A DNA stretch of 64,000 nt, from the NCBI GenBank assembly GCA_900314635.1, contig OMVY01000004.1:4878-68877 (forward strand), given 5' to 3'. Both the position numbers and the translations under genes were made by a program. Shown piece by piece: positions 1 to 64,000 of the stretch. Position 1 is the stretch's first letter. Each line of letters opens with the position of its first letter. The stretch is from an uncultured Methanobrevibacter sp. Its GTDB lineage: Archaea; Methanobacteriota; Methanobacteria; Methanobacteriales; Methanobacteriaceae. A model generated the notes under the pieces. It searched no databases. It was given only the letters and a program-made list of their open reading frames with translations, and was not told where the DNA came from.

Positions 1-1
1 T

Positions 2-2428
2 GGTGTTGTGATTAAGTACACTGTTAACGAAACTGCTGTTGCTAATTACACTGCTGTGATTACTAATGCGTCTGCTTATGATTGGACTGTTACCAATAAA
101 CATACTCATATTGATGTTCCTAACATGACTGTTCAGAAAATTGCAAATGATGTGATTGTTTATGTTGGTAATGAAACCAGTTTCACTATTGTTGTAAATA
201 ATACTGGTGAATGTAACTTGTCTGATGTTAAAGTTACTGAAACTTGGTTTAGTGAAGGTTTGGAGTTCATTGGTGTTTGGACTAATGGTAATCGTGAATG
301 GACTTATAACGGTGCTAAAGTTTGGACTTTAAAGGGCATTCTTGAAAACGGCACTAATGCTAGCTTCAATGTCTTCTTTAATGTTACCAAAAACGGTACT
401 TTAATAAACAACGTTTCTGCTGTTTCCAATTTAACTAATGAAACAAATGGTACTAACCAAACTAAAGCTTACTTGCCTAATATGACTGTTGAAAAACTCA
501 CATATGAAGAAACTGTTTATGTTGGAGACCAAGCCATATTTACCATATTTGTTAGAAATACCGGTGACTGTGACTTATCTAATGTAACTGTTACTGAGAC
601 TTGGTTTAGTGATGGTTTAGTATTTGATGATTGGGTTCATAATGGTAACCGTGAGTGGACTTATGATGATTCTACAAGAACATGGACTTTAGTGGGTGTT
701 TTAAACACTACAGACCCTCTTGCTAGTTTCGTCGTCTACTTCAATGTTACTAAAAATGGTACTTTACATAATAATGTAAGTGCAAAATCCAATTTAACCA
801 ATGAAACCAATGCTACAAATAAGACCAAAGCTTACTTGCCTAACATGACCGTTCAAAAGGTAACACTCGATAAGGAAGTTTATGTCGGAAATACTGCTAG
901 ATTTACTATTGTAGTTGAAAACACAGGAGACTGTGTGCTTGATAAGGTTTATGTAGTTGATACAGACTACGACCATTCAGGTTTAGCTTATCGTAAATAC
1001 GAAAACGGCAGTCGTAACTGGAATTATGATGGTAATGGCAATTGGACATTAATAGGTGCTCTTGCTGTAGGAGAAAAAGCCAACTTTACAGTATGGTTTG
1101 AAGTATTAACCAATGGTACTTTTGTAAACAATGTTTCTGCTGGTTCCAATTTAACCAATGAAACAAACGGTACCAATAATACTACAGGAAAACCTATCTG
1201 TGATCTGGGCATTGTCAAAATTGTAAACGCTACAAATTGTAATATTGGCGACTTGGTAGAATGGAATATTACCATTATGAATCACGGTCCAAGCGCCGCA
1301 TCCAATGTCATTGTAAAAGACGTGCTGCCTAATGGCTTGGAATTAGTGGATTATAAAGTGGATGTCGGCATTTTCACTAAAGGCATTAATGAGTGGTCTG
1401 TCGGAACTTTGGAAAAGGATACTCCTGTATCTCTTATCCTAGTTACCAAAGTCCTCATAGATGGCACTTTTGTAAATATTGCTACTGTCAATACCACTAC
1501 TCCTGAATCAGATTACACTAATAATGAGGCTAACAACACCACTGTGGCTGATCCTATCTGTGATTTGGTCATAAGCAAAATTGTTAACGCTTCTAAAGTT
1601 TATAAAGGAGATTTAGTAAAATGGACTATAAAAGTTACTAACAACGGTCCAAGTACAGCATTGAATGTTAAAGTCAGGGATGTCTTGCCTGACGGCCTTA
1701 AATTTGTTTCATACAAAGCATCTCAAGGCAAATATCAAAATGGTGTATGGACTATTGGAAAGCTGACTAATGGTTCCAGTGCAACTCTTACTTTAATTAC
1801 AAAAACAACAAAGGTGGGCAACATTACAAACTTCGCTTCTGCAAGTACTGATACTCCTGAGTCTAATTATTCAAATAATGAGGCTAACAATACTACAGAA
1901 GTAATAAATGAGCCTTTACCTCCTAGTTGTGATTTGGTGATTTATAAATCCGCTGATAAGACAAAATATCATGTCAATGAGGTAATGCATTGGATTATTA
2001 AAGTCGTAAATAATGGACCTGATGGTGCAAAAGGTGTTTATGTAAAAGATGCGCTGCCTGTCAGCACTAAATTTATTAAATACTCTGCATCCAAGGGAAC
2101 ATTTGATGCGGCTAAAGGTGTTTGGAAAATTGGTGATTTAGATTATGGCGAGGAAGTTACATTGATTATAACTTGTAAGATTCTCTCTCCAGGAAGCATT
2201 ACTAATGAAGCAGTTGTCAACAGTTCTACTGTTGATACAAATGTTTCAAACAATTATGATAATGCAACCATCATAGTCAAGGCGGATAATCCACCCGTAC
2301 CTAATCCAATCGAACCTAAAACCAACGGTATTGATCTTAGTTTGAAAACAGGTAATCCTTTATTGCTTGTATTGCTTGCTTTCTTAAGTATCTTTACTGT
2401 AATAGGAATTAAATACAGGGAAGAATAA
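2..2428 (+). CDS. Adhesin-like surface protein with DUF11-type repeats, 5' end outside window
   Basis: The reading frame is already open at the window edge, so the N-terminus and any signal peptide are missing; about 808 residues are visible. Three near-identical units of about 120 residues (each starting PNMTVxK and containing VYVGN..FTI) are followed by three related units starting CDL.I.K.V with NNGPS-like cores, typical of DUF11 (CARDB-like) extracellular beta-sandwich repeats. The sequence is crowded with N-x-S/T sequons. The C-terminus reads KTGNP, about 19 hydrophobic residues, then KYREE, which fits a membrane or wall anchor. It is probably an exported, glycosylated adhesin-like protein as is common in Methanobrevibacter; the ligand is unknown. 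A hairpin with a T-run follows the stop. Confidence 0.85.
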   Translation, partial: GVVIKYTVNETAVANYTAVITNASAYDWTVTNKHTHIDVPNMTVQKIANDVIVYVGNETSFTIVVNNTGECNLSDVKVTETWFSEGLEFIGVWTNGNREWTYNGAKVWTLKGILENGTNASFNVFFNVTKNGTLINNVSAVSNLTNETNGTNQTKAYLPNMTVEKLTYEETVYVGDQAIFTIFVRNTGDCDLSNVTVTETWFSDGLVFDDWVHNGNREWTYDDSTRTWTLVGVLNTTDPLASFVVYFNVTKNGTLHNNVSAKSNLTNETNATNKTKAYLPNMTVQKVTLDKEVYVGNTARFTIVVENTGDCVLDKVYVVDTDYDHSGLAYRKYENGSRNWNYDGNGNWTLIGALAVGEKANFTVWFEVLTNGTFVNNVSAGSNLTNETNGTNNTTGKPICDLGIVKIVNATNCNIGDLVEWNITIMNHGPSAASNVIVKDVLPNGLELVDYKVDVGIFTKGINEWSVGTLEKDTPVSLILVTKVLIDGTFVNIATVNTTTPESDYTNNEANNTTVADPICDLVISKIVNASKVYKGDLVKWTIKVTNNGPSTALNVKVRDVLPDGLKFVSYKASQGKYQNGVWTIGKLTNGSSATLTLITKTTKVGNITNFASASTDTPESNYSNNEANNTTEVINEPLPPSCDLVIYKSADKTKYHVNEVMHWIIKVVNNGPDGAKGVYVKDALPVSTKFIKYSASKGTFDAAKGVWKIGDLDYGEEVTLIITCKILSPGSITNEAVVNSSTVDTNVSNNYDNATIIVKADNPPVPNPIEPKTNGIDLSLKTGNPLLLVLLAFLSIFTVIGIKYREE

Positions 2429-2450
2429 TCAAAATATAAGTATATATTTG

Positions 2451-2485
2451 ATAACTAGATTTTTATCTAGTTATTTTTTATTTTT
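2451..2485 (+). terminator. Hairpin plus T-run after adhesin-like gene
   Basis: Perfect 10-bp inverted repeat (ATAACTAGAT / ATCTAGTTAT) with a TTTT loop, followed by a T-rich tract. It lies 23 bases after the stop codon. Confidence 0.6.
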
Positions 2486-2760
2486 TTATTTTTAAAATAA
2501 TGTCTAATTTATTTTTAGTTAGTGATTTGAAATGTCGTCGTTTTTAATAAGTTATTTGTTGAAATTTCTAATTTTTTGTGATTTTCTTGATAATGATTTT
2601 AAATTGCTTTTTTTAACTTAAATAATCATTTTCTATAATGTTTAACTCATTTATTAACCAACTTATAACAGTTTTGTTGACAACAAAATTTAATATATTT
2701 TTACAAAAAACAGCTAATTAAAATATATTTGAAATAAGAATTTTAAAAAAAGAAAAGAAA
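2486..2760. other. Intergenic, convergent, no gene seen
   Basis: AT-rich spacer between two convergent surface-protein genes (2429-2789 in total). Besides the terminator-like hairpins at each side I see no open frame, RNA gene or clear promoter. Confidence 0.6.
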
Positions 2761-2779
2761 AGAAGAATAAAATTCTTCT
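2761..2779 (-). terminator. Hairpin at 3' end of minus-strand adhesin-like gene
   Basis: Perfect 8-bp inverted repeat (AGAAGAAT / ATTCTTCT) with a 3-base loop, 10 bases past the stop of the minus-strand gene. On the minus strand it runs into a T-rich tract. Confidence 0.5.
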
Positions 2780-2789
2780 AAATAAATAT

Positions 2790-5519
2790 TTATTTTTTAC
2801 GTCCTAAAGAGACAGTTGAAACTAATGTCAATAATGCTAAAATTACTAAAGCAATTGGATTACCAGTAGATGGAAGTACAGAAACAGCTTTCACTGCATT
2901 AGCAGTGGAAGTTTTGTCTTCGGTACCATTGATTGGTTCATCGCCACCCTCCGGCTCTTCATCTTCACTAACTGTGATTTGGATTGTTGTGCTGGATGGG
3001 TTGTAGTATTCATTACCTAGGTAATCAATAGTTGCATCAGTACTTTCAGAAGGCAATTCAACATCTTTGAATATTGCTTTGCCGTCTTTGACTTCGGCAG
3101 TGTATTCCTTGCCGTTTACTTTCAAGACAGCAGTTCCGTTTTTAACAGGATTTCCATTTTGATCAACAATATCTGCAGTAATGTCTTTCTTATCACCAGA
3201 GTGGCCGGATACATCCTGACTTTCAGTAGTAGTGTTTAATGGAAGCACAATTACATCAGATGTATTTTCTGCTTCATTGTAATAATCACTGCCACTGTAT
3301 TGTGCATATGAAGGATATTTTCCAGGTTCGCCAAGAGTAATATTTTTGAATACAGCTTTACCATCGGATACTTCGGCAGTATTGCTTAATGCAGTTGCCA
3401 TTAATTTATTGGAAAGCTTTGTTCCAAAGTCTATTACAAGATTTACAGTACCTTCGTTTACAGAGTTTCCATACTCATCTATGACATCTACAACTATATC
3501 TACGACAGCTCCTGTGTAATTAATTACTTCTGGAAGAGTAACAATTACATCTACTTTCTGTACAGTAAGATTTAGTTGTCCGACAGATGGGTTGTAATAA
3601 TCATTGCCCTCGTAATTCACTTCATAAGAGTAATTGCCTGGATTTGGCAGTACAATGTCCTCGAATGTAGCTTTACCTTCTTTGACTTCTGCAGTATATG
3701 GAGTGCCTTCAACTGTTACAGTCAGGGTTCCATTTGCTACAGGGTTGTTGTTTTGATCAGTCACTGTGAATTCAACACTGACTTTGTCGCCAGGCTTGCC
3801 TGTTGCAGACTCATTGGAAACAGTAGTGTTTAATGCAAGTATATGAAGTTTGGACTCGGCTTCTGATGGAAGGTAGTCATTGATTCCTTCATCATGATGA
3901 TTATAATTGAATCTGCTGTATTCCACTTTATAACTGTAATCACCAGGGTTTTCAAGTTTGACATCCTTGAATATAGCTTGGCCGTCCTCTACATCAACAG
4001 TCTGAGTGTAAGTGTTGCCATTGCCGTAATCAATTGTTAAAGTAGCAGTTCCTCCATTTAGAGCTGCATTGTTAACATTATCAGTAATAGTTGCTGTAAT
4101 GTCAATCACATCTTCAACATATTTTGTGATTTCTTCAAGTTTAACAGTTGTTTTAATGTCATAAACAGCATTTACATAAACTACTACAGTTTTTCCTGCG
4201 AATTCTTCATAACTTATGGTATAGGTTTCACCTGGATTAAATCTTTCCAGGGTATCATTTCTTTCCCAATATAAGAATTCTGCTCCAGATGGTATATCGG
4301 CAGGAGTTCTGAATGTATGGGTAAAATGTACGCCATAATTATGTGTACTGTTCCAACTACCGCTGCCATGACCAAGTTTATCGGTGTAGACTAAAGTAAA
4401 ATTACCAATAACTTCTTCATCATACACTACAGTGTAAACCACAGTGTAATCTGTTCCATTAGGTTTTAAAGTTCTTTCATAACTTTCTGGATCAGTGATT
4501 GGTACACCTTCAGGATCTAAAAGATGTTTAAATGTATAATGGATTCCATTAGCATCATATGTATTATATCTGTCTATTTCATCTTCAAACATAGCGTAAC
4601 GAATAATCCATGTAACACCAGGGTCAATTTTGTTAGTTAATTCAGAATTGACATCATTACCATTTACATCTTTTAAACCAACTACTTTAACAGTGATATT
4701 TGATGGTTTTTCCTCAGCCTTGTAAATAGCCTTAAATGTTACTGTTTGATCTTCTCCAGTATAAGGATATTCATGTTTAACAGTACCATCTACAGTATTG
4801 CCTTCACCATCTTCCCAATGATCAAAGATATAATGGGTTCCATCATAATCATATTCCTTATATTCATTCGACATATTAGTAAAGTTTTGCTTGGAAAGAC
4901 TTATACTATACGGATGTTTAAGGTCATATGTCTTAACAACAGTTTTATCCTCACCATTGCTGTCTTTCATTTCCCAATTAGCAGTGAATACAGTATTTGG
5001 GTAAATACCAAAATCAGCAGTGTAAACTACTGTATAATTATATCCAGTAGCATATAAATATTGATATTGAAACTTAGGAACAACTTCCCCAGTTAAACTG
5101 CTTGTCCAGTTCTTTAATACATACTTAGTACCATCATACTCAAATTGACCAGGAATTGGTACAAACTTGCCAAATGTAGTTGACCAAGCGATTGATAACT
5201 TATTATTTTGGCTAATTTTATATTTATCCTTATAGATTGTCTCAACAGTTTGACCGTTTGTAGTTTCATTTATATATTCAAACTTAACAGTCACATAACT
5301 ACTTCCATCTGAATTTTGAGCCGGTTCATCATCTGTTAATACCTCTGTTTCTTGAGCACTTGGAACATCACTAACTATCTCTTCAGATAAATCAAAATCG
5401 TCTTGGGTTTGACTGATTATCTCATCACTAGCATCATCAGCAGCTGCAACAGCGCCGATTGAAAGCAATGCTAAAATGATTAATGAGATAAACAAAACCT
5501 TGGTTTTCAATTTATCCAT
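2790..5519 (-). CDS. Adhesin-like protein with InlB-like and Ig-like repeats and an LPSTG sorting-type C-terminus
   Basis: 909 residues. Residues 1-27 are a signal peptide (basic start, hydrophobic core, AVAA before the mature part). An acidic linker leads to repeats of about 80 residues (roughly 75-470) with Y-x-F-x-x-W and YTVVYTA patterns, resembling InlB B-repeat/MucBP-type modules. Four Ig-like units follow (about 475-870) with the signature G-x-A-x-F-K-D-V-x-L-x-x-P-G-x-Y. The C-terminus has LPSTGNP at residues 882-888, about 18 hydrophobic residues and GRKK, which is the layout of a sortase signal. The start is supported by GGTGAA three bases before the ATG. It is probably cell-wall anchored; the ligand is unknown. 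Confidence 0.88.
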   Translation of the reverse strand: MDKLKTKVLFISLIILALLSIGAVAAADDASDEIISQTQDDFDLSEEIVSDVPSAQETEVLTDDEPAQNSDGSSYVTVKFEYINETTNGQTVETIYKDKYKISQNNKLSIAWSTTFGKFVPIPGQFEYDGTKYVLKNWTSSLTGEVVPKFQYQYLYATGYNYTVVYTADFGIYPNTVFTANWEMKDSNGEDKTVVKTYDLKHPYSISLSKQNFTNMSNEYKEYDYDGTHYIFDHWEDGEGNTVDGTVKHEYPYTGEDQTVTFKAIYKAEEKPSNITVKVVGLKDVNGNDVNSELTNKIDPGVTWIIRYAMFEDEIDRYNTYDANGIHYTFKHLLDPEGVPITDPESYERTLKPNGTDYTVVYTVVYDEEVIGNFTLVYTDKLGHGSGSWNSTHNYGVHFTHTFRTPADIPSGAEFLYWERNDTLERFNPGETYTISYEEFAGKTVVVYVNAVYDIKTTVKLEEITKYVEDVIDITATITDNVNNAALNGGTATLTIDYGNGNTYTQTVDVEDGQAIFKDVKLENPGDYSYKVEYSRFNYNHHDEGINDYLPSEAESKLHILALNTTVSNESATGKPGDKVSVEFTVTDQNNNPVANGTLTVTVEGTPYTAEVKEGKATFEDIVLPNPGNYSYEVNYEGNDYYNPSVGQLNLTVQKVDVIVTLPEVINYTGAVVDIVVDVIDEYGNSVNEGTVNLVIDFGTKLSNKLMATALSNTAEVSDGKAVFKNITLGEPGKYPSYAQYSGSDYYNEAENTSDVIVLPLNTTTESQDVSGHSGDKKDITADIVDQNGNPVKNGTAVLKVNGKEYTAEVKDGKAIFKDVELPSESTDATIDYLGNEYYNPSSTTIQITVSEDEEPEGGDEPINGTEDKTSTANAVKAVSVLPSTGNPIALVILALLTLVSTVSLGRKK

Positions 5520-6075
5520 TTTTTCACCATTTTCTATGAAATATCTTTCATAAAATAAATAGCTACATTTATTTCGATGAAAAATACCCCTTAGTTATTT
5601 CATCATATGTAACCTTATTAGAGAAAAAATAGTCTATTAAATTAAGAAATTCAGCTGTGATTCCTTATATAATAAATAAATCGTACCTTTAAATCTAATA
5701 ACTAATTTTAAATTGATAAATTTTAAAATTAAAAAGTTTAATCCCCACGAAAAAACCCTAGTTACATATAGAATTATATTGAACCAAACTACTATATAAA
5801 CATATATTTAATTTTTTACTATTTTTTTTTATATATGTGGTGGCATATTAAACATTTTTGAATTGTGTAAATCTTATTAATCTCAATTCTGAATGAGTTC
5901 AATAATTTTTAATTTAAATTTCCCATATTTTGGAAACCGTATATTTCATTTTTTGTTTTTTAGTAAAAATACAAAATGGATTCTTGCCAATCTTCATTTT
6001 TTTTGAAAATCCTTATTAACTTAAAATAATAAATTTAATTTATATATTATTTTGTTAACTAAATGAGGCGTGTTT
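5520..6075. other. Divergent intergenic region, promoters of two surface-protein genes
   Basis: 556 bases between divergent starts. TATA-like stretches occur at about 5790-5800 and 5665-5675 (usable on the minus strand) and at about 6035-6045 (TTTATATATT, about 35 bases before the plus-strand gene). No open frame or RNA gene was recognised. Confidence 0.5.
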
Positions 6076-6981
6076 ATGAAAAATTTAAAATACAAATTCT
6101 TTTCTGTTTTATTGATTTCAATAATGGTCTTGTCTTCAATGAATGTCATTGCTGCAGTAAGTGATGATTCTGCCATTGAAGAGGAAACTGAGGATGCTCT
6201 AATGGAAGTCGATAATTCAGATGACAATGATTTGAAAAAGGATGCTGAAAAGACTGATAAAGTCAAATCAGATGATCCAAAGGATGATGTCAGCGATGAT
6301 GGACCATCTGCAGATGAGGAAAACAAGCTGACTGTAACCAATTATACCGGAACCTATGATGGTAATGAGCATGGCATAACCGTCAAGGCATCTAAAAGCG
6401 GCACCACTTTTGAATACAGTCTGGATAATAAGACATGGGTTAAGGAGGCTCCTCGATTCAAAGATGCCAATGGAACCCAGACAGTTTACATCAAGGCTGA
6501 AAATGGCGATGATACCATTTATGACAATGGAACTGTAACCATCAATCCGGTTAAGATTACTTTAACTGCAGACAGTGCTTCAAAAACCTATGATGGCTCT
6601 GCTCTTAAAAGCAATGGCTATTCTATAACAAAAGGATCTTTTGCATCAGGGGAAGGACTTGAAAAAGTTGTAGTATCAGGAAGCCAGACAGAGGTCGGCA
6701 GTTCTAAAAACCAGATTACAAAGTATTCCCTTAAATCCAATACCAAGGCTCAAAACTATGATATAACTTTAAAAGCAGGTACTTTGACAGTCAATAAATC
6801 AAAGGCCCCTGTTAAGAATGAAGAAAAAAATAAGCCTAAAAAGGAATCCAAGCGCAATAACGATACAAACAAGACAAATAAGACAAATACTACTGTAATT
6901 CCTCAGCAAAACACTGGAGTTCCTATATTGGTTCTGGCATTCAGCCTGTTTGTAATTGCAACCTTGGTTAAAAGAGATTAG
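6076..6981 (+). CDS. Secreted/anchored protein with MBG-type Ig-like domain
   Basis: 301 residues. The ATG at 6076 is preferred over an in-frame GTG six bases upstream because GAGG lies about 7 bases before it and the signal peptide then starts MKNLKYK. The order is: signal peptide (1-27), an acidic Asp/Glu/Lys-rich linker (about 28-85), a tandem module (about 86-255) with TYDGNEHG and KTYDGSAL motifs typical of MBG-type bacterial Ig-like domains, a Lys/Asn/Thr-rich spacer, and a C-terminal NTGVP plus hydrophobic helix plus KRD. The C-terminal layout matches the two neighbouring surface proteins. The role is unknown; it may be a small wall-associated protein. Confidence 0.8.
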   Translation: MKNLKYKFFSVLLISIMVLSSMNVIAAVSDDSAIEEETEDALMEVDNSDDNDLKKDAEKTDKVKSDDPKDDVSDDGPSADEENKLTVTNYTGTYDGNEHGITVKASKSGTTFEYSLDNKTWVKEAPRFKDANGTQTVYIKAENGDDTIYDNGTVTINPVKITLTADSASKTYDGSALKSNGYSITKGSFASGEGLEKVVVSGSQTEVGSSKNQITKYSLKSNTKAQNYDITLKAGTLTVNKSKAPVKNEEKNKPKKESKRNNDTNKTNKTNTTVIPQQNTGVPILVLAFSLFVIATLVKRD

Positions 6982-6994
6982 ATGATTTAAATTG

Positions 6995-7045
6995 AAGAGA
7001 TTTAACTGTTTAAAAGAGTTATTTCTCTTTTTTTAATTTTTTTAT
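6995..7045 (+). terminator. Interrupted hairpin plus T-run
   Basis: AAGAGA (6995-7000) pairs with TCTCTT (7024-7029), with an inner AACT/AGTT stem, followed by a long T tract just after the surface-protein stop. Confidence 0.5.
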
Positions 7046-7204
7046 AACTATTTTTTGCATAACAATTTTTTATATTCTAAAATATTTTTCTAAAATATTC
7101 TCTAACAATTTTTTTAAATTTTCTTAACTCATTTTACAACAATATTTTTTTAAATTTAATGAATAATTTTTTTAATGATTTTTTCAAAAATCCGATTTTT
7201 AAAA

Positions 7205-7214
7205 CATTATATAT
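7205..7214 (+). promoter_or_regulatory. TATA-like box for fumarase beta gene
   Basis: CATTATATATT lies about 70 bases before the chosen start at 7281, which predicts a short leader of about 45 bases. Position and composition fit an archaeal box A. Confidence 0.4.
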
Positions 7215-7280
7215 TTAAAAATACAAAAATAAGGTTGTCTAGAAAAAATGATTTTTATTAAACTTATTTTTGGTGATTAT

Positions 7281-7799
7281 GTGATTGATTTAAAGACTCC
7301 AATTACAGATGAGGATATAAACGGATTGAAAGCCGGCGATGTCATTACAATATCAGGTCAGATATTGACTGCAAGAGACCAGGCCCATAAGAGAATCGTT
7401 GATGAGGGCTCTCCTCAGGAGCTTGAGGGAGCAGCTATCTTCCATGCAGGACCTATAATCAAGGAGGAGGACTCCAGATATGAAATGGTTGCAGTCGGCC
7501 CTACAACTTCAATGAGAATGAACCCTTATGAAGCTCAAGTGCTTGATATGGGAGCAAAAATCATCATTGGAAAAGGTGGAATGGATGATAATGTTAGAGA
7601 AGCATTGAAAAGAAACAATGCGGTTTATGTGGTGGCTACCGGCGGATGCGCGGCCTTGTATGTTGACAGGGTGAAGGAAATCAAGGGAGTTGACTGGCTG
7701 GATCTCGGAATGCCTGAGGCGATGTGGGATCTTGATGTTGACAAGTTCGGACCATTGATTGTAGCTATTGATTCAAATGGCAAAAGCCTTTACGATTAA
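7281..7799 (+). CDS. Fumarate hydratase (class I, Fe-S type) beta subunit
   Basis: 172 residues with a GTG start. This start is chosen because GGTGAT (7272-7277) sits exactly 3 bases before it and the product then begins VIDLKTPIT, as in family members; a longer frame from 7248 adds 11 residues of no recognisable value. The protein matches the C-terminal/beta module of Fe-S hydro-lyases: [33 protein letters not shown] and ATGGCAALY motifs. It reversibly hydrates fumarate to malate with a separate alpha subunit (not in this window), part of the incomplete reductive TCA branch in methanogens. The TtdB L-tartrate dehydratase subunit is the main alternative. Confidence 0.88.
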
Positions 7800-7910
7800 T
7801 GATATTTTATTAAAGCATTTTGATTATGGGTTTCCTATCAAGACCAAATGATATTTTATTAAAAGTTCTATGGCTAATTTGATATTTCATTTGCAAATAT
7901 AATCCTAAAC

Positions 7911-7923
7911 TTTATATATAAAT
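7911..7923 (+). promoter_or_regulatory. TATA box for the 107-residue protein gene
   Basis: TTTATATATAAAT about 95 bases before the start at 8016. An approximate direct repeat (aatgatattttattaaa) occurs at about 7798 and 7846 upstream. Confidence 0.45.
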
Positions 7924-8015
7924 ATTTTTAAATATCATAGTAATTTGATATTAAAAATTAATTTTTTTAATGATTAAATAGATTAAGATTAAAAATTACA
8001 TTTATTGGTGATAAT

Positions 8016-8339
8016 ATGGCAGATATTGAAGAAGCTGCAGCAAAAAAATTAAAATCCAGAATAAGAAAATTCAAAAAGACTACAAAAGATGAAGAAGAAA
8101 AACAAAAGTTTTTCGAACAGTTAGGTGTCATGATAGCTATTGCATTGCCTAATAAGAACCCTGACAAGCAGGACGACCGCATTACATTGATTGCAAATCC
8201 TGAAGGAAAGCTTTTGTATGCTTTCTATGATTATGAAGAAAACGAAGGCCAGGATGCTGCAAGCATTGATATTGGGGAAAAAGACTTGAAAGTTTTAGCA
8301 CAGGCTTTTGAAGACTTCAAAATCGAATTAGACAACTAA
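8016..8339 (+). CDS. Small conserved-looking protein, function unknown
   Basis: 107 residues, highly charged, with no signal peptide or membrane segment. The N-terminal half is predicted helical and Lys/Glu-rich (about 1-35), followed by a mixed alpha/beta part containing GVMIAIALP, ITLIANPEGKLLYAFYDYEE and a helical end. The start is well supported: GGTGAT lies 3 bases before the ATG and a TATA box lies further upstream. It stands alone as a single transcription unit between fumarase and the PLP enzyme. I do not recognise the family and assign no function. Confidence 0.8.
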   Translation: MADIEEAAAKKLKSRIRKFKKTTKDEEEKQKFFEQLGVMIAIALPNKNPDKQDDRITLIANPEGKLLYAFYDYEENEGQDAASIDIGEKDLKVLAQAFEDFKIELDN

Positions 8340-8531
8340 TTTTTTTAACTTTCTATTCATTTTTTTTAATTTTCTTTTCACTTTTTTTTTATTTAATTAT
8401 TATTCTCTTTTTTTTAACTTTCTTTTCATTTTTTTAAGTATTATTCCTATTTTATATTTTTCTTTTATTGATTTTTAGCTATTTTTTTAATTTAGATAAT
8501 TTTTTCATTTTTTTTAAGAAAATTAAAATAC

Positions 8532-8541
8532 TTTAAATAAT
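8532..8541 (+). promoter_or_regulatory. TATA-like box for PLP enzyme gene
   Basis: TTTAAATAAT about 45 bases before the ATG at 8582, after a very T-rich spacer (8340-8530). Confidence 0.35.
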
Positions 8542-8581
8542 AAATCCTTAACTGATTTTAAAAAATTTTTAGGTTTTAATC

Positions 8582-9748
8582 ATGATTGTAAATAATTCCT
8601 TGGATGAAGTTAAAAAAAGAGAGTCTGCATTCAGGATAATTAAGAAAATCCTTGAAGAGAAAGGCAGAGACTCATTATTTGATGTTACAGGACTTTCAGG
8701 CGGTTTCATAGCAAGCAAGAAGGAATTGGAACTTCTGGAAACATATGTCGGGCCTGCCGTATTTGAAGATGAGATACAAATCGTGGGAAAAGAACATCTC
8801 GGAGGAGAGAAGGTTCTTCCCGTAAACAGAACAAGCGCAGGCATACTTGCAACTGTTCTTGCATTGGTGGGGGAAGGCTCCCATGTCGCTCATTTTCTTG
8901 CGGACTATCCGGGTCATCCTTCCATACCACGCTCCTGTGCTCTTGCAGGTGCAAGCTATGAGGAATTTATCGACATAAATGAATTCGCCATTCCCGACAA
9001 CACTTCCCTTGTCGTCATAACAGGCTCTACAATGGATCTGCAGGTAATTGATGAAGATTTATTCACACAGGTAATCAGCAGGGCACATGAGAAGGATATT
9101 CCAGTTCTAGTTGATGATGCTTCAGGAGCCCGCCTCAGGACAGCTGTTTTCAATCAGAAAAGAGCAACAGACCTTGGAGCGGATCTAGTTGTAACCAGCA
9201 CTGATAAATTAATGCCGGGTCCCCGTGGAGGCCTCATGGCTGGAAGAGCGGAACTGATAGATGAAATTAAAATCAAGGTTAACCAGTTCGGCCTTGAAGC
9301 CCAGCCGCCTTTGATTATGGCTATGATAAATGGAATCAAGGCATATACTCCTGAAGTTTTAAGAAAATCCGTGAGTAGGAAGGAAGAGTTTTATGGCTTG
9401 ATTTCAAAAAAATACGAAATGTTTGAAAAAACACCGAATGGTATTAAAGTACAGGAAGCAAATCTTGCAAATCAATTGAAAGTCTTGAATATTGAAACAG
9501 AGCTTTCAGAAAAAGATTGTTGTTTCCTCTGGAGCATGGTTTTATTGAAGGAAGAAGGAATCATTACAATACCTGCTGTTGGGATGCCTGGAGCCTCCGA
9601 TACAATCAGGTTCGATTTGTCAACTAAAGATGTTATTGATATGGACCTTGATGTCTTGCAGGATAAGATAGACAATTCATTTGATGTCTTCCTTGATTTG
9701 GTTCAAAAAGTAGAAATGGCTGAAAAACTCATATTTTTTGATGAATAG
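8582..9748 (+). CDS. PLP-dependent enzyme of the MJ0158 (SelA-like) family
   Basis: 388 residues with an aminotransferase fold type I layout. Visible features are the N-terminal LSGGFIASKKELE segment, NRTSAGILATVLAL, ADYPGHPS, the cofactor-binding DDASGAR (about 178-184) and STDKLMPGPRGGLMAG, where the lysine in TDK (about 208) is the likely Schiff-base residue. The family is known from methanogens as a relative of selenocysteine synthase SelA, but archaea make Sec-tRNA by another route, so the substrate is unknown. No selenium gene is nearby. It is a single gene, closed by a hairpin that overlaps its stop codon. Confidence 0.82.
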   Translation: MIVNNSLDEVKKRESAFRIIKKILEEKGRDSLFDVTGLSGGFIASKKELELLETYVGPAVFEDEIQIVGKEHLGGEKVLPVNRTSAGILATVLALVGEGSHVAHFLADYPGHPSIPRSCALAGASYEEFIDINEFAIPDNTSLVVITGSTMDLQVIDEDLFTQVISRAHEKDIPVLVDDASGARLRTAVFNQKRATDLGADLVVTSTDKLMPGPRGGLMAGRAELIDEIKIKVNQFGLEAQPPLIMAMINGIKAYTPEVLRKSVSRKEEFYGLISKKYEMFEKTPNGIKVQEANLANQLKVLNIETELSEKDCCFLWSMVLLKEEGIITIPAVGMPGASDTIRFDLSTKDVIDMDLDVLQDKIDNSFDVFLDLVQKVEMAEKLIFFDE

Positions 9749-9773
9749 TGGTTAATCCATTATTCTTTTTTTA
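9743..9773 (+). terminator. Hairpin overlapping the stop codon, plus T-run
   Basis: GAATAGTGG (9743-9751) pairs with CCATTATTC (9757-9765) with one G-T pair, followed by TTTTTTT. The TAG stop at 9746-9748 lies inside the left arm. Confidence 0.55.
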
Positions 9774-9806
9774 AATAAGTTCTTCTTATAGTGTAGTTCA
9801 GAATAT

Positions 9807-10010
9807 CTTTTTTTAGTTTTTTAGTTTTAAAATGAGTTTTTTTTTAGTTTTTTAGTTTTAAAATGAGTTTTTTTTAGTTTTTTAGTTTTAAAATGAGTTT
9901 TTTTTAGTTTTTTAGTTTTAAAATGAGTTTTTAGTTTAAGGTTTTAAAATGAGTTTTTAGTTTAAGGTTTTAAAATAAGTTTTTAGTTTAAGGTTTTAAA
10001 ATAAGTTTTT
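9807..10010. repeat. Two-phase tandem array downstream of PLP enzyme
   Basis: About four T-rich units ending AAAATGAG with spacing 31, 30, 30, then three units with AAGG inserted and spacing 26 (ending AATGAG, AATAAG, AATAAG). It occupies most of the 9749-10081 intergenic space. Confidence 0.85.
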
Positions 10011-10041
10011 TATCTAAAATTAAAAAAATAATAAAAAAAAG

Positions 10042-10068
10042 AAATAAAGATAAGAAAAATCTTTATTT
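10042..10068 (-). terminator. Terminator-like hairpin of birA
   Basis: Perfect 10-bp inverted repeat (AAATAAAGAT / ATCTTTATTT) with a 7-base loop, just past the birA stop. On the minus strand it is followed by a T9 tract. Confidence 0.55.
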
Positions 10069-10081
10069 ATTTAAATTAAAA

Positions 10082-10999
10082 TTATTCAATCGCACGGCAT
10101 CTGCCTGAGATAATCTTTTCCAAGGTGCCATCTGTTTTTTCAATAATCAGACTGCCTTCCTTGTTTATTCCAACAGCATAACCTATGCTTTTCTGACCCA
10201 AAGCCTGTGTGATTTCAACATACTTGCCTATGGTATCTGAATTGTCTCTCCAGTCTTTGAGTATTGCTTCAATCTGCTGGTCTGCATATAATTTGTAGAT
10301 TTCCTCAAATTCTTTTAGCAAGTCTGCAATGATTATGTTTTCATCAACTTTTTCTATTTTCATTTCATCATGCAGGGTGGTTGCTCCAGCTTTCAAGTCC
10401 TCTGACAAGTCTTCAATATTCAGGTTGGTGTCTATTCCAACACCGACTATGACATAATCAAGCTTGTTGAAAGTGATATTTGCCTCGGTTAAAACACCAG
10501 ATACCTTCTTGCCTTCAATCAGGACATCGTTCGGCCATTTGATCTTAGCATCTATTCCGCGATTCCTCATTGTTTTAGCTATTGCAACACCAGCGGCCAA
10601 TGTGATTAATGAAGCTTTTGCAGGTTCCAGATTAGGCCTTAGGATGATGCTCATCCATATTCCGCCTTCAGGAGATTCCCATTTGGTTCCTGATCTTCCT
10701 CTTGCCTTGGTTTGAATCTCGGAAATTACGATAGTTCCTTCAGGAGATCCATGGTTTGCGAGGAACTTTGCAATGTTGTTTGTGGACAAGACTTTTCTAA
10801 AACAATAAATCTCTTTGCCTAAAACTTCTGTATCCAGATTTTCTTCAATTTTTTCCTGGGTAATGTTTTCTGTTTGGTTAAATCCTAATTCCTTGATGGA
10901 TTTTGCAATAGTCTCTTCATTAATGGATTCTATTTTTTCAGCTTCTTCTGAACTTATGATGCCATATTCGAGAAGAAGTTTAGTCATTTCCTTTTTCAT
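10082..10999 (-). CDS. birA: Biotin--[carboxylase] ligase (BirA)
   Basis: 305 residues from the ATG at 10999; an in-frame GTG three codons earlier is possible. The catalytic core shows GRSGTKWESPEGGIWMSI, the biotinyl-AMP binding KWPNDVLIEGKKVSGVL and GVGIDTN, then a small C-terminal SH3-like part (about 255-305). The enzyme activates biotin with ATP and attaches it to a lysine of the biotin carrier domain, in methanogens that of pyruvate carboxylase subunit B (not in this window). The first 60 residues are helical and do not look like the HTH of bacterial BirA repressors. The adjacent upstream gene on the same strand is pycA, which supports the assignment. Confidence 0.93.
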   Translation of the reverse strand: MKKEMTKLLLEYGIISSEEAEKIESINEETIAKSIKELGFNQTENITQEKIEENLDTEVLGKEIYCFRKVLSTNNIAKFLANHGSPEGTIVISEIQTKARGRSGTKWESPEGGIWMSIILRPNLEPAKASLITLAAGVAIAKTMRNRGIDAKIKWPNDVLIEGKKVSGVLTEANITFNKLDYVIVGVGIDTNLNIEDLSEDLKAGATTLHDEMKIEKVDENIIIADLLKEFEEIYKLYADQQIEAILKDWRDNSDTIGKYVEITQALGQKSIGYAVGINKEGSLIIEKTDGTLEKIISGRCRAIE

Positions 11000-11059
11000 T
11001 AAAACCACATACTTATTGAATTTTCTAGTTTGTTTAATTGGATGAAATTAATTATATAA

Positions 11060-11126
11060 AATCAATAAAATTGAATTTTTTCAGGTATTAAATGAATACC
11101 TATTTAAATCAATAAAATTGAATTTT
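11060..11126 (-). promoter_or_regulatory. Palindrome flanked by 20-bp direct repeats upstream of birA
   Basis: A 20-base sequence starting AATCAATAAAATTG occurs identically at 11060-11079 and 11107-11126. Between the copies is AGGTATT (11083-11089) and its exact complement AATACCT (11095-11101). A TATA-like ATTATATAAAA (11051-11061) on the birA side puts the element just upstream of a possible birA promoter. It may be an operator; no regulator is identified. Confidence 0.5.
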
Positions 11127-11221
11127 CTACTTTTGTTTAATATCATAAAAAAATAAATAAAGTAAAAATTTATTTTTTAAATTTAAAACCTCAAGCAAAT
11201 TGCATGATTATTACCGGACAG

Positions 11222-12712
11222 TTATTTATTCAACTGCTGGGATTTTGCAGCAGTGAAATAAGTACCGACAGCTGTTGAAATGGCAGCTACCTTCTTTCCA
11301 GGCATGAAAGTGGATTTCATACGATTTACTGTTTCCAAATCTTCTTCAATCACATTTTCCATTTCCTGGTTGATACCGGTTTTATGCTCATCTACGAAGT
11401 GGGTGTGCAGATCTCCATTGATAAATGCCTCATTTCTTAAAATAGCCTTATGGAATGGGATAGTAGTTTTCACACCTAGAATGATATATTCGCTTAATGC
11501 CCTTCTCATTCTTGAAATTGCATCCTCTCTTGTTCGTCCGCTTACAATCAATTTGGAAATCATGGAGTCATAGAATGTTGGAATGGTATAATTCATGTAT
11601 ACTCCACTGTCCAGACGTACTCCAGGTCCTCCAGGTGATCTGTAACCTGTGATTTTTCCAGGGTTTGGAGCAAAGTCGTTCAAAGGGTCTTCAGCATTGA
11701 TACGGCATTCGATTGCATGTCCGTTGATGTTTATGTCCTCTTGAGCATATTGCAGTTCCTCTCCTGCTGCAATCAGAATCTGTTCTTTTACAAGGTCTGT
11801 ATTGGTTACGATTTCAGTAATCGGGTGCTCGACTTGAATACGGGTGTTCATTTCAAGGAAGTAGTATTCTCCGTTTTCATAAAGGAACTCTATGGTACCT
11901 GCGCTGTTGTAGTCGATTGATTCTGCCGCCTTGACAGCGCTTTCCCCCATTCTCTCACGCAGCTCATCTGTCATGATAGGGGATGGAGCCTCTTCGAGGA
12001 GTTTTTGGTGTCTTCTTTGAATGGAACATTCACGGTCTCCCACGTGGATTGTGTTCCCATGTTCATCTCCAAGAACCTGAAATTCGATATGTCTTGGTTT
12101 TTCAAGGTATTTCTCAATAAATACTGTGGAGTCTCCGAAATTGGTTGCAGCTAATGACTGAACTGATTCGATTGCACGCACAAGCTCGTCTTCACTGTAG
12201 ACCGCACGCATTCCTATTCCTCCACCACCAGCGGAAGCTTTTACAATAACAGGATATCCGATTTTATCAGCCACTTTGATGGCTTCATCGATTTTTTCAA
12301 TTCCGTCTTTTGTACCTTCGATGACAGGAACTCCTGCCTTTTTCATAATCTGTTTGGAGGTGATCTTATCCCCCATTTTCAGTATCGCATTTCCGCTAGG
12401 GCCGATAAGCTTCATTCCGTTTTTCTCACATTGAATGCCCAGTTCAGGGTTTTCAGCTAGGAATCCATAACCTGGGTGGATAGCATCTGCTCCTGTTTCG
12501 ATAGCAGCATCGATTATTTTTTCAATGTTTAAATAAGATTGTTTTGGAGAAGGGTTTCCAAGCGGAACTTTTTCATCTGCATAATTAGTGTAAAGAGAAG
12601 TTTTATCTGCATCTGAATAGACAGCCACGCTTTTCATGTCAAGCTCACGACAAGCACGCATGATACGTATGGCTATTTCTCCTCTATTTGCAATAAGTAC
12701 TTTTTCAAACAT
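11222..12712 (-). CDS. pycA: Pyruvate carboxylase subunit A (biotin carboxylase)
   Basis: 496 residues, the usual length for the free-standing archaeal subunit. It begins [20 protein letters not shown], followed by the ATP-grasp domain with [15 protein letters not shown], the [20 protein letters not shown] segment and [14 protein letters not shown], and a biotin carboxylase C domain with FAPNPG. It carboxylates biotin on PycB using ATP and bicarbonate so that oxaloacetate can be made from pyruvate for anabolism. There is no biotinyl domain, as expected for a two-subunit enzyme. The RBS GAGG precedes the ATG. Acetyl-CoA carboxylase subunit is the alternative, but methanogen context and birA adjacency favour PycA. 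Confidence 0.93.
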
Positions 12713-12777
12713 TTAAATGCCTCTTTTAATTTATTCGGAATTTATTATATTATAATAATGAATATAATATTATTTGT

Positions 12778-12798
12778 ATTTGGTAAATTTATCCAAAT
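12778..12798. promoter_or_regulatory. Inverted repeat upstream of pycA
   Basis: ATTTGG (12778-12783) and CCAAAT (12793-12798) separated by 9 bases, in the divergent spacer between pycA and the METTL5-like gene. Possible operator; low support. Confidence 0.25.
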
Positions 12799-12984
12799 AG
12801 GTCAGTTGTTTTGATACTTTATGATTTGATTGCAAAATAAAATTTAATATCAATCAATTAGTATAATACTATATATGTATAAAAGTTTATATTAAATCTT
12901 GTTATATCGAATTATATTATTATATTTTATACGGCGTTTTTTTATTAGTTAATTCAGATATTATTATAGTGAAATTGTGGTTCT

Positions 12985-13653
12985 ATGAAGATATCAAAAA
13001 AGAAACATCTCGAAATGGCTTTGGAGAAGGTTCCAAGGCATCCTAATCCAAAGGTTGAGCTGGAGCAGTATTCAACCCCAGCTCCGATAGCTGCTGACTT
13101 GTTGTGGAATGCAGGCTCTCTGGGAGACATAGGGGGAAGAAATGTCCTGGACATTGGATGCGGATGCGGAATATTGGCTATAGGATCCTCCTTGATGAAT
13201 TCCAATTTCTCCATGGGTGTTGATGTTGATGGGGAATCTATTGAAATGGCACGGAAAACACAAAATGATCTGCTCCGAGATAATTTGGATTTTGCAGTTG
13301 GAGATATTGATGAATTTGATGATATCCATGAGCTTTTAAATGCAAATGGTTCAAAAACCCTTAATAATATTGAATTTGATACTGTAATCCAGAATCCCCC
13401 TTTCGGTTCGCAGGAAAAGTCTAAAAAGCATGCAGACAGGAAATTCATGGAATTTGCAGTAAATAGTGCGGATGTCAGCTATTCATTCCATATGGCAAGC
13501 ACTGAAGAGTTTGTTATAGACTTCTACAGAGAGCTTGGAGCCGAGGTCACCCACAAACTGGTCTACAATTTTCCGATACCAAGAATATATGACTTCCACA
13601 CAAAGGACTCTCGTTATGTCAAGGTTGTTGTTCTCAGAGCAGAGAAATATTAA
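12985..13653 (+). CDS. METTL5-family RNA N6-adenine methyltransferase
   Basis: 222 residues, a Rossmann-fold methyltransferase. SAM motif I is VLDIGCGCGILAIG (about 48-61), followed by an acidic GVDVD, and the catalytic motif is NPPFG (about 137-141), typical of enzymes methylating an exocyclic amine. The N-terminal LEQYSTP segment is characteristic of the METTL5 group, which makes m6A on small-subunit rRNA in eukaryotes and is widespread in archaea. It stands alone, divergent from pycA. The RNA target here is inferred from the family; a DNA adenine methyltransferase role is less likely without restriction partners. Confidence 0.85.
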   Translation: MKISKKKHLEMALEKVPRHPNPKVELEQYSTPAPIAADLLWNAGSLGDIGGRNVLDIGCGCGILAIGSSLMNSNFSMGVDVDGESIEMARKTQNDLLRDNLDFAVGDIDEFDDIHELLNANGSKTLNNIEFDTVIQNPPFGSQEKSKKHADRKFMEFAVNSADVSYSFHMASTEEFVIDFYRELGAEVTHKLVYNFPIPRIYDFHTKDSRYVKVVVLRAEKY

Positions 13654-13995
13654 TTTTTGATTAAAAACAGTCTGTCTGAGATTTTCAACTTAATAATAAT
13701 ATTTGATTTTTCTAGACTTCAAGAAGTTATTTTTCAGATTTCAAGAAGTTATTTTCCATAAAAAATTATATAGTAGTAAAATATAATATATAATATAATT
13801 ATTTATTATTATTTTTTTCTGAAATTCCACAATTAAAAATTAAAAATATTTTCTGAAATTTTCCAATCCAAATTAAAAAATATTTATATATTTTTTGCTT
13901 TCATTTCTCAGATTTTAAAAAATTTCTAAAAAAAGCATCTGGGAAATCTTGAGAGTCTTTTTCATTCTTATTTTTGTACTGAAAAAAGCATAAGC

Positions 13996-14003
13996 TTTAT
14001 ATA
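13996..14003 (+). promoter_or_regulatory. TATA box, probable promoter of SPOUT gene transcript
   Basis: AAGCTTTATATATAAT, a close match to an archaeal BRE/box A. A sequence of similar design (AAGCTTTAAATA) lies upstream of tRNA-Ser at 40761. Confidence 0.5.
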
Positions 14004-14308
14004 TAATAACGAACTTAAATACTATTAATCTATATGTCTATATTATGTAATTTATAAGAAATTTTTAAATTTTTTATTATTTTTCATATTGTGATTTTTA
14101 ACATTTGTCTGATGTTAAGGTCATTTTTTTCAATTGTTATGATGTGTTAGCTATGGCTATAAACTTTTTTAGCATTCTAATCGCATTTTAATCAATCAAT
14201 GGAAATAATAATTTTGAATGTATTTAATTATTTTTTATATTTTTTTAAAAAGGTATTAATTCAATAGCTGGTAATTTTTATCAGTGGAGAATATAGTATT
14301 TTTTGCTT

Positions 14309-14331
14309 GACCGTTTAGAGAATAAGCGGTT
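14309..14331 (+). promoter_or_regulatory. Leader hairpin before SPOUT methyltransferase
   Basis: ACCGTTT (14310-14316) pairs with AAGCGGT (14324-14330) with one G-U and an extra closing G-U, loop AGAGAAT. It ends 36 bases before the ATG; possible post-transcriptional control element. Confidence 0.4.
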
Positions 14332-14366
14332 GATCGTAATATTGCGTATAGATTGGAAGTAAGATT

Positions 14367-15188
14367 ATGAAGCAAAATACTAGATTGTCAGTCTTTATAC
14401 CTGACTCATTTTTAGCGGAAACAAAGGATCTCAAGTTGAGAACCTCCAAAATAGGAGTTCTTGGCAGAGCTTTAGCTGTTTTCGAAGTGGATGACGTAGT
14501 GGTTTACAAAGACCTGACTGTTCAGGACGAGAAGAAAGAGGGAGACGGAGATTTCATTGCAGAAGTTCTTTCTTACATGGACACTCCTCAATATCTTAGA
14601 AAAGAAGCAATTCCAATCAAATCAGAATTGAGACACGTTGGAATACTGCCTCCTTTGAGAACACCCCACCACCCTTCAAGCAGCGAGCCTAAGATGGGCG
14701 AGTACAGAAAGGGATTCACCGTCAAGAGGAACAAGAAAGGTACCTATGTTGACATAGGCATCGATCAGCTGGCATTTTGCAAGGAACAGCTTACAGTCAA
14801 GAAAATTTTCTCTTTCAAGATTGAAAAGCTGTCAAAAAAAGAGGTAATAGTCACACCTGATGAACCAGATGACATTTACTGGGGATTTAAGACATTATCT
14901 ACAAATAAAGGTCTTAAAAATAGCTTAAAATTAGTTAATCCCGACTTGGTCGTAGAAACAACCAAGTACGCAGATACAATAGATTCTATTTTTAATGAAT
15001 TGAAATCTAAAGTAGAAAACTCAAGAAGTATTGCTATTGTATTCGGAGGTCCATACTCATCAATTGGTGAGAATCTGGAGAGTTCCTGGGATTTAGTGAA
15101 AGTCAATACGATTCCTAATCAGGGAACTGCAACAGTGAGGACTGAAGAAGCGGTTATTTCAACCCTGGCTATTTTCAACATACTTTAA
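14367..15188 (+). CDS. SPOUT-class RNA methyltransferase (COG2106/C9orf114-like)
   Basis: 273 residues. It starts RLSVFIPDSFLAETKDLKLRTSKIG and contains LRHVGILPPLRTPHHP, an inserted small beta domain (about 110-170) and a C-terminal knotted SAM-binding region with IVFGGPYSSIGE and NTIPNQGTATVRTEEA, the hallmark of this SPOUT group. The eukaryotic relative methylates U (N3) or acts on ribosomal RNA; the archaeal substrate is unknown but probably rRNA. It precedes the S10 ribosomal protein cluster, as in other Methanobacteriales, which supports a ribosome link. Its ATG follows GGAAG by about 6 bases. Confidence 0.85.
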   Translation: MKQNTRLSVFIPDSFLAETKDLKLRTSKIGVLGRALAVFEVDDVVVYKDLTVQDEKKEGDGDFIAEVLSYMDTPQYLRKEAIPIKSELRHVGILPPLRTPHHPSSSEPKMGEYRKGFTVKRNKKGTYVDIGIDQLAFCKEQLTVKKIFSFKIEKLSKKEVIVTPDEPDDIYWGFKTLSTNKGLKNSLKLVNPDLVVETTKYADTIDSIFNELKSKVENSRSIAIVFGGPYSSIGENLESSWDLVKVNTIPNQGTATVRTEEAVISTLAIFNIL

Positions 15189-15990
15189 GTTTTCACATAG
15201 ACACTTCAATTAATGTTAATAGTTCATTATTAACTTGCTTTGCGTGGCAATAAACGCAACGCTTTTACGAGGCGACATTCGTAATTATAAAAATACATTT
15301 TATAAATGCATATGAGATATAGATTTGGCTTTAGCTATGTTTAGCTTTAGCTTCAAGGATTTGCCTTGTACTGGACATATGAGGTAATAACTTATAACTA
15401 GACATTATAAGAAATTTAGAGAATCAATCCTTGAGAAGTAGAAGAATAAAACAAGTTGAGCTTGTTTTTTCATGTTTATCTAGCTTTATTAGCTTATTTG
15501 CTGTTTGATTAGATATTCTTGATTGATATGATTTCAGATGCTTTGATCATATGGTTTTCAAGATAAAACGGCGGTCTGCTAGTATATGACTAGTTAGCTT
15601 GCTCTATGTTTAACTTAATTTTTCTTTTAAAATTTGAGTTTGGAGCTATCCTAGCTAGCGCTATCTTAAACTAGACAGTTTGCTGTAAGATTTTTAAAAC
15701 AGCTGGAATTAGACACTCCAAAAGCTTGAAGCTATTTATTTTTGTTATCAATTAACTGATAATGATTATCTTTAGATAATTCTTATTTAATTTGATAATG
15801 CATGTTTTAAGGATAAAATCTTAAAGCATTGGTCTTTTAAAGACTGCAAAGCCTTTTTGGCTTAAAATAATATTCAATAAACTAAGGGTTTGTTGAAAAA
15901 AATGAAGATGTTGTTTGTTAATTAAAAAAATTAAACCAATCAATTTAGACTAATTAACTTACGGAAAAAATAATAAAACGGAGGTAAATA
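15189..15990 (+). other. Long structured leader/intergenic region before rpl3
   Basis: 802 bases without a convincing open frame. Three hairpins follow one another: TTGCGT/ACGCAA (15240-15259), TTACGA/TCGTAA (15265-15284) and TATAAA/TTTATA (about 15286-15304). At 15450-15470 AACAAG pairs with CTTGTT and is followed by T-run, like a terminator. Another small hairpin (AAGCC/GGCTT) is near 15850. Either a small RNA lies at the left or the region is a regulated leader of the ribosomal operon. Confidence 0.5.
15450..15470 (+). terminator. Possible terminator or attenuator before rpl3
   Basis: AACAAG (15450-15455), loop TTGAG, CTTGTT (15461-15466), then TTTT. It lies 262 bases after the SPOUT gene stop and 520 before rpl3. 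Confidence 0.4.
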
Positions 15991-17004
15991 ATGGTAAGAC
16001 ATCACCAACCAAGAAAGGGTTCTGTGGCATTCTCTCCTCGTAAGAGAGTGGCTAGAGAAACTCCAAGAATCAAGTCTTGGCCAAGTAATGAAGAACCAAA
16101 ACTCTTGGGTCTTGCTGGCTACAAGGTCGGTATGACTCATGCTATGGTTGTAGACAATGATAAAAACTCTCCAACCAGCGGAATGGAAGTTTTCACTCCT
16201 GTAACTGTTTTGGAAGTACCGCCTATTGTAATAATGGGCATAAGATCATACGAAAAAACAAATCATGGACTTAAAGCTATCACCGAGGTTATTGCAGATA
16301 ATTTGGATGAAGAACTCTCCAGGAAGATCACTCTTCCTAAAGATTACGACCAATCCGAAGCTATTGCAAAAATACAAGATGCTTTAGAGAAAACTGAAGA
16401 AATCAAAGTAGTAGTACACACTAATCCTAAATTAGCTAGTGTTCCTAAAAAGAAACCTGAAATCTTCGAAGTTGCTATCGGCGGATCTTCCGTTGAAGAA
16501 AAATTAAACACCGCACTCGAATTATTAGGTAAGGAAGTAAGAGCTAGCGACATCTTGAATGAAGGTCAATATGTAGATGCTATTGCAACTACCAAAGGAA
16601 AAGGATTCCAAGGTGTAATTAAAAGATGGAACATTAGAATCCAATATGGTAAGGCTGCTAGAAGCGGTAAAGGAAGACACGTAGGTTCCATTGGTCCATG
16701 GTCTCCTGAGAGAACCATGTGGACCGTAGCTCAAGCAGGTCAAATGGGTTACCATAAGAGAACTGAATTCAACAAGAAAGTCTTGAAGATTGGAGACGCA
16801 TCTGAAGTAGATTTAGTCAACCCTGATGGAGGATTCATCAAATACGGTCTCGTTAAAAACGATTACGTATTAGTTAAAGGCTCCCTCCCAGGTCCTACAA
16901 AAAGATTAGTCATTCTCAGACAGGCTATCAGACCTAAGAAGGCTGATGATGCAGCAGCTCCTCAAATCAATTACATAAGTACCAGTTCTAAACAAGGAGT
17001 ATAA
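15991..17004 (+). CDS. rpl3: Large ribosomal subunit protein uL3
   Basis: 337 residues, the archaeal length class. The N-terminus has HHQPRKGSVAFSPRKRVARE, typical of archaeal/eukaryotic uL3, and the centre has TKGKGFQGVIKRWNI and GRHVGSIGPWSP around the conserved glycine-rich loop that reaches towards the peptidyl transferase centre. It binds 23S rRNA and starts 50S assembly. A strong RBS (GGAGG, 8 bases upstream) sets the start. It is the first gene of the S10-type operon and is followed after 12 bases by rpl4; the long structured upstream region may regulate it. Confidence 0.98.
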   Translation: MVRHHQPRKGSVAFSPRKRVARETPRIKSWPSNEEPKLLGLAGYKVGMTHAMVVDNDKNSPTSGMEVFTPVTVLEVPPIVIMGIRSYEKTNHGLKAITEVIADNLDEELSRKITLPKDYDQSEAIAKIQDALEKTEEIKVVVHTNPKLASVPKKKPEIFEVAIGGSSVEEKLNTALELLGKEVRASDILNEGQYVDAIATTKGKGFQGVIKRWNIRIQYGKAARSGKGRHVGSIGPWSPERTMWTVAQAGQMGYHKRTEFNKKVLKIGDASEVDLVNPDGGFIKYGLVKNDYVLVKGSLPGPTKRLVILRQAIRPKKADDAAAPQINYISTSSKQGV

Positions 17005-17016
17005 GAGGGTTAGAAA

Positions 17017-17781
17017 ATGAAAGTTAACGTTTATTCAATTACCGGGGAAGTAAAAGAAGAAATTGAACTTCCTGCAATTTTTAATGAAGAATACAGACCT
17101 GATCTTATTAAAAGAGCTGTACTTTCCGCACAATCTGCAAGAATTCAACCATGGGGTAACGACCCTGAAGCAGGTAAAAGAACCACTGCAAAAGGATGGG
17201 GAACCGGTAGAGGTGTAGCTGGAGTACCTAGAATAAAAAACGGTGCAAGAGCAGCATTCGTTCCTCAAGCAAAAGGCGGTAGAAGAGCTCACCCTGTAAG
17301 AGCAGCTAAAAACCATCACGAAAAAGTAAACACAAAAGAAAGAAGATTCGCAATCAGATCCGCTGTTGCAGCTACTACAAATGAAGAGCTTGTAGCAGGA
17401 AGAGGTCACCGCATTGAAGGTCTCGAACAAGTTCCTATCATTGTTGAAGATGAACTGGAATCTGTAAGAAAAACCAGTGAAACCCGTGAAATCTTCAAGG
17501 CATTAGGTGTTTACGATGATGTTGTAAAAGCCAAGGAAAGCAAGAAGATAAGAGCAGGCAGAGGAAAAACAAGAGGACGTAAATACAAATCCGGCAAAGG
17601 ACCTTTAGTTGTAGTCGGCGAAGACAAAGGCATTAGCTTAGGTGCAAGAAACCATGCTGGTGTTGAAATCGTAGCTGTCGAAAACTTGAATGCTGAATTA
17701 CTGGCACCAGGTACCCATGCAGGTAGATTAACTATTTTTACTAAGTCCGCTATTGAAAAAATCGGAGGATTATTCCAATAG
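17017..17781 (+). CDS. rpl4: Large ribosomal subunit protein uL4
   Basis: 254 residues. The globular part begins MKVNVYSITGEVKEEIELP, and the long basic exit-tunnel loop is seen as RIQPWGNDPEAGKRTTAKGWG through GGRRAHPVRA. The archaeal extension with KIRAGRGKTRGRKYKSGKGP is present. It binds domain I of 23S rRNA and lines the nascent peptide tunnel. In bacteria uL4 represses its own operon; whether that happens here is not visible. AGAGGG precedes the start by about 8 bases; 6 bases separate its stop from the long frame of the next gene. Confidence 0.98.
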   Translation: MKVNVYSITGEVKEEIELPAIFNEEYRPDLIKRAVLSAQSARIQPWGNDPEAGKRTTAKGWGTGRGVAGVPRIKNGARAAFVPQAKGGRRAHPVRAAKNHHEKVNTKERRFAIRSAVAATTNEELVAGRGHRIEGLEQVPIIVEDELESVRKTSETREIFKALGVYDDVVKAKESKKIRAGRGKTRGRKYKSGKGPLVVVGEDKGISLGARNHAGVEIVAVENLNAELLAPGTHAGRLTIFTKSAIEKIGGLFQ

Positions 17782-17817
17782 ATTCTCTTGAATTTATTAG
17801 ATAAGAAGGTGGATAAT

Positions 17818-18078
17818 ATGGATCAATATTCAATTTTAGTAAAACCTCATGTTACAGAAAAAACAATGAATTTAATTGATAATAATAATGAGCTTGCTTT
17901 TGTTGTAAACAGAAAAGCATCCAAGGCTCAAATCAAAAAAGCTTTTGAAACACGCTTTGAAGAGGATGTTGTAAGAGTAAACACTCACATCACTCCAAAA
18001 GGTGTAAAATTAGCTTACATTAAACTCGTTGAAGACGGAAAAGCAGAAGACGTAGCTGTTAAAATGGGAGTATTCTAA
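17818..18078 (+). CDS. rpl23: Large ribosomal subunit protein uL23
   Basis: 86 residues from the ATG at 17818, which follows AAGGTGG by 6 bases. An in-frame upstream codon at 17788 would add 10 residues, but it lacks a suitable RBS and breaks the family pattern. The protein shows DQYSILVKPHVTEKTMNLID and the ending of the ferredoxin-like fold with KGVKLAYIKL. It sits at the tunnel exit and is a docking site for SRP and the SecYEG translocon; secY is encoded further down this cluster. Confidence 0.96.
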   Translation: MDQYSILVKPHVTEKTMNLIDNNNELAFVVNRKASKAQIKKAFETRFEEDVVRVNTHITPKGVKLAYIKLVEDGKAEDVAVKMGVF

Positions 18079-18090
18079 GGAGGCTTGATT

Positions 18091-18816
18091 ATGGGAAAAC
18101 GATTAATACACCAACGTAGAGGAAGAGGAACTCCTGCTTATAGAGTAGCTTCTCACAGATTCAAAGATAAGATCCAATACAGGGCTTACGATGACCTTGA
18201 AAAAGAAGGAAGCATCAAAGGTAAAGTTGTGGATATTATTCACGACCCTGGTAGAACAGCTCCTATTGCACTCGTTAAATTTGAAAACGGTGAAAAAAGA
18301 CACATTTTAGCTCCTGAAAGCATTCATATCGATGATGAAATCGAATGTGGTGTTTCAGCACCTATCAGCTTCGGTAACACCCTGCCTCTTGCAGAGATTC
18401 CTGAAGGAACTCCAATTTACGATATTGAAAACAGGCCAGGAGACGGAGGTCGCTTTGTAAGGTCTTCCGGAACTTATGCTTCTTTAATCACTCATGATGC
18501 AACTCAGGCTGTAGTGGAATTGCCATCCGGTGAACTCAAATCCTTCAACCCTCAATGCCGTGCAAGTATCGGTGTTGTAGCTGGTGGAGGACGCAGAGAA
18601 AAACCATTCCTTAAAGCAGGTGTCAGATGGCACGCTCTCAAAGCTAAAGGTAAGAAATCTATGACCGTTAGAGGAGTAGCAATGAACGCAATAGACCACC
18701 CACACGGTGGAGGTAACAGACAACACCCAGGTCGTCCTACTACTATTTCAAGAAATGCACCACCTGGAAGAAAAGTTGGTTCAATTGCAGCTAAACGTAC
18801 AGGAAAAAGACGATAG
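18091..18816 (+). CDS. rpl2: Large ribosomal subunit protein uL2
   Basis: 241 residues from the ATG at 18091; AAGGAGG at 18077-18083 sets this start and excludes an in-frame TTG at 18085. The conserved C-terminal histidine loop is visible as AMNAIDHPHGGGNRQHPGRP, the part of uL2 near the peptidyl transferase centre, and the N-terminus has MGKRLIHQRRGRGTPAYR. It binds 23S rRNA and supports subunit joining. The RBS overlaps the stop of rpl23, a sign of tight coupling. Confidence 0.98.
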   Translation: MGKRLIHQRRGRGTPAYRVASHRFKDKIQYRAYDDLEKEGSIKGKVVDIIHDPGRTAPIALVKFENGEKRHILAPESIHIDDEIECGVSAPISFGNTLPLAEIPEGTPIYDIENRPGDGGRFVRSSGTYASLITHDATQAVVELPSGELKSFNPQCRASIGVVAGGGRREKPFLKAGVRWHALKAKGKKSMTVRGVAMNAIDHPHGGGNRQHPGRPTTISRNAPPGRKVGSIAAKRTGKRR

Positions 18817-18834
18817 ATTTAAGGAGATGTGTCA

Positions 18835-19245
18835 TTGGCTAGAAAAATATTTAAATATAGAGGTTACACTCTTGAGGAATTACAAGATATGTCCTTAGAA
18901 GAGTTTATTGAACTTTTACCAGCAAGACAAAGAAGATCCTTGAAGAGAGGCTTCCTGCCTAGACAACAGGCTGTGCTGGATAAAATGAGAAAATTATACA
19001 AGGAAGAAAAGAAAGGTGGAAAACCAGTAGTAGTAAGAACTCACTGCAGAGATATGGTGGTTATTCCTGAAATGGTTGGAAAAACCTTCGGAATCTACAA
19101 TGGTAAGGAATTCGTTGAAGTGACTTTCACTCCTGAAATGCTCGGAGGATTCTTCGGTGAATTCGCACCAACCAGAAAGAGAGTTCAACACGGTGACCCA
19201 GGTATGGGAGCTACCAGATCATCTATGTTCGTTCCACTTAAATAA
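18835..19245 (+). CDS. rps19: Small ribosomal subunit protein uS19
   Basis: 136 residues from a TTG start at 18835. AAGGAGA (18821-18827) lies about 7 bases upstream of that TTG, and the product then begins [10 protein letters not shown]; a GTG at 18829 would leave only one base of spacing. The core has [28 protein letters not shown] and the C-terminal [13 protein letters not shown], all typical of archaeal uS19. It lies in the head of the 30S subunit near the decoding site and binds 16S rRNA with uS13. Confidence 0.96.
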
Positions 19246-19257
19246 GGAGATTAAATT

Positions 19258-19725
19258 ATGGCAGGCAAAAAATATGCATATGATAATAAAGAAGTAGACG
19301 AATCAAAAGTCGCTCGTGCAAAAGCTAGTTCCTTAAAAATTTCTCCTAAACATTCAGTAGAAATTTGTAGTGCTATTAGAGGAATGGAAGTTTCCAAAGC
19401 AAAAGCATACTTGAATGATGTTATTGAAATGAAAAAGGCTGTTCCTTTCAAAAGACACAACCGTGGCGTAGGTCACAGAAAAGGAATGAAAGGATGGGCA
19501 GCTGGTAGATACCCAGTTAAAGCATCCAAAGCTATTTTAAAAGTTTTAGAAAATGCTGAAGCAAATGCTGAATACAAAGGCATGGATGTAGAGAACTTAA
19601 AGATTGAGCATATTTCATCTCACAAGGGAATGGTCATTAGAGGAGCTAGACCAAGAGCATTTGGTAGAGTAACTCCATTCAACACACCAACTACCCATAT
19701 TCAAATAGTTTTAGTGGAGGCTTAA
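19258..19725 (+). CDS. rpl22: Large ribosomal subunit protein uL22
   Basis: 155 residues, archaeal length with internal insertions compared with bacterial uL22. Conserved parts are [33 protein letters not shown] and the C-terminal beta hairpin that lines the exit tunnel, with [20 protein letters not shown]. It follows rps19 after 12 bases with an AAGGAGA RBS and is followed by rps3 after 3 bases, so the three are surely co-transcribed. Confidence 0.97.
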
Positions 19726-19728
19726 ATA

Positions 19729-20463
19729 ATGATAGAGAAAAATTTCGTTACAGAAGGTCTCAGAAGAAACCAAATTGACGAGTACTTAGAAAAGGAACTC
19801 GAAAGAGCAGGATACGGTGGAATGGATATCCAAGTAACTCCTTTAGGAACCATGGTAACCGTTTATGCTGAAAGACCTGGTATGGTAATCGGTAGAGGCG
19901 GAAAAACCGTCAGATCAATTACCCAGCAACTTAAAACACTCTTCAACCTTGACAACCCTCAAGTTGAAGTAAAACAGGTTGATGTTCCTGAGCTCAATGC
20001 TAGAATCATGGCTTCTAAAATCGCAAACAACCTTCAAAGAGGTATGCACTTCAGAAGAGTCGCTTACTCCAACATTCGCAGAATCATGGCAGCAGGCGCT
20101 CAAGGTGTGGAAATTACCATTTCCGGTAAAATCAGAGGTGCAAGATCCGCTGTTGCCAAATTCGATGAAGGATACATCAAGAAATGTGGTGAACCAGCAA
20201 GCAGATTCGTTCAAGAAGGTTTTGCAATAGCACCTTTAAAACCTGGTGTTTTAGGTATTTATGTTAGAATCATGCCTCCTGAAGCAGTATTGCCGGATAA
20301 AGTAGAAATTCTTGCTCCTGTTCTCGACGAAGAGCCAATCGAAGTTGTTGAAGAAGAGGAAGAAGTAGAAGAATCAATTGAAGCGCTTGATGAGGATTTA
20401 GAAGAACTCGAAGAGCTTGAAGAAGATTTAGAAGAACTTGAAGCAGATACTGGTGATGAATAA
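19729..20463 (+). CDS. rps3: Small ribosomal subunit protein uS3 with long acidic tail
   Basis: 244 residues. The KH domain is at about residues 20-90 with RPGMVIGRGGKTVRSI (the GRGG loop), followed by the second domain with RRVAYSNIRRIMAAGAQGVE and SGKIRGARSAV. From about residue 195 the protein turns into an extended Glu/Asp-rich tail of about 50 residues. uS3 lines the mRNA entry channel and has helicase-like function. The tail is repetitive at the DNA level and is encoded directly before the 1-base overlap with rpl29. Acidic tails on archaeal uS3 are known but vary between lineages. Confidence 0.97.
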   Translation: MIEKNFVTEGLRRNQIDEYLEKELERAGYGGMDIQVTPLGTMVTVYAERPGMVIGRGGKTVRSITQQLKTLFNLDNPQVEVKQVDVPELNARIMASKIANNLQRGMHFRRVAYSNIRRIMAAGAQGVEITISGKIRGARSAVAKFDEGYIKKCGEPASRFVQEGFAIAPLKPGVLGIYVRIMPPEAVLPDKVEILAPVLDEEPIEVVEEEEEVEESIEALDEDLEELEELEEDLEELEADTGDE

Positions 20464-20669
20464 TGGCGATTTTAAGAAGTAAAGAAATTTGGGAAATGGA
20501 AATCGAGGACATTGAGGAAAAATTGGTGGAACTCAGAGCTGAATTAGCTAAAAACATTTCCAAAAGTGCTGCTGCAGGTATTAATGAGAATCCTGGTAAA
20601 ACAAGAGAACTTAAAAGGACTATTGCTCGTGTTCTTACAATTATGAACCAAAAACAGAAGGAGAATTAA
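20463..20669 (+). CDS. rpl29: Large ribosomal subunit protein uL29
   Basis: 68 residues, a two-helix protein with EIWEMEIEDIEEKLVELRAE and the conserved NPGKTRELKRTIARVLTI segment that contacts 23S rRNA near the exit tunnel. The start ATG overlaps the rps3 stop by one base (TAATG), indicating translational coupling. The next gene starts with no gap. Confidence 0.96.
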   Translation: MAILRSKEIWEMEIEDIEEKLVELRAELAKNISKSAAAGINENPGKTRELKRTIARVLTIMNQKQKEN

Positions 20670-21017
20670 ATGTCAAAAATCTGTGAAGTATGTGGTCTTC
20701 CTGAAGAACTTTGTGTTTGCGAGGAAATCGCAAGAGAAGTTCAAACTGTAAAAGTATATACAGTAAGAAGAAGATTTGGAAAACTTATGACAATTGTCGA
20801 AGGAATAGACGAACATGATATAGACATCAAAGACCTTACCAAGACACTTAAGGCTAAATGTGCCTGTGGAGGTACCGCCAAGAAGGGTCAGATAGAACTT
20901 CAAGGCGATCATAAGGTCAAGGTCAAGAAGGTTTTATCCGATATGGGATTCTCTTCCGATACTATTGAAATTCGTGATTCCGACAAGAAATACAATAAAA
21001 AACGAAGACGAAATTAA
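20670..21017 (+). CDS. Translation initiation factor aIF1 (SUI1 family)
   Basis: 115 residues. The N-terminus [19 protein letters not shown] holds four cysteines spaced CxxC and CxC, typical of archaeal aIF1, and the SUI1 domain follows with [33 protein letters not shown] and [13 protein letters not shown]. The factor keeps the initiation complex open and checks start codons on the 30S subunit. It starts directly after the rpl29 stop, with AAGGAG as RBS inside rpl29. A structured intercistronic element (21032-21074) separates it from rnp1. Confidence 0.95.
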
Positions 21018-21031
21018 GCTTGAGCTCCGTT

Positions 21032-21074
21032 TTATTATAATTGCTTTTCATTGTCACAATGAATCATATAATAA
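21032..21074 (+). repeat. Two-part stem-loop between aIF1 and rnp1
   Basis: Inner perfect hairpin TTCATTG (21047-21053) / CAATGAA (21057-21063); outer arms TTATTATA (21032-21039) and TATAATAA (21067-21074). It is the only large structured element seen inside the otherwise tightly packed operon here; it may be a processing or attenuation site. Confidence 0.45.
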
Positions 21075-21173
21075 GATATCAAGCTGATGTTTTTTATCTA
21101 ATTCCAGTTTGCGGCATTATTTTTTAAAGTCGCAATCATAAGTTAATTATTAATTCACATATTGAGGCTTAGA

Positions 21174-21566
21174 ATGATAAGCTCAAATAATATATTCTAT
21201 CATGAATTGATTGGTTTGGAACTTAAAGTGGTTGACAGCTCCAATGATTCCCTCATAGGAATCAGCGGAACAGTTGTCGATGAGACCAAGAAGACTTTCT
21301 TAATTGAAGCCGAACCCAGGAAAATATGTGAAAATATAAAAGCAGAACCTGGTAAGAATGCTACAATTCAAGAAAGTTCCAATTTAAGTTCTGAGTGTAC
21401 TCGAAAAGTCATGAATGATGTTTCAAAGAGTGCTCTGAAATTGATTCCAAAAGATGTTTCAATATTCGAGTTCAAGGTTCCCGATGGAACCATTGTTGAA
21501 ATCGATGGAAAGATATTATTGAATCGTCCTGAAGATAGGATAAAAAAGAGATATAAAAAATTTTAA
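21174..21566 (+). CDS. rnp1: Ribonuclease P protein component 1 (Rpp29/POP4)
   Basis: 130 residues from the ATG at 21174, placed after TTGAGG; an in-frame TTG at 21162 would use that RBS as codons. The Sm-like core has [40 protein letters not shown] and the C-terminal [27 protein letters not shown]. It is a protein subunit of the RNase P holoenzyme that removes tRNA 5' leaders. Its location between aIF1 and uS17 is the usual archaeal arrangement. A central insert (about 50-75) rich in Glu/Asn/Ser is not conserved in my memory of the family. Confidence 0.95.
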
Positions 21567-21576
21567 TGGTGATAAT

Positions 21577-21897
21577 ATGATTGGCCTTAATGTTAAGGAA
21601 CCAGAAAATACATGTGATGATCCTAACTGCCCTTTCCATGGTAATTTATCTGTTAGAGGACAAGTCCTTGAAGGAATTGTAACCACTAACAAAGCAGAAA
21701 GGACTATTACCGTAGAACGCAGTTTCTACAAATTCATTAGAAAATATGAAAGATACGAAAAAAGAAGATCAAGAATTAACGTTCACAAACCTGATTGTAT
21801 TGACGTTGAAGTTGGAGATTCTGTAAAAATCGCAGAATGCAGACCATTAAGTAAGACAAAACATTTTGTTTTAGTTGAAGTCAAAGGAGATGAATAA
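21577..21897 (+). CDS. rps17: Small ribosomal subunit protein uS17
   Basis: 106 residues. It begins with the archaeal-type segment [21 protein letters not shown], followed by the OB fold with [24 protein letters not shown] and the ending [19 protein letters not shown]. It binds 16S rRNA early in assembly. GGTGAT lies exactly 3 bases before the ATG, and one base separates its stop from the ATG of rpl14. Confidence 0.97.
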
Positions 21898-21898
21898 G

Positions 21899-22297
21899 AT
21901 GAAACCTAGTACTTCAAGCATTACAAAAGCCTTGCCTATTGGCGCTCGTCTTCAATGTGTAGACAACACCGGTGCCCGTGAGATTGAAATCATTTCTGTA
22001 AAAGGGTACAAAGGTGTACGCAGACGACTTGATGTAGCTGGAGTCGGCGACTTGATTGTTGCTTCAGTTAAGAAAGGTACTGCTGATATGAGAAGAGAAG
22101 TCGTTAATGCAGTTGTTGTAAGACAGAAAAAAGAATACAGACGTGCTGACGGTCTTCGTGTTAAATTCGAAGATAATGCAGCGGTTATCATTACCCCTGA
22201 AGGTCTTTTAAGAGGTTCTGAAATCAGAGGACCTGTTGCCAAAGAGGCAGCTGACAAATGGCCTAGCGTAGGTAGTGCGGCAAGCATTTTAGTATAA
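21899..22297 (+). CDS. rpl14: Large ribosomal subunit protein uL14
   Basis: 132 residues from the ATG at 21899, the usual archaeal length; a longer in-frame reading from 21875 would overlap uS17 and lacks support. Conserved motifs are [32 protein letters not shown] and the C-terminal [15 protein letters not shown]. uL14 forms intersubunit bridges and is a binding platform for anti-association factors. GGAGAT near the end of rps17 serves as RBS. Confidence 0.97.
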
Positions 22298-22315
22298 ATT
22301 GATTATGGTGATATG

Positions 22316-22660
22316 ATGTCAATACAACCAAGAAAACAAAGAAAAGCTCTCTACACTGCTCCTTTACACATTCGCCGCAAAATCATGAGCGCTAATGTAA
22401 GTAAAGACATCAGAGCTGACATTGGTAAGAGATCCTTGCCGATTAAAGTAGGAGACAAAGTTCAAGTTGTACGTGGAGATTTCAAAGGACAAGAAGGAAA
22501 AGTCGAATCCATCGATGCAAAAAGATACAAGGTAACTGTTGAAGGAGTTACTTTAAGCAAGCCTGATGGAACTGCTGTATCACTTCCTATTCACCCATCC
22601 AACTTGATGATTATTGAAGCTGATTTAAAAGATGAAAGAAGATTAAAAGCGGAGGAATAA
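22316..22660 (+). CDS. rpl24: Large ribosomal subunit protein uL24
   Basis: 114 residues. Two ATGs lie side by side; the second (22316) is chosen because GGTGAT ends 3 bases before it, the spacing used elsewhere in this window. The N-terminus [21 protein letters not shown] is archaeal, and the KOW motif is [19 protein letters not shown]. The protein starts 50S assembly and lies near the tunnel exit. It is followed after one base by rps4e. Confidence 0.96.
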
Positions 22661-22661
22661 T

Positions 22662-23396
22662 ATGGCAAAAATGGGATCTAGAAAGCATCTTAAAAGATAC
22701 AAAGCACCTAAATCTTGGCCTATCCATCCAAAAGAAAACACTTGGACTGTAAAACCTGCTCCAGGTACCCACTCAATCAAGGATTCATTATCCTTACTCG
22801 TTATTGTAAGAGATATCCTTGGTGTTGCAGACAATGCAAGAGAAAGTAAGAGACTTATCAATACAGGAAACCTCCTGGTGGATGGAAGAGCTAAAAAAGA
22901 TTACAAATTCCCTGTAGGCTTCATGGATATTTTATCCATTCCAAGAATCGAAGAAAACTACAGAATCCTTTTAGATACTAAAGGAAGATTAACCTTACAC
23001 CCTGTCTCAGCAGAAGATGCAGAGTACAAATTAGCTAAAATCATTAACAAATCCCAAGTCAAAGGTGGAAAAACCCAATTACACCTTCACGATGGAAGAA
23101 ATGTTTTAGTTGACGAAGATGAATACTCAACTTATGATGTAATTTCCTTATCCATTCCTGAACAGGAAATCAAAGACACCTACAAATTTGAAGAAGGTGC
23201 AACAATCCTTGTAACCGGCGGTAAGCACACTGGTGAAATCGGAAAGATCCAGGAAATCATAGTAGACGAATCTTCAAAACCTAACACAGTATTAATTGAA
23301 AAAGCTAATAATGATACATTCTTGACTTTGAAAGATTATGCATTCGTTATTGGTCGCGATGAACCTGTAATCGACTTATTGGAGGTTAATCAATGA
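22662..23396 (+). CDS. rps4e: Small ribosomal subunit protein eS4
   Basis: 244 residues, an archaeal/eukaryotic-only protein. It has [18 protein letters not shown] at the start, an S4-like RNA-binding region (about 40-105, with [15 protein letters not shown]), a central domain with [10 protein letters not shown] and a C-terminal KOW-like [17 protein letters not shown]. The last four bases overlap the rpl5 start (ATGA), so the pair is translationally coupled. Confidence 0.97.
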
Positions 23397-23908
23397 ACCC
23401 AATGAATGAAGTCAAAATCGCCAAGGCAACCATCAACATTGGAGTTGGAGAAGCTGGTGAAAGACTTGCAAGAGCTATGACTCTTTTAGAACAAATGACC
23501 GGTCAAACCCCTGTTAGAACCTTTTCAAAAGTAACAAACCCTGAATGGGGTATCAGAAAGAAACAGCCAATTGCATGCAAAGTCACTCTTCGTGGCGAAA
23601 AAGCTGTAAAGGCTATTGAAATGGTTTTAGATGGTATCAACAACAGATTAAGACCTGGCCAGTTCGATGCGCAAGGTAATGTTTCTTTTGGTATTAGAGA
23701 ACATATCGATATTCCAGGTATGAGATACGACCCTGATATTGGTATTTTTGGTATGAACTTATCCATAACCTTTGAAAAACCTGGTTACAGGATAAAAAGA
23801 AGAAAGATTCAACAGAAGTCCATTCCAAAAAGACACAGAATCACTCCTGAAGAAACTATGAAATTCATGGAAGAAAACTTCAATGTAACTATTTCCGATG
23901 AGGAATAG
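23393..23908 (+). CDS. rpl5: Large ribosomal subunit protein uL5
   Basis: 171 residues. It starts [20 protein letters not shown]; a second ATG three codons later is possible, but GGAGG in the end of eS4 fits the first. Conserved parts are [26 protein letters not shown] and [11 protein letters not shown]. uL5 binds 5S rRNA and contacts P-site tRNA. A 26-base gap containing GGTGAT follows before rps14. Confidence 0.97.
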
Positions 23909-23931
23909 ATCAATATTATTAAAAGGTGATT

Positions 23932-24078
23932 ATGTTGCCAAGAAAATACGGAAAAGCAGCAAAAAAATGTAGTCGTTGTGGAGATCACTCTGCTGTAATC
24001 AGCAGATACGGACTCAACTTATGCAGACAATGTTTTAGAGAAATTGCTCCTAAAATAGGATTTAAAAAATACAATTAA
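23932..24078 (+). CDS. rps14: Small ribosomal subunit protein uS14 (zinc-binding)
   Basis: 48 residues, too short for many gene finders. The frame reads M-L-P-R-K-Y-G-K and ends KIGFKKYN, the standard archaeal uS14 ending. Cysteines at about 13, 16, 31 and 34 (CSRC and CRQC) form the zinc site. The start is uncertain between the ATG at 23932 (1 base after GGTGAT) and TTG at 23935 (4 bases after); family members start MPRKYG, which favours TTG. It sits between uL5 and uS8 as expected for the spc-type order. Confidence 0.96.
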
Positions 24079-24090
24079 AAGGTGACTATT

Positions 24091-24483
24091 ATGACTCTTA
24101 TGGATCCTCTTGCTGATGCTTTAACAAATATTAGAAATAACGAGCGCCAGGTAAACGGCCACTGTACTATTTCTCCAGCATCCAAATTGATTGGACGTGT
24201 TTTAAGCACCATGCAAAAAGAGAATTATATAGGTGAATTTGAATTTATAGATGACAACAAGGCTGGAAAATTCGAAGTTGAATTGGAAGGTAACATCAAC
24301 CAATGTGGTGTAATCAAGCCTCGTCATGCTGTAAAAAAAGATGAATTCGAGAAATTTGAAAAAAGATATCTGCCGGCAAAGAATTTCGGTATCCTTATCG
24401 TAACCACTCCTGAAGGAATCATGACCCACAGGGAAGCTAAAGAAAGAGGTATCGGCGGAAGACTGCTGGCTTACATGTATTAG
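24091..24483 (+). CDS. rps8: Small ribosomal subunit protein uS8
   Basis: 130 residues from the ATG at 24091, preceded by GGTGAC; the upstream in-frame codon at 24082 lies inside that RBS. It starts [20 protein letters not shown] and ends with the rRNA-binding [26 protein letters not shown]. uS8 binds the central domain of 16S rRNA and, in bacteria, its own spc mRNA as repressor. Confidence 0.97.
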
Positions 24484-24493
24484 GTGATTAAAT

Positions 24494-25027
24494 ATGGTAT
24501 TAGCTGCAGCTATAAGGGAAGAAATTGAAATCCCTGAAGGCGTTGAAGTTATAATTGACGATGAAGTTTCTGTAAAAGGCCCAAACGGTGAAATTTCCAG
24601 AAAATTCACATACCCTAATGTAACTATTACAAAGGAAGACAATACAGTTGTTCTTGAAACAGCTTTCCCAAAGAAGAAAGACAAGTCAATGATTGGAACC
24701 ACCAAGGCTCACATCACAAACATGATCATTGGAGTAACCGAAGGTTTCACTTATCACATGAAAATCGTATTCGCTCACTTTCCAATGACTGTCAAAGCTC
24801 AAGGAGATGTAGTTACAATCGAGAACTTTATTGGAGAAAGACATCCTAGAACTTCCAAAATCGTAGGCGGCGCTAAGGTTTCCGTCAAAGGCGATGAAGT
24901 TACTATTACTGGTGTTAACAAGGAAGATGTCGGACAAACCATGGCTAACTTGGAACAGGCTACCAAAATCAGAGGAAAAGACCCTAGGGTTTTCCAGGAT
25001 GGTATCTATTTAGTTAGCAAGGAATAA
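24494..25027 (+). CDS. rpl6: Large ribosomal subunit protein uL6
   Basis: 177 residues. Two tandem uL6 folds are recognised: the first with [20 protein letters not shown], the second with [20 protein letters not shown] and [35 protein letters not shown] split by helical parts. It lies near the GTPase centre of the 50S subunit. GGTGAT lies 5 bases before the ATG; 21 bases separate it from rpl32e. Confidence 0.97.
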
Positions 25028-25048
25028 ATAGTTATATTTGGTGATAGT

Positions 25049-25381
25049 ATGAGTAAAGATTTTAAAAGACAGGAATATGCTACTTACAAAAAATTAGGTA
25101 CCAAATGGAGACGCCCAAGAGGTGACACCAGTAAGATGAGAAGATACCAGTCTGGTAAGCCTAAAATGCCTTCCATCGGAAGACGTACTCCAAGGGCAAC
25201 AAGAGGACTTCATCCATCTGGTTTCAATGATGTTCTTGTTTGCAATATGAAAGAACTGGAAGCTTTAGACCCAGCAGCAGATGCTGCAAGAATCAGTGCT
25301 TCCATTGGTAAAAGGAAAAAACAATTGATGCTTGACAAGGCATCCGAATTAGGCATTAAAGTTTTAAATGCAAATATTTAA
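25049..25381 (+). CDS. rpl32e: Large ribosomal subunit protein eL32
   Basis: 110 residues. Conserved parts are RQEYATYKKLGTKWRRPRG, PSIGRRTPRATRGLHPSGF and the C-terminal IGKRKKQLMLDKASELGIKV. It is shorter at its N-terminus than many archaeal eL32 proteins, which carry a 15-25 residue extension. GGTGAT lies exactly 3 bases before the ATG. An unusual 611-base non-coding gap follows before the next ribosomal gene. Confidence 0.95.
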   Translation: MSKDFKRQEYATYKKLGTKWRRPRGDTSKMRRYQSGKPKMPSIGRRTPRATRGLHPSGFNDVLVCNMKELEALDPAADAARISASIGKRKKQLMLDKASELGIKVLNANI

Positions 25382-25992
25382 ATTTTATGATCATTGGCTA
25401 TTATAATTTAAAATAGTTGATTAAAATCTTAAAACTGTTTTATATGAATAGTTGATTAAAATATTAAAAATATAAAAATAAGAAAACGATGTTTTCTAAA
25501 TTTAGATGATTAAACAAGAAATTTTTTCAAGAAAATTTGTTATAAACAATTTAATTAGACTTATGAATTATGAAGGCTTACTTTAAGAAACTTACGGGCG
25601 TTATATAAAGTTGGTATGGGGTTATGGAAAAGCGTCTTTAACCTTGTATCACAACTTATATAATATTTTGATTCATAACTTAAATCGATTTGAAATATCA
25701 AAAAATGTATGGAAAAATCAAAAAACCAAATCAAATTTAAATTTAAGTTATAAAATCGGCTTGCGAAGGCAGGTTGATTGGGCACACTAGTAAAATCAAT
25801 AGAATATTCATTACGTGGAGTTATTTGGTAAGCATCCAAGAATATAATTTCATATGAATATGGAATCCATTTTCTTAATCAAAAGCCATGCAATTAAATT
25901 AAAACAAATGGGATTTAATTTATATTGATAAATTAAAGGGAAACTTGAGAAATGTTTATTCAAGTTTATCAGCTAATAACGGAGGATTATTA
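25382..25992 (+). other. 611-bp gap interrupting the ribosomal operon
   Basis: Genes on both sides are spaced by 0-30 bases, but here there is a large gap. The section 25560-25850 is less AT-rich than the rest and holds a minus-strand frame of 92 codons without RBS or recognisable product. I see no tRNA or known RNA motif. It could hold an internal promoter, a small RNA or a decayed gene. Confidence 0.5.
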
Positions 25993-26439
25993 ATGAATCT
26001 TACTACACAAAGAAGATTAGCTGCTAGTATTCTTAAAGTTGGAGAAAACCGTGTCTGGATAGACCCTAATGAAGCTGAAGAAGTTTCCAGAGCTATCACA
26101 AGAGAAAGCGTTAAACAACTTATAGATCAGGGCATAATTAAAGCCAGACCAAAAACTGGTATTAGTAGCTACAGATCTAAGAAAATAAAAGCACAGAAAG
26201 CAAAAGGAAGACGTAAAGGAAGAGGTAGTATTAAAGGGGCTAAAAAAGCTCGTACACCTAAGAAGCAAGTTTGGATGAAAACCATCAGGGCTTTAAGAAC
26301 CGATCTTAGAGAAATGAGAGATGCTGGTGAAATTGATCCTACTACCTACCGTAAATTATACAAGATGGCAAAAGGTGGAGCATTCAGAAGCAAGTCTTAC
26401 ATGAAGAACTACGCCAGAGACCACGAATTACTTAAATAG
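25993..26439 (+). CDS. rpl19e: Large ribosomal subunit protein eL19
   Basis: 148 residues from the ATG at 25993, which follows CGGAGG by 7 bases; the longer in-frame reading from 25945 lacks support. It begins MNLTTQRRLAASILKVGENRVW and continues with the basic RSKKIKAQKAKGRRKGRGS stretch and MKTIRALRTDLREMRDAGEID, typical of eL19, which forms intersubunit bridges. It restarts the operon after the long gap; 11 bases separate it from rpl18. Confidence 0.97.
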   Translation: MNLTTQRRLAASILKVGENRVWIDPNEAEEVSRAITRESVKQLIDQGIIKARPKTGISSYRSKKIKAQKAKGRRKGRGSIKGAKKARTPKKQVWMKTIRALRTDLREMRDAGEIDPTTYRKLYKMAKGGAFRSKSYMKNYARDHELLK

Positions 26440-26450
26440 GAGGAATTAGT

Positions 26451-27032
26451 TTGGCACACGGATCAAAATACAAAGTAGCATTCAGAAGAAGAAGAGAAGG
26501 AAAGACCAATTATGCTACCAGAATGAAACTGGTAGATGTGGACAAGGCTAGATTGGTTGTTCGCGTATCCAATGCTAATGTTATCGTTCAAGTAATCAAT
26601 GTTGCAAAAGACGGAGATGTCACAGTAGCATCCGCACACAGCAAGGAACTTAACAAATTAGGTTGGAAAGCAGGAAACAAGAACACTAGTGCTGTTTACC
26701 TGACTGCTTACCTTTGCGGTAAAAAAGCTGTAGCGGCTGGCGTCGACTATGCTGTTGCAGACATCGGATTAAAATCTCCTATTAAAGGAGCTAAAGTATT
26801 TGCAGCTGTTAAAGGTGCTGCTGATGCTGGTTTAAATGTTCCATATGGTGAATCTATTATACCTAGCGAAGATAGAATCAACGGAGAACACATTGCAGAA
26901 TATGCAGAAAGCTTAGATGAAGATGAGCTTAAGGCTAAATTCTCCCAATACTTTGCAAAAGGTCTCAACCCTGCTGATTTACCTGAACACTTTGAAGAAA
27001 TTAAAAATAAAATTGACGAGGCTGAGGTATAA
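26451..27032 (+). CDS. rpl18: Large ribosomal subunit protein uL18
   Basis: 193 residues with a TTG start; AGGAGG lies 7 bases upstream and the product begins AHGSKYKVAFRRRREGKTNY as in other archaea. The core has RLVVRVSNANVIVQVI and the C-terminal archaeal extension with PSEDRINGEHIAEYAESL. It binds 5S rRNA with uL5. Two bases separate the stop from the rps5 start. Confidence 0.96.
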   Translation: MAHGSKYKVAFRRRREGKTNYATRMKLVDVDKARLVVRVSNANVIVQVINVAKDGDVTVASAHSKELNKLGWKAGNKNTSAVYLTAYLCGKKAVAAGVDYAVADIGLKSPIKGAKVFAAVKGAADAGLNVPYGESIIPSEDRINGEHIAEYAESLDEDELKAKFSQYFAKGLNPADLPEHFEEIKNKIDEAEV

Positions 27033-27034
27033 TT

Positions 27035-27676
27035 ATGGCTTTTAATATTGATGATTGGGAACCTACTACCAAATTAGGTCAACAAGTTAAGGAAGGAACC
27101 ATCACTGATATCGATGAAATCTTTCAAAAAGGTCTCCCTATTATGGAATTGGAAATTGTAGATGCTTTGCTTCCTGATTTAGAAGAGGAAGTAATGGATG
27201 TGAACCTGGTTCAGAGAATGCACAAGTCTGGTAGAAAAGTAAACTTCAGAGTAATCGTTGCTGTAGGTAACAAGAACGGTTACGTTGGTTTAGGCCAAGG
27301 CAAAGCAAGAGAAGTAGGTCCTGCAATCAGAAAAGCTGTTGATAATGCTAAATACAACATTATCAAGGTAAGAAGAGGTTGCGGTGACTGGGGTTGCGTA
27401 TGTGGAAGACAGCACACAGTTCCATTCAAGGTAACTGGAAAAGCAAGCAGTGTAAAAGTCACTTTAAGACCAGCTCCTGCTGGAGTAGGACTTGCTATTG
27501 GTGATGTCGGTAAGACCATTCTCTCCCTTGCTGGAATCAAGGATGTATGGTCCCAGGCAAGCGGTCAGACCCAGACCACAGTAAACTTTGCAAATGCGGT
27601 CTTTGAAGCTTTAAAAGAATCAAGCAGAGTAAAAGCTTCCGAACAGGACCTTAAAAATATGGGAGTAATCCAATAA
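27035..27676 (+). CDS. rps5: Small ribosomal subunit protein uS5
   Basis: 213 residues. The double-stranded RNA-binding part has [20 protein letters not shown] and [20 protein letters not shown], followed by the archaeal [11 protein letters not shown] cysteine-rich stretch and the C-terminal [21 protein letters not shown]. It lies at the mRNA entry channel and affects decoding accuracy. It overlaps nothing, and 11 bases with GGTGGT separate it from rpl30. Confidence 0.97.
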
Positions 27677-27687
27677 GCGGTGGTATC

Positions 27688-28146
27688 ATGTATTTGGTAA
27701 TTAGAATTAGAGGTACTACTGGTGTTCTTTCAGGCATTGCTAGTACTTTGGAAATGTTAAGACTCAACAGAATCAGCCATGCTGTACTTGTAGAAGAAAA
27801 CCCAAGCTATGAAGGAATGCTTCAAAAGGCAAAGGACTACATCACTTGGGGTGAAGTCAATGTCGAAACTGTTGCTGAACTCCTTGAAAAAAGAGGCAGA
27901 TTAGTCGGCGGAGCAAAAGTAACTGAAGAATACTTATCTGAAAACACAGATTACAAGAGCTTTGAAGAGCTGGCTGAAGCATTAGTCAACAGTGAAGTTA
28001 AATTACAGGACATTAATATGAAACCTTTATTCCGTCTCCACCCTCCTAGAAAAGGATACAAGGGAATCAGAAACTCTGTCAAGGAAGGCGGCTCCCTCGG
28101 TTACAGAGGAGAAGCTATTAATGATCTTGCAAAAAGAATGGCTTAA
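27688..28146 (+). CDS. rpl30: Large ribosomal subunit protein uL30
   Basis: 152 residues, the long archaeal form. The core [23 protein letters not shown] is followed by [26 protein letters not shown] and the archaeal C-terminal extension with [27 protein letters not shown] ends 3 bases before the ATG. It is part of the spc-type end of the operon and is followed after 11 bases by rpl15. Confidence 0.97.
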
Positions 28147-28157
28147 GAGGGGTTATC

Positions 28158-28595
28158 ATGAAAAGAAAATCTAAGAAAATATTAAAACAAAGAGGTAACA
28201 GAACCAACGGTGGAGGATCTCTTAAGAAACGCCGAGGTGCTGGTAATAAAGGTGGTAAAGGTAATGCCGGAGCTGGCAAGCACCACTGGACCACTACTGT
28301 TATCGAAAACAAGAACTACTTCGGTAAGCACGGTTTCAAAAGACCTCAGAAAACAATCCACAAATACGAGCCTGTCAACCTCAAATTCTTAAATGACAAG
28401 GCTGAAGAGCTTCTCGAGAAAGGAATTGCTACCAAGGAAGACGATGTAATCGTTATCGATGTCACCGAACTCGGATACAACAAGGTCTTAGCTACAGGCA
28501 ACCTTGATGCTCCTATGGTAATCAAATCTCCTGATTTCTCAGAAAACGCCAGATTCAAGATCGAAGAAGCTGGTGGAGAAGCTGTAGATTTATAA
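28158..28595 (+). CDS. rpl15: Large ribosomal subunit protein uL15
   Basis: 145 residues. The N-terminus has KQRGNRTNGGGSLKKRRGAGNKGGKGNAGAGKHHW split over two glycine-rich basic stretches that thread into rRNA, and the C-terminal fold ends PDFSENARFKIEEAGGEAV. It is the last ribosomal gene before a 585-base gap and secY, so secY probably has its own promoter here. Confidence 0.97.
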   Translation: MKRKSKKILKQRGNRTNGGGSLKKRRGAGNKGGKGNAGAGKHHWTTTVIENKNYFGKHGFKRPQKTIHKYEPVNLKFLNDKAEELLEKGIATKEDDVIVIDVTELGYNKVLATGNLDAPMVIKSPDFSENARFKIEEAGGEAVDL

Positions 28596-29180
28596 TTGAA
28601 AATACAAGTTCTTGAGATGATTAATAATAATGGATAATTCTTGAATTGATTTTTAAATTAATTCCGAATTTGTTTTTAGACTTTTGGAATTGGTTTAGAT
28701 TTATTCTTGAATTATTATTTTTCCATTAATCTTCTTCGAACTTATTATTTTTATTATTTTTCTATTGTTCTTTTTATTTATTTTAAATTCAAACTTATAT
28801 TGTTCAATTATTCATTTAAAAAATTAATCATTAACAGATTGATTTTGCATGCTTTTTTTATTTTTCATTTTTTAAAATTATTCAAAATATCGAATACTTT
28901 ATTTATAATGAAATTTATAACTATATATAATCTAAAATATTCATAGTTTGAGTAATGTCAAATAATGTTTATGCTTAAGGAAATTACTTATCATTTGTTT
29001 GCGAGATATTAATTCAAAAATTTAATATTTGGATTAGAATCTTGTAATATTTTGGATTTAATTTATAATTTGAGAAAAATTCATTAGAAAAATAGTATTC
29101 TATTGGATTGTTTATAATTTGAGAAATTCAAGAGAAAAATGTTCTATTGGATTTAATAGATAATGATGAACGGGGAAATT
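28596..29180 (+). other. 585-bp AT-rich spacer before secY
   Basis: Very AT-rich, no RNA gene. A 79-codon frame at 28707-28946 is made mostly of Phe/Tyr/Leu/Ile codons expected from T-rich DNA and is not believed. An imperfect direct repeat (tttataatttgagaaa...tctattggatt) occurs at about 29058-29110 and 29110-29155, right before secY. Confidence 0.6.
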
Positions 29181-30548
29181 ATGTTTTTAGAAAATTTTAA
29201 ACCGCTGTTTAAGTTGCTTCCTGAGGTTAAAACTCCTATCCACAGGCAGGACTTCAATGAGAAACTTAAATGGACGGCTATTGTTTTACTATTATATTAT
29301 TTTTTATCTGAGATACCTTTATACGGTTTAAGTCAAGCGGCAGTAGATCAATTCGCCCAATTAAGAGCTGTTATGGCAGGTAGTTTCGGGTCAATACTGA
29401 CATTAGGTATTGGACCTATCGTTACCGCTTCAATTGTATTGCAGCTTTTAGTAGGTGCGAAAATATTGAAACTTGACTTGTCTCAGCATGAACATAAGGC
29501 GATGTTTCAAAGTACTCAAAAGATATTAGCTATTATTTTCACTATATTTGAAGCCGCTGTTCTGGTACTTACAGGAAGTCTGGTGGCTATAGACCAATCT
29601 TACTATCCAATCATGATCGGCCAGCTCGTAATCGGTGCGATTTTGATTCTCTACCTTGACGAGGTAGTATCCAAGTGGGGATTCGGAAGCGGTATCGGAT
29701 TATTCATTGCTGCAGGAGTAGCTCAGACAATCATTACAGGTACATTCAACTTCCTGCCTGCATCTGTGGCATCTTCAACTGCTTCAGGTATTCTTCCTGC
29801 ATTTATCCAATCAATAGTCGGCGGAGCTCCTAACTTTACAATACTTATTCCATTGCTTGCAACAATTGTTGTATTCCTGATGGCTGTATACGGAGAATCT
29901 ATGAGGATTGAAATTCCTATCTCACACGGTCAGGTAAGGGGTCATGGAAGAATCAGAGGTTCTGTTGGTAAATATCCTTTAAAATTCATTTATGCAAGTA
30001 ACATGCCGGTAATTTTAACCAGTGCTCTTCTTGTAAACATTTCTCTTATGACAAGCGTGTTCCAGAAACTTGGATTCCCTATTTTAGGAGAGGTTTCAGG
30101 AGGCCGTGCAGTTAGCGGAGTAGCTTTATGGCTCTCCACTCCAAACAGCTACACAGTGCTCTTCACCAATCCGCTAAGGGTGCTTGTTTACGCTATCTTC
30201 TTCCTGGGATGCTGTGTGCTCTTCTCATGGCTATGGGTGGAAATCAGCGGTTCATTGAATGCAAGGGAAGTTTCCAAGCAGCTTTATAACTCTGGAATTC
30301 AGATTCCAGGTTTCAGAAGCAGCAAAAGACAGCTCTATCAAATCATGAGCAAGTATATTCCTGCTCTTACCATTCTTGGTGGTTTGTTCGTAGGTATTCT
30401 GGCATTTATAGCCGATTTAACCGGAGCTCTTGGTGGAGGTACCGGAGTGCTGCTTACTGTAGGTATTGTTTACAGATTATATGAGGAAATTGCTCAGGAG
30501 CAGCTTATGGATATGCACCCTGCAATTAGGAAATTCTTAGGAGACTAG
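29181..30548 (+). CDS. secY: Preprotein translocase subunit SecY
   Basis: 455 residues from the ATG at 29181, which follows CGGGGAAATT; codons at 29163 and 29166 are possible but would place that RBS inside the gene. About ten membrane segments are visible. Family features are PEVKTPIHRQDFNEKLKWTA at the cytosolic start, the plug region GSILTLGIGPIVTASIVLQLL, and SHGQVRGHGRIRGSVGKYPLKFIYASNMPVIL split across the large cytosolic loop that binds ribosomes. It forms the protein-conducting channel with SecE and SecG (Sec61 beta). The gene lies after uL15, as in most archaea. Confidence 0.97.
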   Translation: MFLENFKPLFKLLPEVKTPIHRQDFNEKLKWTAIVLLLYYFLSEIPLYGLSQAAVDQFAQLRAVMAGSFGSILTLGIGPIVTASIVLQLLVGAKILKLDLSQHEHKAMFQSTQKILAIIFTIFEAAVLVLTGSLVAIDQSYYPIMIGQLVIGAILILYLDEVVSKWGFGSGIGLFIAAGVAQTIITGTFNFLPASVASSTASGILPAFIQSIVGGAPNFTILIPLLATIVVFLMAVYGESMRIEIPISHGQVRGHGRIRGSVGKYPLKFIYASNMPVILTSALLVNISLMTSVFQKLGFPILGEVSGGRAVSGVALWLSTPNSYTVLFTNPLRVLVYAIFFLGCCVLFSWLWVEISGSLNAREVSKQLYNSGIQIPGFRSSKRQLYQIMSKYIPALTILGGLFVGILAFIADLTGALGGGTGVLLTVGIVYRLYEEIAQEQLMDMHPAIRKFLGD

Positions 30549-30564
30549 TTATTAAATTAACTGG

Positions 30565-30592
30565 TCTTGATTTTTATTTTCAAGATTTTTAT
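30565..30592 (+). terminator. Hairpin plus T-run after secY
   Basis: TCTTGA (30565-30570) and TCAAGA (30580-30585) followed by TTTTT, 17 bases past the stop. A TATA-like TTTATATATAAA follows at about 30600, only 30 bases before adkA, which suggests a very short adkA leader. Confidence 0.5.
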
Positions 30593-30630
30593 TAATTAGA
30601 TTTATATATAAAATAAATTGAGGGATTTAA

Positions 30631-31191
30631 ATGAAATTAATAGTTTTAACTGGAATTCCAGGATCTGGAAGTACTACTGTGCTTAACAAGGCATTAGAGC
30701 AAGTCGATTACCTTCATTTGAACTATGGGGACATCATGACTGAGATTGCTATTGAGGAAGGTATTGTGGATGACAGGGATGCTTTGAGGAAATTGCCTGC
30801 TGATACTCAAAAGGAGATTCAAAGAAAAGCCGCTATTAGAATCAAGGAAAAATCCGAAACCGAGAATGTCATCGTGGACACTCATTGTACCATCAACACT
30901 CCTGCAGGTTTCCTGCCGGGACTTCCTAAATGGGTGCTTGAAGGATTGAATCCTGATACTTTTGTCATGATTGAAGCAAATCCTGATGAGATCTTATACA
31001 GAAGGCTTTCAGATGAAACCAGACAAAGAGACAGGCAGAAGGCTAGTGAAATCGAGCTTCACCAGGAAATGAACAGAGCTGCCTCCATGGCTTATGCTAC
31101 TTTGACTGGAGCTACTGTAAAAATCATCTACAACCATGACAACCATCTGGACTCAACTGTTTCCAAACTCGTTGATGTCTTAAAAATGTAG
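30631..31191 (+). CDS. adkA: Archaeal adenylate kinase
   Basis: 186 residues, the typical length of AdkA. The P-loop is GIPGSGSTTVLNKAL (about 7-21), followed by YGDIM, VDTHCTINTPAGFLPGLP and RRLSDETRQRDRQ, the archaeal lid-less pattern. It interconverts 2 ADP with ATP and AMP. The place between secY and the EMC3/YidC-like gene is conserved in Methanobacteriales. GAGGG precedes the start. A perfect 10-bp hairpin follows the gene. Confidence 0.96.
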   Translation: MKLIVLTGIPGSGSTTVLNKALEQVDYLHLNYGDIMTEIAIEEGIVDDRDALRKLPADTQKEIQRKAAIRIKEKSETENVIVDTHCTINTPAGFLPGLPKWVLEGLNPDTFVMIEANPDEILYRRLSDETRQRDRQKASEIELHQEMNRAASMAYATLTGATVKIIYNHDNHLDSTVSKLVDVLKM

Positions 31192-31217
31192 ATTGTCATA
31201 TTAAAAAATATTTAAGA

Positions 31218-31241
31218 AGATTAAAATTTTTATTTTAATCT
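31218..31241 (+). terminator. Perfect 10-bp hairpin after adkA
   Basis: AGATTAAAAT (31218-31227) and ATTTTAATCT (31232-31241), TTTT loop. The following bases are C/T-rich but without a long T-run. The rest of the 31192-31584 gap shows TATA-like sequence near 31405-31420 and no gene. Confidence 0.5.
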
Positions 31242-31584
31242 CCCTTATCATTATTTTAAATTATTAATTTATAGATTCTTTTATTTATCTTAAAATTAGA
31301 ATTTATAAATTAATAGTTTATTATAACAAACACTGAAAATTTTAATGCTAAATGCAATTAAAATCATCGTGTTATATTTATGATGTTTTTCACATCAATG
31401 TATGCACATATAAATATATACATTTATACATTTGTGTGGTTATTTAGAATTTTAAATAACTTGGAAAATTTAATTTGGATGCTTGAGAAATAAATAGGCA
31501 TTTTTTAAAATTGAATTTTCAAATTGAAAACTTATAAATTTATAATTTACTATTAAACTTATCAAAACTTATGTGAGGAATGAA

Positions 31585-32187
31585 ATGGCCTATCAAGGTA
31601 GTTTTTTATTAGGAATATCCTGGATGCAACCAGTATTTGATGCGATGAATGCGCTTTTTAATCCTTTAATGGCTTTAGATCCTACTCCTAATAATCCTGT
31701 TTTAACAGTATTTGTTATCTCAGCAGCTGTTTCCCTATTGACTGTAACAGCTCAGAAGTTATTGGTGGATCAGGACAAGATGAATGAAATGCAAGAGAGA
31801 AGCAAGACATTCAATAAGGAATTAAGAGAAGCTCAAGCAAGCGGAGATGGAAAAAAAGTAGCTAAATTACAAGCTCAGCAAATGGAAATGATGCAGGACC
31901 AGAGCGAAGTCATGAAAATGTCCTTCCGTCCTATGATCGTAACCATGATTCCGATTTTATTAATCTTTGCTTGGATGTGGCAATCCGTAATCAAGGATAT
32001 GATTATCGTTCTTCCTCCAGCGGTTTATTATTGTACTTTCACTCCTCTGTTCCATGCATTTGGACAATGGATTTACGGAGGTAATATTACCACCATACCT
32101 TATGGTATCGGATGGCTGTTCTGGTATTTCATTTGTACTTTTGGTATGAGTCAGATTATCAGAAAATTCATGGGATTCAAGAATGGA
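31585..32187 (+). CDS. EMC3/TMCO1-family (DUF106) YidC-like membrane insertase
   Basis: Coding extends to the stop at 32191-32193; about 202 residues from the ATG at 31585, placed after GTGAGGA. Three membrane segments are visible (about 27-48, 107-128 and 165-190), separated by a charged coiled-coil loop (KMNEMQERSKTFNKELREAQ onward) between the first and second. This is the layout of archaeal DUF106 proteins, relatives of YidC, TMCO1 and EMC3 that insert membrane proteins. Location near secY and ribosomal genes supports the role. The TWMWQS-like FAWMWQS motif is present. Confidence 0.9.
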
Positions 32188-32193
32188 TTCTAA

Positions 32194-32812
32194 TCCCTAA
32201 AACTAATCATTGGTATTATTAATTTATATCATCTTAAATTATTAATCTCAAATATCTTATTGAAGAATTATAAATTAAAGTGTTTAATGCTTGGTTGTTG
32301 ATAGTTGTGATTTAAGCGATTTTACTTTGATTTATTGATTTGAAAATAAGATTAATAATTAAGTACAATAATGTGTAATACTAAATTTCAGTGATTAATG
32401 GCAATTGGCATGTTAAGTGGCTGGAGCTACTTAATTTGGGTTGTTGTTAAGATCTGGGATTTTAAAATCCTTTAGAATTTAATTCTAAAATTCGTTGTTT
32501 TTTTTTATTTTCAATAAAGAACAACAGAAAAGTATATATTAGTTAAAATCATATTTAATAGTGTTATCATTTAATAGCGATATTATAATTGATATCTTTA
32601 CTTATTTTATGATGAAATTATTCTTATGATTTGTTGTATTGATTAAACTTTTTAGGCAATACGACTGATATTTACTTCAATCTAAACAGCTTAGATTACT
32701 TGCTATTTAATTAGCAGACTTGTATTGTATAATTTGCTTTATGCATTAAGACATGTGTCAAGTTTAGAGATTTTGCTGTTTGGATTTAAAATAAAACAAA
32801 TTAGGTGAGAAC
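32194..32812 (+). other. 619-bp spacer before rpl34e with clustered palindromes
   Basis: No gene seen. GGATTTTAAAATCC (32457-32470) is a perfect 14-bp palindrome and is followed directly by TTTAGAATT/AATTCTAAA (32471-32489, one-base centre), then a T9 run. GTTGTT and AACAAC arms flank the T-rich part (about 32493-32525). A TATA-like GTATATATT at about 32532 could drive rpl34e. Confidence 0.5.
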
Positions 32813-33079
32813 ATGCCTGCAAATAGATTTAGATCAAGATCATATAAAAGAGTAAACAGAAGAACCCCTGGTGGGAAAACTGTTTTAACATATAAAAAGA
32901 AGAAACCATCCAAGCATGTATGTGCTGAGTGTGGTGCTGTATTACATGGTGTTCCAAGAGGACGTCCTTATGAGATTGCTAAATTGGCTAAATCTCAAAA
33001 GAGACCAAACCGTCCATTTGGTGGATACTTATGTCCTAAATGTGCTCGTAAACATTTCAAAGATGAGGCTAGAAAATAA
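32813..33079 (+). CDS. rpl34e: Large ribosomal subunit protein eL34
   Basis: 88 residues. It starts [21 protein letters not shown] and has a zinc ribbon formed by CAEC and CPKC (about residues 39-42 and 77-80), with [20 protein letters not shown] in between. GGTGAG ends 3 bases before the ATG. The stop overlaps the cmk start by one base. Confidence 0.97.
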
Positions 33080-33597
33080 TGATAATTACGATCGGTGGAG
33101 TAGCTGGCAGTGGAACCACAACAGCTGCGAAGGTATTATCTGAAAAATTGAATTATCCATTTGCATCTGCAGGAGGCATCTTCAGAGAGATGGCTCGTGA
33201 ATATGGGATGGATGTTGTTGAATTTAATAAATTCGCTGAAAATAATACTGACATCGATATTGAGATTGATAATCGTCAAGCCAAACTTGCAGAGAATTCT
33301 GAAAATCTTGTTATTGAAGGCAGGCTTTCAGCTTACTTCATTGATGCGGACTTGAAAATATGGTTTTCCGCTCCATTGGATGTAAGAGCTGAGAGAGTTT
33401 GCAATCGTGAAGATAAATCAGTTCAACAGGCACGGGATGAGATTTTGGCCCGTGAGGAAAGTGAGGCTTTAAGATATAAGGATATCCATGGCATTGATAT
33501 AACCGATATGGATATTTACGATTTAATTATTAATACAAATACTTTTGATCCTGAAAGTATTGTAGAAATTATTTTAACAACATTAAAGGTGATATAA
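33079..33597 (+). CDS. cmk: Cytidylate kinase (archaeal)
   Basis: 172 residues. The P-loop is GGVAGSGTTTAAKVL (about 5-19), followed by FASAGGIFREMAREYGM, VIEGRLSAYF and VCNREDKSVQQARDEI, the pattern of archaeal CMK. It phosphorylates CMP and dCMP. Start and stop overlap the flanking ribosomal genes (TAATG at both ends), so translation is coupled to eL34 and eL14. The gene order eL34-cmk-eL14-cbf5 is typical of euryarchaea. Confidence 0.95.
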   Translation: MIITIGGVAGSGTTTAAKVLSEKLNYPFASAGGIFREMAREYGMDVVEFNKFAENNTDIDIEIDNRQAKLAENSENLVIEGRLSAYFIDADLKIWFSAPLDVRAERVCNREDKSVQQARDEILAREESEALRYKDIHGIDITDMDIYDLIINTNTFDPESIVEIILTTLKVI

Positions 33598-33764
33598 TGG
33601 CTGCTATAGAAGTAGGTAGACAATGTATTAAAATTGCTGGAAGAGAAGCTGGTAAAAAATGTGAAATTGTTGCAATCATTGATGAAAACTTCGTTGAAAT
33701 CGACGGAGAAGAAGTTAAAAACAGACGTTGTAACATTAACCATTTAGAACCTATTATGGAATAA
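33597..33764 (+). CDS. rpl14e: Large ribosomal subunit protein eL14
   Basis: 55 residues, not found with a 60-residue cutoff. The product reads MAAIEVGRQCIKIAGREAGK and ends RRCNINHLEPIME, matching the KOW-like eL14 core. GGTGAT ends exactly 3 bases before the ATG, which overlaps the cmk stop. Archaeal eL14 is more often about 75 residues; here the C-terminal basic extension after HLEP is missing. The sequence after the stop does not resume in any frame, so this looks like a true short form rather than a frameshift. Confidence 0.93.
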   Translation: MAAIEVGRQCIKIAGREAGKKCEIVAIIDENFVEIDGEEVKNRRCNINHLEPIME

Positions 33765-33897
33765 GCTTGCTTCCTGGTTTTAAATGTCTATAATACAAAC
33801 TTTTTATATTTTAAAACGTTTTAGAAAAATTAATTAAAATCTTCGGATTTTAATATATTTTTTTATTTTAAATCAATTCATTGTTTGATGAATTATT

Positions 33898-33935
33898 ATC
33901 CAGTTTTACTGGATTAATCTTTTTCTTTTTTTATT
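33898..33935 (+). terminator. Hairpin plus T-run after eL14
   Basis: ATCCAGT (33898-33904), TTT loop, ACTGGAT (33908-33914), followed by CTTTTTCTTTTTTT. Confidence 0.55.
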
Positions 33936-34100
33936 TTAATTATTTTTAGTTATTTTTTAGTTTAGCTATTTTTTGAATTTTTTATTTTAATTATTTTTAG
34001 TTATTTTTTAGTTTAGCTATTTTTTGGTATTTTTTATTTTAGTTATTTTTTAGTATTTTTTTTAGTATTTTTTTAGTTTAGCTATTTTTTGAATTTTTTA
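33928..34100. repeat. Degenerate T-rich tandem array between eL14 and cbf5
   Basis: A unit of about 50 bases (tttttagttattttttag, then tttagctattttttg) occurs twice almost identically (about 33931-33980 and 33981-34030) and a third time in shortened form (to about 34100). Confidence 0.75.
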
Positions 34101-34200
34101 CTTCTCTAATTGCTTTTCGAATTTTATTTTTATGCAAAATAGTTATTTATAATAAAAATCTTATTTTATAATAGACTAGAAATTACTTGGAGAATTTAAA

Positions 34201-35166
34201 ATGGATGACTATCTGATTAAATCAAAATCAAAAACTAATCCTGACTATGGCTGCAATCCATATGAAAGGCCTATTGAAGAACATATATCCAAAGGCGTAA
34301 TCAATTTGGACAAGCCTTCAGGTCCAAGCTCCCATGAAGTGGACTCATGGGTCAAGAGAATTCTCCACGTGAATAAAACAGGCCATGGTGGAACGCTGGA
34401 CCCTAAGGTAACTGGAGTGCTGCCTATTGGAATAGATACTGCAACAAGAGTCAGCCAACTTCTTCTACCTGCAGGCAAGGAATATGTATGTCTTATGACA
34501 ATGCATAAGGAAATGCCTGAAGATCAAGTATATGAAATCTTTGACCAATTTACTGGAAAGATTTACCAGACCCCTCCAGTTAAATCAGCGGTAAAGCGAG
34601 AATTAAGGGTTCGAACAATCTACTATGCAACCATTTATGAAATCAAGGGCAAGGATGTTCTATTCAGGGTTGGATGTGAAGCCGGAACTTATATCAGAAC
34701 TTTATGTCATGATATCGGAGAGGCTTTAGGCTGTGGAGCCCATATGGCAGAGCTTAGGCGTACTCGTGCAGGGCCTTTCAATGAAAGGAATGATGACCTG
34801 GTCAATCTGCATGATTTAACCGATGCTTATCACTTCTGGGTGGAAGACGGCGATGAATCCTATTTGAGAAATGCAATCAAGCCAATGGAAGTGGCTGCGG
34901 ATCATCTTCCTCAGATATTTATCAAGGATTCAGCTGTAGAAGCAATCTGCCAAGGTGCAAAGCTTGCAGCAGGAGGTATCTCCATGCTTTCAAAAGGAAT
35001 CAAGCGAGGAGACCTTGTGGCAATAAAGTCCTTGAAGGGAGAGCTTGTTGCATCAGGAATTGCTCTAGCATCAACTGAGGAGATAATGAATGCGGATTCC
35101 GGTTTAGTTGTGAATACAAACAAGGTGTTCATGCAGCCGGGTGTTTATCCTATGGCTTGGAAATAG
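34201..35166 (+). CDS. truB: Pseudouridine synthase Cbf5/TruB
   Basis: 321 residues. The N-terminal KGVINLDKPSGPSSHEVDSWVKR and catalytic GHGGTLDPKVTGVLPIGID (the Asp of LDP is catalytic) are clear, followed by YVCLMTMHKE, the VKSAVKRELR loop and a C-terminal PUA domain (about 240-321 with GAKLAAGGI). In archaea this is Cbf5, the catalytic subunit of H/ACA guide RNPs that also makes tRNA Psi55. It lies after eL14, as in Methanothermobacter-like gene order. GGAG precedes the ATG by about 10 bases. Confidence 0.95.
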   Translation: MDDYLIKSKSKTNPDYGCNPYERPIEEHISKGVINLDKPSGPSSHEVDSWVKRILHVNKTGHGGTLDPKVTGVLPIGIDTATRVSQLLLPAGKEYVCLMTMHKEMPEDQVYEIFDQFTGKIYQTPPVKSAVKRELRVRTIYYATIYEIKGKDVLFRVGCEAGTYIRTLCHDIGEALGCGAHMAELRRTRAGPFNERNDDLVNLHDLTDAYHFWVEDGDESYLRNAIKPMEVAADHLPQIFIKDSAVEAICQGAKLAAGGISMLSKGIKRGDLVAIKSLKGELVASGIALASTEEIMNADSGLVVNTNKVFMQPGVYPMAWK

Positions 35167-35292
35167 TTATTTTTTCTTTTAATTGATTTATGAATTGCAT
35201 GGTAAAAAAATAAGTTGAAAAGTAAAGATGTTTTTTTTATTGATGCTAGAAAAAAGATTTAATTTAATAGTAAATTGAGAAAAGTGAGTTTT

Positions 35293-35787
35293 ATGGTTAC
35301 AGCAGATGATTTTAAAGATTATAAAAAAGGTTTTAACAATCAGTTTGTTTGTTTTGAGTATCCTTTCCTCTGGAATGATATAAAATCTGAAGAGGAAGAT
35401 GAATTTACAGATGTAGTCCTTCACGACAGGCAGCATAACTCCATAGTAAAGATTTCCACAAAACCATGCACATTCAACACAGTGGATGAATTGAAAGAAG
35501 CTGTTGAAGTTGAGTTGAAGGAAAACAATTGTGAAATCCAGCAGTCAGCTGTCGAATCCCTTGAAAAACTTGATATTTGGGATATTTTCTATACAACAGA
35601 GGAAGAAGGCCTGGAAATAGAGCAGTTCCATATCTTAAAGGACAACAACCTCTACACTCTTGAGTTATACACTAAAAACAACAGGGATCCTGTCATAGTC
35701 AATGAGTTTGTAAAGGTCATTCAAAGCTTTAAGATTTTAAAACCAAGTTACAAGATAACTGAAGATGGTTACGAGCACTTGGAGTAA
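35293..35787 (+). CDS. Uncharacterised cytosolic protein (PsbP/DcrB-like fold possible)
   Basis: 164 residues from the ATG at 35293; a longer reading from 35275 is possible. No signal peptide or membrane helix. The central pattern FVCFEYPFLWNDIKSEEEDE, then IVKISTKPCTF, ending with NLYTLELYTKN and VNEFVKVIQSFKI, resembles the alternating strands of PsbP/DcrB-type domains, where a peptide near the start is followed by a final helix with a conserved Phe. That comparison is by eye only. It stands alone at the start of the accessory block between cbf5 and rps13; a perfect hairpin follows. Confidence 0.7.
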   Translation: MVTADDFKDYKKGFNNQFVCFEYPFLWNDIKSEEEDEFTDVVLHDRQHNSIVKISTKPCTFNTVDELKEAVEVELKENNCEIQQSAVESLEKLDIWDIFYTTEEEGLEIEQFHILKDNNLYTLELYTKNNRDPVIVNEFVKVIQSFKILKPSYKITEDGYEHLE

Positions 35788-35804
35788 TCCTTATTTTTAA
35801 AAGT

Positions 35805-35821
35805 AGGAGTTAAAAACTCCT
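35805..35821 (+). terminator. Perfect 7-bp hairpin after the 164-residue protein
   Basis: AGGAGTT (35805-35811), AAA loop, AACTCCT (35815-35821), 17 bases past the stop. Confidence 0.5.
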
Positions 35822-35931
35822 CTGATTTAATTTATTTATAAATATTTTTTTTACTTCATTGAAATGGGAATATTTTAATTTACTGTTTTTTTTAATTATT
35901 AATTTAATTTAAATATTCTAAATATGTCCAT

Positions 35932-36016
35932 ATTCAAATTTGATAGGTTTATTCAAATTTGATAGGTTTATTCAAATTTGATAGGTTTATTCAAATTTGA
36001 TAGGTTTATTCAAATT
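35932..36016. repeat. 19-bp tandem repeat, four and a half copies
   Basis: ATTCAAATTTGATAGGTTT begins at 35932, 35951, 35970 and 35989, with a partial copy from 36008. The copies are identical. They lie between convergent genes. Confidence 0.92.
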
Positions 36017-36059
36017 ATTTTTAAATTATTATTTCTTAATTCCCAATTATAAGCGGTTT

Positions 36060-36212
36060 TTATATAAATAAACCAATCAATATCATAATGGCTAAAATAA
36101 TAAGACAAGCTATAAATATGCCTCCGCATCTGCTATTTTCATCACTTATAAAGGCCTTGTCGTCATTAGCCATATCATCGAGCAAAATCAGTTCTAATTC
36201 ATCATCTATCAT
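36060..36212 (-). CDS. Possible 50-residue single-pass membrane protein
   Basis: A minus-strand frame reads MIDDELELILLDDMANDDKA, then FISDENSRCGG, then a hydrophobic stretch IFIACLIILAIMILIGLFI to the stop. The acidic soluble N-terminus and the C-terminal helix make sense as a tail-anchored peptide, and no part is low-complexity. There is no clear RBS; a TATA-like stretch lies about 40-50 bases upstream, so it might be leaderless or short-leadered. A plus-strand frame over the same DNA (36088-36270) is less convincing. Function unknown. Confidence 0.5.
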   Translation of the reverse strand: MIDDELELILLDDMANDDKAFISDENSRCGGIFIACLIILAIMILIGLFI

Positions 36213-36420
36213 GTTTATGAATATTTTTAATCTATTATTAATTTTTTATGATATTGTTAAAGTTTTATAAAAATATTTTAGAAATATTTAATATGCTTAA
36301 GGAAAAAATAATTATTATATTGTTTGAATTGAAATTAAATCTCGATTATGGGGTTTAATTTAAAAAAAGATTATTATTAATTTGATATATGCATTGATTA
36401 AATAAATATTGAGGGATATC

Positions 36421-36873
36421 ATGGAAAAAAAGATTACTGAATACCGGGCTCTTTTAATTGATGAGAATAATAAGAAATTCAATGGTGTGGCTGTTTTTGA
36501 AGAAGACGGTCTTGTTTTAGAAAAAAGAAGCAGATTGAATGGCAAATTAAAGGAATCTTTAAAAGTCTCTTATGACGATATTCCTCTTGATGGAATCAAC
36601 AGGCCGGCTTTCAATAAAATAGAGTTTAAGCTGAAAGATGATCCATATGCTTTGAAAACAATAGATGAAGATGAACTGGATGAATTTGAAAGAAAGCTAT
36701 CCAACAGGATTCAAGGCATTGATGATGATGTGGATGAGAATGTTAAAATCGTGTATAAGGCTCCAAAAGAAGACATTCCAGATCAAATAAGAAAATATCA
36801 TGATTTGTATAAGGATGGAATAATTACTGAAGAAGAGTTTGAATCTAAAAAGAAGGAGCTTTTGGATTTATAA
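36421..36873 (+). CDS. SHOCT-domain protein
   Basis: 150 residues from the ATG at 36421, which follows GAGGG. The C-terminus (about 120-150) reads DQIRKYHDLYKDGIITEEEF and then ESKKKELLDL, a clear SHOCT motif (short C-terminal domain: helix, G-x-I-T-x-E-E-F, helix). The first 75 residues look like a beta-rich PH-like module (VAVFEEDGLVLEKRS), a common partner of SHOCT. The joining part is acidic. SHOCT domains often mediate oligomerisation; the specific role is unknown. Confidence 0.8.
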   Translation: MEKKITEYRALLIDENNKKFNGVAVFEEDGLVLEKRSRLNGKLKESLKVSYDDIPLDGINRPAFNKIEFKLKDDPYALKTIDEDELDEFERKLSNRIQGIDDDVDENVKIVYKAPKEDIPDQIRKYHDLYKDGIITEEEFESKKKELLDL

Positions 36874-36987
36874 TTCTTTTTTTTAATCGTTTATGTAATT
36901 TTTAAAGTCTTTTATTCTTTTTATAATGGCATATAATTTTTTAGTCTTTAATTTTTTATATTTTTTTAAAATTTCTATCAATTTTTT

Positions 36988-39309
36988 TTAATTATCATTT
37001 TCTTTTAAGTTTTCCAATTCTCTTTTTAATAAGTGGTAAATGCTTTCAGCGCCAATCAAGTCATCATTGATCTTCCAGTAGCTCGGATGCATGATAAATG
37101 GTTTAGTCTGAGTTCCTCCAAGACCTCCATGGCTTCCAACTAGCTCTTCAAATGAGGCCACTTCATCATTTTCCTTATCATAAAAGCTGTTTACCAGGAT
37201 GTCTGGTACTGTGGAAAAGGAGTTTGTTCTTCTTAAATGGTCTGCAGCATTCTCTCCGAAGTCCTTTAATGGATTTTCACCAGTATAGGTGTCTGAATCG
37301 AGATAGTAGACTCCCTTGTCTGAAATGACAATAGGGCCTCTCTCTTCAGTGTCTACTAGTATGAACCCGATATAGGGATTGTTTACAAGTCCAGGAATCA
37401 AATCTGGAAACAGGCCGATAATTGATTCATATGTAAGCCTTGCAGTCCATTGTGTGAAATATATAAGCCCTAGATTGCCTGATGCAAGGACAATTGCCTC
37501 TGAATCTTCAAGTTTTGTTTTTTTATTTCTTTTTTTAGGCTCGTATTTATTGACATAGCTCAATTCATTGTCATAATCAGTTAATATTGTGTCTCTTTGT
37601 ATGGAATATCTTTCAAAGAGGAGGTCCCTTTGCTTTTCATATTTTTCCACAAGATTGTCTTTCTGTCTTTCATACTTGTCTCTTATGTTGTCTTTCTGCT
37701 GCTCGTATCTCTCGACAATGTTGTCTTTCTGTTCTTCGTATTTTTCTATGAGGTTGTCTTTCTGTTCTTCGTATATTTCTATGAGGTTGTCTTTCTGTTC
37801 TTCGTATTTGTCCATTAAATTGTCCTTCTGCTGGCTGAATGGAACATATGCTCTTTTCATATTGGTGTTGTCGGGATCGAAATCACCAAATACATCCATG
37901 TCTTCAGGAAGAAGGGCGCTTACAAGAGCGTCCAATCCGACTCCATCGTTTCTCTGCTTGAAGGTGGCGCCATTGCTTTGCCCATGGTCTGACAGGATTA
38001 CAAACTCGTATTTTCTTTTTGAATAAGATGCCGCATGCTCTATTCTTGAGAAGTGCTTGTCCAATTTTTTCAAATATCTGAAGCTGTCCCTGTCTCTTAT
38101 TCCTGAGTGGTGGGCTATTTCATCATAGCCAAGATATGTTGCATAGATGATGTCAAGCTCTCCGTCCATCATGTCCCAGATAAGGGTTTTTGTATTGAAT
38201 TCCCTGAGAATTACGCTTGCTCCAGCTCTAATGAAAGCATATACAAATCCTCTTGAGATTCTAGGTCTCACATTCAATACGAACTGCCTTATTTGAGATA
38301 TGTACTCAAAGATCACATCTTCTAAAAATAAAACAAAAATACGTGTGAAGCTGTCAATGTTTGAAAATACCAGTCTCCATGCCTTATTATATTCCGCCTT
38401 GAAGTTTGAAATAATGTCTGAGGATACATAGATGAGGTTTTTGCTGTCGCCTGAAAATAAGTTGCATCGTCCAGCCCCATTGTGTTTAAGCAGTCCATCA
38501 TGATTGGATATCTTTTTCTCCATTGAAGCAACATCGCTGAAGCTTCCGCAGCTCATTACTTTGTTGTGATTTTTCTTGTCGACCCATCGGTAGGCAACTA
38601 TGTCCGTGTTGTTTCCATGCAGTATTCCTGCCTGGCTCGCTCCGGTCTGGCTTGACAAGTCGGTTTCCCATCCTGTTATGGAATGGCTTCCCCTTTCAAT
38701 CCAGCTTTTTAGTGTAGGCATGTATCCTGAATCAATAGCTTCTTCAAGGATTTCCCTTGCAAGGCCGTCTATTTCGAGAATTATCATGCCCTTCTTGCGT
38801 TTAACATGATCTTCCCTTCTTTTAAGAGCATCTTTTGTAAATGATCTGTAATAAGTACTGTTGTCGTCAACAGCCAATATTTCAGATATTGCAGTTGTAA
38901 TTATAGCCATCAAGAGCGGTGTGAAAAAGAGTGCATAGCCTGAAGCTGTAAATCCAGGTATCATCAATGTCAGAAATTTAAGAAGCAGCGCATTCAATAT
39001 GAAGCTTCCAACACCCAGAGTCACAATTAGAAAAGGCATGAGAACTCTGGATACAATTGGCCATAAGAGGGAATTTATCAAACTTAAAGAAATTATGACG
39101 ATCGCTCCTGTAAACAGGCTGTCCATGTTTATGCCTATATTTAATGGAACTAAGGCCACAAGACCTATGAAATTTCCTATTAAAAGTACGATTGTTCTTG
39201 TTATTCCCTTACGGTATGATATCTTCTCTATTTCAGGCTCATAGTCCTCAGGTGTTCTATCAATAGTTTTTTTAATACTTTTGGTATCAATTTTGAGTTT
39301 TCTATCCAT
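36988..39309 (-). CDS. Membrane protein: holin-like domain fused to an alkaline phosphatase-fold hydrolase with an 11-residue repeat insert
   Basis: 773 residues. GGTGAT ends 3 bases before the ATG. Residues about 35-150 hold four membrane helices resembling the phage holin 4_2 (PF04020) family. From about 175 a type I phosphodiesterase/nucleotide pyrophosphatase domain follows: ILEIDGLARE (metal Asp), SSQTGASQAGILHG (probable Thr/Ser nucleophile), YLGYDEIAHHSG and VILSDHGQSNG (metal Asp/His), and GSHGGLGG near the end. Between the metal-ligand parts, residues 494-581 are eight repeats of 11 residues of the type QKDNLIEKYEE, a probable coiled coil. The substrate is unknown; a lipid- or wall-linked phosphodiester is a guess. 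Confidence 0.8.
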   Translation of the reverse strand: MDRKLKIDTKSIKKTIDRTPEDYEPEIEKISYRKGITRTIVLLIGNFIGLVALVPLNIGINMDSLFTGAIVIISLSLINSLLWPIVSRVLMPFLIVTLGVGSFILNALLLKFLTLMIPGFTASGYALFFTPLLMAIITTAISEILAVDDNSTYYRSFTKDALKRREDHVKRKKGMIILEIDGLAREILEEAIDSGYMPTLKSWIERGSHSITGWETDLSSQTGASQAGILHGNNTDIVAYRWVDKKNHNKVMSCGSFSDVASMEKKISNHDGLLKHNGAGRCNLFSGDSKNLIYVSSDIISNFKAEYNKAWRLVFSNIDSFTRIFVLFLEDVIFEYISQIRQFVLNVRPRISRGFVYAFIRAGASVILREFNTKTLIWDMMDGELDIIYATYLGYDEIAHHSGIRDRDSFRYLKKLDKHFSRIEHAASYSKRKYEFVILSDHGQSNGATFKQRNDGVGLDALVSALLPEDMDVFGDFDPDNTNMKRAYVPFSQQKDNLMDKYEEQKDNLIEIYEEQKDNLIEKYEEQKDNIVERYEQQKDNIRDKYERQKDNLVEKYEKQRDLLFERYSIQRDTILTDYDNELSYVNKYEPKKRNKKTKLEDSEAIVLASGNLGLIYFTQWTARLTYESIIGLFPDLIPGLVNNPYIGFILVDTEERGPIVISDKGVYYLDSDTYTGENPLKDFGENAADHLRRTNSFSTVPDILVNSFYDKENDEVASFEELVGSHGGLGGTQTKPFIMHPSYWKINDDLIGAESIYHLLKRELENLKENDN
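37567..37830 (-). repeat. In-frame 33-bp repeat coding an 11-residue coiled-coil unit
   Basis: Eight consecutive 33-base units inside the phosphodiesterase gene. The encoded units begin QKDN in the first six and QRD in the last two; position 9 is always Tyr. Units 2-4 are closest to each other, the outer ones more diverged. Confidence 0.9.
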
Positions 39310-39417
39310 AGAATCACCTAATTAAATCTGTTGCCGATTTAGTTTACAATAATTTAGTTTATTCCTTTTGGAATTTGCATTATTTTTTTTTATTTTATTT
39401 GATTTTTATTTAAAATA

Positions 39418-39580
39418 TCTAGTTTCATTTAGGTTATTCGTTTTCTTTTCTCTCTATTTTCTCATTTAAATTCTAGTTTCTTTTAGGTTATTCGTTTTCT
39501 TTTCTCTCTATTTTCTCATTTAAATTTCTAGTTTCTTTTAGGTTATTCGTTTTCTTTTTTCTCTATTTTCTCATTTAAAA
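39418..39580. repeat. 54-bp tandem repeat that includes the 3' end of the TPR-like gene
   Basis: Three units (39418-39471, 39472-39526, 39527-39580). The third contains the last codons and stop of the minus-strand gene. The other two, beyond the stop, still encode NEKIERKENE plus a stop in the same order, with Lys changed to Arg. Confidence 0.88.
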
Positions 39581-40403
39581 TATCAATAGTCTCTTTAATA
39601 GCCGGATCTTTGCTTAAATCATATGCGATATTGAAATAAAACAATGCAGGAACCACTTTCTTGGCTTCGTCCAATTGGAATCCAAGTGTTTTGCAGATTG
39701 TAATTATCTCAATTGAAGCTTCATGAGGCAGGTTTTTGGATTTGAGATATTCCTTTATCTTTGAAATATCATACCCATCATCCCCTTTGAATTCCAAAAT
39801 TGAATCAAGATCCAGTTTTTCCTCCAAATCCCCAAGTTCGCTAATGACTGTTTTTGACTCGCCGTCATATTCCCTGCTTAATATGAATAGAGAGCAGGCG
39901 GTTTTCATATCTTCAGCACTGTGTTTCTCCTTTTTATTCAAATAATAGTATGAAATGTTTCTAAGGGCTTTGGCAAGGTTTTCAAGTGAATAGCTGTACC
40001 TGGCGCATTCGATTGATATCTTCAAATATTCTCCAGGATTCTTATCCCTTTCAATTTCAGCAAGTGTCAAAAGAGCCTTTACATTTACCGGATTGTATTT
40101 CAAAGCAAGGTCCAGGCTTTTCAAAGACTCTTCAAATCTTGACATTTTAAAGAGTGCGATTCCATAATCAGCATAAAGGCTTGAATAATCCAGCATCAAA
40201 GGATATTTTCGCTTGATTTCTCCCTTTTTGAAAAACTGGAAAATGTACTCCTCGAGAATATTTTTAAAAGCATACTCTCCCTCGATGTATTTCTTGTTCA
40301 AATCAATATTCTCCAATCCAAAAGAGCACGCTTCCTCGTATTTCTCCTCTTGAACCATTTTGCCGATATCTTCTATTATCTTTGGAACAGGTTTGATTTC
40401 CAT
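39543..40403 (-). CDS. TPR-like repeat protein, function unknown
   Basis: 286 residues from the ATG at 40403, preceded by GAGGT; an in-frame TTG at 40418 is possible. It is helical throughout. A TPR-like pair is visible at about 85-125 (YADYGIALFKMSRFEESLKS then LDLALKYNPVNVKALLTLAE), the classic alternation of small and large residues with a Pro between helices. The rest (about 130-280) looks like degenerate helical repeats. It is probably a cytosolic scaffold. It has no obvious partner; neighbours are the phosphodiesterase on the same strand and tRNA-Ser. Confidence 0.75.
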   Translation of the reverse strand: MEIKPVPKIIEDIGKMVQEEKYEEACSFGLENIDLNKKYIEGEYAFKNILEEYIFQFFKKGEIKRKYPLMLDYSSLYADYGIALFKMSRFEESLKSLDLALKYNPVNVKALLTLAEIERDKNPGEYLKISIECARYSYSLENLAKALRNISYYYLNKKEKHSAEDMKTACSLFILSREYDGESKTVISELGDLEEKLDLDSILEFKGDDGYDISKIKEYLKSKNLPHEASIEIITICKTLGFQLDEAKKVVPALFYFNIAYDLSKDPAIKETIDILNEKIEKKENE

Positions 40404-40740
40404 GATTTGACCTCTCAATTATGCTTTGTATTTTTGATTTTAATAATTTTACTATTTAGTAATCTATACATTATCGTTTTAATTTTTTCATATAATTTGT
40501 AGAATTCATTTTTGAAATTCTTATAATTTTCCTTAAAATGAGCATTGTCAGCCTGTTAATTTTCATTGACTTTCGAACGCTTGATTTTATATAAATTTCA
40601 AAGCTTGAAAAATTGCATCAATTAAAATTTTAATAACTTATATAAATACTTTTTCTTTATTTTCAAAAAAATCTTTAAATATTATGAAAAACTAAGAGTT
40701 ATTTGGAAAGTTGATTTTTCAACTTAACTATTTTTTTTAA
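40404..40740 (+). other. Intergenic region with a possible small RNA
   Basis: Two TATA-like boxes (TTTATATAAA at 40586-40595 and CTTATATAAATA at 40637-40648) are followed by a perfect hairpin AAGTTGA/TCAACTT (40708-40725) and a T8 run. This is the layout of a short transcript of about 80-120 bases. No coding frame is seen. Confidence 0.35.
40708..40738 (+). terminator. Hairpin plus T8 upstream of tRNA-Ser
   Basis: AAGTTGA (40708-40714), TTTT loop, TCAACTT (40719-40725), then TTTTTTTT at 40731-40738. No plus-strand gene ends nearby. Confidence 0.5.
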
Positions 40741-40764
40741 AAAACAGGCTTAAAAATACAAAGC

Positions 40765-40772
40765 TTTAAATA
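40765..40772 (+). promoter_or_regulatory. Candidate box A of tRNA-Ser
   Basis: AAGCTTTAAATACTA, similar in design to the TATA region at 13991-14005. It lies about 70 bases before the mature tRNA; ATTATATG at 40801-40808 is a nearer alternative. Confidence 0.4.
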
Positions 40773-40837
40773 CTATGATAATCTTATAGTTTAATAGTGT
40801 ATTATATGCACACTTTATGCATATGATGCAGGCTATT

Positions 40838-40921
<84 letters not shown>

Positions 40922-40987
40922 TTTATTAGTATATAGCAATTTAATATAATTCAATGAGGATTATTATTGATGATTGATTTCATTAAA

Positions 40988-41040
40988 TTTAAATCCAATT
41001 CAATAAGCTTTACGAGTTGGATTTAAAATTTGCTTTTTTT
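40988..41040 (+). terminator. Hairpin plus T-run after tRNA-Ser
   Basis: Arms TAAATCCAA (40990-40998) and TTGGATTTA (41017-41025), extendable to 11 bp, followed by CTTTTTTT at about 41033-41040. Confidence 0.55.
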
Positions 41041-41235
41041 AATTTGTTAAATATAATCTAGCTATGCTTATCTATAGCAGTGGATTAAATTATTAAATTG
41101 GTCATATAACTGATATTTATGCACTCTTGGTGCAGTAGCAGTTGATTGTAGAACAAATCTTGGATTTGCTCTGAATTGATTCAATGCTGTATCAAGTTTT
41201 ATATTGTTGAAAACTGTGCTTTAATTTAAAGCATT
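41041..41235 (+). other. Leader region of the rps13 cluster
   Basis: Part of the 374-base gap between tRNA-Ser and rps13. No gene seen; A TATA-like TAAATATAAT occurs at about 41047. The strong hairpin at 41236-41268 is listed separately. Confidence 0.45.
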
Positions 41236-41268
41236 CGAATCCGCAATTTTTTGCGTCTCGCGGGTTCG
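41236..41268 (+). promoter_or_regulatory. Leader hairpin before rps13
   Basis: CGAATCCGC (41236-41244) pairs with GCGGGTTCG (41260-41268), 9 bp with one G-U. GCAA (41043-41046 plus 200, i.e. 41243-41246) can alternatively pair with TTGC (41251-41254), which would break the inner part of the long stem. The stem is strikingly GC-rich for this DNA and lies 16 bases before the rps13 RBS. Confidence 0.5.
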
Positions 41269-41295
41269 CTCTATAATTATATGGAGGTTACTTTA

Positions 41296-41742
41296 ATGGA
41301 AGACGACTTTAAGCACTTAGTGCGTATATCCAGAAAGGATGTAGATGGAAATAAGAAAATTGAACAAGCTTTAACCGAAATTAAAGGTGTTGGATTATCC
41401 TTATCTAGATCTATCTGTCTTACCTTAGGTTTAAACTTAGAAGAACAAATCGGTTACACCTCTGAAGAAGATATTGCTAAGATTGAAGAACTCTTAGAAA
41501 ATCCTAAAGAATACGGTATTCCTGATTGGATGCTTAACAGACGTAACGATTATGAAACCGGTGACGATCTTCATTTAATTGAATCAGATCTCGACATGAC
41601 ATTAAGAGACGATTTAAACAGAATGAGAAAAACCAGAAGTTACAAGGGAAGAAGACACGAAGTTGGTTTACCTGTTAGAGGACAAAGAACTAAATCTACT
41701 TTCAGACACAGTTCTACTGTCGGTGTAAGTAAGAGAAGGTAA
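41296..41742 (+). CDS. rps13: Small ribosomal subunit protein uS13
   Basis: 148 residues from the ATG at 41296, set by GGAGGT 7 bases upstream; an in-frame codon at 41251 lies in the leader hairpin and is rejected. It has [20 protein letters not shown], the helix-two-turn-helix with [14 protein letters not shown], and the basic C-terminus with [19 protein letters not shown]. It contacts tRNAs in the A and P sites of the 30S head. It is the first gene of the alpha-operon-like cluster. Confidence 0.97.
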
Positions 41743-41856
41743 ATAACTGGGAATTTTTAGAAATTAGGAGATTATGGCGATTGATTGTTTTGGAATATTT
41801 TCAAAGCAGGAATCAAGCTATAAAATCAATATTATTTAATTTACGGAGATGTAAGA

Positions 41857-42387
41857 ATGGGACATCCAAGAAAAGCAAGGAAGAAGTATGATACACCACC
41901 ACATCCTTGGAATGCAGAAAGAATTAAAAGTGAAAACAAATTAATGGCTAAATACGGCTTAAAAAACAAAAAGGAAATTTGGAAAGCTGATACTTTAGTT
42001 AGAAATTATAGTAGACAAGCAAGATACTTACTCGGTTTCTCTGAAGACCAAGTCAAAACTGAAATCGATGAACTTCTCGGTCACTTGAAGAGAACAGGTA
42101 TTCTCGATGAAAGCGCTCCTTTGGAAAGTATTCTTGATTTAACTGTTGAAGACATTTTAAGAAGAAGATTACAAACTGTTGTACACCAAAAAGGTTTAGC
42201 TCGTACTGCTAAGGAAGCAAGAATGTTTGTCGTACACGGACACATTGCTTTAGACGGCAAGAAAGTCAACTCTCCAAGTTACGTAGTTAAAAAAGGAGAA
42301 GAAGATTTAGTAGGATTCTACCCTACCTCACCTGTCGCTAAACAAATTGAAGAATACAATGCAGCAAAAGCTGATGATAATGAATAA
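41857..42387 (+). CDS. rps4: Small ribosomal subunit protein uS4
   Basis: 176 residues. It starts [20 protein letters not shown], typical of archaeal uS4, and contains the S4 RNA-binding domain (about 100-165) with [20 protein letters not shown] and [20 protein letters not shown]. It binds 16S rRNA early in assembly. CGGAGATG precedes the start. A 114-base spacer separates it from rps13, longer than the next spacings. Confidence 0.97.
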
Positions 42388-42401
42388 GTAGGTGTGTAAT
42401 T

Positions 42402-42794
42402 ATGGCAAAAGATGAAAAATGGGGAATAGCTAATATTTATTCATCCTTTAACAATACTATTTTAACTGTTACAGATATTACCGGAGCAGAAACCATCTGT
42501 CAATGGTCTGGTGGTAGAGTAGTACGTGCAGACAGACAACAATCCTCTCCTTTTGCAGCTATGGAAGCAGCTAACAGAGCAGCTGAAGATGCTAAGGAAA
42601 AAGGCTTTGTAGGTTTACACATAAGAGTAAGAGCTCCTGGTGGAAATGGTCCTAGAAGTCCAGGTCCTGGTGCACAAGCAACTATTCGTGCTTTGGCAAG
42701 AGCTGGAATCAAAATTGGAAAAATTGAAGATATTACTCCTATACCTCATGATGGTACTGGAAGACCAGGCGGTAAAAGAGGAAGAAGAGTATAA
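42402..42794 (+). CDS. rps11: Small ribosomal subunit protein uS11
   Basis: 130 residues. It shows [40 protein letters not shown] and the glycine/proline-rich ending [20 protein letters not shown] with [19 protein letters not shown]. It lies in the 30S platform near the Shine-Dalgarno helix. It is followed after 12 bases by rpoD. Confidence 0.98.
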
Positions 42795-42806
42795 GAAGGG
42801 TTTAAT

Positions 42807-43646
42807 ATGGAAATTGATGTCAAAAAGCAAGATGAAAATTCAATGGTTTTCATAATCCGTGATGCAGAAGTTCCTTTTGTCAATGCAATCAGAAGAATTG
42901 CAATGATGAAAGTGCCTAAATTAGCAATTGAAGATGTCTATATTACAAAAAACGACTCTGCAATGTTCGATGAGGTTTTAGCTCATAGATTAGGTTTGAC
43001 TCCTTTGGTTTCTGATATAGAAGCTATTGACGGTTTAATGACTGAGGAAGAATGCAAAGCTAGCGGCTTGCATGATGAAAGCCAGGATGGCTACTGCAAA
43101 AACTGTGGTGTAGCATTCACATTAGTGGAATCCGGTCCAAAAAGAGTTTATTCCAGGGATTTGTCTTGTAGTGACTCAAAGATTAAACCAGTATATGATA
43201 CCATACCTCTTCTGGATTTGGAAGAGAATCAAGATGTTGAATTGGAAGCTATAGCTAAATTGGGAATAGGAAAGGAACATGCAAAATGGATGCCTACAAC
43301 AGTATGCGTTTACAAGCAGTATCCTGAAATCACATTCAATGAAAATGAAGATATTCCATATGCAGCTGCTGATGCTTGTCCTAAAGGTGTTTTAGTGGCA
43401 AACAAGGAAGAAGAGAAAATAGAAATCACAGATGTGGAAAACTGTTCCTTATGCAAAAGCTGTGTAAGAAAGGCTAAAGAGCTCGGTTCCAGATACATCA
43501 AGATCGGGTATCGTGAAAATGATTTTATTTTTAATATTGAAACTGATGGATCAATGCCTCCTAAAGAGGTTTTATTAAGAGCTTGTGATGTTTTAAACAG
43601 TAAAACAGATGAGTTTATTGATTTTAGTAAAGGAGGAAGCGAATAA
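42807..43646 (+). CDS. rpoD: DNA-directed RNA polymerase subunit Rpo3 (RpoD) with Fe-S type cysteines
   Basis: 279 residues, related to bacterial alpha and eukaryotic Rpb3. The dimerisation part has [21 protein letters not shown] and [16 protein letters not shown] ferredoxin-like insert (about 170-230) carries four cysteines in ACPKG and [12 protein letters not shown], fitting one [4Fe-4S] cluster as known for many methanogen Rpo3 proteins. A further set, EECKASG and GYCKNCG, may bind zinc. It pairs with Rpo11 and with Rpo10, which is encoded 1.5 kb downstream. Its stop overlaps the eL18 start. Confidence 0.97.
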
Positions 43647-44011
43647 TGGCTAGAGAAATTAAAAAATCTAATCCTAACCTTATTTCACTTATTTATAATC
43701 TTAGAAAACAATCTTATGAAGAAGGGGTAGCTATTTGGAAAGATGTGGCTATCAAACTCGAAAAACCAACAAGAAATCATGCTGAAGTAAGTATTGAGCA
43801 TATTAACAAACATACTGAAGAAGGGGAATCTGTTGTTGTACCTGGAAAAGTATTATCTGATGGAAAGTTAGATCATAAGGTTACTGTAGCGGCATTAGGT
43901 TTTTCCAAAAACGCAGAGGCAAAAATAGTTAATGCTGGAAGCGAAGCTATTTCCATTGCCGAACTTGCAGAGAGAAATCCGAAAGGCAGTAATGTTAAGA
44001 TTATGTTATAA
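43646..44011 (+). CDS. rpl18e: Large ribosomal subunit protein eL18
   Basis: 121 residues. It has [40 protein letters not shown] and [25 protein letters not shown], which is the uL15-like fold of archaeal/eukaryotic eL18. AAGGAGG in the end of rpoD gives a strong RBS, and the ATG overlaps the rpoD stop by one base. Confidence 0.97.
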
Positions 44012-44029
44012 GCTTAGGGAATGGTGTTT

Positions 44030-44458
44030 ATGATGATTATTAACGGTGAAGGACATATTTTAGGAAGACTTGCTAGCGTAGTCAGCAAGAAGCTTCTAGA
44101 TGGCGAAGAGGTTGTAGTCCTCAACGCTGAAAAAATAATGTTAACTGGTAATAAAGATTGGGCTTATGCAAGATATAAACAGCGAGTGGACAGAAAAAGT
44201 ATTTCCAACCCTCGTGATTTAGGTCCTAAATACCCAAGAAGACCAGAAGATATATTCAGAAGAACTGTAAAAGGTATGTTGCCTACTAAGAAGACTAAAG
44301 GTAAAGTAGCTTACAAAGGTTTAAAAGCATTCGTAGGAGTACCTGCTGAGTATGCTGATGCGGAACTCGAAACCATACCTGAAGCTGAATATAATAACAT
44401 TAAGAAAGGAATGGAATTAGGAGAAATTTCCAAACTTTTAGGCGCTAAATTTGAATAA
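44030..44458 (+). CDS. rpl13: Large ribosomal subunit protein uL13
   Basis: 142 residues from the ATG at 44030. Three in-frame ATGs (44021, 44030, 44033) compete; GGTGTT ends just before 44030, so one of the last two is favoured. The protein has [40 protein letters not shown] and [20 protein letters not shown], as in archaeal uL13. It takes part in early 50S assembly. Confidence 0.95.
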
Positions 44459-44522
44459 GTCTTTTGGAAATTATCTTAATCGATGTTATGCGAATTATTT
44501 TATAACAATGGAGTGTATTTAA

Positions 44523-44921
44523 ATGAAAGTTGTTCATACAAGTGGTAAGCGTAAAACAGCTATTGCAAGAGGTACAGTAAGAGAAGGTACCGGCAAAGTC
44601 AGAATCAACAAGGTTCCTATCGAACTTTACTCTCCTGAACTTGCACGCTTGAAACTCACCGAACCATTGGAATTAGCTGGAGATGTTGTCAATAATGTCG
44701 ATATCAGCATCAAAGTCAATGGTGGAGGAGTAATGGGCCAAGCTGAAGCTGCACGTATGGTAATTGCTAAAGGTTTAGTTCAATGGACCGGCGACATGGA
44801 TTTAAAGGAAGTATATACTCAATACGACAGAACCATGTTGGTAGGAGATCCAAGACGTTCCGAACCTAAAAAATACGGTGGTCCTGGAGCAAGGGCTCGT
44901 AACCAAAAATCCTACAGATAA
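44523..44921 (+). CDS. rps9: Small ribosomal subunit protein uS9
   Basis: 132 residues. It starts [20 protein letters not shown], contains [21 protein letters not shown] and ends [17 protein letters not shown]; the conserved C-terminal Lys-Ser-Tyr-Arg tail contacts P-site tRNA. GGAG precedes the ATG by about 9 bases. A terminator-like hairpin follows, so rpoN may be transcribed separately or by readthrough. Confidence 0.98.
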
Positions 44922-44932
44922 TTTTATTATCC

Positions 44933-44965
44933 AATTAAAGGCCTTTTGCTTTTAATTATTTTTAG
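44933..44965 (+). terminator. Hairpin plus T-run after rps9
   Basis: AATTAAAGGC (44933-44942) pairs with GCTTTTAATT (44948-44957) with one G-U, loop CTTTT, then ATTTTTA. Confidence 0.55.
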
Positions 44966-45196
44966 CAGTTAAATTCAAGACATGGTTAAATAGACAGATT
45001 TTCTCTATTGAGTAGGTTATTTCTATGGCATCTGTATTGTTTTTAACTGTGTAAAATTATTTGTATTTGTAAAAAATTAAATTTTTTATCAATTTATTTA
45101 CTTTGCAATAAATGGTTGAATGAATATTCAGGATTTAACATCTGTTGAATCTTGTTTTATTAAAAAAGGAATTGATGATTTAATATGTTTAGTAAT

Positions 45197-45364
45197 ATGA
45201 TACCTATACGATGTATAAGTTGTGGAAAACCAGTTTCTGCATTTTTTGATGAATATCAAAGTAGATTGGCTGATGGAGAAAATTCAAAAGATATTTTAGA
45301 TGATATGGGTATTACAAGATATTGTTGTAGAAGAATGTTGATTTCTCATGTGGATCTTGATTAA
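45197..45364 (+). CDS. rpoN: DNA-directed RNA polymerase subunit Rpo10 (RpoN)
   Basis: 55 residues; missed by a 60-residue cutoff. The product reads MIPIRCISCGKPVSAFFDEY, then SRLADGENSKDILDDMGI and TRYCCRRMLISHVD. The zinc site is the atypical CxxC plus adjacent CC of Rpb10 proteins. The start at 45197 follows the family pattern (MIPxRC); an in-frame ATG at 45185 would add four residues. It binds Rpo3 in the polymerase assembly platform. It lies in the usual place between uS9 and Rpo6. Confidence 0.96.
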   Translation: MIPIRCISCGKPVSAFFDEYQSRLADGENSKDILDDMGITRYCCRRMLISHVDLD

Positions 45365-45563
45365 TTGATCTGACTTTCATTTTTTAAAGTCTTTTGGGAA
45401 ATATTCTTTTTATGAAATTTAAAAATAGCTAAAAACTATTAATATAATTAAAATTGTTTTAATCATTAATTGTTTGTTGACTATTAATATTAATTAAAAT
45501 TGTTTTTAATCATTTAATTGTTTGTTAACTATTAATTATTCTTTAATAATTAGGAGTTTTATA

Positions 45564-45779
45564 ATGGCTGCAGAAAAAACCGTATCTAAAAAATTAACAA
45601 GATTTGAAAAAGCAAGAGTTCTTGGTGCCAGAGCTATTCAATTATCCCAAGGCGCAAAGCCTATGAAACATAAGGAAATCGATAAGTTGCTCAAGAAGGA
45701 TGATATTGATTCCATTGACATAGCTACTAAAGAACTTGAATTAGGCATTTTACCTTTAAATGTTAAACCTAAGGAATAA
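45564..45779 (+). CDS. rpoK: DNA-directed RNA polymerase subunit Rpo6 (RpoK)
   Basis: 71 residues from the ATG at 45564, preceded by AGGAG; the longer frame from 45522 is not supported. It contains [25 protein letters not shown] and [17 protein letters not shown], the conserved C-terminal part of Rpb6/omega. It clamps the largest polymerase subunit and helps assembly. A three-copy tandem repeat follows the gene. Confidence 0.95.
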
Positions 45780-45862
45780 TTAAGCATTAGTCGACTTAAT
45801 TATTCATTATAAATTTTTTTCAAATGTTATATTATCAATTTGTTAAAAAAATCATTAATCAA

Positions 45863-46020
45863 TTTTAGAATTTGTCCGAATCTTATGATTTGGATTTTCT
45901 AAGAGTAAAAAATTATTTTAGAATTTGTTCGAATCTTATGATTTGGATTTTCTAAGAGTAAAAAATTATTTTAGAATTTGTTCGAATCTTATGATTTGGA
46001 TTTTCTAAGAGTAAAAATTA
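45863..46020. repeat. 53-bp tandem repeat, three copies, after rpoK
   Basis: TTTTAGAATTTG begins at 45863, 45916 and 45969; copies differ at essentially one base (GTCCG versus GTTCG). Each unit carries complementary ends (TTAGAA and TTCTAA) and a central AATC-TTAT-GATT. Confidence 0.92.
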
Positions 46021-46352
46021 AAACAATTGTGTTTTAAATTACAAATAAGTATTTAAATAATAAAATACTTAATAAAACTATAAATAACTTTATTTATTAA
46101 AATTATTTATTTCATAAATTAAGAATATCATAAGCAATCTATAAATCAACCTTCTAGTTTTTTTATGATTATTATTAATCCATTATAGATTTTATGGTAG
46201 GAGAAATCATTCGACTTATTAAAATCACAGGCATGAGATAATAGTGAATTCTAGGTTTATAATCTAAAAGCTATTCAAAAGCCTTTAATAAGAAGCTGGA
46301 AGTTATGCTATTCTTGATTTTTATATCTAAAAAACCTTGCGAGGTGTTATTT
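46021..46352 (+). other. Spacer before enolase
   Basis: AT-rich, no gene seen. An open frame from 46305 runs into enolase but has no RBS and is not part of the family sequence. Confidence 0.6.
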
Positions 46353-47600
46353 TTGGATAGTGTAATCGAAGATGTTCGAGTTAGAAAAATATTGGATAGC
46401 AGAGGAAATCCTACTGTCGAAGTGGACATAATTACCTGGAACGGATTCGGCAGAGCAGCTGCTCCTAGTGGTGCAAGCACAGGTTCTCGAGAAGTCGCCT
46501 CATTCCCAAAGGGAGGAGTGGATCAGGTAATCAGCGAAGTAGAAGATGTAATTTCCTCTGAACTTATTGGAATGGCTGCAGAAGATATATCAGACATTGA
46601 TTCCGTATTAAAAGAAATCGATGGAACCGACAATATGTCTGCTATCGGAGGCAACACAACCGTTGCTGTTTCAATGGCTGCGGCAAAAGCGGCTGCCATG
46701 AGCTACAATCTGCCTCTTTACGCTTTCCTAGGCGGAAACTTTGTAAACGAAATGCCATATCCATTAGGCAATATGATGAACGGTGGAGCTCATGCAGGTC
46801 CTAATGCGCCGGATATCCAGGAATTCCTGGTAGTTCCAATCGGAGCAGCCAACATGACCGAAGCGGTATTTGCAAATGTGGCTGTCCACAAGAAACTGAA
46901 AGAGCTTATCGCCAGGAAGGATTCAAATTTCACCGGCGGAAAAGGAGATGAAGGCGGATGGATTCCAAACATCACCAATGACCAGGCTCTGGAAATTCAA
47001 TCCCAGGCATGTCAGGAAGTTGGAGACGAACTTGGCTTTGCCATCAGGCCAGGCCTTGACATGGCATCATCAGAATTCTGGGATGCAAAGGCTGGAAAAT
47101 ATGTCTATGGACAAGACGGCATTGAAAGAGATGTCGGTGAACAGGTTGAATATGTCAAGGATTTAATTGAAACTTACAACATGATTTATGTTGAAGATCC
47201 CTTTGATGAGAAGGACTTTGAAGGATTTGCCGAACTGACTTCAAAAGTAGGAAAGAGATGTCGCATCTGTGGTGACGACTTGTTCGTTACAAATTCTGAA
47301 ATCCTATCTGAAGGTATTGAGAAGAAAGCAGCTAATGCAATCATCATCAAGCCTAACCAAATAGGATCTTTATCTGAAACCTACAAAACTGTCAAGCTGG
47401 CAAAGGAAAACGATGTCATGCCTGTTGTATCTCACAGATCAGGCGAGACTACTGACGAGACCATTGCCCATCTGGCAGTTGCTTTCGGCGCTCCAATGAT
47501 TAAGACTGGAGCAATCGGAGGAGAGAGAATCGCCAAGTTGAATGAACTTATAAGAATTGAAGAGGAATTATCCAACCCTAGAATGGCTAAATTATTCTAG
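46353..47600 (+). CDS. eno: Enolase (phosphopyruvate hydratase)
   Basis: 415 residues from a TTG start at 46353; GAGGTG (46341-46346) lies 6 bases upstream and the protein then begins with [20 protein letters not shown]. Active-site segments are [21 protein letters not shown] without its first residues, [49 protein letters not shown] (catalytic Lys) and [18 protein letters not shown]. It converts 2-phosphoglycerate to phosphoenolpyruvate, mainly for gluconeogenesis in a methanogen. It lies in the ribosomal/RNA polymerase cluster as in many euryarchaea. Confidence 0.97.
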
Positions 47601-47884
47601 ATTAAGTATCAATCTTTGATTTAAAATAAGTATTAAATTTAATCGGTGATTTGAATTAAAAATAATGTTAAATTTAGGTTTTGCTAAATATTTAAAGTTT
47701 ATAGTTAAATTTATAAATTATAAATTCTTAAATTATTAATAGATGCTTGTATTTGGGCGATATAAGTATTTTAAGATAATTTAATGTTTAGCAAATCGAT
47801 TGATTAATAAGCTTTAAGGTACTTGAGTATCATGTTTATTAATTAATTTAATTAATAATAAAAAAGAAGAAAATGGTGTATATT

Positions 47885-48073
47885 ATGTCAACTGTAACTA
47901 TCGATACTAGTAAATGTGAAAACGCTGATTGTGCTGAATGTGTGGACATGTGTCCTATGGAAATCTTCGCTTTAGACGGGGACAAAATCGTAACCGACCA
48001 CGAAGATGAATGTACTTTATGTGAAGTATGTGTGGATATCTGCCCTAATGGTGCAATTACTGTATCTGAATAG
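47885..48073 (+). CDS. Ferredoxin, 2[4Fe-4S] type
   Basis: 62 residues from the ATG at 47885, after GGTGTA; an in-frame ATG at 47873 is less likely. Two cluster motifs are seen: CENADCAECVDMCP, in which two extra residues lie between the first and second cysteine, and the standard CTLCEVCVDICP. It carries electrons at low potential in the cytosol; the partner enzyme is unknown. The place between enolase and uS2 is conserved in Methanobacteriales. A strong hairpin terminator follows. Confidence 0.94.
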   Translation: MSTVTIDTSKCENADCAECVDMCPMEIFALDGDKIVTDHEDECTLCEVCVDICPNGAITVSE

Positions 48074-48087
48074 ATGAATTGTTATTA

Positions 48088-48118
48088 TAGAATCCTTTCA
48101 AGGATTCTATTCTTTTAT
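48088..48118 (+). terminator. Strong hairpin after ferredoxin
   Basis: TAGAATCCT (48088-48096), TTCA loop, AGGATTCTA (48101-48109), then TTCTTTTATTTT. Perfect 9-bp stem. Confidence 0.6.
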
Positions 48119-48207
48119 TTTGTTAAAATTAATTAAATTAATTATTGAAGTCTAATTCTTTAATTAAATAATTATTTATGGAAAAATTATAAAAATATGG
48201 TGATAAA

Positions 48208-48804
48208 TTGTCAGAATTATTAATCCCTTTAGATAATTACTTAGCTGCTGGTTTGCACATTGGTACCCAGCAAAAAACTCATGATATGGAAAAATACATA
48301 TTCCGTGTAAGATCAGACGGATTATATGTTTTAGACGTACACAAAACCGATGAAAGATTAAAATATGTTGCTAAATTCCTGGCTCAATACGAACCAGATG
48401 ACATTTTAGTAGTGGCTACCCGTCAATACGGCCAGGCTCCTGTTAAAAAATTCGGTGAAGTCACAGGCTGCAAGACCATTCCTGGAAGATTCATCCCTGG
48501 AACCTTAACCAACCCTAGCTATGCTAAATTCATAGAACCTAAGGTAATTGTTGTAACCGACCCAAGATCCGACTCCCAAGCTATTCTGGAATCCAAACAA
48601 AACGGTATTCCTGTTGTTGCTTTATGCGACAGTGAAAACCTGCTTGCAAATGTGGATATTTGCGTTCCTTCCAACAACAAAGGTAGAAAAGCTATTGCTT
48701 TAATCTACTGGTTGCTCGCTAGACAACTCTTAAGAGAAAGAGGAGTCATCGGCGAAGATGAAGACTTGGATTTAGAACCTTCCGACTTTGAGTTAAAGTT
48801 CTAA
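48208..48804 (+). CDS. rps2: Small ribosomal subunit protein uS2
   Basis: 198 residues with a TTG start; GGTGAT ends exactly 3 bases before it. The product begins [20 protein letters not shown] and contains [31 protein letters not shown] and [13 protein letters not shown], typical of archaeal uS2 (eukaryotic SA/RPS0 relatives). It lies at the mRNA exit side of the 30S subunit. Hairpins on both sides suggest a separate transcription unit. Confidence 0.96.
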
Positions 48805-48818
48805 GTTTGTAAATTTTT

Positions 48819-48850
48819 AGAAATTCTTTTGAATTTCTCTTCTTTTTTTA
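48819..48850 (+). terminator. Hairpin plus T-run after rps2
   Basis: AGAAATTC (48819-48826), TTTT loop, GAATTTCT (48831-48838), then CTTCTTTTTTT. Confidence 0.6.
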
Positions 48851-48859
48851 TTTATTTTT

Positions 48860-48972
48860 CTATATTTTTCCTATTTTTAGCTATTTCTAAATGGAGATAG
48901 ATGGTTTTTTATTTTTTTTCCTATTTTTAGCTATTTCTAACTGGAGATAGATGGTTTTTTATTTTTTTTTCA
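48860..48972. repeat. Two-copy 56-bp direct repeat after rps2
   Basis: A unit with CCTATTTTTAGCTATTTCTA, then A/C TGGAGATAGATGG and a T-run, occurs at about 48870-48925 and 48926-48972. The copies differ at one base (aaatgg versus aactgg). Confidence 0.85.
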
Positions 48973-49056
48973 TATTTTTTTCTATTTTTTTTAATGCTTT
49001 ATTAAATTATAAGTACTATTAAATTAAAAATATTATTTAACGAAAAGAGGGATTAT

Positions 49057-49911
49057 ATGATTAGAGAAGCTTGTGTTGCTGGAAGATTTTATGAGAATAA
49101 TGTCAAGTTGCTAAGAGAAATCATAGAAGACAGCTTTAATTGCAAAATGGGTCCGGGCTCAATACCAAAATTGTCTTTAGTTAAAAAAGGTGAAAGCATA
49201 GGCGCGATCATGGTTCCCCATGCGGGATATATGTATTCAGGCCCTGTAGCTGCTCATGCCTACTCAAAACTTGCCGAGGCAGGTTTTCCTGAAACATTTG
49301 TAATCATCGGGCCAAACCATACAGGTATGGGAAAGCCGGTATCTGTTTTCAACGAAGGGGCATGGATGATTCCTATTGGAAAAGTTGAAGTCGACGGCGA
49401 CCTTGCAGATGCAATAATCTCAAAGTCAAAATATGCCGAAGCAGATTTTACAGCCCATATGATGGAACACAGCGTGGAAGTCCAGCTTCCTTTCTTGAAA
49501 TTCTTCTCAAATGACTTTAAAATAGTTCCTATCTGCATGATGGACCAAAGTCCTCAAGCTTCCAAGGATTTGGCCCAGGCTATTTATGATGCGAGCAGTC
49601 AGCTGGATAGAAAAATAGTCATCATCGACAGCACGGACTTGTCACATTTCAAGTCCCAAGAACTTACAGAAGAGCATGACAGGCTTGTTTTTAATGAGAT
49701 CGAGAAGGGAAACACAGAAGGATTGTATGAGACAGTTTCAAGAAACAATATCACAATGTGTGGATACGGCCCTACTATGGTTGCTATGGAGTATTCCAAG
49801 AAGGTTTCCAATTATGATTTCGAATTCCTGAAGCACGCAACAAGCGGAGACACCACACTGGATTATAAATCCGTTGTTGGATATGGTTCAGGCATTTTTA
49901 AAATAGAATGA
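49057..49911 (+). CDS. MEMO1-family protein (AmmeMemoRadiSam system protein B)
   Basis: 284 residues. It begins IREACVAGRFYENNVKLLRE and has VPHAGYMYSGPVAAHAYSKL, IGPNHTGMG, HSVEVQLPFLKF and DSTDLSHF; the conserved His/Asp/Cys residues resemble the metal site of dioxygenase-like MEMO proteins. In many archaea and bacteria it occurs with AMMECR1 and a radical SAM gene; neither is in this window. Biochemical role unresolved. GAGGG precedes the ATG. The next gene downstream is mevalonate kinase, a conserved neighbour in Methanobacteriales. Confidence 0.92.
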   Translation: MIREACVAGRFYENNVKLLREIIEDSFNCKMGPGSIPKLSLVKKGESIGAIMVPHAGYMYSGPVAAHAYSKLAEAGFPETFVIIGPNHTGMGKPVSVFNEGAWMIPIGKVEVDGDLADAIISKSKYAEADFTAHMMEHSVEVQLPFLKFFSNDFKIVPICMMDQSPQASKDLAQAIYDASSQLDRKIVIIDSTDLSHFKSQELTEEHDRLVFNEIEKGNTEGLYETVSRNNITMCGYGPTMVAMEYSKKVSNYDFEFLKHATSGDTTLDYKSVVGYGSGIFKIE

Positions 49912-50086
49912 TTCGGAAATTTTTTAAAATCCTTTTTTTTCAATTTTGTTTTTTTATATTATTCTATCCCTTTTTTTAGTTTCATTCTTTTTATTCTATC
50001 CTTTTTTATACTTTCATTCTCTTTTTTCTATCCTTTTTTATGGCATTTTCTGCAGAATATCAAATAATTTTTTATATGATAGGAAA

Positions 50087-50096
50087 TATAATTATA
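50087..50096 (+). promoter_or_regulatory. TATA-like box upstream of mvk
   Basis: AATTATATATATGA at about 50087-50100, some 55 bases before the mvk start. Confidence 0.35.
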
Positions 50097-50149
50097 TATA
50101 TGATATTTAATTATGGAAAATCCATAATTGAAACAAACAATGGAGAAAT

Positions 50150-51133
50150 ATGATGAGACCTTATGAATCAGTAGCTACCGCCCCTGGGAAGACCATATTA
50201 TTCGGAGAACACTCCGTAGTATATGACGAGCCTGCAATAGCTGGAGCGGTAAATAAAAGAGCTATTGTAAAAATTAGAAAGTCTCGAAACAAATACACTA
50301 CTTTAAAATCAGATGACTTGGGATTTGAAGCTATTTTAAATACAAGGAAAGGAACTTACATCTTAAAAAGAGGACGGCCTGGAATTATAAGATACATTCT
50401 AAATGCAATGGGCAAATTCCATGACCACAGCGCCATAGATATGGATTTGGGGCTGACTTTGCCGGTGGGCTCCGGACTAGGGTCATCAGCTGCCGTCACA
50501 GTAGCTACCATTGCAGCCTTGCATGACTATCATAACGTGCATTTCACAAGGGAGACCCTTGCGGAAGAGGCACATAAAGTCGAGGAGGATGTTCAAGGCA
50601 TAGCAAGTCCTCTGGATACATTGGTAAGCACCTACGGAGGTCTGGTTTACCTCTCAAGGGAAAAACGAATTGTGAGATTCGACAATAACCTTAACGCTCC
50701 ATTTGTAATCGGATTTACAAATAAATACGGCAATACCGGCAAGATGGTCCGGGATGTCAATGCATTGAAAACCAAATATCCCGAACTGGTTGATCCAATT
50801 ATTGAAACCATGGGAAAAATAGCAAATGAGGCAAGAATAGCTATTTTAAAAGAGAATATTGGCAGGATTGCAGACTTGATGAATCTTAATCAGGGATTCT
50901 TGGATTCCCTTGGAGTAAATACCTATGAATTGTCAAGAATGATTTATGCGGCCCGCAACAGCGGAGCTCTGGCATCAAAGATCACAGGCTCCGGAGGCGG
51001 AGGAAGCATCATAGCCTTATGCCGGATGGATAATGTTGATGAAGTCGCCGAAGGAATAAACCTGCATGACAGAACTATCAAGGTTAATTTCTCTAAAGAA
51101 GGTGTTCTGGTAAACAACAAGCCTGTTTATTAG
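50150..51133 (+). CDS. mvk: Mevalonate kinase
   Basis: 327 residues; two adjacent ATGs (50150 and 50153) follow GGAGA and cannot be separated. GHMP-kinase features are APGKTILFGEHSVVYDEPA (substrate/N-terminal motif), LPVGSGLGSSAAVTVATIAA (ATP-binding loop) and KITGSGGGGSIIALC (C-terminal motif). It phosphorylates mevalonate to mevalonate 5-phosphate at the start of archaeal isoprenoid synthesis. The ipk gene follows after 75 bases, so they form one unit of the pathway. Confidence 0.96.
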   Translation: MMRPYESVATAPGKTILFGEHSVVYDEPAIAGAVNKRAIVKIRKSRNKYTTLKSDDLGFEAILNTRKGTYILKRGRPGIIRYILNAMGKFHDHSAIDMDLGLTLPVGSGLGSSAAVTVATIAALHDYHNVHFTRETLAEEAHKVEEDVQGIASPLDTLVSTYGGLVYLSREKRIVRFDNNLNAPFVIGFTNKYGNTGKMVRDVNALKTKYPELVDPIIETMGKIANEARIAILKENIGRIADLMNLNQGFLDSLGVNTYELSRMIYAARNSGALASKITGSGGGGSIIALCRMDNVDEVAEGINLHDRTIKVNFSKEGVLVNNKPVY

Positions 51134-51208
51134 TTGGATAAATAAGTTCAGGCGCGGATATTGAGGAAAGCGCGCCTATTTGATGAATTGAATTCAGTCG
51201 TGGTTTTT

Positions 51209-52024
51209 ATGATAATTTTAAAAATTGGCGGAAGCATATTAACTGAAAAGGACTCAGCAAAGCCTGAAGTTGATTATGAAAGCTTGGAGAGAATCGCTGG
51301 CGAAATTGAAAAGGCCCTGTATTCGGATGAAATGAGCAACGACCTTGTGGACGGTCTTATTATTGTTCATGGAGCAGGCTCCTTCGGCCATCCTCCAGCA
51401 AAAAAGCACAGAATCGGAGAGCCTTTTGAAAGGCATGAATACCTTTCGAAAAAGCTTGGATTCGCCGAGATTCAAAACGATGTGAAAAAACTGAACTCAA
51501 TCATCTGCGACTCCTTGATCAAGCATGGAATTCCTTGTGTTGGAATGCCTCCTTCCTCAACCTTGTCAATGTACAACAAGAGGATATACAATTTCGACCT
51601 TGACTTGTTGAAATATTATCTAAGAGAGGGTTATGTTCCAGTATTGTTTGGAGATATAGTTTTGGATGATGTTTTAAAGATGTCCATAATCTCTGGAGAC
51701 CAGGTGCTCCAGTATGTTGCAAAGTTCCTGAAATCCGACAGGATAGTTCTTGGAACAGATGTGGACGGAGTTTATACTAAAAACCCTAAGACCCATTCTG
51801 ATGCGGTGCATATTGACAAGGTAAGCTCATTGGATGATATAGAATCCCTTGAATCAACCACCAATGTCGATGTTACCGGAGGAATGGTTGGAAAAGTCAG
51901 GGAGCTTTTAGAGCTTGCAGACTATGGAATCGACTCTGAAATCATCGATGCCAACGAGCCTGGGGCCATTTACAAGTCTCTCCAAGGCATGAAAGTCAAT
52001 GGCACATTGATATCTAAAAAATAG
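51209..52024 (+). CDS. Isopentenyl phosphate kinase
   Basis: 271 residues from the ATG at 51209, where the family sequence IILKIGGSILTEKDS begins; an in-frame TTG at 51161 adds 16 unrelated residues. The amino acid kinase fold shows VHGAGSFGHPPAKKH, in which the histidine after GSFG marks IPK against other family members, LFGDIVLDD, LGTDVDGVYTKNP and VTGGMVGKVRELLEL. It makes isopentenyl diphosphate from isopentenyl phosphate, the last step of the modified archaeal mevalonate pathway. In related genomes fni follows; here a 6-kb insert intervenes. Confidence 0.94.
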   Translation: MIILKIGGSILTEKDSAKPEVDYESLERIAGEIEKALYSDEMSNDLVDGLIIVHGAGSFGHPPAKKHRIGEPFERHEYLSKKLGFAEIQNDVKKLNSIICDSLIKHGIPCVGMPPSSTLSMYNKRIYNFDLDLLKYYLREGYVPVLFGDIVLDDVLKMSIISGDQVLQYVAKFLKSDRIVLGTDVDGVYTKNPKTHSDAVHIDKVSSLDDIESLESTTNVDVTGGMVGKVRELLELADYGIDSEIIDANEPGAIYKSLQGMKVNGTLISKK

Positions 52025-52440
52025 AGGATTTTGAAGTATATAAAATAACTTTCTAATTTTTATAATTTTTTAATTTAAGATATCTATTTATAATTTATAG
52101 AAATTTCCTTCTATAAATTTTTTAAAAATTTAATTTTATCAATTTTTTCTTAAACTGATATGTTTTTAACATTTTTTTAATGAATTGGCTTATTTTTTTT
52201 ATTTTATTTTGATTAAATTAGAGTTTTTTTCACTTATTTAATCCAGCAGATACTTTTGTAGTGCGGAAATTTTTAATTATATTTATAACTTAATGTTTTT
52301 TATAAAATAAAATGGATGTCCAAAAGTATGATTAAACTTTTTATTATTTTTGAAAAATATTTTTTTTGGGAATTTTTAAATAGTATTTTATTTAAACTAT
52401 TAGTATTACTTTATATTTTTTTTAAATCAGTAGTGATATG
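52025..52440 (+). other. Left spacer of the 6-kb insert
   Basis: 416 very AT-rich bases with no gene. TATA-like TTATATTTTTTTT occurs at about 52410 before the giant gene. No inverted terminal repeats, tRNA fragment or attachment-type direct repeat with the right side (57.3-58.3 kb) was spotted. Confidence 0.5.
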
Positions 52441-55400
52441 ATGAATATTAAAAAACTTCTGTTATTATCATTTGCTTTGTTTCTTTTGATGGGTTTTGCT
52501 TGTGCTGAAAATCCTGTTGAAGCTGATGGCGGCTTTAAGGTTTCCAATTCTGCAGAGTTCCAGCTAAACTGCTCTTTTTCTAATGATTATGATGGCCTAT
52601 CCTCTCAATCAGGGCTTGGTGAGGCTGATGCTGTTGTTTTGTCTGAGACTCGTGTGGTTGATGATGGCACATTTTCAGGCATTGAGGATGCAATTAGCGC
52701 TTCTAATCCTGGAGATACCATTTACTTGGGAAACAAGCGTTATGTTGGTGATGGAAGCGCTATTCATGTTGACAAGAATCATTTGAAGTTTGTTGGAGAG
52801 TCCAAGTCAAACAAGGCAACTCTTGATGCCAGAGGGCTTGGAAGAATATTCAACGTCAAGCAAGCAACAGACATCACCTTCAAGAACATACGATTCATAA
52901 ATGGAAAGTATGAAAACGAGGGTTCCGGAATTGTCTCTTTTGGAACGGTTCATATTGAGGATTGTGAATTCATAAACAATGCTGGAGACAGCGGAACCTG
53001 CATATTCCTATCACAGGATGCAGACGGTTCAACCATTATAAACTGCACTTTTACAAATAATAAGGCATTGTATGGATGGGACGGCTGGGCTGAGGGGGCT
53101 GCGATAGACTCCCATGTATCCAATACAAGAATACTTGACTGCACATTCAAGAATAATTTTGCAGTAAACAGCGGCGGTGCAATAGCACTACGTAATGGAA
53201 AGAACAACATTATAAGAAATTGCATCTTCACCAGCAACACATCACCAATCGCCGGAGCATTATACCTTAAAAACACCACCGCACAGATTACAGGTTCAAT
53301 TTTCAATCTTAACCATGGGAGTGACAATCGAGGTGGAGCCCTAGCTATCAGCGATTCAAGTGTGATTCTTGATGGTTCCAGTTTCATATCCAATAGTGCA
53401 GATTATGGCGGAGCAATATACAATTTCCCAGGCTCTGAGTTAACTGTTAAAAATTCAAACTTCATTAAAAACAATGCTGATAATGGGGGATGCATTTACA
53501 GCAGTGGAGAATTGTCCATCAACAATTCCAATTTCACAAGCAACGAATGCAAAAATGGAAAAGCAATCATATACTGCACAAAATCATCAAAGATAACCTA
53601 TTCCACTTTTACAAGCAACTCCAGAGACACTGACTCCTATCTGCTCTACTTGAACTGCAACAAAAACATAATATCAAACAATAATTTTGAAAGCAATCAA
53701 AAAGCAACCTATGCCTTAAATGACAATGAAATCAGTTTTAATATATTCAAAGACAATAAGAATGGGCTTATTCTAAAAAACAATAATAAAATTTATTCCA
53801 ATATATTTTTAGGCAATGATATTGCAGTTGATTCAGGAAATAACAATCAAATATATTTTAATGCCTTTGAAAATAATAAACATGCGATTGATTCTGATGA
53901 TAATAACAGGATTTATTCAAATGTTTTCTCAGAAAACACTTTTGGAATTAATTCTGGAAATAACAATGAAATCTCATTTAATAATTTCTCCAATAATGAA
54001 AAGTCCTTATTTTCAAATAACAAGAACAATATTCTAAATAATACTTTTAAAAACAATGAAATAGGGATTGTTTTAAATGATAATAATATTCTTTCCTTTA
54101 ATGGATTTTATAATAATTCCCTGGCTTTGAAAGGATTGAAATCAAACAAAATAAATAATAGCACATTTTCATATAATGAAAAAAGTGCTCAGCTTGCTGG
54201 TTCAAGCAATGAGTTATTTGATAATTCTTTTTCCTGTAATACAATTGGAATTCAACTTTTCAAATCAGATAATAATATTATAAAGTTCAATTCATTCTCC
54301 AGTAATTATCAAAATTCAATCAAGGGAACTGGATTCAGGAATCAGTTGAAAGGCAATAATTTCACTAATAATGGCTTAAGCGGAAAATACTGCAATGTCT
54401 ACATAAGAGGAAATGAAAACAAGGCAATAGACAACATTTTCAAAAACAACAAGTATCATGCATTGCATTTCAATGGAAACAAGACAATAATTCAAAATAA
54501 TGTCTTTAAAGACACTGGAAACATAAGCCTGCGCGTGAATGGAAACCATATCAAAATCAAAAACAACAGGTTCACAGGCAATAAGAACACCCAGATGCAA
54601 GTATTCGGCAATAACAACCAGATATACAAAAACATTATTAAAAACGGTCATGACAAGGGAATAAGCATATATGGAAACCATAATAAAGTCGTTAAGAATA
54701 AGATCAAATCCAACAAGCTCATTGGAATCTATGTTAATGGTAACCGGAACAATCTGACAAAAAATAATGTCACAGGCTCCAAAAAAGGAATCTTCATACA
54801 TGGTGATAAAAACATAGTCTTTAAATGCAATATCAAAAAGAACAACAATATCGGGACACATATTCTCGGAAACAACAACCAAATATCAAAAAACAATATA
54901 ACAAAATCCAATAAAGGATTATTCATCCACGGAAACCAGAACAACATTCTGCAGAATGTTATTAAAGGTAATAAAATGGGAGTGCACAACTACAAGTCAA
55001 AAAACAATAAAATCAACTACAACTATATTGTCAGTGAAAAGCATAATCTTTATGGGAACGGAAGTATTGATGCGGATTACAATTGGTGGGGAAAGAACAA
55101 ACGGTTCAAGGTTTCCAAATCATTAAAAATCAAAAAATTTGTAGTGATGTACCTAAGCGCTCCCCACACATTAAAAATAAATAAAACCTACCAAATTCGC
55201 ATAATTTTCAAGGACAATGAAGACAAAAAATTAAAATTGTCCATTCCTTCTCTTTCAACCAAACATTATTTCAATGATTATATAAAAACCAATAAAAGCA
55301 ATATAAAAAATAATAATCTCAAAACTTCAATAAAAGTTATTAAGAAAAGAAACAATTATGAATTGAAGATTGTTTGTGACGGGCAGACACTTGTAAAAAA

Positions 55401-56460
55401 TTACTATTTCAACAATGGAAAAGTCACTGACAAACAAGCAAGAAGCAATGCGGAATATGAGTTGCTTAAAAGTTTTTATGATTTCTTCAAGCTTTATGAT
55501 AAATATCAGAAGGATTATGGAAATCATAAAAGTAAAAATTCCACATTTTCACCTAGGGAAGATTCTGACTTTTATCATAATCTCAACAGATTAGGGAAAA
55601 AGATAGAATCTTTTTCAAACAATAAGTTAATAATGTGGAATCCTGGACTAAGGGGGATTACCTATACTGTTGGCCGATTGATAAGAAATATTGGAGGTTC
55701 AAGGGGAGACATATGGTCATTCTTTTCACGACCATTCCTGACAATCCCAAATTATTCACGATTGGATCACATGCAAGGAGGTAAATTAATAAAAGCGTTA
55801 GCTTATGGGCTTTTTGACATAGATGAAAATGGAAATCTGAGCACAGGTGATTTTTTATTCAATGTGGTATGCCTGGTCCTTACTGTGTTTACTGGCGGAG
55901 CTTCAATACTGCCAAAATTAAGAAAAATCAAGAGTTTTAGTAAAATAGAATATAAAATATTTGGTTTTATTAGGAAAAGTAGGCCATATAAATACCTATC
56001 TAAAAATTGGAACAAACTATCTAATGTTTTTGGGAAAGTTGGTTTTGTTTATGAAATGATTTCAAATCCTATAAGAACTTCTGTTGTAAAAATTTTGAGT
56101 GTGTTTAGTGAAGATTTTAAGACATTTAAGTTAACTAAAGGTTATTATGATAATTTTTTAACTTTTATAAAAGATTATACATTTGGTTTCACTACATTTA
56201 AGAATAATGCTCTTTTTTTAAATAAGAGAATATTTTCTCAACCAAAGAAAAAATCAGAAGGTAATAAAGTCAACACATATATAAAAAAGCATCCGGAGAA
56301 GTTATATGTTGCAGCAAAAACAGCACAAAAAATAGTTTTTCCAAGTTATAAAGGTAAAAGAAATAAAAATAAAAACACCCTCCCTAAAAAACATTCCACA
56401 AGGAACATTCTATATAAAGGATTAAACTTTATAAAAAATAAAATTTTAAAAAATTCTTAA
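52441..56460 (+). CDS. Giant secreted beta-helix protein with a toxin-like C-terminal domain
   Basis: 1339 residues; of two adjacent ATGs the second is 3 bases after GTGAT. Signal peptide at about 1-23. From about 90 to 890 it is a right-handed parallel beta-helix: early part with polymorphic-outer-membrane-type GGAI and SNFxxN units, later part NosD-like with dozens of N-x-I-x-x-N-x-F rungs. From about 895 it changes: a short beta part, a helical charged part, an EF-hand-like loop (1126-1137), a hydrophobic stretch with TVFTGGASILPKL, and a very basic C-terminus. It lacks the TG-[NV]-P anchor of the other surface proteins. This resembles a filament presenting a C-terminal effector; that role is inference. 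A coupled acidic gene follows. Confidence 0.82.
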   Translation: MNIKKLLLLSFALFLLMGFACAENPVEADGGFKVSNSAEFQLNCSFSNDYDGLSSQSGLGEADAVVLSETRVVDDGTFSGIEDAISASNPGDTIYLGNKRYVGDGSAIHVDKNHLKFVGESKSNKATLDARGLGRIFNVKQATDITFKNIRFINGKYENEGSGIVSFGTVHIEDCEFINNAGDSGTCIFLSQDADGSTIINCTFTNNKALYGWDGWAEGAAIDSHVSNTRILDCTFKNNFAVNSGGAIALRNGKNNIIRNCIFTSNTSPIAGALYLKNTTAQITGSIFNLNHGSDNRGGALAISDSSVILDGSSFISNSADYGGAIYNFPGSELTVKNSNFIKNNADNGGCIYSSGELSINNSNFTSNECKNGKAIIYCTKSSKITYSTFTSNSRDTDSYLLYLNCNKNIISNNNFESNQKATYALNDNEISFNIFKDNKNGLILKNNNKIYSNIFLGNDIAVDSGNNNQIYFNAFENNKHAIDSDDNNRIYSNVFSENTFGINSGNNNEISFNNFSNNEKSLFSNNKNNILNNTFKNNEIGIVLNDNNILSFNGFYNNSLALKGLKSNKINNSTFSYNEKSAQLAGSSNELFDNSFSCNTIGIQLFKSDNNIIKFNSFSSNYQNSIKGTGFRNQLKGNNFTNNGLSGKYCNVYIRGNENKAIDNIFKNNKYHALHFNGNKTIIQNNVFKDTGNISLRVNGNHIKIKNNRFTGNKNTQMQVFGNNNQIYKNIIKNGHDKGISIYGNHNKVVKNKIKSNKLIGIYVNGNRNNLTKNNVTGSKKGIFIHGDKNIVFKCNIKKNNNIGTHILGNNNQISKNNITKSNKGLFIHGNQNNILQNVIKGNKMGVHNYKSKNNKINYNYIVSEKHNLYGNGSIDADYNWWGKNKRFKVSKSLKIKKFVVMYLSAPHTLKINKTYQIRIIFKDNEDKKLKLSIPSLSTKHYFNDYIKTNKSNIKNNNLKTSIKVIKKRNNYELKIVCDGQTLVKNYYFNNGKVTDKQARSNAEYELLKSFYDFFKLYDKYQKDYGNHKSKNSTFSPREDSDFYHNLNRLGKKIESFSNNKLIMWNPGLRGITYTVGRLIRNIGGSRGDIWSFFSRPFLTIPNYSRLDHMQGGKLIKALAYGLFDIDENGNLSTGDFLFNVVCLVLTVFTGGASILPKLRKIKSFSKIEYKIFGFIRKSRPYKYLSKNWNKLSNVFGKVGFVYEMISNPIRTSVVKILSVFSEDFKTFKLTKGYYDNFLTFIKDYTFGFTTFKNNALFLNKRIFSQPKKKSEGNKVNTYIKKHPEKLYVAAKTAQKIVFPSYKGKRNKNKNTLPKKHSTRNILYKGLNFIKNKILKNS

Positions 56461-56497
56461 ATTAATTTAAATAAACAGTTAAATGGTGGTTAAAATA

Positions 56498-57322
56498 ATG
56501 TCTTATTTCGAGGAATTTTTAGAGGAAGATTTGGATAAATATTTTAAAAGATTAAATGAGTTTTCATATGTTGAGAATTTTGATTTAATTCATGATGGAT
56601 TGTTGAATCTTCGTGATAATCAGCAGTTTATTGAGATGGGCCGTATTCCAAAGACAGGTTATAATAAAGAGGATCGTAAATGGAAGTTTGAGGAGGATAA
56701 GATTCCTTTTATAAAGGCTGCAAAAAATGGATTGTCTAATTTTCCACTTTTATATCTTCCTCCTTTAACCAAGATTGTGCAATATGATTTTTTCATTGCT
56801 CTCTATTCGATGATTCAGTTAAATTACATATATTGTGCTAATGAAAAACTGGATGATGATGATTATAAAAGCATTATCCTAGGTGATGTTGCAGCATATT
56901 TCACATATTTTGTTGAGGATTTCGAAAATCCTAAAACATTGCCTGAGCCTTCAGAAGATTTTTTCAAACAGATTACGAATATTAAGTATGAAACTAAGAA
57001 TGTTAATAAATTTTTCAATTGCATTTGGGATATTATATCCCCATATACAAATGCTTATAGGACAGATATTAATTATTGCAGGACACTGGGGTTTGCCGCT
57101 CTTTACTTATGCGCCTGTTCGGCTTTGAAGAATAATCATGATTCAATCACTTTTGATGATGTTGTGACTGGTTATCTGACCATATTCAAATTGTTTTATA
57201 TTGACATTCGGCCTCTTGTTAAAAAGGGCTATGCCAATTACAGAGGATTCTATTATAAGAATAAGAAGGCAGGTTATCCGAAAAAGATTCTTGGGGCGGA
57301 TTATTACTCTACTGAAAAATAG
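56498..57322 (+). CDS. Acidic cytosolic protein downstream of the beta-helix gene, candidate immunity protein
   Basis: 274 residues from the ATG at 56498, 7 bases after GGTGGT; an in-frame ATG at 56483 lies before that RBS. It has no signal peptide and no clear membrane helix, is rich in Asp/Glu and aromatic residues at the N-terminal half (MSYFEEFLEEDLDKYFKRL) and becomes basic at the very end. I recognise no family. It starts 37 bases after the giant gene, with no terminator between, so the two are probably co-transcribed. Size, charge and position fit an immunity partner, but an assembly or regulatory role is equally open. Confidence 0.75.
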   Translation: MSYFEEFLEEDLDKYFKRLNEFSYVENFDLIHDGLLNLRDNQQFIEMGRIPKTGYNKEDRKWKFEEDKIPFIKAAKNGLSNFPLLYLPPLTKIVQYDFFIALYSMIQLNYIYCANEKLDDDDYKSIILGDVAAYFTYFVEDFENPKTLPEPSEDFFKQITNIKYETKNVNKFFNCIWDIISPYTNAYRTDINYCRTLGFAALYLCACSALKNNHDSITFDDVVTGYLTIFKLFYIDIRPLVKKGYANYRGFYYKNKKAGYPKKILGADYYSTEK

Positions 57323-58284
57323 ATAAAGAATATGGATTTTGAGGATGTTATGTAAAGAATTTTGAGTAATGCAGTATGATATGTATTATGATTCCATAGT
57401 TAGGAAAATTGATTATTAATTTTTTTTCAAACTTTAGTCATTTCAGTTAATTTAATCGCTTGTAGGATGCTTAAAGAGGATGGGGAGGCATAATCTTTAT
57501 GATGTTGTATCTGGCTAGCCGTGTTTAAGTTATCTAGGATGATGTGCTGCCTTTTGTGTATTCATTGTATGGATAGGAGAAGTCGATTCTCTAGAGTAGC
57601 TGGAAATAATATGGTTTTTTAAATTTTTAGTAATAATTATTGGAATCCCTTAACTTAAGCTTAAAAGAAAGAATTAATACCTCTTATGTTAACCAAATTT
57701 TGAATTTAAATTAAGGTGAATAAAGAAGGATTTCCTATATTCCCATAATTTTGCAAATTCATATGCTATTTTAAAACTTTGTTGATAATTTTTTATATAT
57801 TATAATTTTGAATTTTCATGTTTTATCAGCAAAGTTTTTTAATCTCTCATTCTTCTAAAAATAAGTATATTTAAATATAATAATACATATAATATAAACT
57901 GATAAAAATCTATAGAACACTATTTATTTTTATTTTCAATTATTATCTAAACAGTTTTCACTGTTCTCAATTTTAAATATGCATTAGGGGATCCTAATTT
58001 TTGAAACACGCAAATGGTATTTAAAATGGATTTAAGTTATTCAAGGGGCTTAAACATATTATAATAACTTAAAAAATATCTTTATTTCCAAAAGTTTTTT
58101 GATGACTATTTAAAGGTTTACTAAACATGATAGTCCTTATTGTAATTTTATAAGATTTTTGAATAAATCATTTTATGCTGTTTTTTAATTAGGTCCTCAA
58201 AAAGAATAAACCAAGAGTATTAGTTCTGAAATTTCAATCAAGAACAATAAGCTCTCATTAATTAAAATTATCAAAGAGGAGAAA
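57323..58284. other. 962-bp gap at the right end of the insert
   Basis: No intact gene. The part 57460-57615 is less AT-rich than its surroundings and broken by stops in all frames, which may mark a decayed gene. The remainder is AT-rich. A TATA-like ATATTTAAATATAATA occurs at about 57867-57885. The fni start follows with a good RBS at 58274-58281. Confidence 0.5.
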
Positions 58285-59334
58285 ATGATATCCGATAGAA
58301 AATTAGAGCACATCATGATCTGCAAGAATTATGATGTAAGCTACAAGAAAAAGACTACAGGCTTTGAAGATATTGAGCTCATACACAGGGCATTGCCTGA
58401 AGTTCACAAGGATGAAATAGACTTGTCCAGCGAGGTTTTTGGTAAAAAACTGGATTCACCTTTATTTATCACAGCCATTACCGGAGGACATCCGGAATCC
58501 AAAAAAATCAACAAGGAACTGGCTATTATTGCTGAAAACAGAGGAATTGGGCTGGGACTTGGAAGCCAGAGAGCGGCTATCGCTCATCCCGAACTTGCAG
58601 ACACTTACAACGTTGCCAGGGAATATGCTCCAAATGCATTGCTTTTAGGCAATATTGGAGCTCCTCAAAGCGAATTGGCTGAAAAAGCCATTGAGATACT
58701 TGATGCTGACATTCTGGCAATTCATTTGAATCCATTGCAGGAATCCATCCAGCCGGAAGGGGATGTGGATGCAAGAGGATATATTGATTCAATCGAGAGA
58801 ATCTGCGACGAAGTGGATGTTCCTGTCATGGCAAAGGAAACCGGCACTGGCATATCTGCGGAAGACGCAGTTCAGCTTGAAAATGCCGGGATAAGCTTTA
58901 TTGATGTTGAAGGAGCTGGAGGAACCAGCTGGGCGGCTGTTGAAACATACCGCGCAGAAGACAAATATCTTGGAGAGCTGTTCTGGGACTGGGGAATTCC
59001 AACTGCTGCAAGCACAGCGGAAGTTGTAAACTCAGTGAATGTTCCTGTTATTTCATCAGGAGGAATAAGGTCCGGCCTTGATGCCGCAAAGGCTATCGCA
59101 CTTGGAGCCGATGCCGTAGGAATGGCATTGCCTGCGCTTAAAGGTGCTTACGGAGGTCAGGAAGCCCTTAATGAAATGGTTGACAGATTCAATGAATCAT
59201 TGAGGCTTGCAATGTTCCTTGTCGGAGCAGACAATCTTGAAGACCTTAAGAATTCAAGCCTGGTTATCAAAGGAGAGACCAAAAACTGGCTTGAAGCAAG
59301 GGGAATAGACGTAAAACAATACGCAAGACGTTAA
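58285..59334 (+). CDS. fni: Type 2 isopentenyl-diphosphate delta-isomerase (FMN-dependent)
   Basis: 349 residues. It starts [20 protein letters not shown] and has the FMN/substrate parts [59 protein letters not shown] and [22 protein letters not shown] within a TIM barrel. It interconverts isopentenyl and dimethylallyl diphosphate using reduced FMN and Mg. AGAGGAG precedes the ATG. Its partners mvk and ipk lie 7 kb upstream across the insert; RNase J and idsA follow. Confidence 0.96.
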
Positions 59335-59356
59335 AAAATTATTATTAAATTTTTCT

Positions 59357-59505
59357 AGCAGCCAAAAGGCTGTTATTCATTATTATAATTTTTTGGAAAA
59401 AGAATTTATTATTTAACAGCAAAACAGCTGTTATTCATGATTATAATTTTTTGGAAAAAGAATTTATTATTTAACAGCAAAACAGCTGTTATTCATGATT
59501 ATAAT
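59357..59505 (+). repeat. 58-bp tandem repeat with a conserved hairpin, three copies
   Basis: Each unit contains a stem-loop: AGCAGCC/GGCTGTT at 59357-59374, and AACAGC/GCTGTT at 59415-59432 and 59473-59490, followed by ATTCAT and ATTATAATTTTTTGG. Copies 2 and 3 are identical; copy 1 differs inside the stem but still pairs. Confidence 0.88.
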
Positions 59506-59561
59506 TAATTTGAAAAATACTTTTTTTCAAATTGGGGTAAATATAAAAAAGGAGGCAATTA

Positions 59562-60908
59562 ATGACTGTAGAAGTTATTGCAGTAGGTGGATACGAGGAA
59601 GTCGGAAAGAACATGACTGCTGTCAAGATAGGAGAAGACGTAATCATATTCGACATGGGAATCCACTTGGATAGAATCAGCATACACGAAGACACTGATA
59701 TTGACAGAATGCATAGTCTGGACTTGATTGAAAGGGGAGTCATCCCTGATGACACTTTAATGAAGGATGTGGACGGCCAGGTAAAGGCGATTGTATTCTC
59801 ACACGGACACTTGGACCATATAGGAGCTGTAGCAAAGCTTGCACACAGATACAACGCACCTATCATCGGAACTCCATATACAATCGCATTGATTGAGAGA
59901 ACCATCAAGGGAGAGCGCAAATTCAAGGTAAACAATCCAATAAGACCTTTGAATCCTGGAAGCAAGCTTAAATTGTCAAAGGACATAACTCTTGAATTCG
60001 TCCAGTCAACACACAGTATTCCACAGGCGGTCTTCCCTGTATTGCATACCCCTGAAGGAATCATCGTATATGCTCTTGACTTTAAATTTGACAATCACCA
60101 GAAGGTTTCTCCACCCCCTGACTACAACAGGCTTCGAGAACTTGGCCGCAAAGGCGTTCTGGTGCTTATTGTAGAGACAACAAACGCAACAAACCATACC
60201 GAGACAAAGACATACTCTGAAAAGGTTCCAAGAATCATACTTGAGGACCTGATGAGGGAGCCTTTGAAGGAAAAGGCGGGAATGATTGTGACAACCTTCT
60301 CATCACATGTTGAACGTATTCAAACCATTGTGGATATTGCAAAGAAAAGCGACAGGGAGATCTTCCTCCTGGGACGTTCCATGGAGAGGTTCTGTGGAAT
60401 AGCTCAGAACATGGGAATCCTCAAGCTGCCTGAGAATGCCACAATATACGGCTCACCTAAAGCAGTAAACAAGGCTCTCATGAAGGCGGAAGATGACAGG
60501 GACAAGTATCTCCTTGTAACTACAGGCCACCAGGGAGAGCCTGACGCCCTTTTAACAAGGATTGCAAGTGGAAGAACTCCTTTTAATGTGAGAAAGGGTG
60601 ACAATGTCATATTCTCAGCACCGATTATTCCAAACCCTACAAATGCTGCAAACAGACACATTCTGGAAAGCAAGCTCAAGTCAAACGGCGCAAGAATCTA
60701 TGCAAACGCCCACGTATCCGGACACGCAGGTCGAGAAGATCATAGGGATTTCCTCAGAATGCTTCGTCCAAAGCATATCATTCCTGCCCACGGAAACCTT
60801 GAAATGCTTGTAAGCTATGGAGAGCTTGCTGAAGAAGAGGGATACAGGATTGGTAACAATGTCCATATCTTAAGAAACGCTCAAGCGCAGGTCTTCAATG
60901 GAGAGTAG
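59562..60908 (+). CDS. rnj: Ribonuclease J (archaeal beta-CASP, 5'-3' exonuclease)
   Basis: 448 residues, the length of aRNase J. The metallo-beta-lactamase motif is FSHGHLDHIGAV (about 88-99), with a further AHVSGHAGREDH and IPAHGNLEML (His residues of the beta-CASP and motif 4 region), and VETTNATNHTETKTYSE in between. It degrades RNA from the 5' end in the cytosol. AAGGAGG gives a strong RBS. The neighbourhood fni-rnj-idsA is conserved in Methanobacteriales although the protein is not an isoprenoid enzyme. Confidence 0.95.
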   Translation: MTVEVIAVGGYEEVGKNMTAVKIGEDVIIFDMGIHLDRISIHEDTDIDRMHSLDLIERGVIPDDTLMKDVDGQVKAIVFSHGHLDHIGAVAKLAHRYNAPIIGTPYTIALIERTIKGERKFKVNNPIRPLNPGSKLKLSKDITLEFVQSTHSIPQAVFPVLHTPEGIIVYALDFKFDNHQKVSPPPDYNRLRELGRKGVLVLIVETTNATNHTETKTYSEKVPRIILEDLMREPLKEKAGMIVTTFSSHVERIQTIVDIAKKSDREIFLLGRSMERFCGIAQNMGILKLPENATIYGSPKAVNKALMKAEDDRDKYLLVTTGHQGEPDALLTRIASGRTPFNVRKGDNVIFSAPIIPNPTNAANRHILESKLKSNGARIYANAHVSGHAGREDHRDFLRMLRPKHIIPAHGNLEMLVSYGELAEEEGYRIGNNVHILRNAQAQVFNGE

Positions 60909-61070
60909 ACTTGGATTTGATTTTTATTTGTTAACTAAGTTAATCATCATTAAATAAGTATTTAATCGATTAAATCAAATATATAATTGATTAACTTTAA
61001 TCCTTTAATTTGAGAATTTTATCAAAAATAATTAATTTAATAATTGATTTGTGATTTCAAGAGGGAAAAT

Positions 61071-62066
61071 ATGTCTGATGTTACTGATGTACTAAAAGAG
61101 TATTCAAAAGATATTATAAAAACTATCGAGGAAAATCTTGCTGTCATTGAACCTGAAGAGCTTCAAGAATCTTCCATTTACCTTACAAGGGCTGGAGGAA
61201 AAATGCTCAGACCTTCTCTTGCCTTGATTTCAAGCCAGGCAGTTGGAGGAAACAAGGAAGATGCTCTCAACACAGCAGCAGCTATTGAACTGATTCATAC
61301 ATTTTCACTCATCCACGATGATATCATGGATGATGACGATATGAGAAGGGGAATGCCTGCGGTCCACAAGGTATGGGACAATTCACTTGCAATTCTTGCA
61401 GGTGACACACTGTTTTCAAAGGCATTTGAAATGATCATATCCTCAAAGGACAACAATGCGGAGCCTAAGCGCGTTGCAGATGCTCTGGCTGTTGTTGCAG
61501 ATGCATGTGTTAAAATCTGTGAAGGACAGGCTTCAGATATTGGCTTTGAAGGGGACTTCGATGTGAGCCAGGAAGCTTATTCCAATATGATTTACAAAAA
61601 GACTGGAGCTTTGATTGCAGCTGCTACAAAAGCAGGAGCTATCATGGGAGGAGCTGATGACGAGCAGGTCCATGCATTATACGAATACGGCCGCATGATT
61701 GGTACCGCTTTCCAGATTCAAGACGATTATCTGGATGTTGCAGCAGAAGCTGAAGACCTTGGAAGACCACTAGGCAGTGACATTGCCAAGGGCAAGATGA
61801 CTCTCATGGTTGTAAAGGCACTTGCTGAAGCAGACGAATCCGACAGGGCAAGACTTGTGGAAATCCTTGAAGATGAAAATTCTTCACAAGATGATGTAGA
61901 TGAAGCGATTGATTTATTCAATAAATATGGTTCCATTGAATATGCTCACAATGTTGCATTAGAAAACATCAATGGTGCTAAAGAAGTGCTTGAAATATTG
62001 CCCGACTCTGAAGCTAAACAACAGCTTATTGATATAGCTGATTTTGTACTTGAGAGAAAGTCTTAA
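61071..62066 (+). CDS. idsA: Geranylgeranyl/farnesyl diphosphate synthase
   Basis: 331 residues from the ATG at 61071 (AGAGGG upstream); an in-frame start at 61044 is less likely. The first Asp-rich motif is [18 protein letters not shown] and the second is [31 protein letters not shown] lies near the start. It condenses isopentenyl diphosphate with allylic diphosphates to C15/C20 chains for archaeal ether lipids. Residues before the first motif, which set chain length, fit a bifunctional short-chain enzyme as in Methanothermobacter. A strong terminator hairpin follows. Confidence 0.95.
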
Positions 62067-62092
62067 ATTAGTCTGATTTTTGAAAATTTAAT

Positions 62093-62125
62093 GAATCTTA
62101 TTTTAAGATTCTAACTTTTTTTTTA
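62093..62125 (+). terminator. Hairpin plus T-run after idsA
   Basis: GAATCTTA (62093-62100), TTT loop, TAAGATTC (62104-62111), then a T9 run. Confidence 0.65.
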
Positions 62126-62262
62126 ATTTTTTATTTTTCATTTTAGCTATTTTTTATGATATTTTTTTAATGGCTTGTTTTTTAGATTTCTATTTTTTCA
62201 TGTCTTTTTAAGATAAGACAAAATCATGAATTTTTTCATAGATTTAAAAAAACTAAAAAAAA

Positions 62263-62417
62263 GTAAAAACACTATAAAACGTTATAAAAAAGTAAAAAAG
62301 TAAAAACACTATAAAACGTTATAAAAAAGTAAAAAAAGTAAAAACACTATAAAACGTTATAAAAAAGTAAAAAAAGTAAAAACACTATAAAACGTTATAA
62401 AAAAGTAAAAAAAGTAA
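62263..62417. repeat. 37-38-bp tandem repeat, four copies
   Basis: GTAAAAACACTATAAAACG begins at 62263, 62300, 62338 and 62376; each unit includes TATAAAACGTTATA. Lengths differ only in A-runs. Confidence 0.92.
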
Positions 62418-62435
62418 AAAGGTTAAAAAACCTTT
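62418..62435 (-). terminator. Hairpin at the 3' end of the minus-strand membrane protein gene
   Basis: AAAGGTT (62418-62424), AAAA loop, AACCTTT (62429-62435), 3 bases past the stop; T-rich on the minus strand beyond it. Confidence 0.55.
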
Positions 62436-62438
62436 AAA

Positions 62439-62831
62439 TTATTCAAGATTGCCGTCTGGATTTCCCAATCTGGCCTGGTCACCTTCGAAAGAAGATCCAA
62501 TCAGTTCTCCGGTTACACTGTCATACTGACGGAAGTTGCCGTCGGAGTAGGTCACTTCCCTAATGTATCCTTCACCGGCCTGTCCGTTGAAATAAACTTC
62601 TTCCTTGACTATGCTGAGACCAGCTGTCACATCATCTCCGTCATTATTGTTTTCTTCGACAGTTGCATTTTTTGTGACTTCCTGAGGGGAATCCTCCGTG
62701 GTGTTGTTTGTAATATTTGTCACATTGTCATCGCTGTTGTCATTTGAATTGGAGTTAAGTACGAATATTCCTCCAACTGCAAGAATTATGACGATAACAA
62801 GCACAATTATTACGATATCCTTGGTATCCAT
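62439..62831 (-). CDS. Small membrane-anchored protein with external C-terminal domain
   Basis: 130 residues. Residues 6-26 form one membrane helix (VIIVLVIVIILAVGGIFVL), followed by an Asn/Asp/Thr/Glu-rich linker (about 27-70, several N-x-T sequons) and a small beta-rich domain (about 72-130) with YFNGQAGEGYIREVTYSDGN. The order helix-linker-domain means the domain is outside the cell. There is no RBS before the ATG and a TATA-like stretch lies about 30 bases upstream, so the mRNA may be leaderless. Function unknown; similar small anchored domains are common in Methanobrevibacter. Confidence 0.75.
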   Translation of the reverse strand: MDTKDIVIIVLVIVIILAVGGIFVLNSNSNDNSDDNVTNITNNTTEDSPQEVTKNATVEENNNDGDDVTAGLSIVKEEVYFNGQAGEGYIREVTYSDGNFRQYDSVTGELIGSSFEGDQARLGNPDGNLE

Positions 62832-63007
62832 GGTTAATTATTTAACAATTCAATATTTAAATATTATCGAAAAATAATAAAAAACTATTTAAAATATTCT
62901 TAAAAAAAGGAAAACTTTAAAATGTTCTTAAAAAAAGAAAAAAGAAAACTCTTTAAAATATTCTTATCGAGAAAGAATAATAAAAAAAGAAAAAATTTAA
63001 AATATTT

Positions 63008-63997
63008 TTAATAGACCATATCACCATGATGCATTTCTTTGAAATCAAGGTTCTTAAAGTAAGGCATGTGGATTATATTGTCTTCATAAATCAGTGCGCA
63101 GCCTGTTCCATGCTTGTTGGAAAACCTTACATTGTCTCCAAGTCCTTCTCCTTTGGACCTCTCAAACTTGGATTTTGAAATGCCTTCGGCGACTTTTCTC
63201 ACTTCGTTTTCTATTTTTTCCAAGTCGTTTGGCAGGTTTTCAATGCCTTTTTTCTCATCAGCTATCTCATCAATGACATAACTTCTCAAAATCTTTTCAT
63301 GGTACTGTCTGTAGATGCTTGGAGTGTAGAAGAACTCTATTCCTTTGATTTCATTATTCACAACAGCTATTAATCCGCACTGATTGTCCTGAAGCTTGAA
63401 ATGCTTCAAGTAGTCATCCTGCTGTGATTTCAAATTTTCATAGCTGTCATTCAAGGCGCTGGTTTTGGATTTGAATGATATGTCGCATTCCAAATCGCTT
63501 ATAGAAGACCAGACATCGCTTTGGAAGTCCCTTTGCTCGAATATTGCCTGATGTTTAGCTGTTCGGGTTCTGGAATTTGCAATGTAGTCTGAAGATTCGA
63601 AAGCGTTCTTGACTGTCATGTTTTTTAATCCCCAGTAGTCTTCATCATGATAATGCCATCTTCCCTGCTCTGTGCAGCTTACTGATACTTCTATTGTTGT
63701 CTTTGGCGGAACAAGGGTTGTTGTGTTGATTATGCGGTTCTGCATGGCTCCTGTAATCTCGTCACCGTCAACCAGAATCAATGGTGTCACTGCCTTGTTG
63801 GTGACCTTCACCTTGTTTACAGTGCTTGGATTGCATTCCTCCACAATCACTATTCCCATATCAAGACCCTTTTTCAAGGTCAGGATGTCCTGACTGACTG
63901 TTGAAACGGTTTTAATCGGGACGATTGTAATGTTTCCATAAGTCTGGCTTGTCATTGATTCAATGTCGAATTGAACATCATCCAATGTGATTTCCAT
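63008..63997 (-). CDS. ARPP-1-domain protein (DUF6569-like)
   Basis: 329 residues, complete if the ATG at 63997 is the start; only three bases of upstream sequence are visible, so a longer form cannot be excluded. It matches the ARPP-1 pattern: TVSQDILTLKKGLDMGIVIV, then KAVTPLILVDGDEITGAMQN, RIINTTTLVPPKTTIEVSVS and CTEQGRWHY. In other organisms the domain is linked to ADP-ribosylation-related gene neighbourhoods; its biochemical role is unclear. No signal peptide or membrane helix. Confidence 0.8.
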   Translation of the reverse strand: MEITLDDVQFDIESMTSQTYGNITIVPIKTVSTVSQDILTLKKGLDMGIVIVEECNPSTVNKVKVTNKAVTPLILVDGDEITGAMQNRIINTTTLVPPKTTIEVSVSCTEQGRWHYHDEDYWGLKNMTVKNAFESSDYIANSRTRTAKHQAIFEQRDFQSDVWSSISDLECDISFKSKTSALNDSYENLKSQQDDYLKHFKLQDNQCGLIAVVNNEIKGIEFFYTPSIYRQYHEKILRSYVIDEIADEKKGIENLPNDLEKIENEVRKVAEGISKSKFERSKGEGLGDNVRFSNKHGTGCALIYEDNIIHMPYFKNLDFKEMHHGDMVY

Positions 63998-64000
63998 ATT

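Follow-up and report, generated by a model that had tools for sequence, protein, structure and literature searches.

An eight-unit 11-residue repeat as a probable helical arm inside the catalytic domain of a membrane-anchored Methanobrevibacter enzyme

Phosphonoacetate hydrolase, the NPPs and SPAP (1ei6, 3szy, 3q3q, 7n1s) share the catalytic-domain fold of the protein described here at about 10% identity, while a predicted membrane domain and an arm are added in the latter. Proteins with the same domain architecture (Pfam PF04020 followed by PF01663) and the same active-site residues are found in Methanobacteriaceae, at about 40–58% identity, and in Streptomyces, at 38–39% identity over the matched part. 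Undecads have been described in NadA3, where two of them lie inside a trimeric heptad stalk and form an intermolecular parallel trimeric coiled coil (PMC6191539). In the literature, we found nothing on this enzyme family in methanogens and no case of a coiled coil inserted into an alkaline-phosphatase enzyme. The locus lies in a stretch of 64,000 nucleotides (the window) from an uncultured Methanobrevibacter sp. Its array has the 11-residue period of the NadA3 undecads, with L5/I6 and Y9 matching their d/e and h positions; unlike them, its eight units, whose pairing is putative, are consecutive and interrupt a catalytic domain.

Both Pfam families were matched above their gathering cut-offs: PF04020 with 40.1 bits against 28.8, and PF01663 (type I phosphodiesterase) with 38.4 bits against 23 (Table 1). 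The PF04020 match does not imply a holin function. NCBIfam returned no match to the protein, and a sequence search of the PDB returned no significant one (best E 0.66). An AlphaFold2 (AF2) model, computed from an input of 79 sequences and reaching a pTM of 0.82, comprised an alkaline-phosphatase fold and four membrane helices, the latter placed with high pLDDT at residues 32–56, 65–96, 101–116 and 126–144. A Foldseek search with this model gave 145 matches at E ≤ 0.001, with phosphonoacetate hydrolase first; the best PDB matches (phosphonoacetate hydrolase, SPAP and NPPs) had a probability of 1.00, in agreement with the fold named by an earlier reading of the locus from its sequence alone (the sequence-only reading). 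As assigned by motif and position, the full two-metal ligand set and the Thr/Ser nucleophile are present. Because these residues are invariant or nearly so in the 79 homologues, the enzyme is probably active, and we infer a membrane-anchored phosphatase or phosphodiesterase (PDE). Stretches rich in K/R precede the first membrane helix and follow the last, and the short loops between the helices are nearly uncharged. By the positive-inside rule, the K/R-rich flanks suggest that the N-terminus and the catalytic domain lie on the cytoplasmic side.

Table 1. Features of the PDE gene and its product, in window coordinates
Feature	Position	Strand	Evidence
CDS, 773 aa, membrane-anchored alkaline-phosphatase-superfamily protein	36988..39309	-	ORF; Pfam PF04020 and PF01663 above cut-off
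Four predicted membrane helices (Phage_holin_4_2, PF04020), residues 38-140	38890..39198	-	Pfam 6e-10
Alkaline-phosphatase-fold catalytic domain including arm, residues 174-770	37000..38790	-	Pfam PF01663; Foldseek
D181, predicted metal ligand	38767..38769	-	Invariant in 79/79
T222, predicted nucleophile, at helix start	38644..38646	-	Invariant in 79/79; assigned by NPP-enzyme analogy
D396...H400, predicted metal ligands	38110..38124	-	Invariant in 79/79
D441-H442, predicted metal ligands	37984..37989	-	Invariant in 79/79
H727 (SHGG), predicted metal ligand C-terminal of arm	37129..37131	-	Kept in 78/79
Array, eight 33-bp / 11-aa units, residues 494-581	37567..37830	-	Tandem Repeats Finder and lag identity
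Units 2 and 3, 97% identical DNA, youngest duplication	37732..37797	-	
Unit 8 (QRDTILTDYDN), followed by ELSYVNKYEP; position of the single L003/L050 unit (QKTYLENMYND-SLEYIEKYSP)	37567..37599	-	Sequences and tree
Predicted arm helix 1, residues 491-524, pLDDT about 45-51	37738..37839	-	AF2 model
Predicted arm helix 2, residues 528-578, pLDDT about 56, reaching 84-91 at base	37576..37728	-	AF2 model

The eight units of the array read QKDNLMDKYEE, QKDNLIEIYEE, QKDNLIEKYEE, QKDNIVERYEQ, QKDNIRDKYER, QKDNLVEKYEK, QRDLLFERYSI and QRDTILTDYDN. Q1, D3 and Y9 do not vary among the eight, and substitutions at K/R2 and L/I5 are conservative. Units 1–6 are clear copies of one another, while units 7 and 8 have diverged (3–5 of 11 residues shared). 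Identity at a lag of 11 residues is 0.62, followed by 0.56 at lag 22 and 0.55 at lag 33; no other lag exceeds 0.12. When the 88 array residues were shuffled 100,000 times with their composition preserved, no shuffle reached 0.62 at lag 11 (maximum 0.26), and Tandem Repeats Finder independently reported a 33-bp period at 37655–37830 (79% matches, score 184). The number of units, their extent and the fixed Tyr9 are exactly as the sequence-only reading gave them. The same holds for its placement of the array between metal-binding parts: the array comes after the invariant D441/H442 and before H727, that is, inside the catalytic domain. The array is acidic (17 K/R versus 26 D/E); its hydrophobicity averages close to zero, and its hydrophobic moment, 0.34, is modest. 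This moment is maximal at 98 degrees per residue (360*3/11), which supports an 11/3 periodicity, and AF2 predicts helix, in line with the sequence-only reading. The apolar stripe is made of L5, I6 and Y9, and K2 adds one charged core position per unit, a point against the hairpin arm favoured below; with an 11-residue period and apolar residues recurring at core positions, the array is a hendecad repeat.

Homologues of the protein occur in 113 of the 139 Methanobacteriaceae genomes searched, often in several copies each, and none was found at 1e-20 in 13 further genomes of the phylum. When the 88-residue array was used as the query, the 139 genomes gave a match nowhere but in the window's own genome. 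A contig search with the whole protein returned two relatives of paralogue type, both Methanobrevibacter MAGs, and a weak, repeat-driven match in Puniceicoccaceae. No other site in the family varies as much in length as that of the array, with roughly 74–248 residues between SDHGQ and SGN, and most homologues have a segment without periodicity there. In contrast to the eight units of the window protein, homologue L114, from Streptomyces sp. BHT-5-2, and the second copy in the window genome (L029), which has no insert at the array site, carry a short linker without repeats. Separately, a paralogue in genome G012 (L016) has a C-terminal imperfect 11-residue repeat (EYSNDNTALEK / EYSNDETALEK), another 11-residue array in the enzyme family at a different position.

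A tree calculated without the insert groups the window protein with L003 and L050 (support 99). These two hold one unit, in the arrangement PLNK-QKTYLENMYND-SLEYIEKYSP, where the window protein has PFSQ-[8 units]-ELSYVNKYEP, and the difference in length is 78 residues, or 7x11+1. As the nearest relatives have a single unit in this position, seven 33-bp units were gained. By the tree and the shared flanks, the array expanded from one ancestral unit in a single lineage and is not a family-wide feature. The sequence-only reading had named a non-periodic segment in homologues as grounds against it; most homologues have such a segment, which formally speaks against the reading, but the tree accounts for this by the expansion of one unit in one lineage. 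Its expectation that 33-bp units would change in number without frameshift is supported by the step from one unit to eight relative to L003/L050, and by whole-unit differences in a second clade (see below).

Between units 1–6, pS was 0.857 and pN 0.146 with all pairs counted, an estimate that rests on non-independent pairs of six units from one genome and includes saturated synonymous sites. With differences at 86% of synonymous sites and 15% of nonsynonymous ones, the divergence of the units goes back a long way, while their protein sequence was kept. The array has been under strong purifying selection after its expansion. A different history would be that replication slippage added functionless helical repeats to a surface loop in which they were tolerated. 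Such an expansion would suit the exceptional length variation of the site, a unit number that varies between close species and a same-genome paralogue, L029, that lacks the array. However, it fits badly with the strong purifying selection between units, with the retention of Q1, D3 and Y9 in 8/8 units and with the probably independent arrival, described below, of two unrelated arrays at 11-based helical periods; we regard it as decidedly unlikely. We favour instead a history in which one 11-residue helical unit was duplicated in tandem and in frame in the window lineage to form the array, which purifying selection has since retained.

In the AF2 model, the array is folded into two helices; the pLDDT is below 50 in the turn between them, below 55 in arm helix 1, middling in arm helix 2 and high at the base of the latter. 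The sequence-only reading had pictured a single straight rod, from which the model departs: helices 491–524 and 528–578 are separate, and both ends re-enter one domain. Judged from the model, the likeliest form of the array is a hairpin in which two helices of hendecad repeats run antiparallel. The hairpin is favoured because both array ends must re-enter one domain and AF2 gives two helices. A single rod is disfavoured because an unbroken helix of 88 residues would measure ~130 A against an N-side linker of about 15–18 residues, an argument that presumes a C-terminal base docked as in the AF2 model. Non-repeat relatives of the L024 type have a helix, a loop containing Gly/Pro and a helix at the array site, which suggests an ancestral hairpin at this position. 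AlphaFold reportedly introduces spurious bends into long coiled coils and lacks confidence with non-canonical ones (PMC11676326), and the hairpin turn may therefore be an artefact. The main competitor to a hairpin, close to the view of the sequence-only reading, is a parallel homodimeric rod, to which each monomer would contribute one long helix and which would serve as a dimerisation stalk through hendecad pairing. Intermolecular coiled coils with hendecads are known, NadA3 being one (PMC6191539), and the eight units contain no Pro or Gly that would mark a turn. Nevertheless, we consider this rod unlikely: both chain ends re-enter one domain through linkers of about 15 residues each, the helix is interrupted in the AF2 models of both independent arrays, and the non-repeat relatives have the interrupted helix pair just described.

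A distant clade of homologues (L004–L014, L022 and L062) carries another repeat at the array site, with units of IDNTKEKLDHR (11 residues) or IDNTKERIDNTKEKIDTR (18 residues, or 11+7). Members of this clade differ by whole units. L004 and L006, which are 95% identical outside the insert, differ in length by 29 residues, or 11+18; L011 and L012 differ by 18, and L004 and L022 by 36. The hydrophobic moment peaked at 98–100 degrees in all six arrays tested. Since 11 residues make close to 3 and 18 residues close to 5 full helical turns, the apolar stripe stays nearly straight with either length. In AF2, the array of L062 consists of two long helices, 465–509 and 517–574, with low to middling confidence as for the window array. 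The arrays of this clade thus share with that of the window the enzyme, the site, an 11-based helical repeat and a hairpin-like AF2 model, but their unit sequence is unlike that of the window, and their units are young, with 54-bp DNA units 95–100% alike, as against the diverged units of the window. The simplest reading of these sequences and of the tree is that the two sets of arrays arose independently. Independent origin is preferred because the clades are separated by deep branches of the tree and most of the intervening relatives have no repeat. Common ancestry was also considered: the two units share xDNxxEKx in one register, which amounts to four residues only between distant clades, and this origin is disfavoured. 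The convergence suggests that it is useful to have a long arm at that site.

The amphipathic stripe also allows for a helix of the apolipoprotein or alpha-synuclein 11-mer type, lying on membrane or lipid and keeping the catalytic domain flat against the membrane. This would accord with the 11/3 stripe, with the membrane anchor of the protein and with a match of the L062 array to Pfam Apolipoprotein (PF01442) at 46.9 bits, below the 90-bit cut-off. The window protein, by contrast, has no apolipoprotein match at E ≤ 0.01 in Pfam, and its acidic, weakly amphipathic array fits an anionic membrane poorly, which makes a lipid-lying helix quite improbable.

The genomic surroundings of the gene vary. 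None of its neighbours in the window adjoined a homologue in the eight loci examined, and synteny is not conserved. In the window (34201–41742), the PDE gene lies between cbf5 and rpS13; cbf5 is directly upstream of rpS13 in L120–L123 (genomes of groups g3, g5 and g6), the interval holds a TPR-like ORF in most g1 genomes checked (L116–L119), and PDE homologues in the other genomes examined are located away from it. A calcineurin-like phosphoesterase gene adjoins the PDE gene at L106:10424-11494, L101:4335-5396 and L102:8698-9765, and lies one gene away from it at L104:9913-10770, in three genera overall; the enzyme of L106 has a helical repeat of its own at the N-terminus (NKQKAEKVVQGIQE). The direct adjacency (L101, L102, L106) may reflect a shared pathway. 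In the window genome, the calcineurin-like homologue is found on another contig, and since the two genes are unlinked there, no PDE function is drawn from this neighbour. Tandem Repeats Finder reported three further tandem repeats in the window. A 54-bp repeat (39408–39584; 3.2 copies, 94% alike) immediately precedes the start of the PDE gene and overlaps the upstream TPR gene at its 3' end, a 19-bp repeat (35931–36016; 4.5 perfect copies) lies between a PsbP-like ORF and a SHOCT-domain ORF, and an A-rich 38-bp repeat (62247–62420; 4.6 copies, 97% alike) is intergenic.

We therefore favour a helical hairpin arm that would project from the catalytic domain of a membrane-anchored, probably cytoplasm-facing enzyme. 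The arm would most likely take no part in catalysis and would serve as a docking or self-association surface, or as a spacer. This explanation as a whole (a hairpin arm grown by duplication, retained under selection and with a mechanical or binding role) we hold to be moderately probable. A more speculative idea, to which we give little credence at present, is that the arm is tunable and acts as a molecular ruler: the straight-helix repeats of both lineages are 11-based, and a selected copy number would set the reach of the catalytic domain to a fixed partner or surface.

The main point of interest of the array is the convergence. The family preserves a natural record of a helical arm that has grown inside an enzyme domain by steps of 11 residues, from one unit to eight, and a second clade has repeated the growth with another sequence and still varies by whole units. 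Arm length can thus be tested as a variable in an enzyme family that is uncharacterised yet nearly universal in genomes of the Methanobacteriaceae, the family of the dominant methanogens of gut and rumen.
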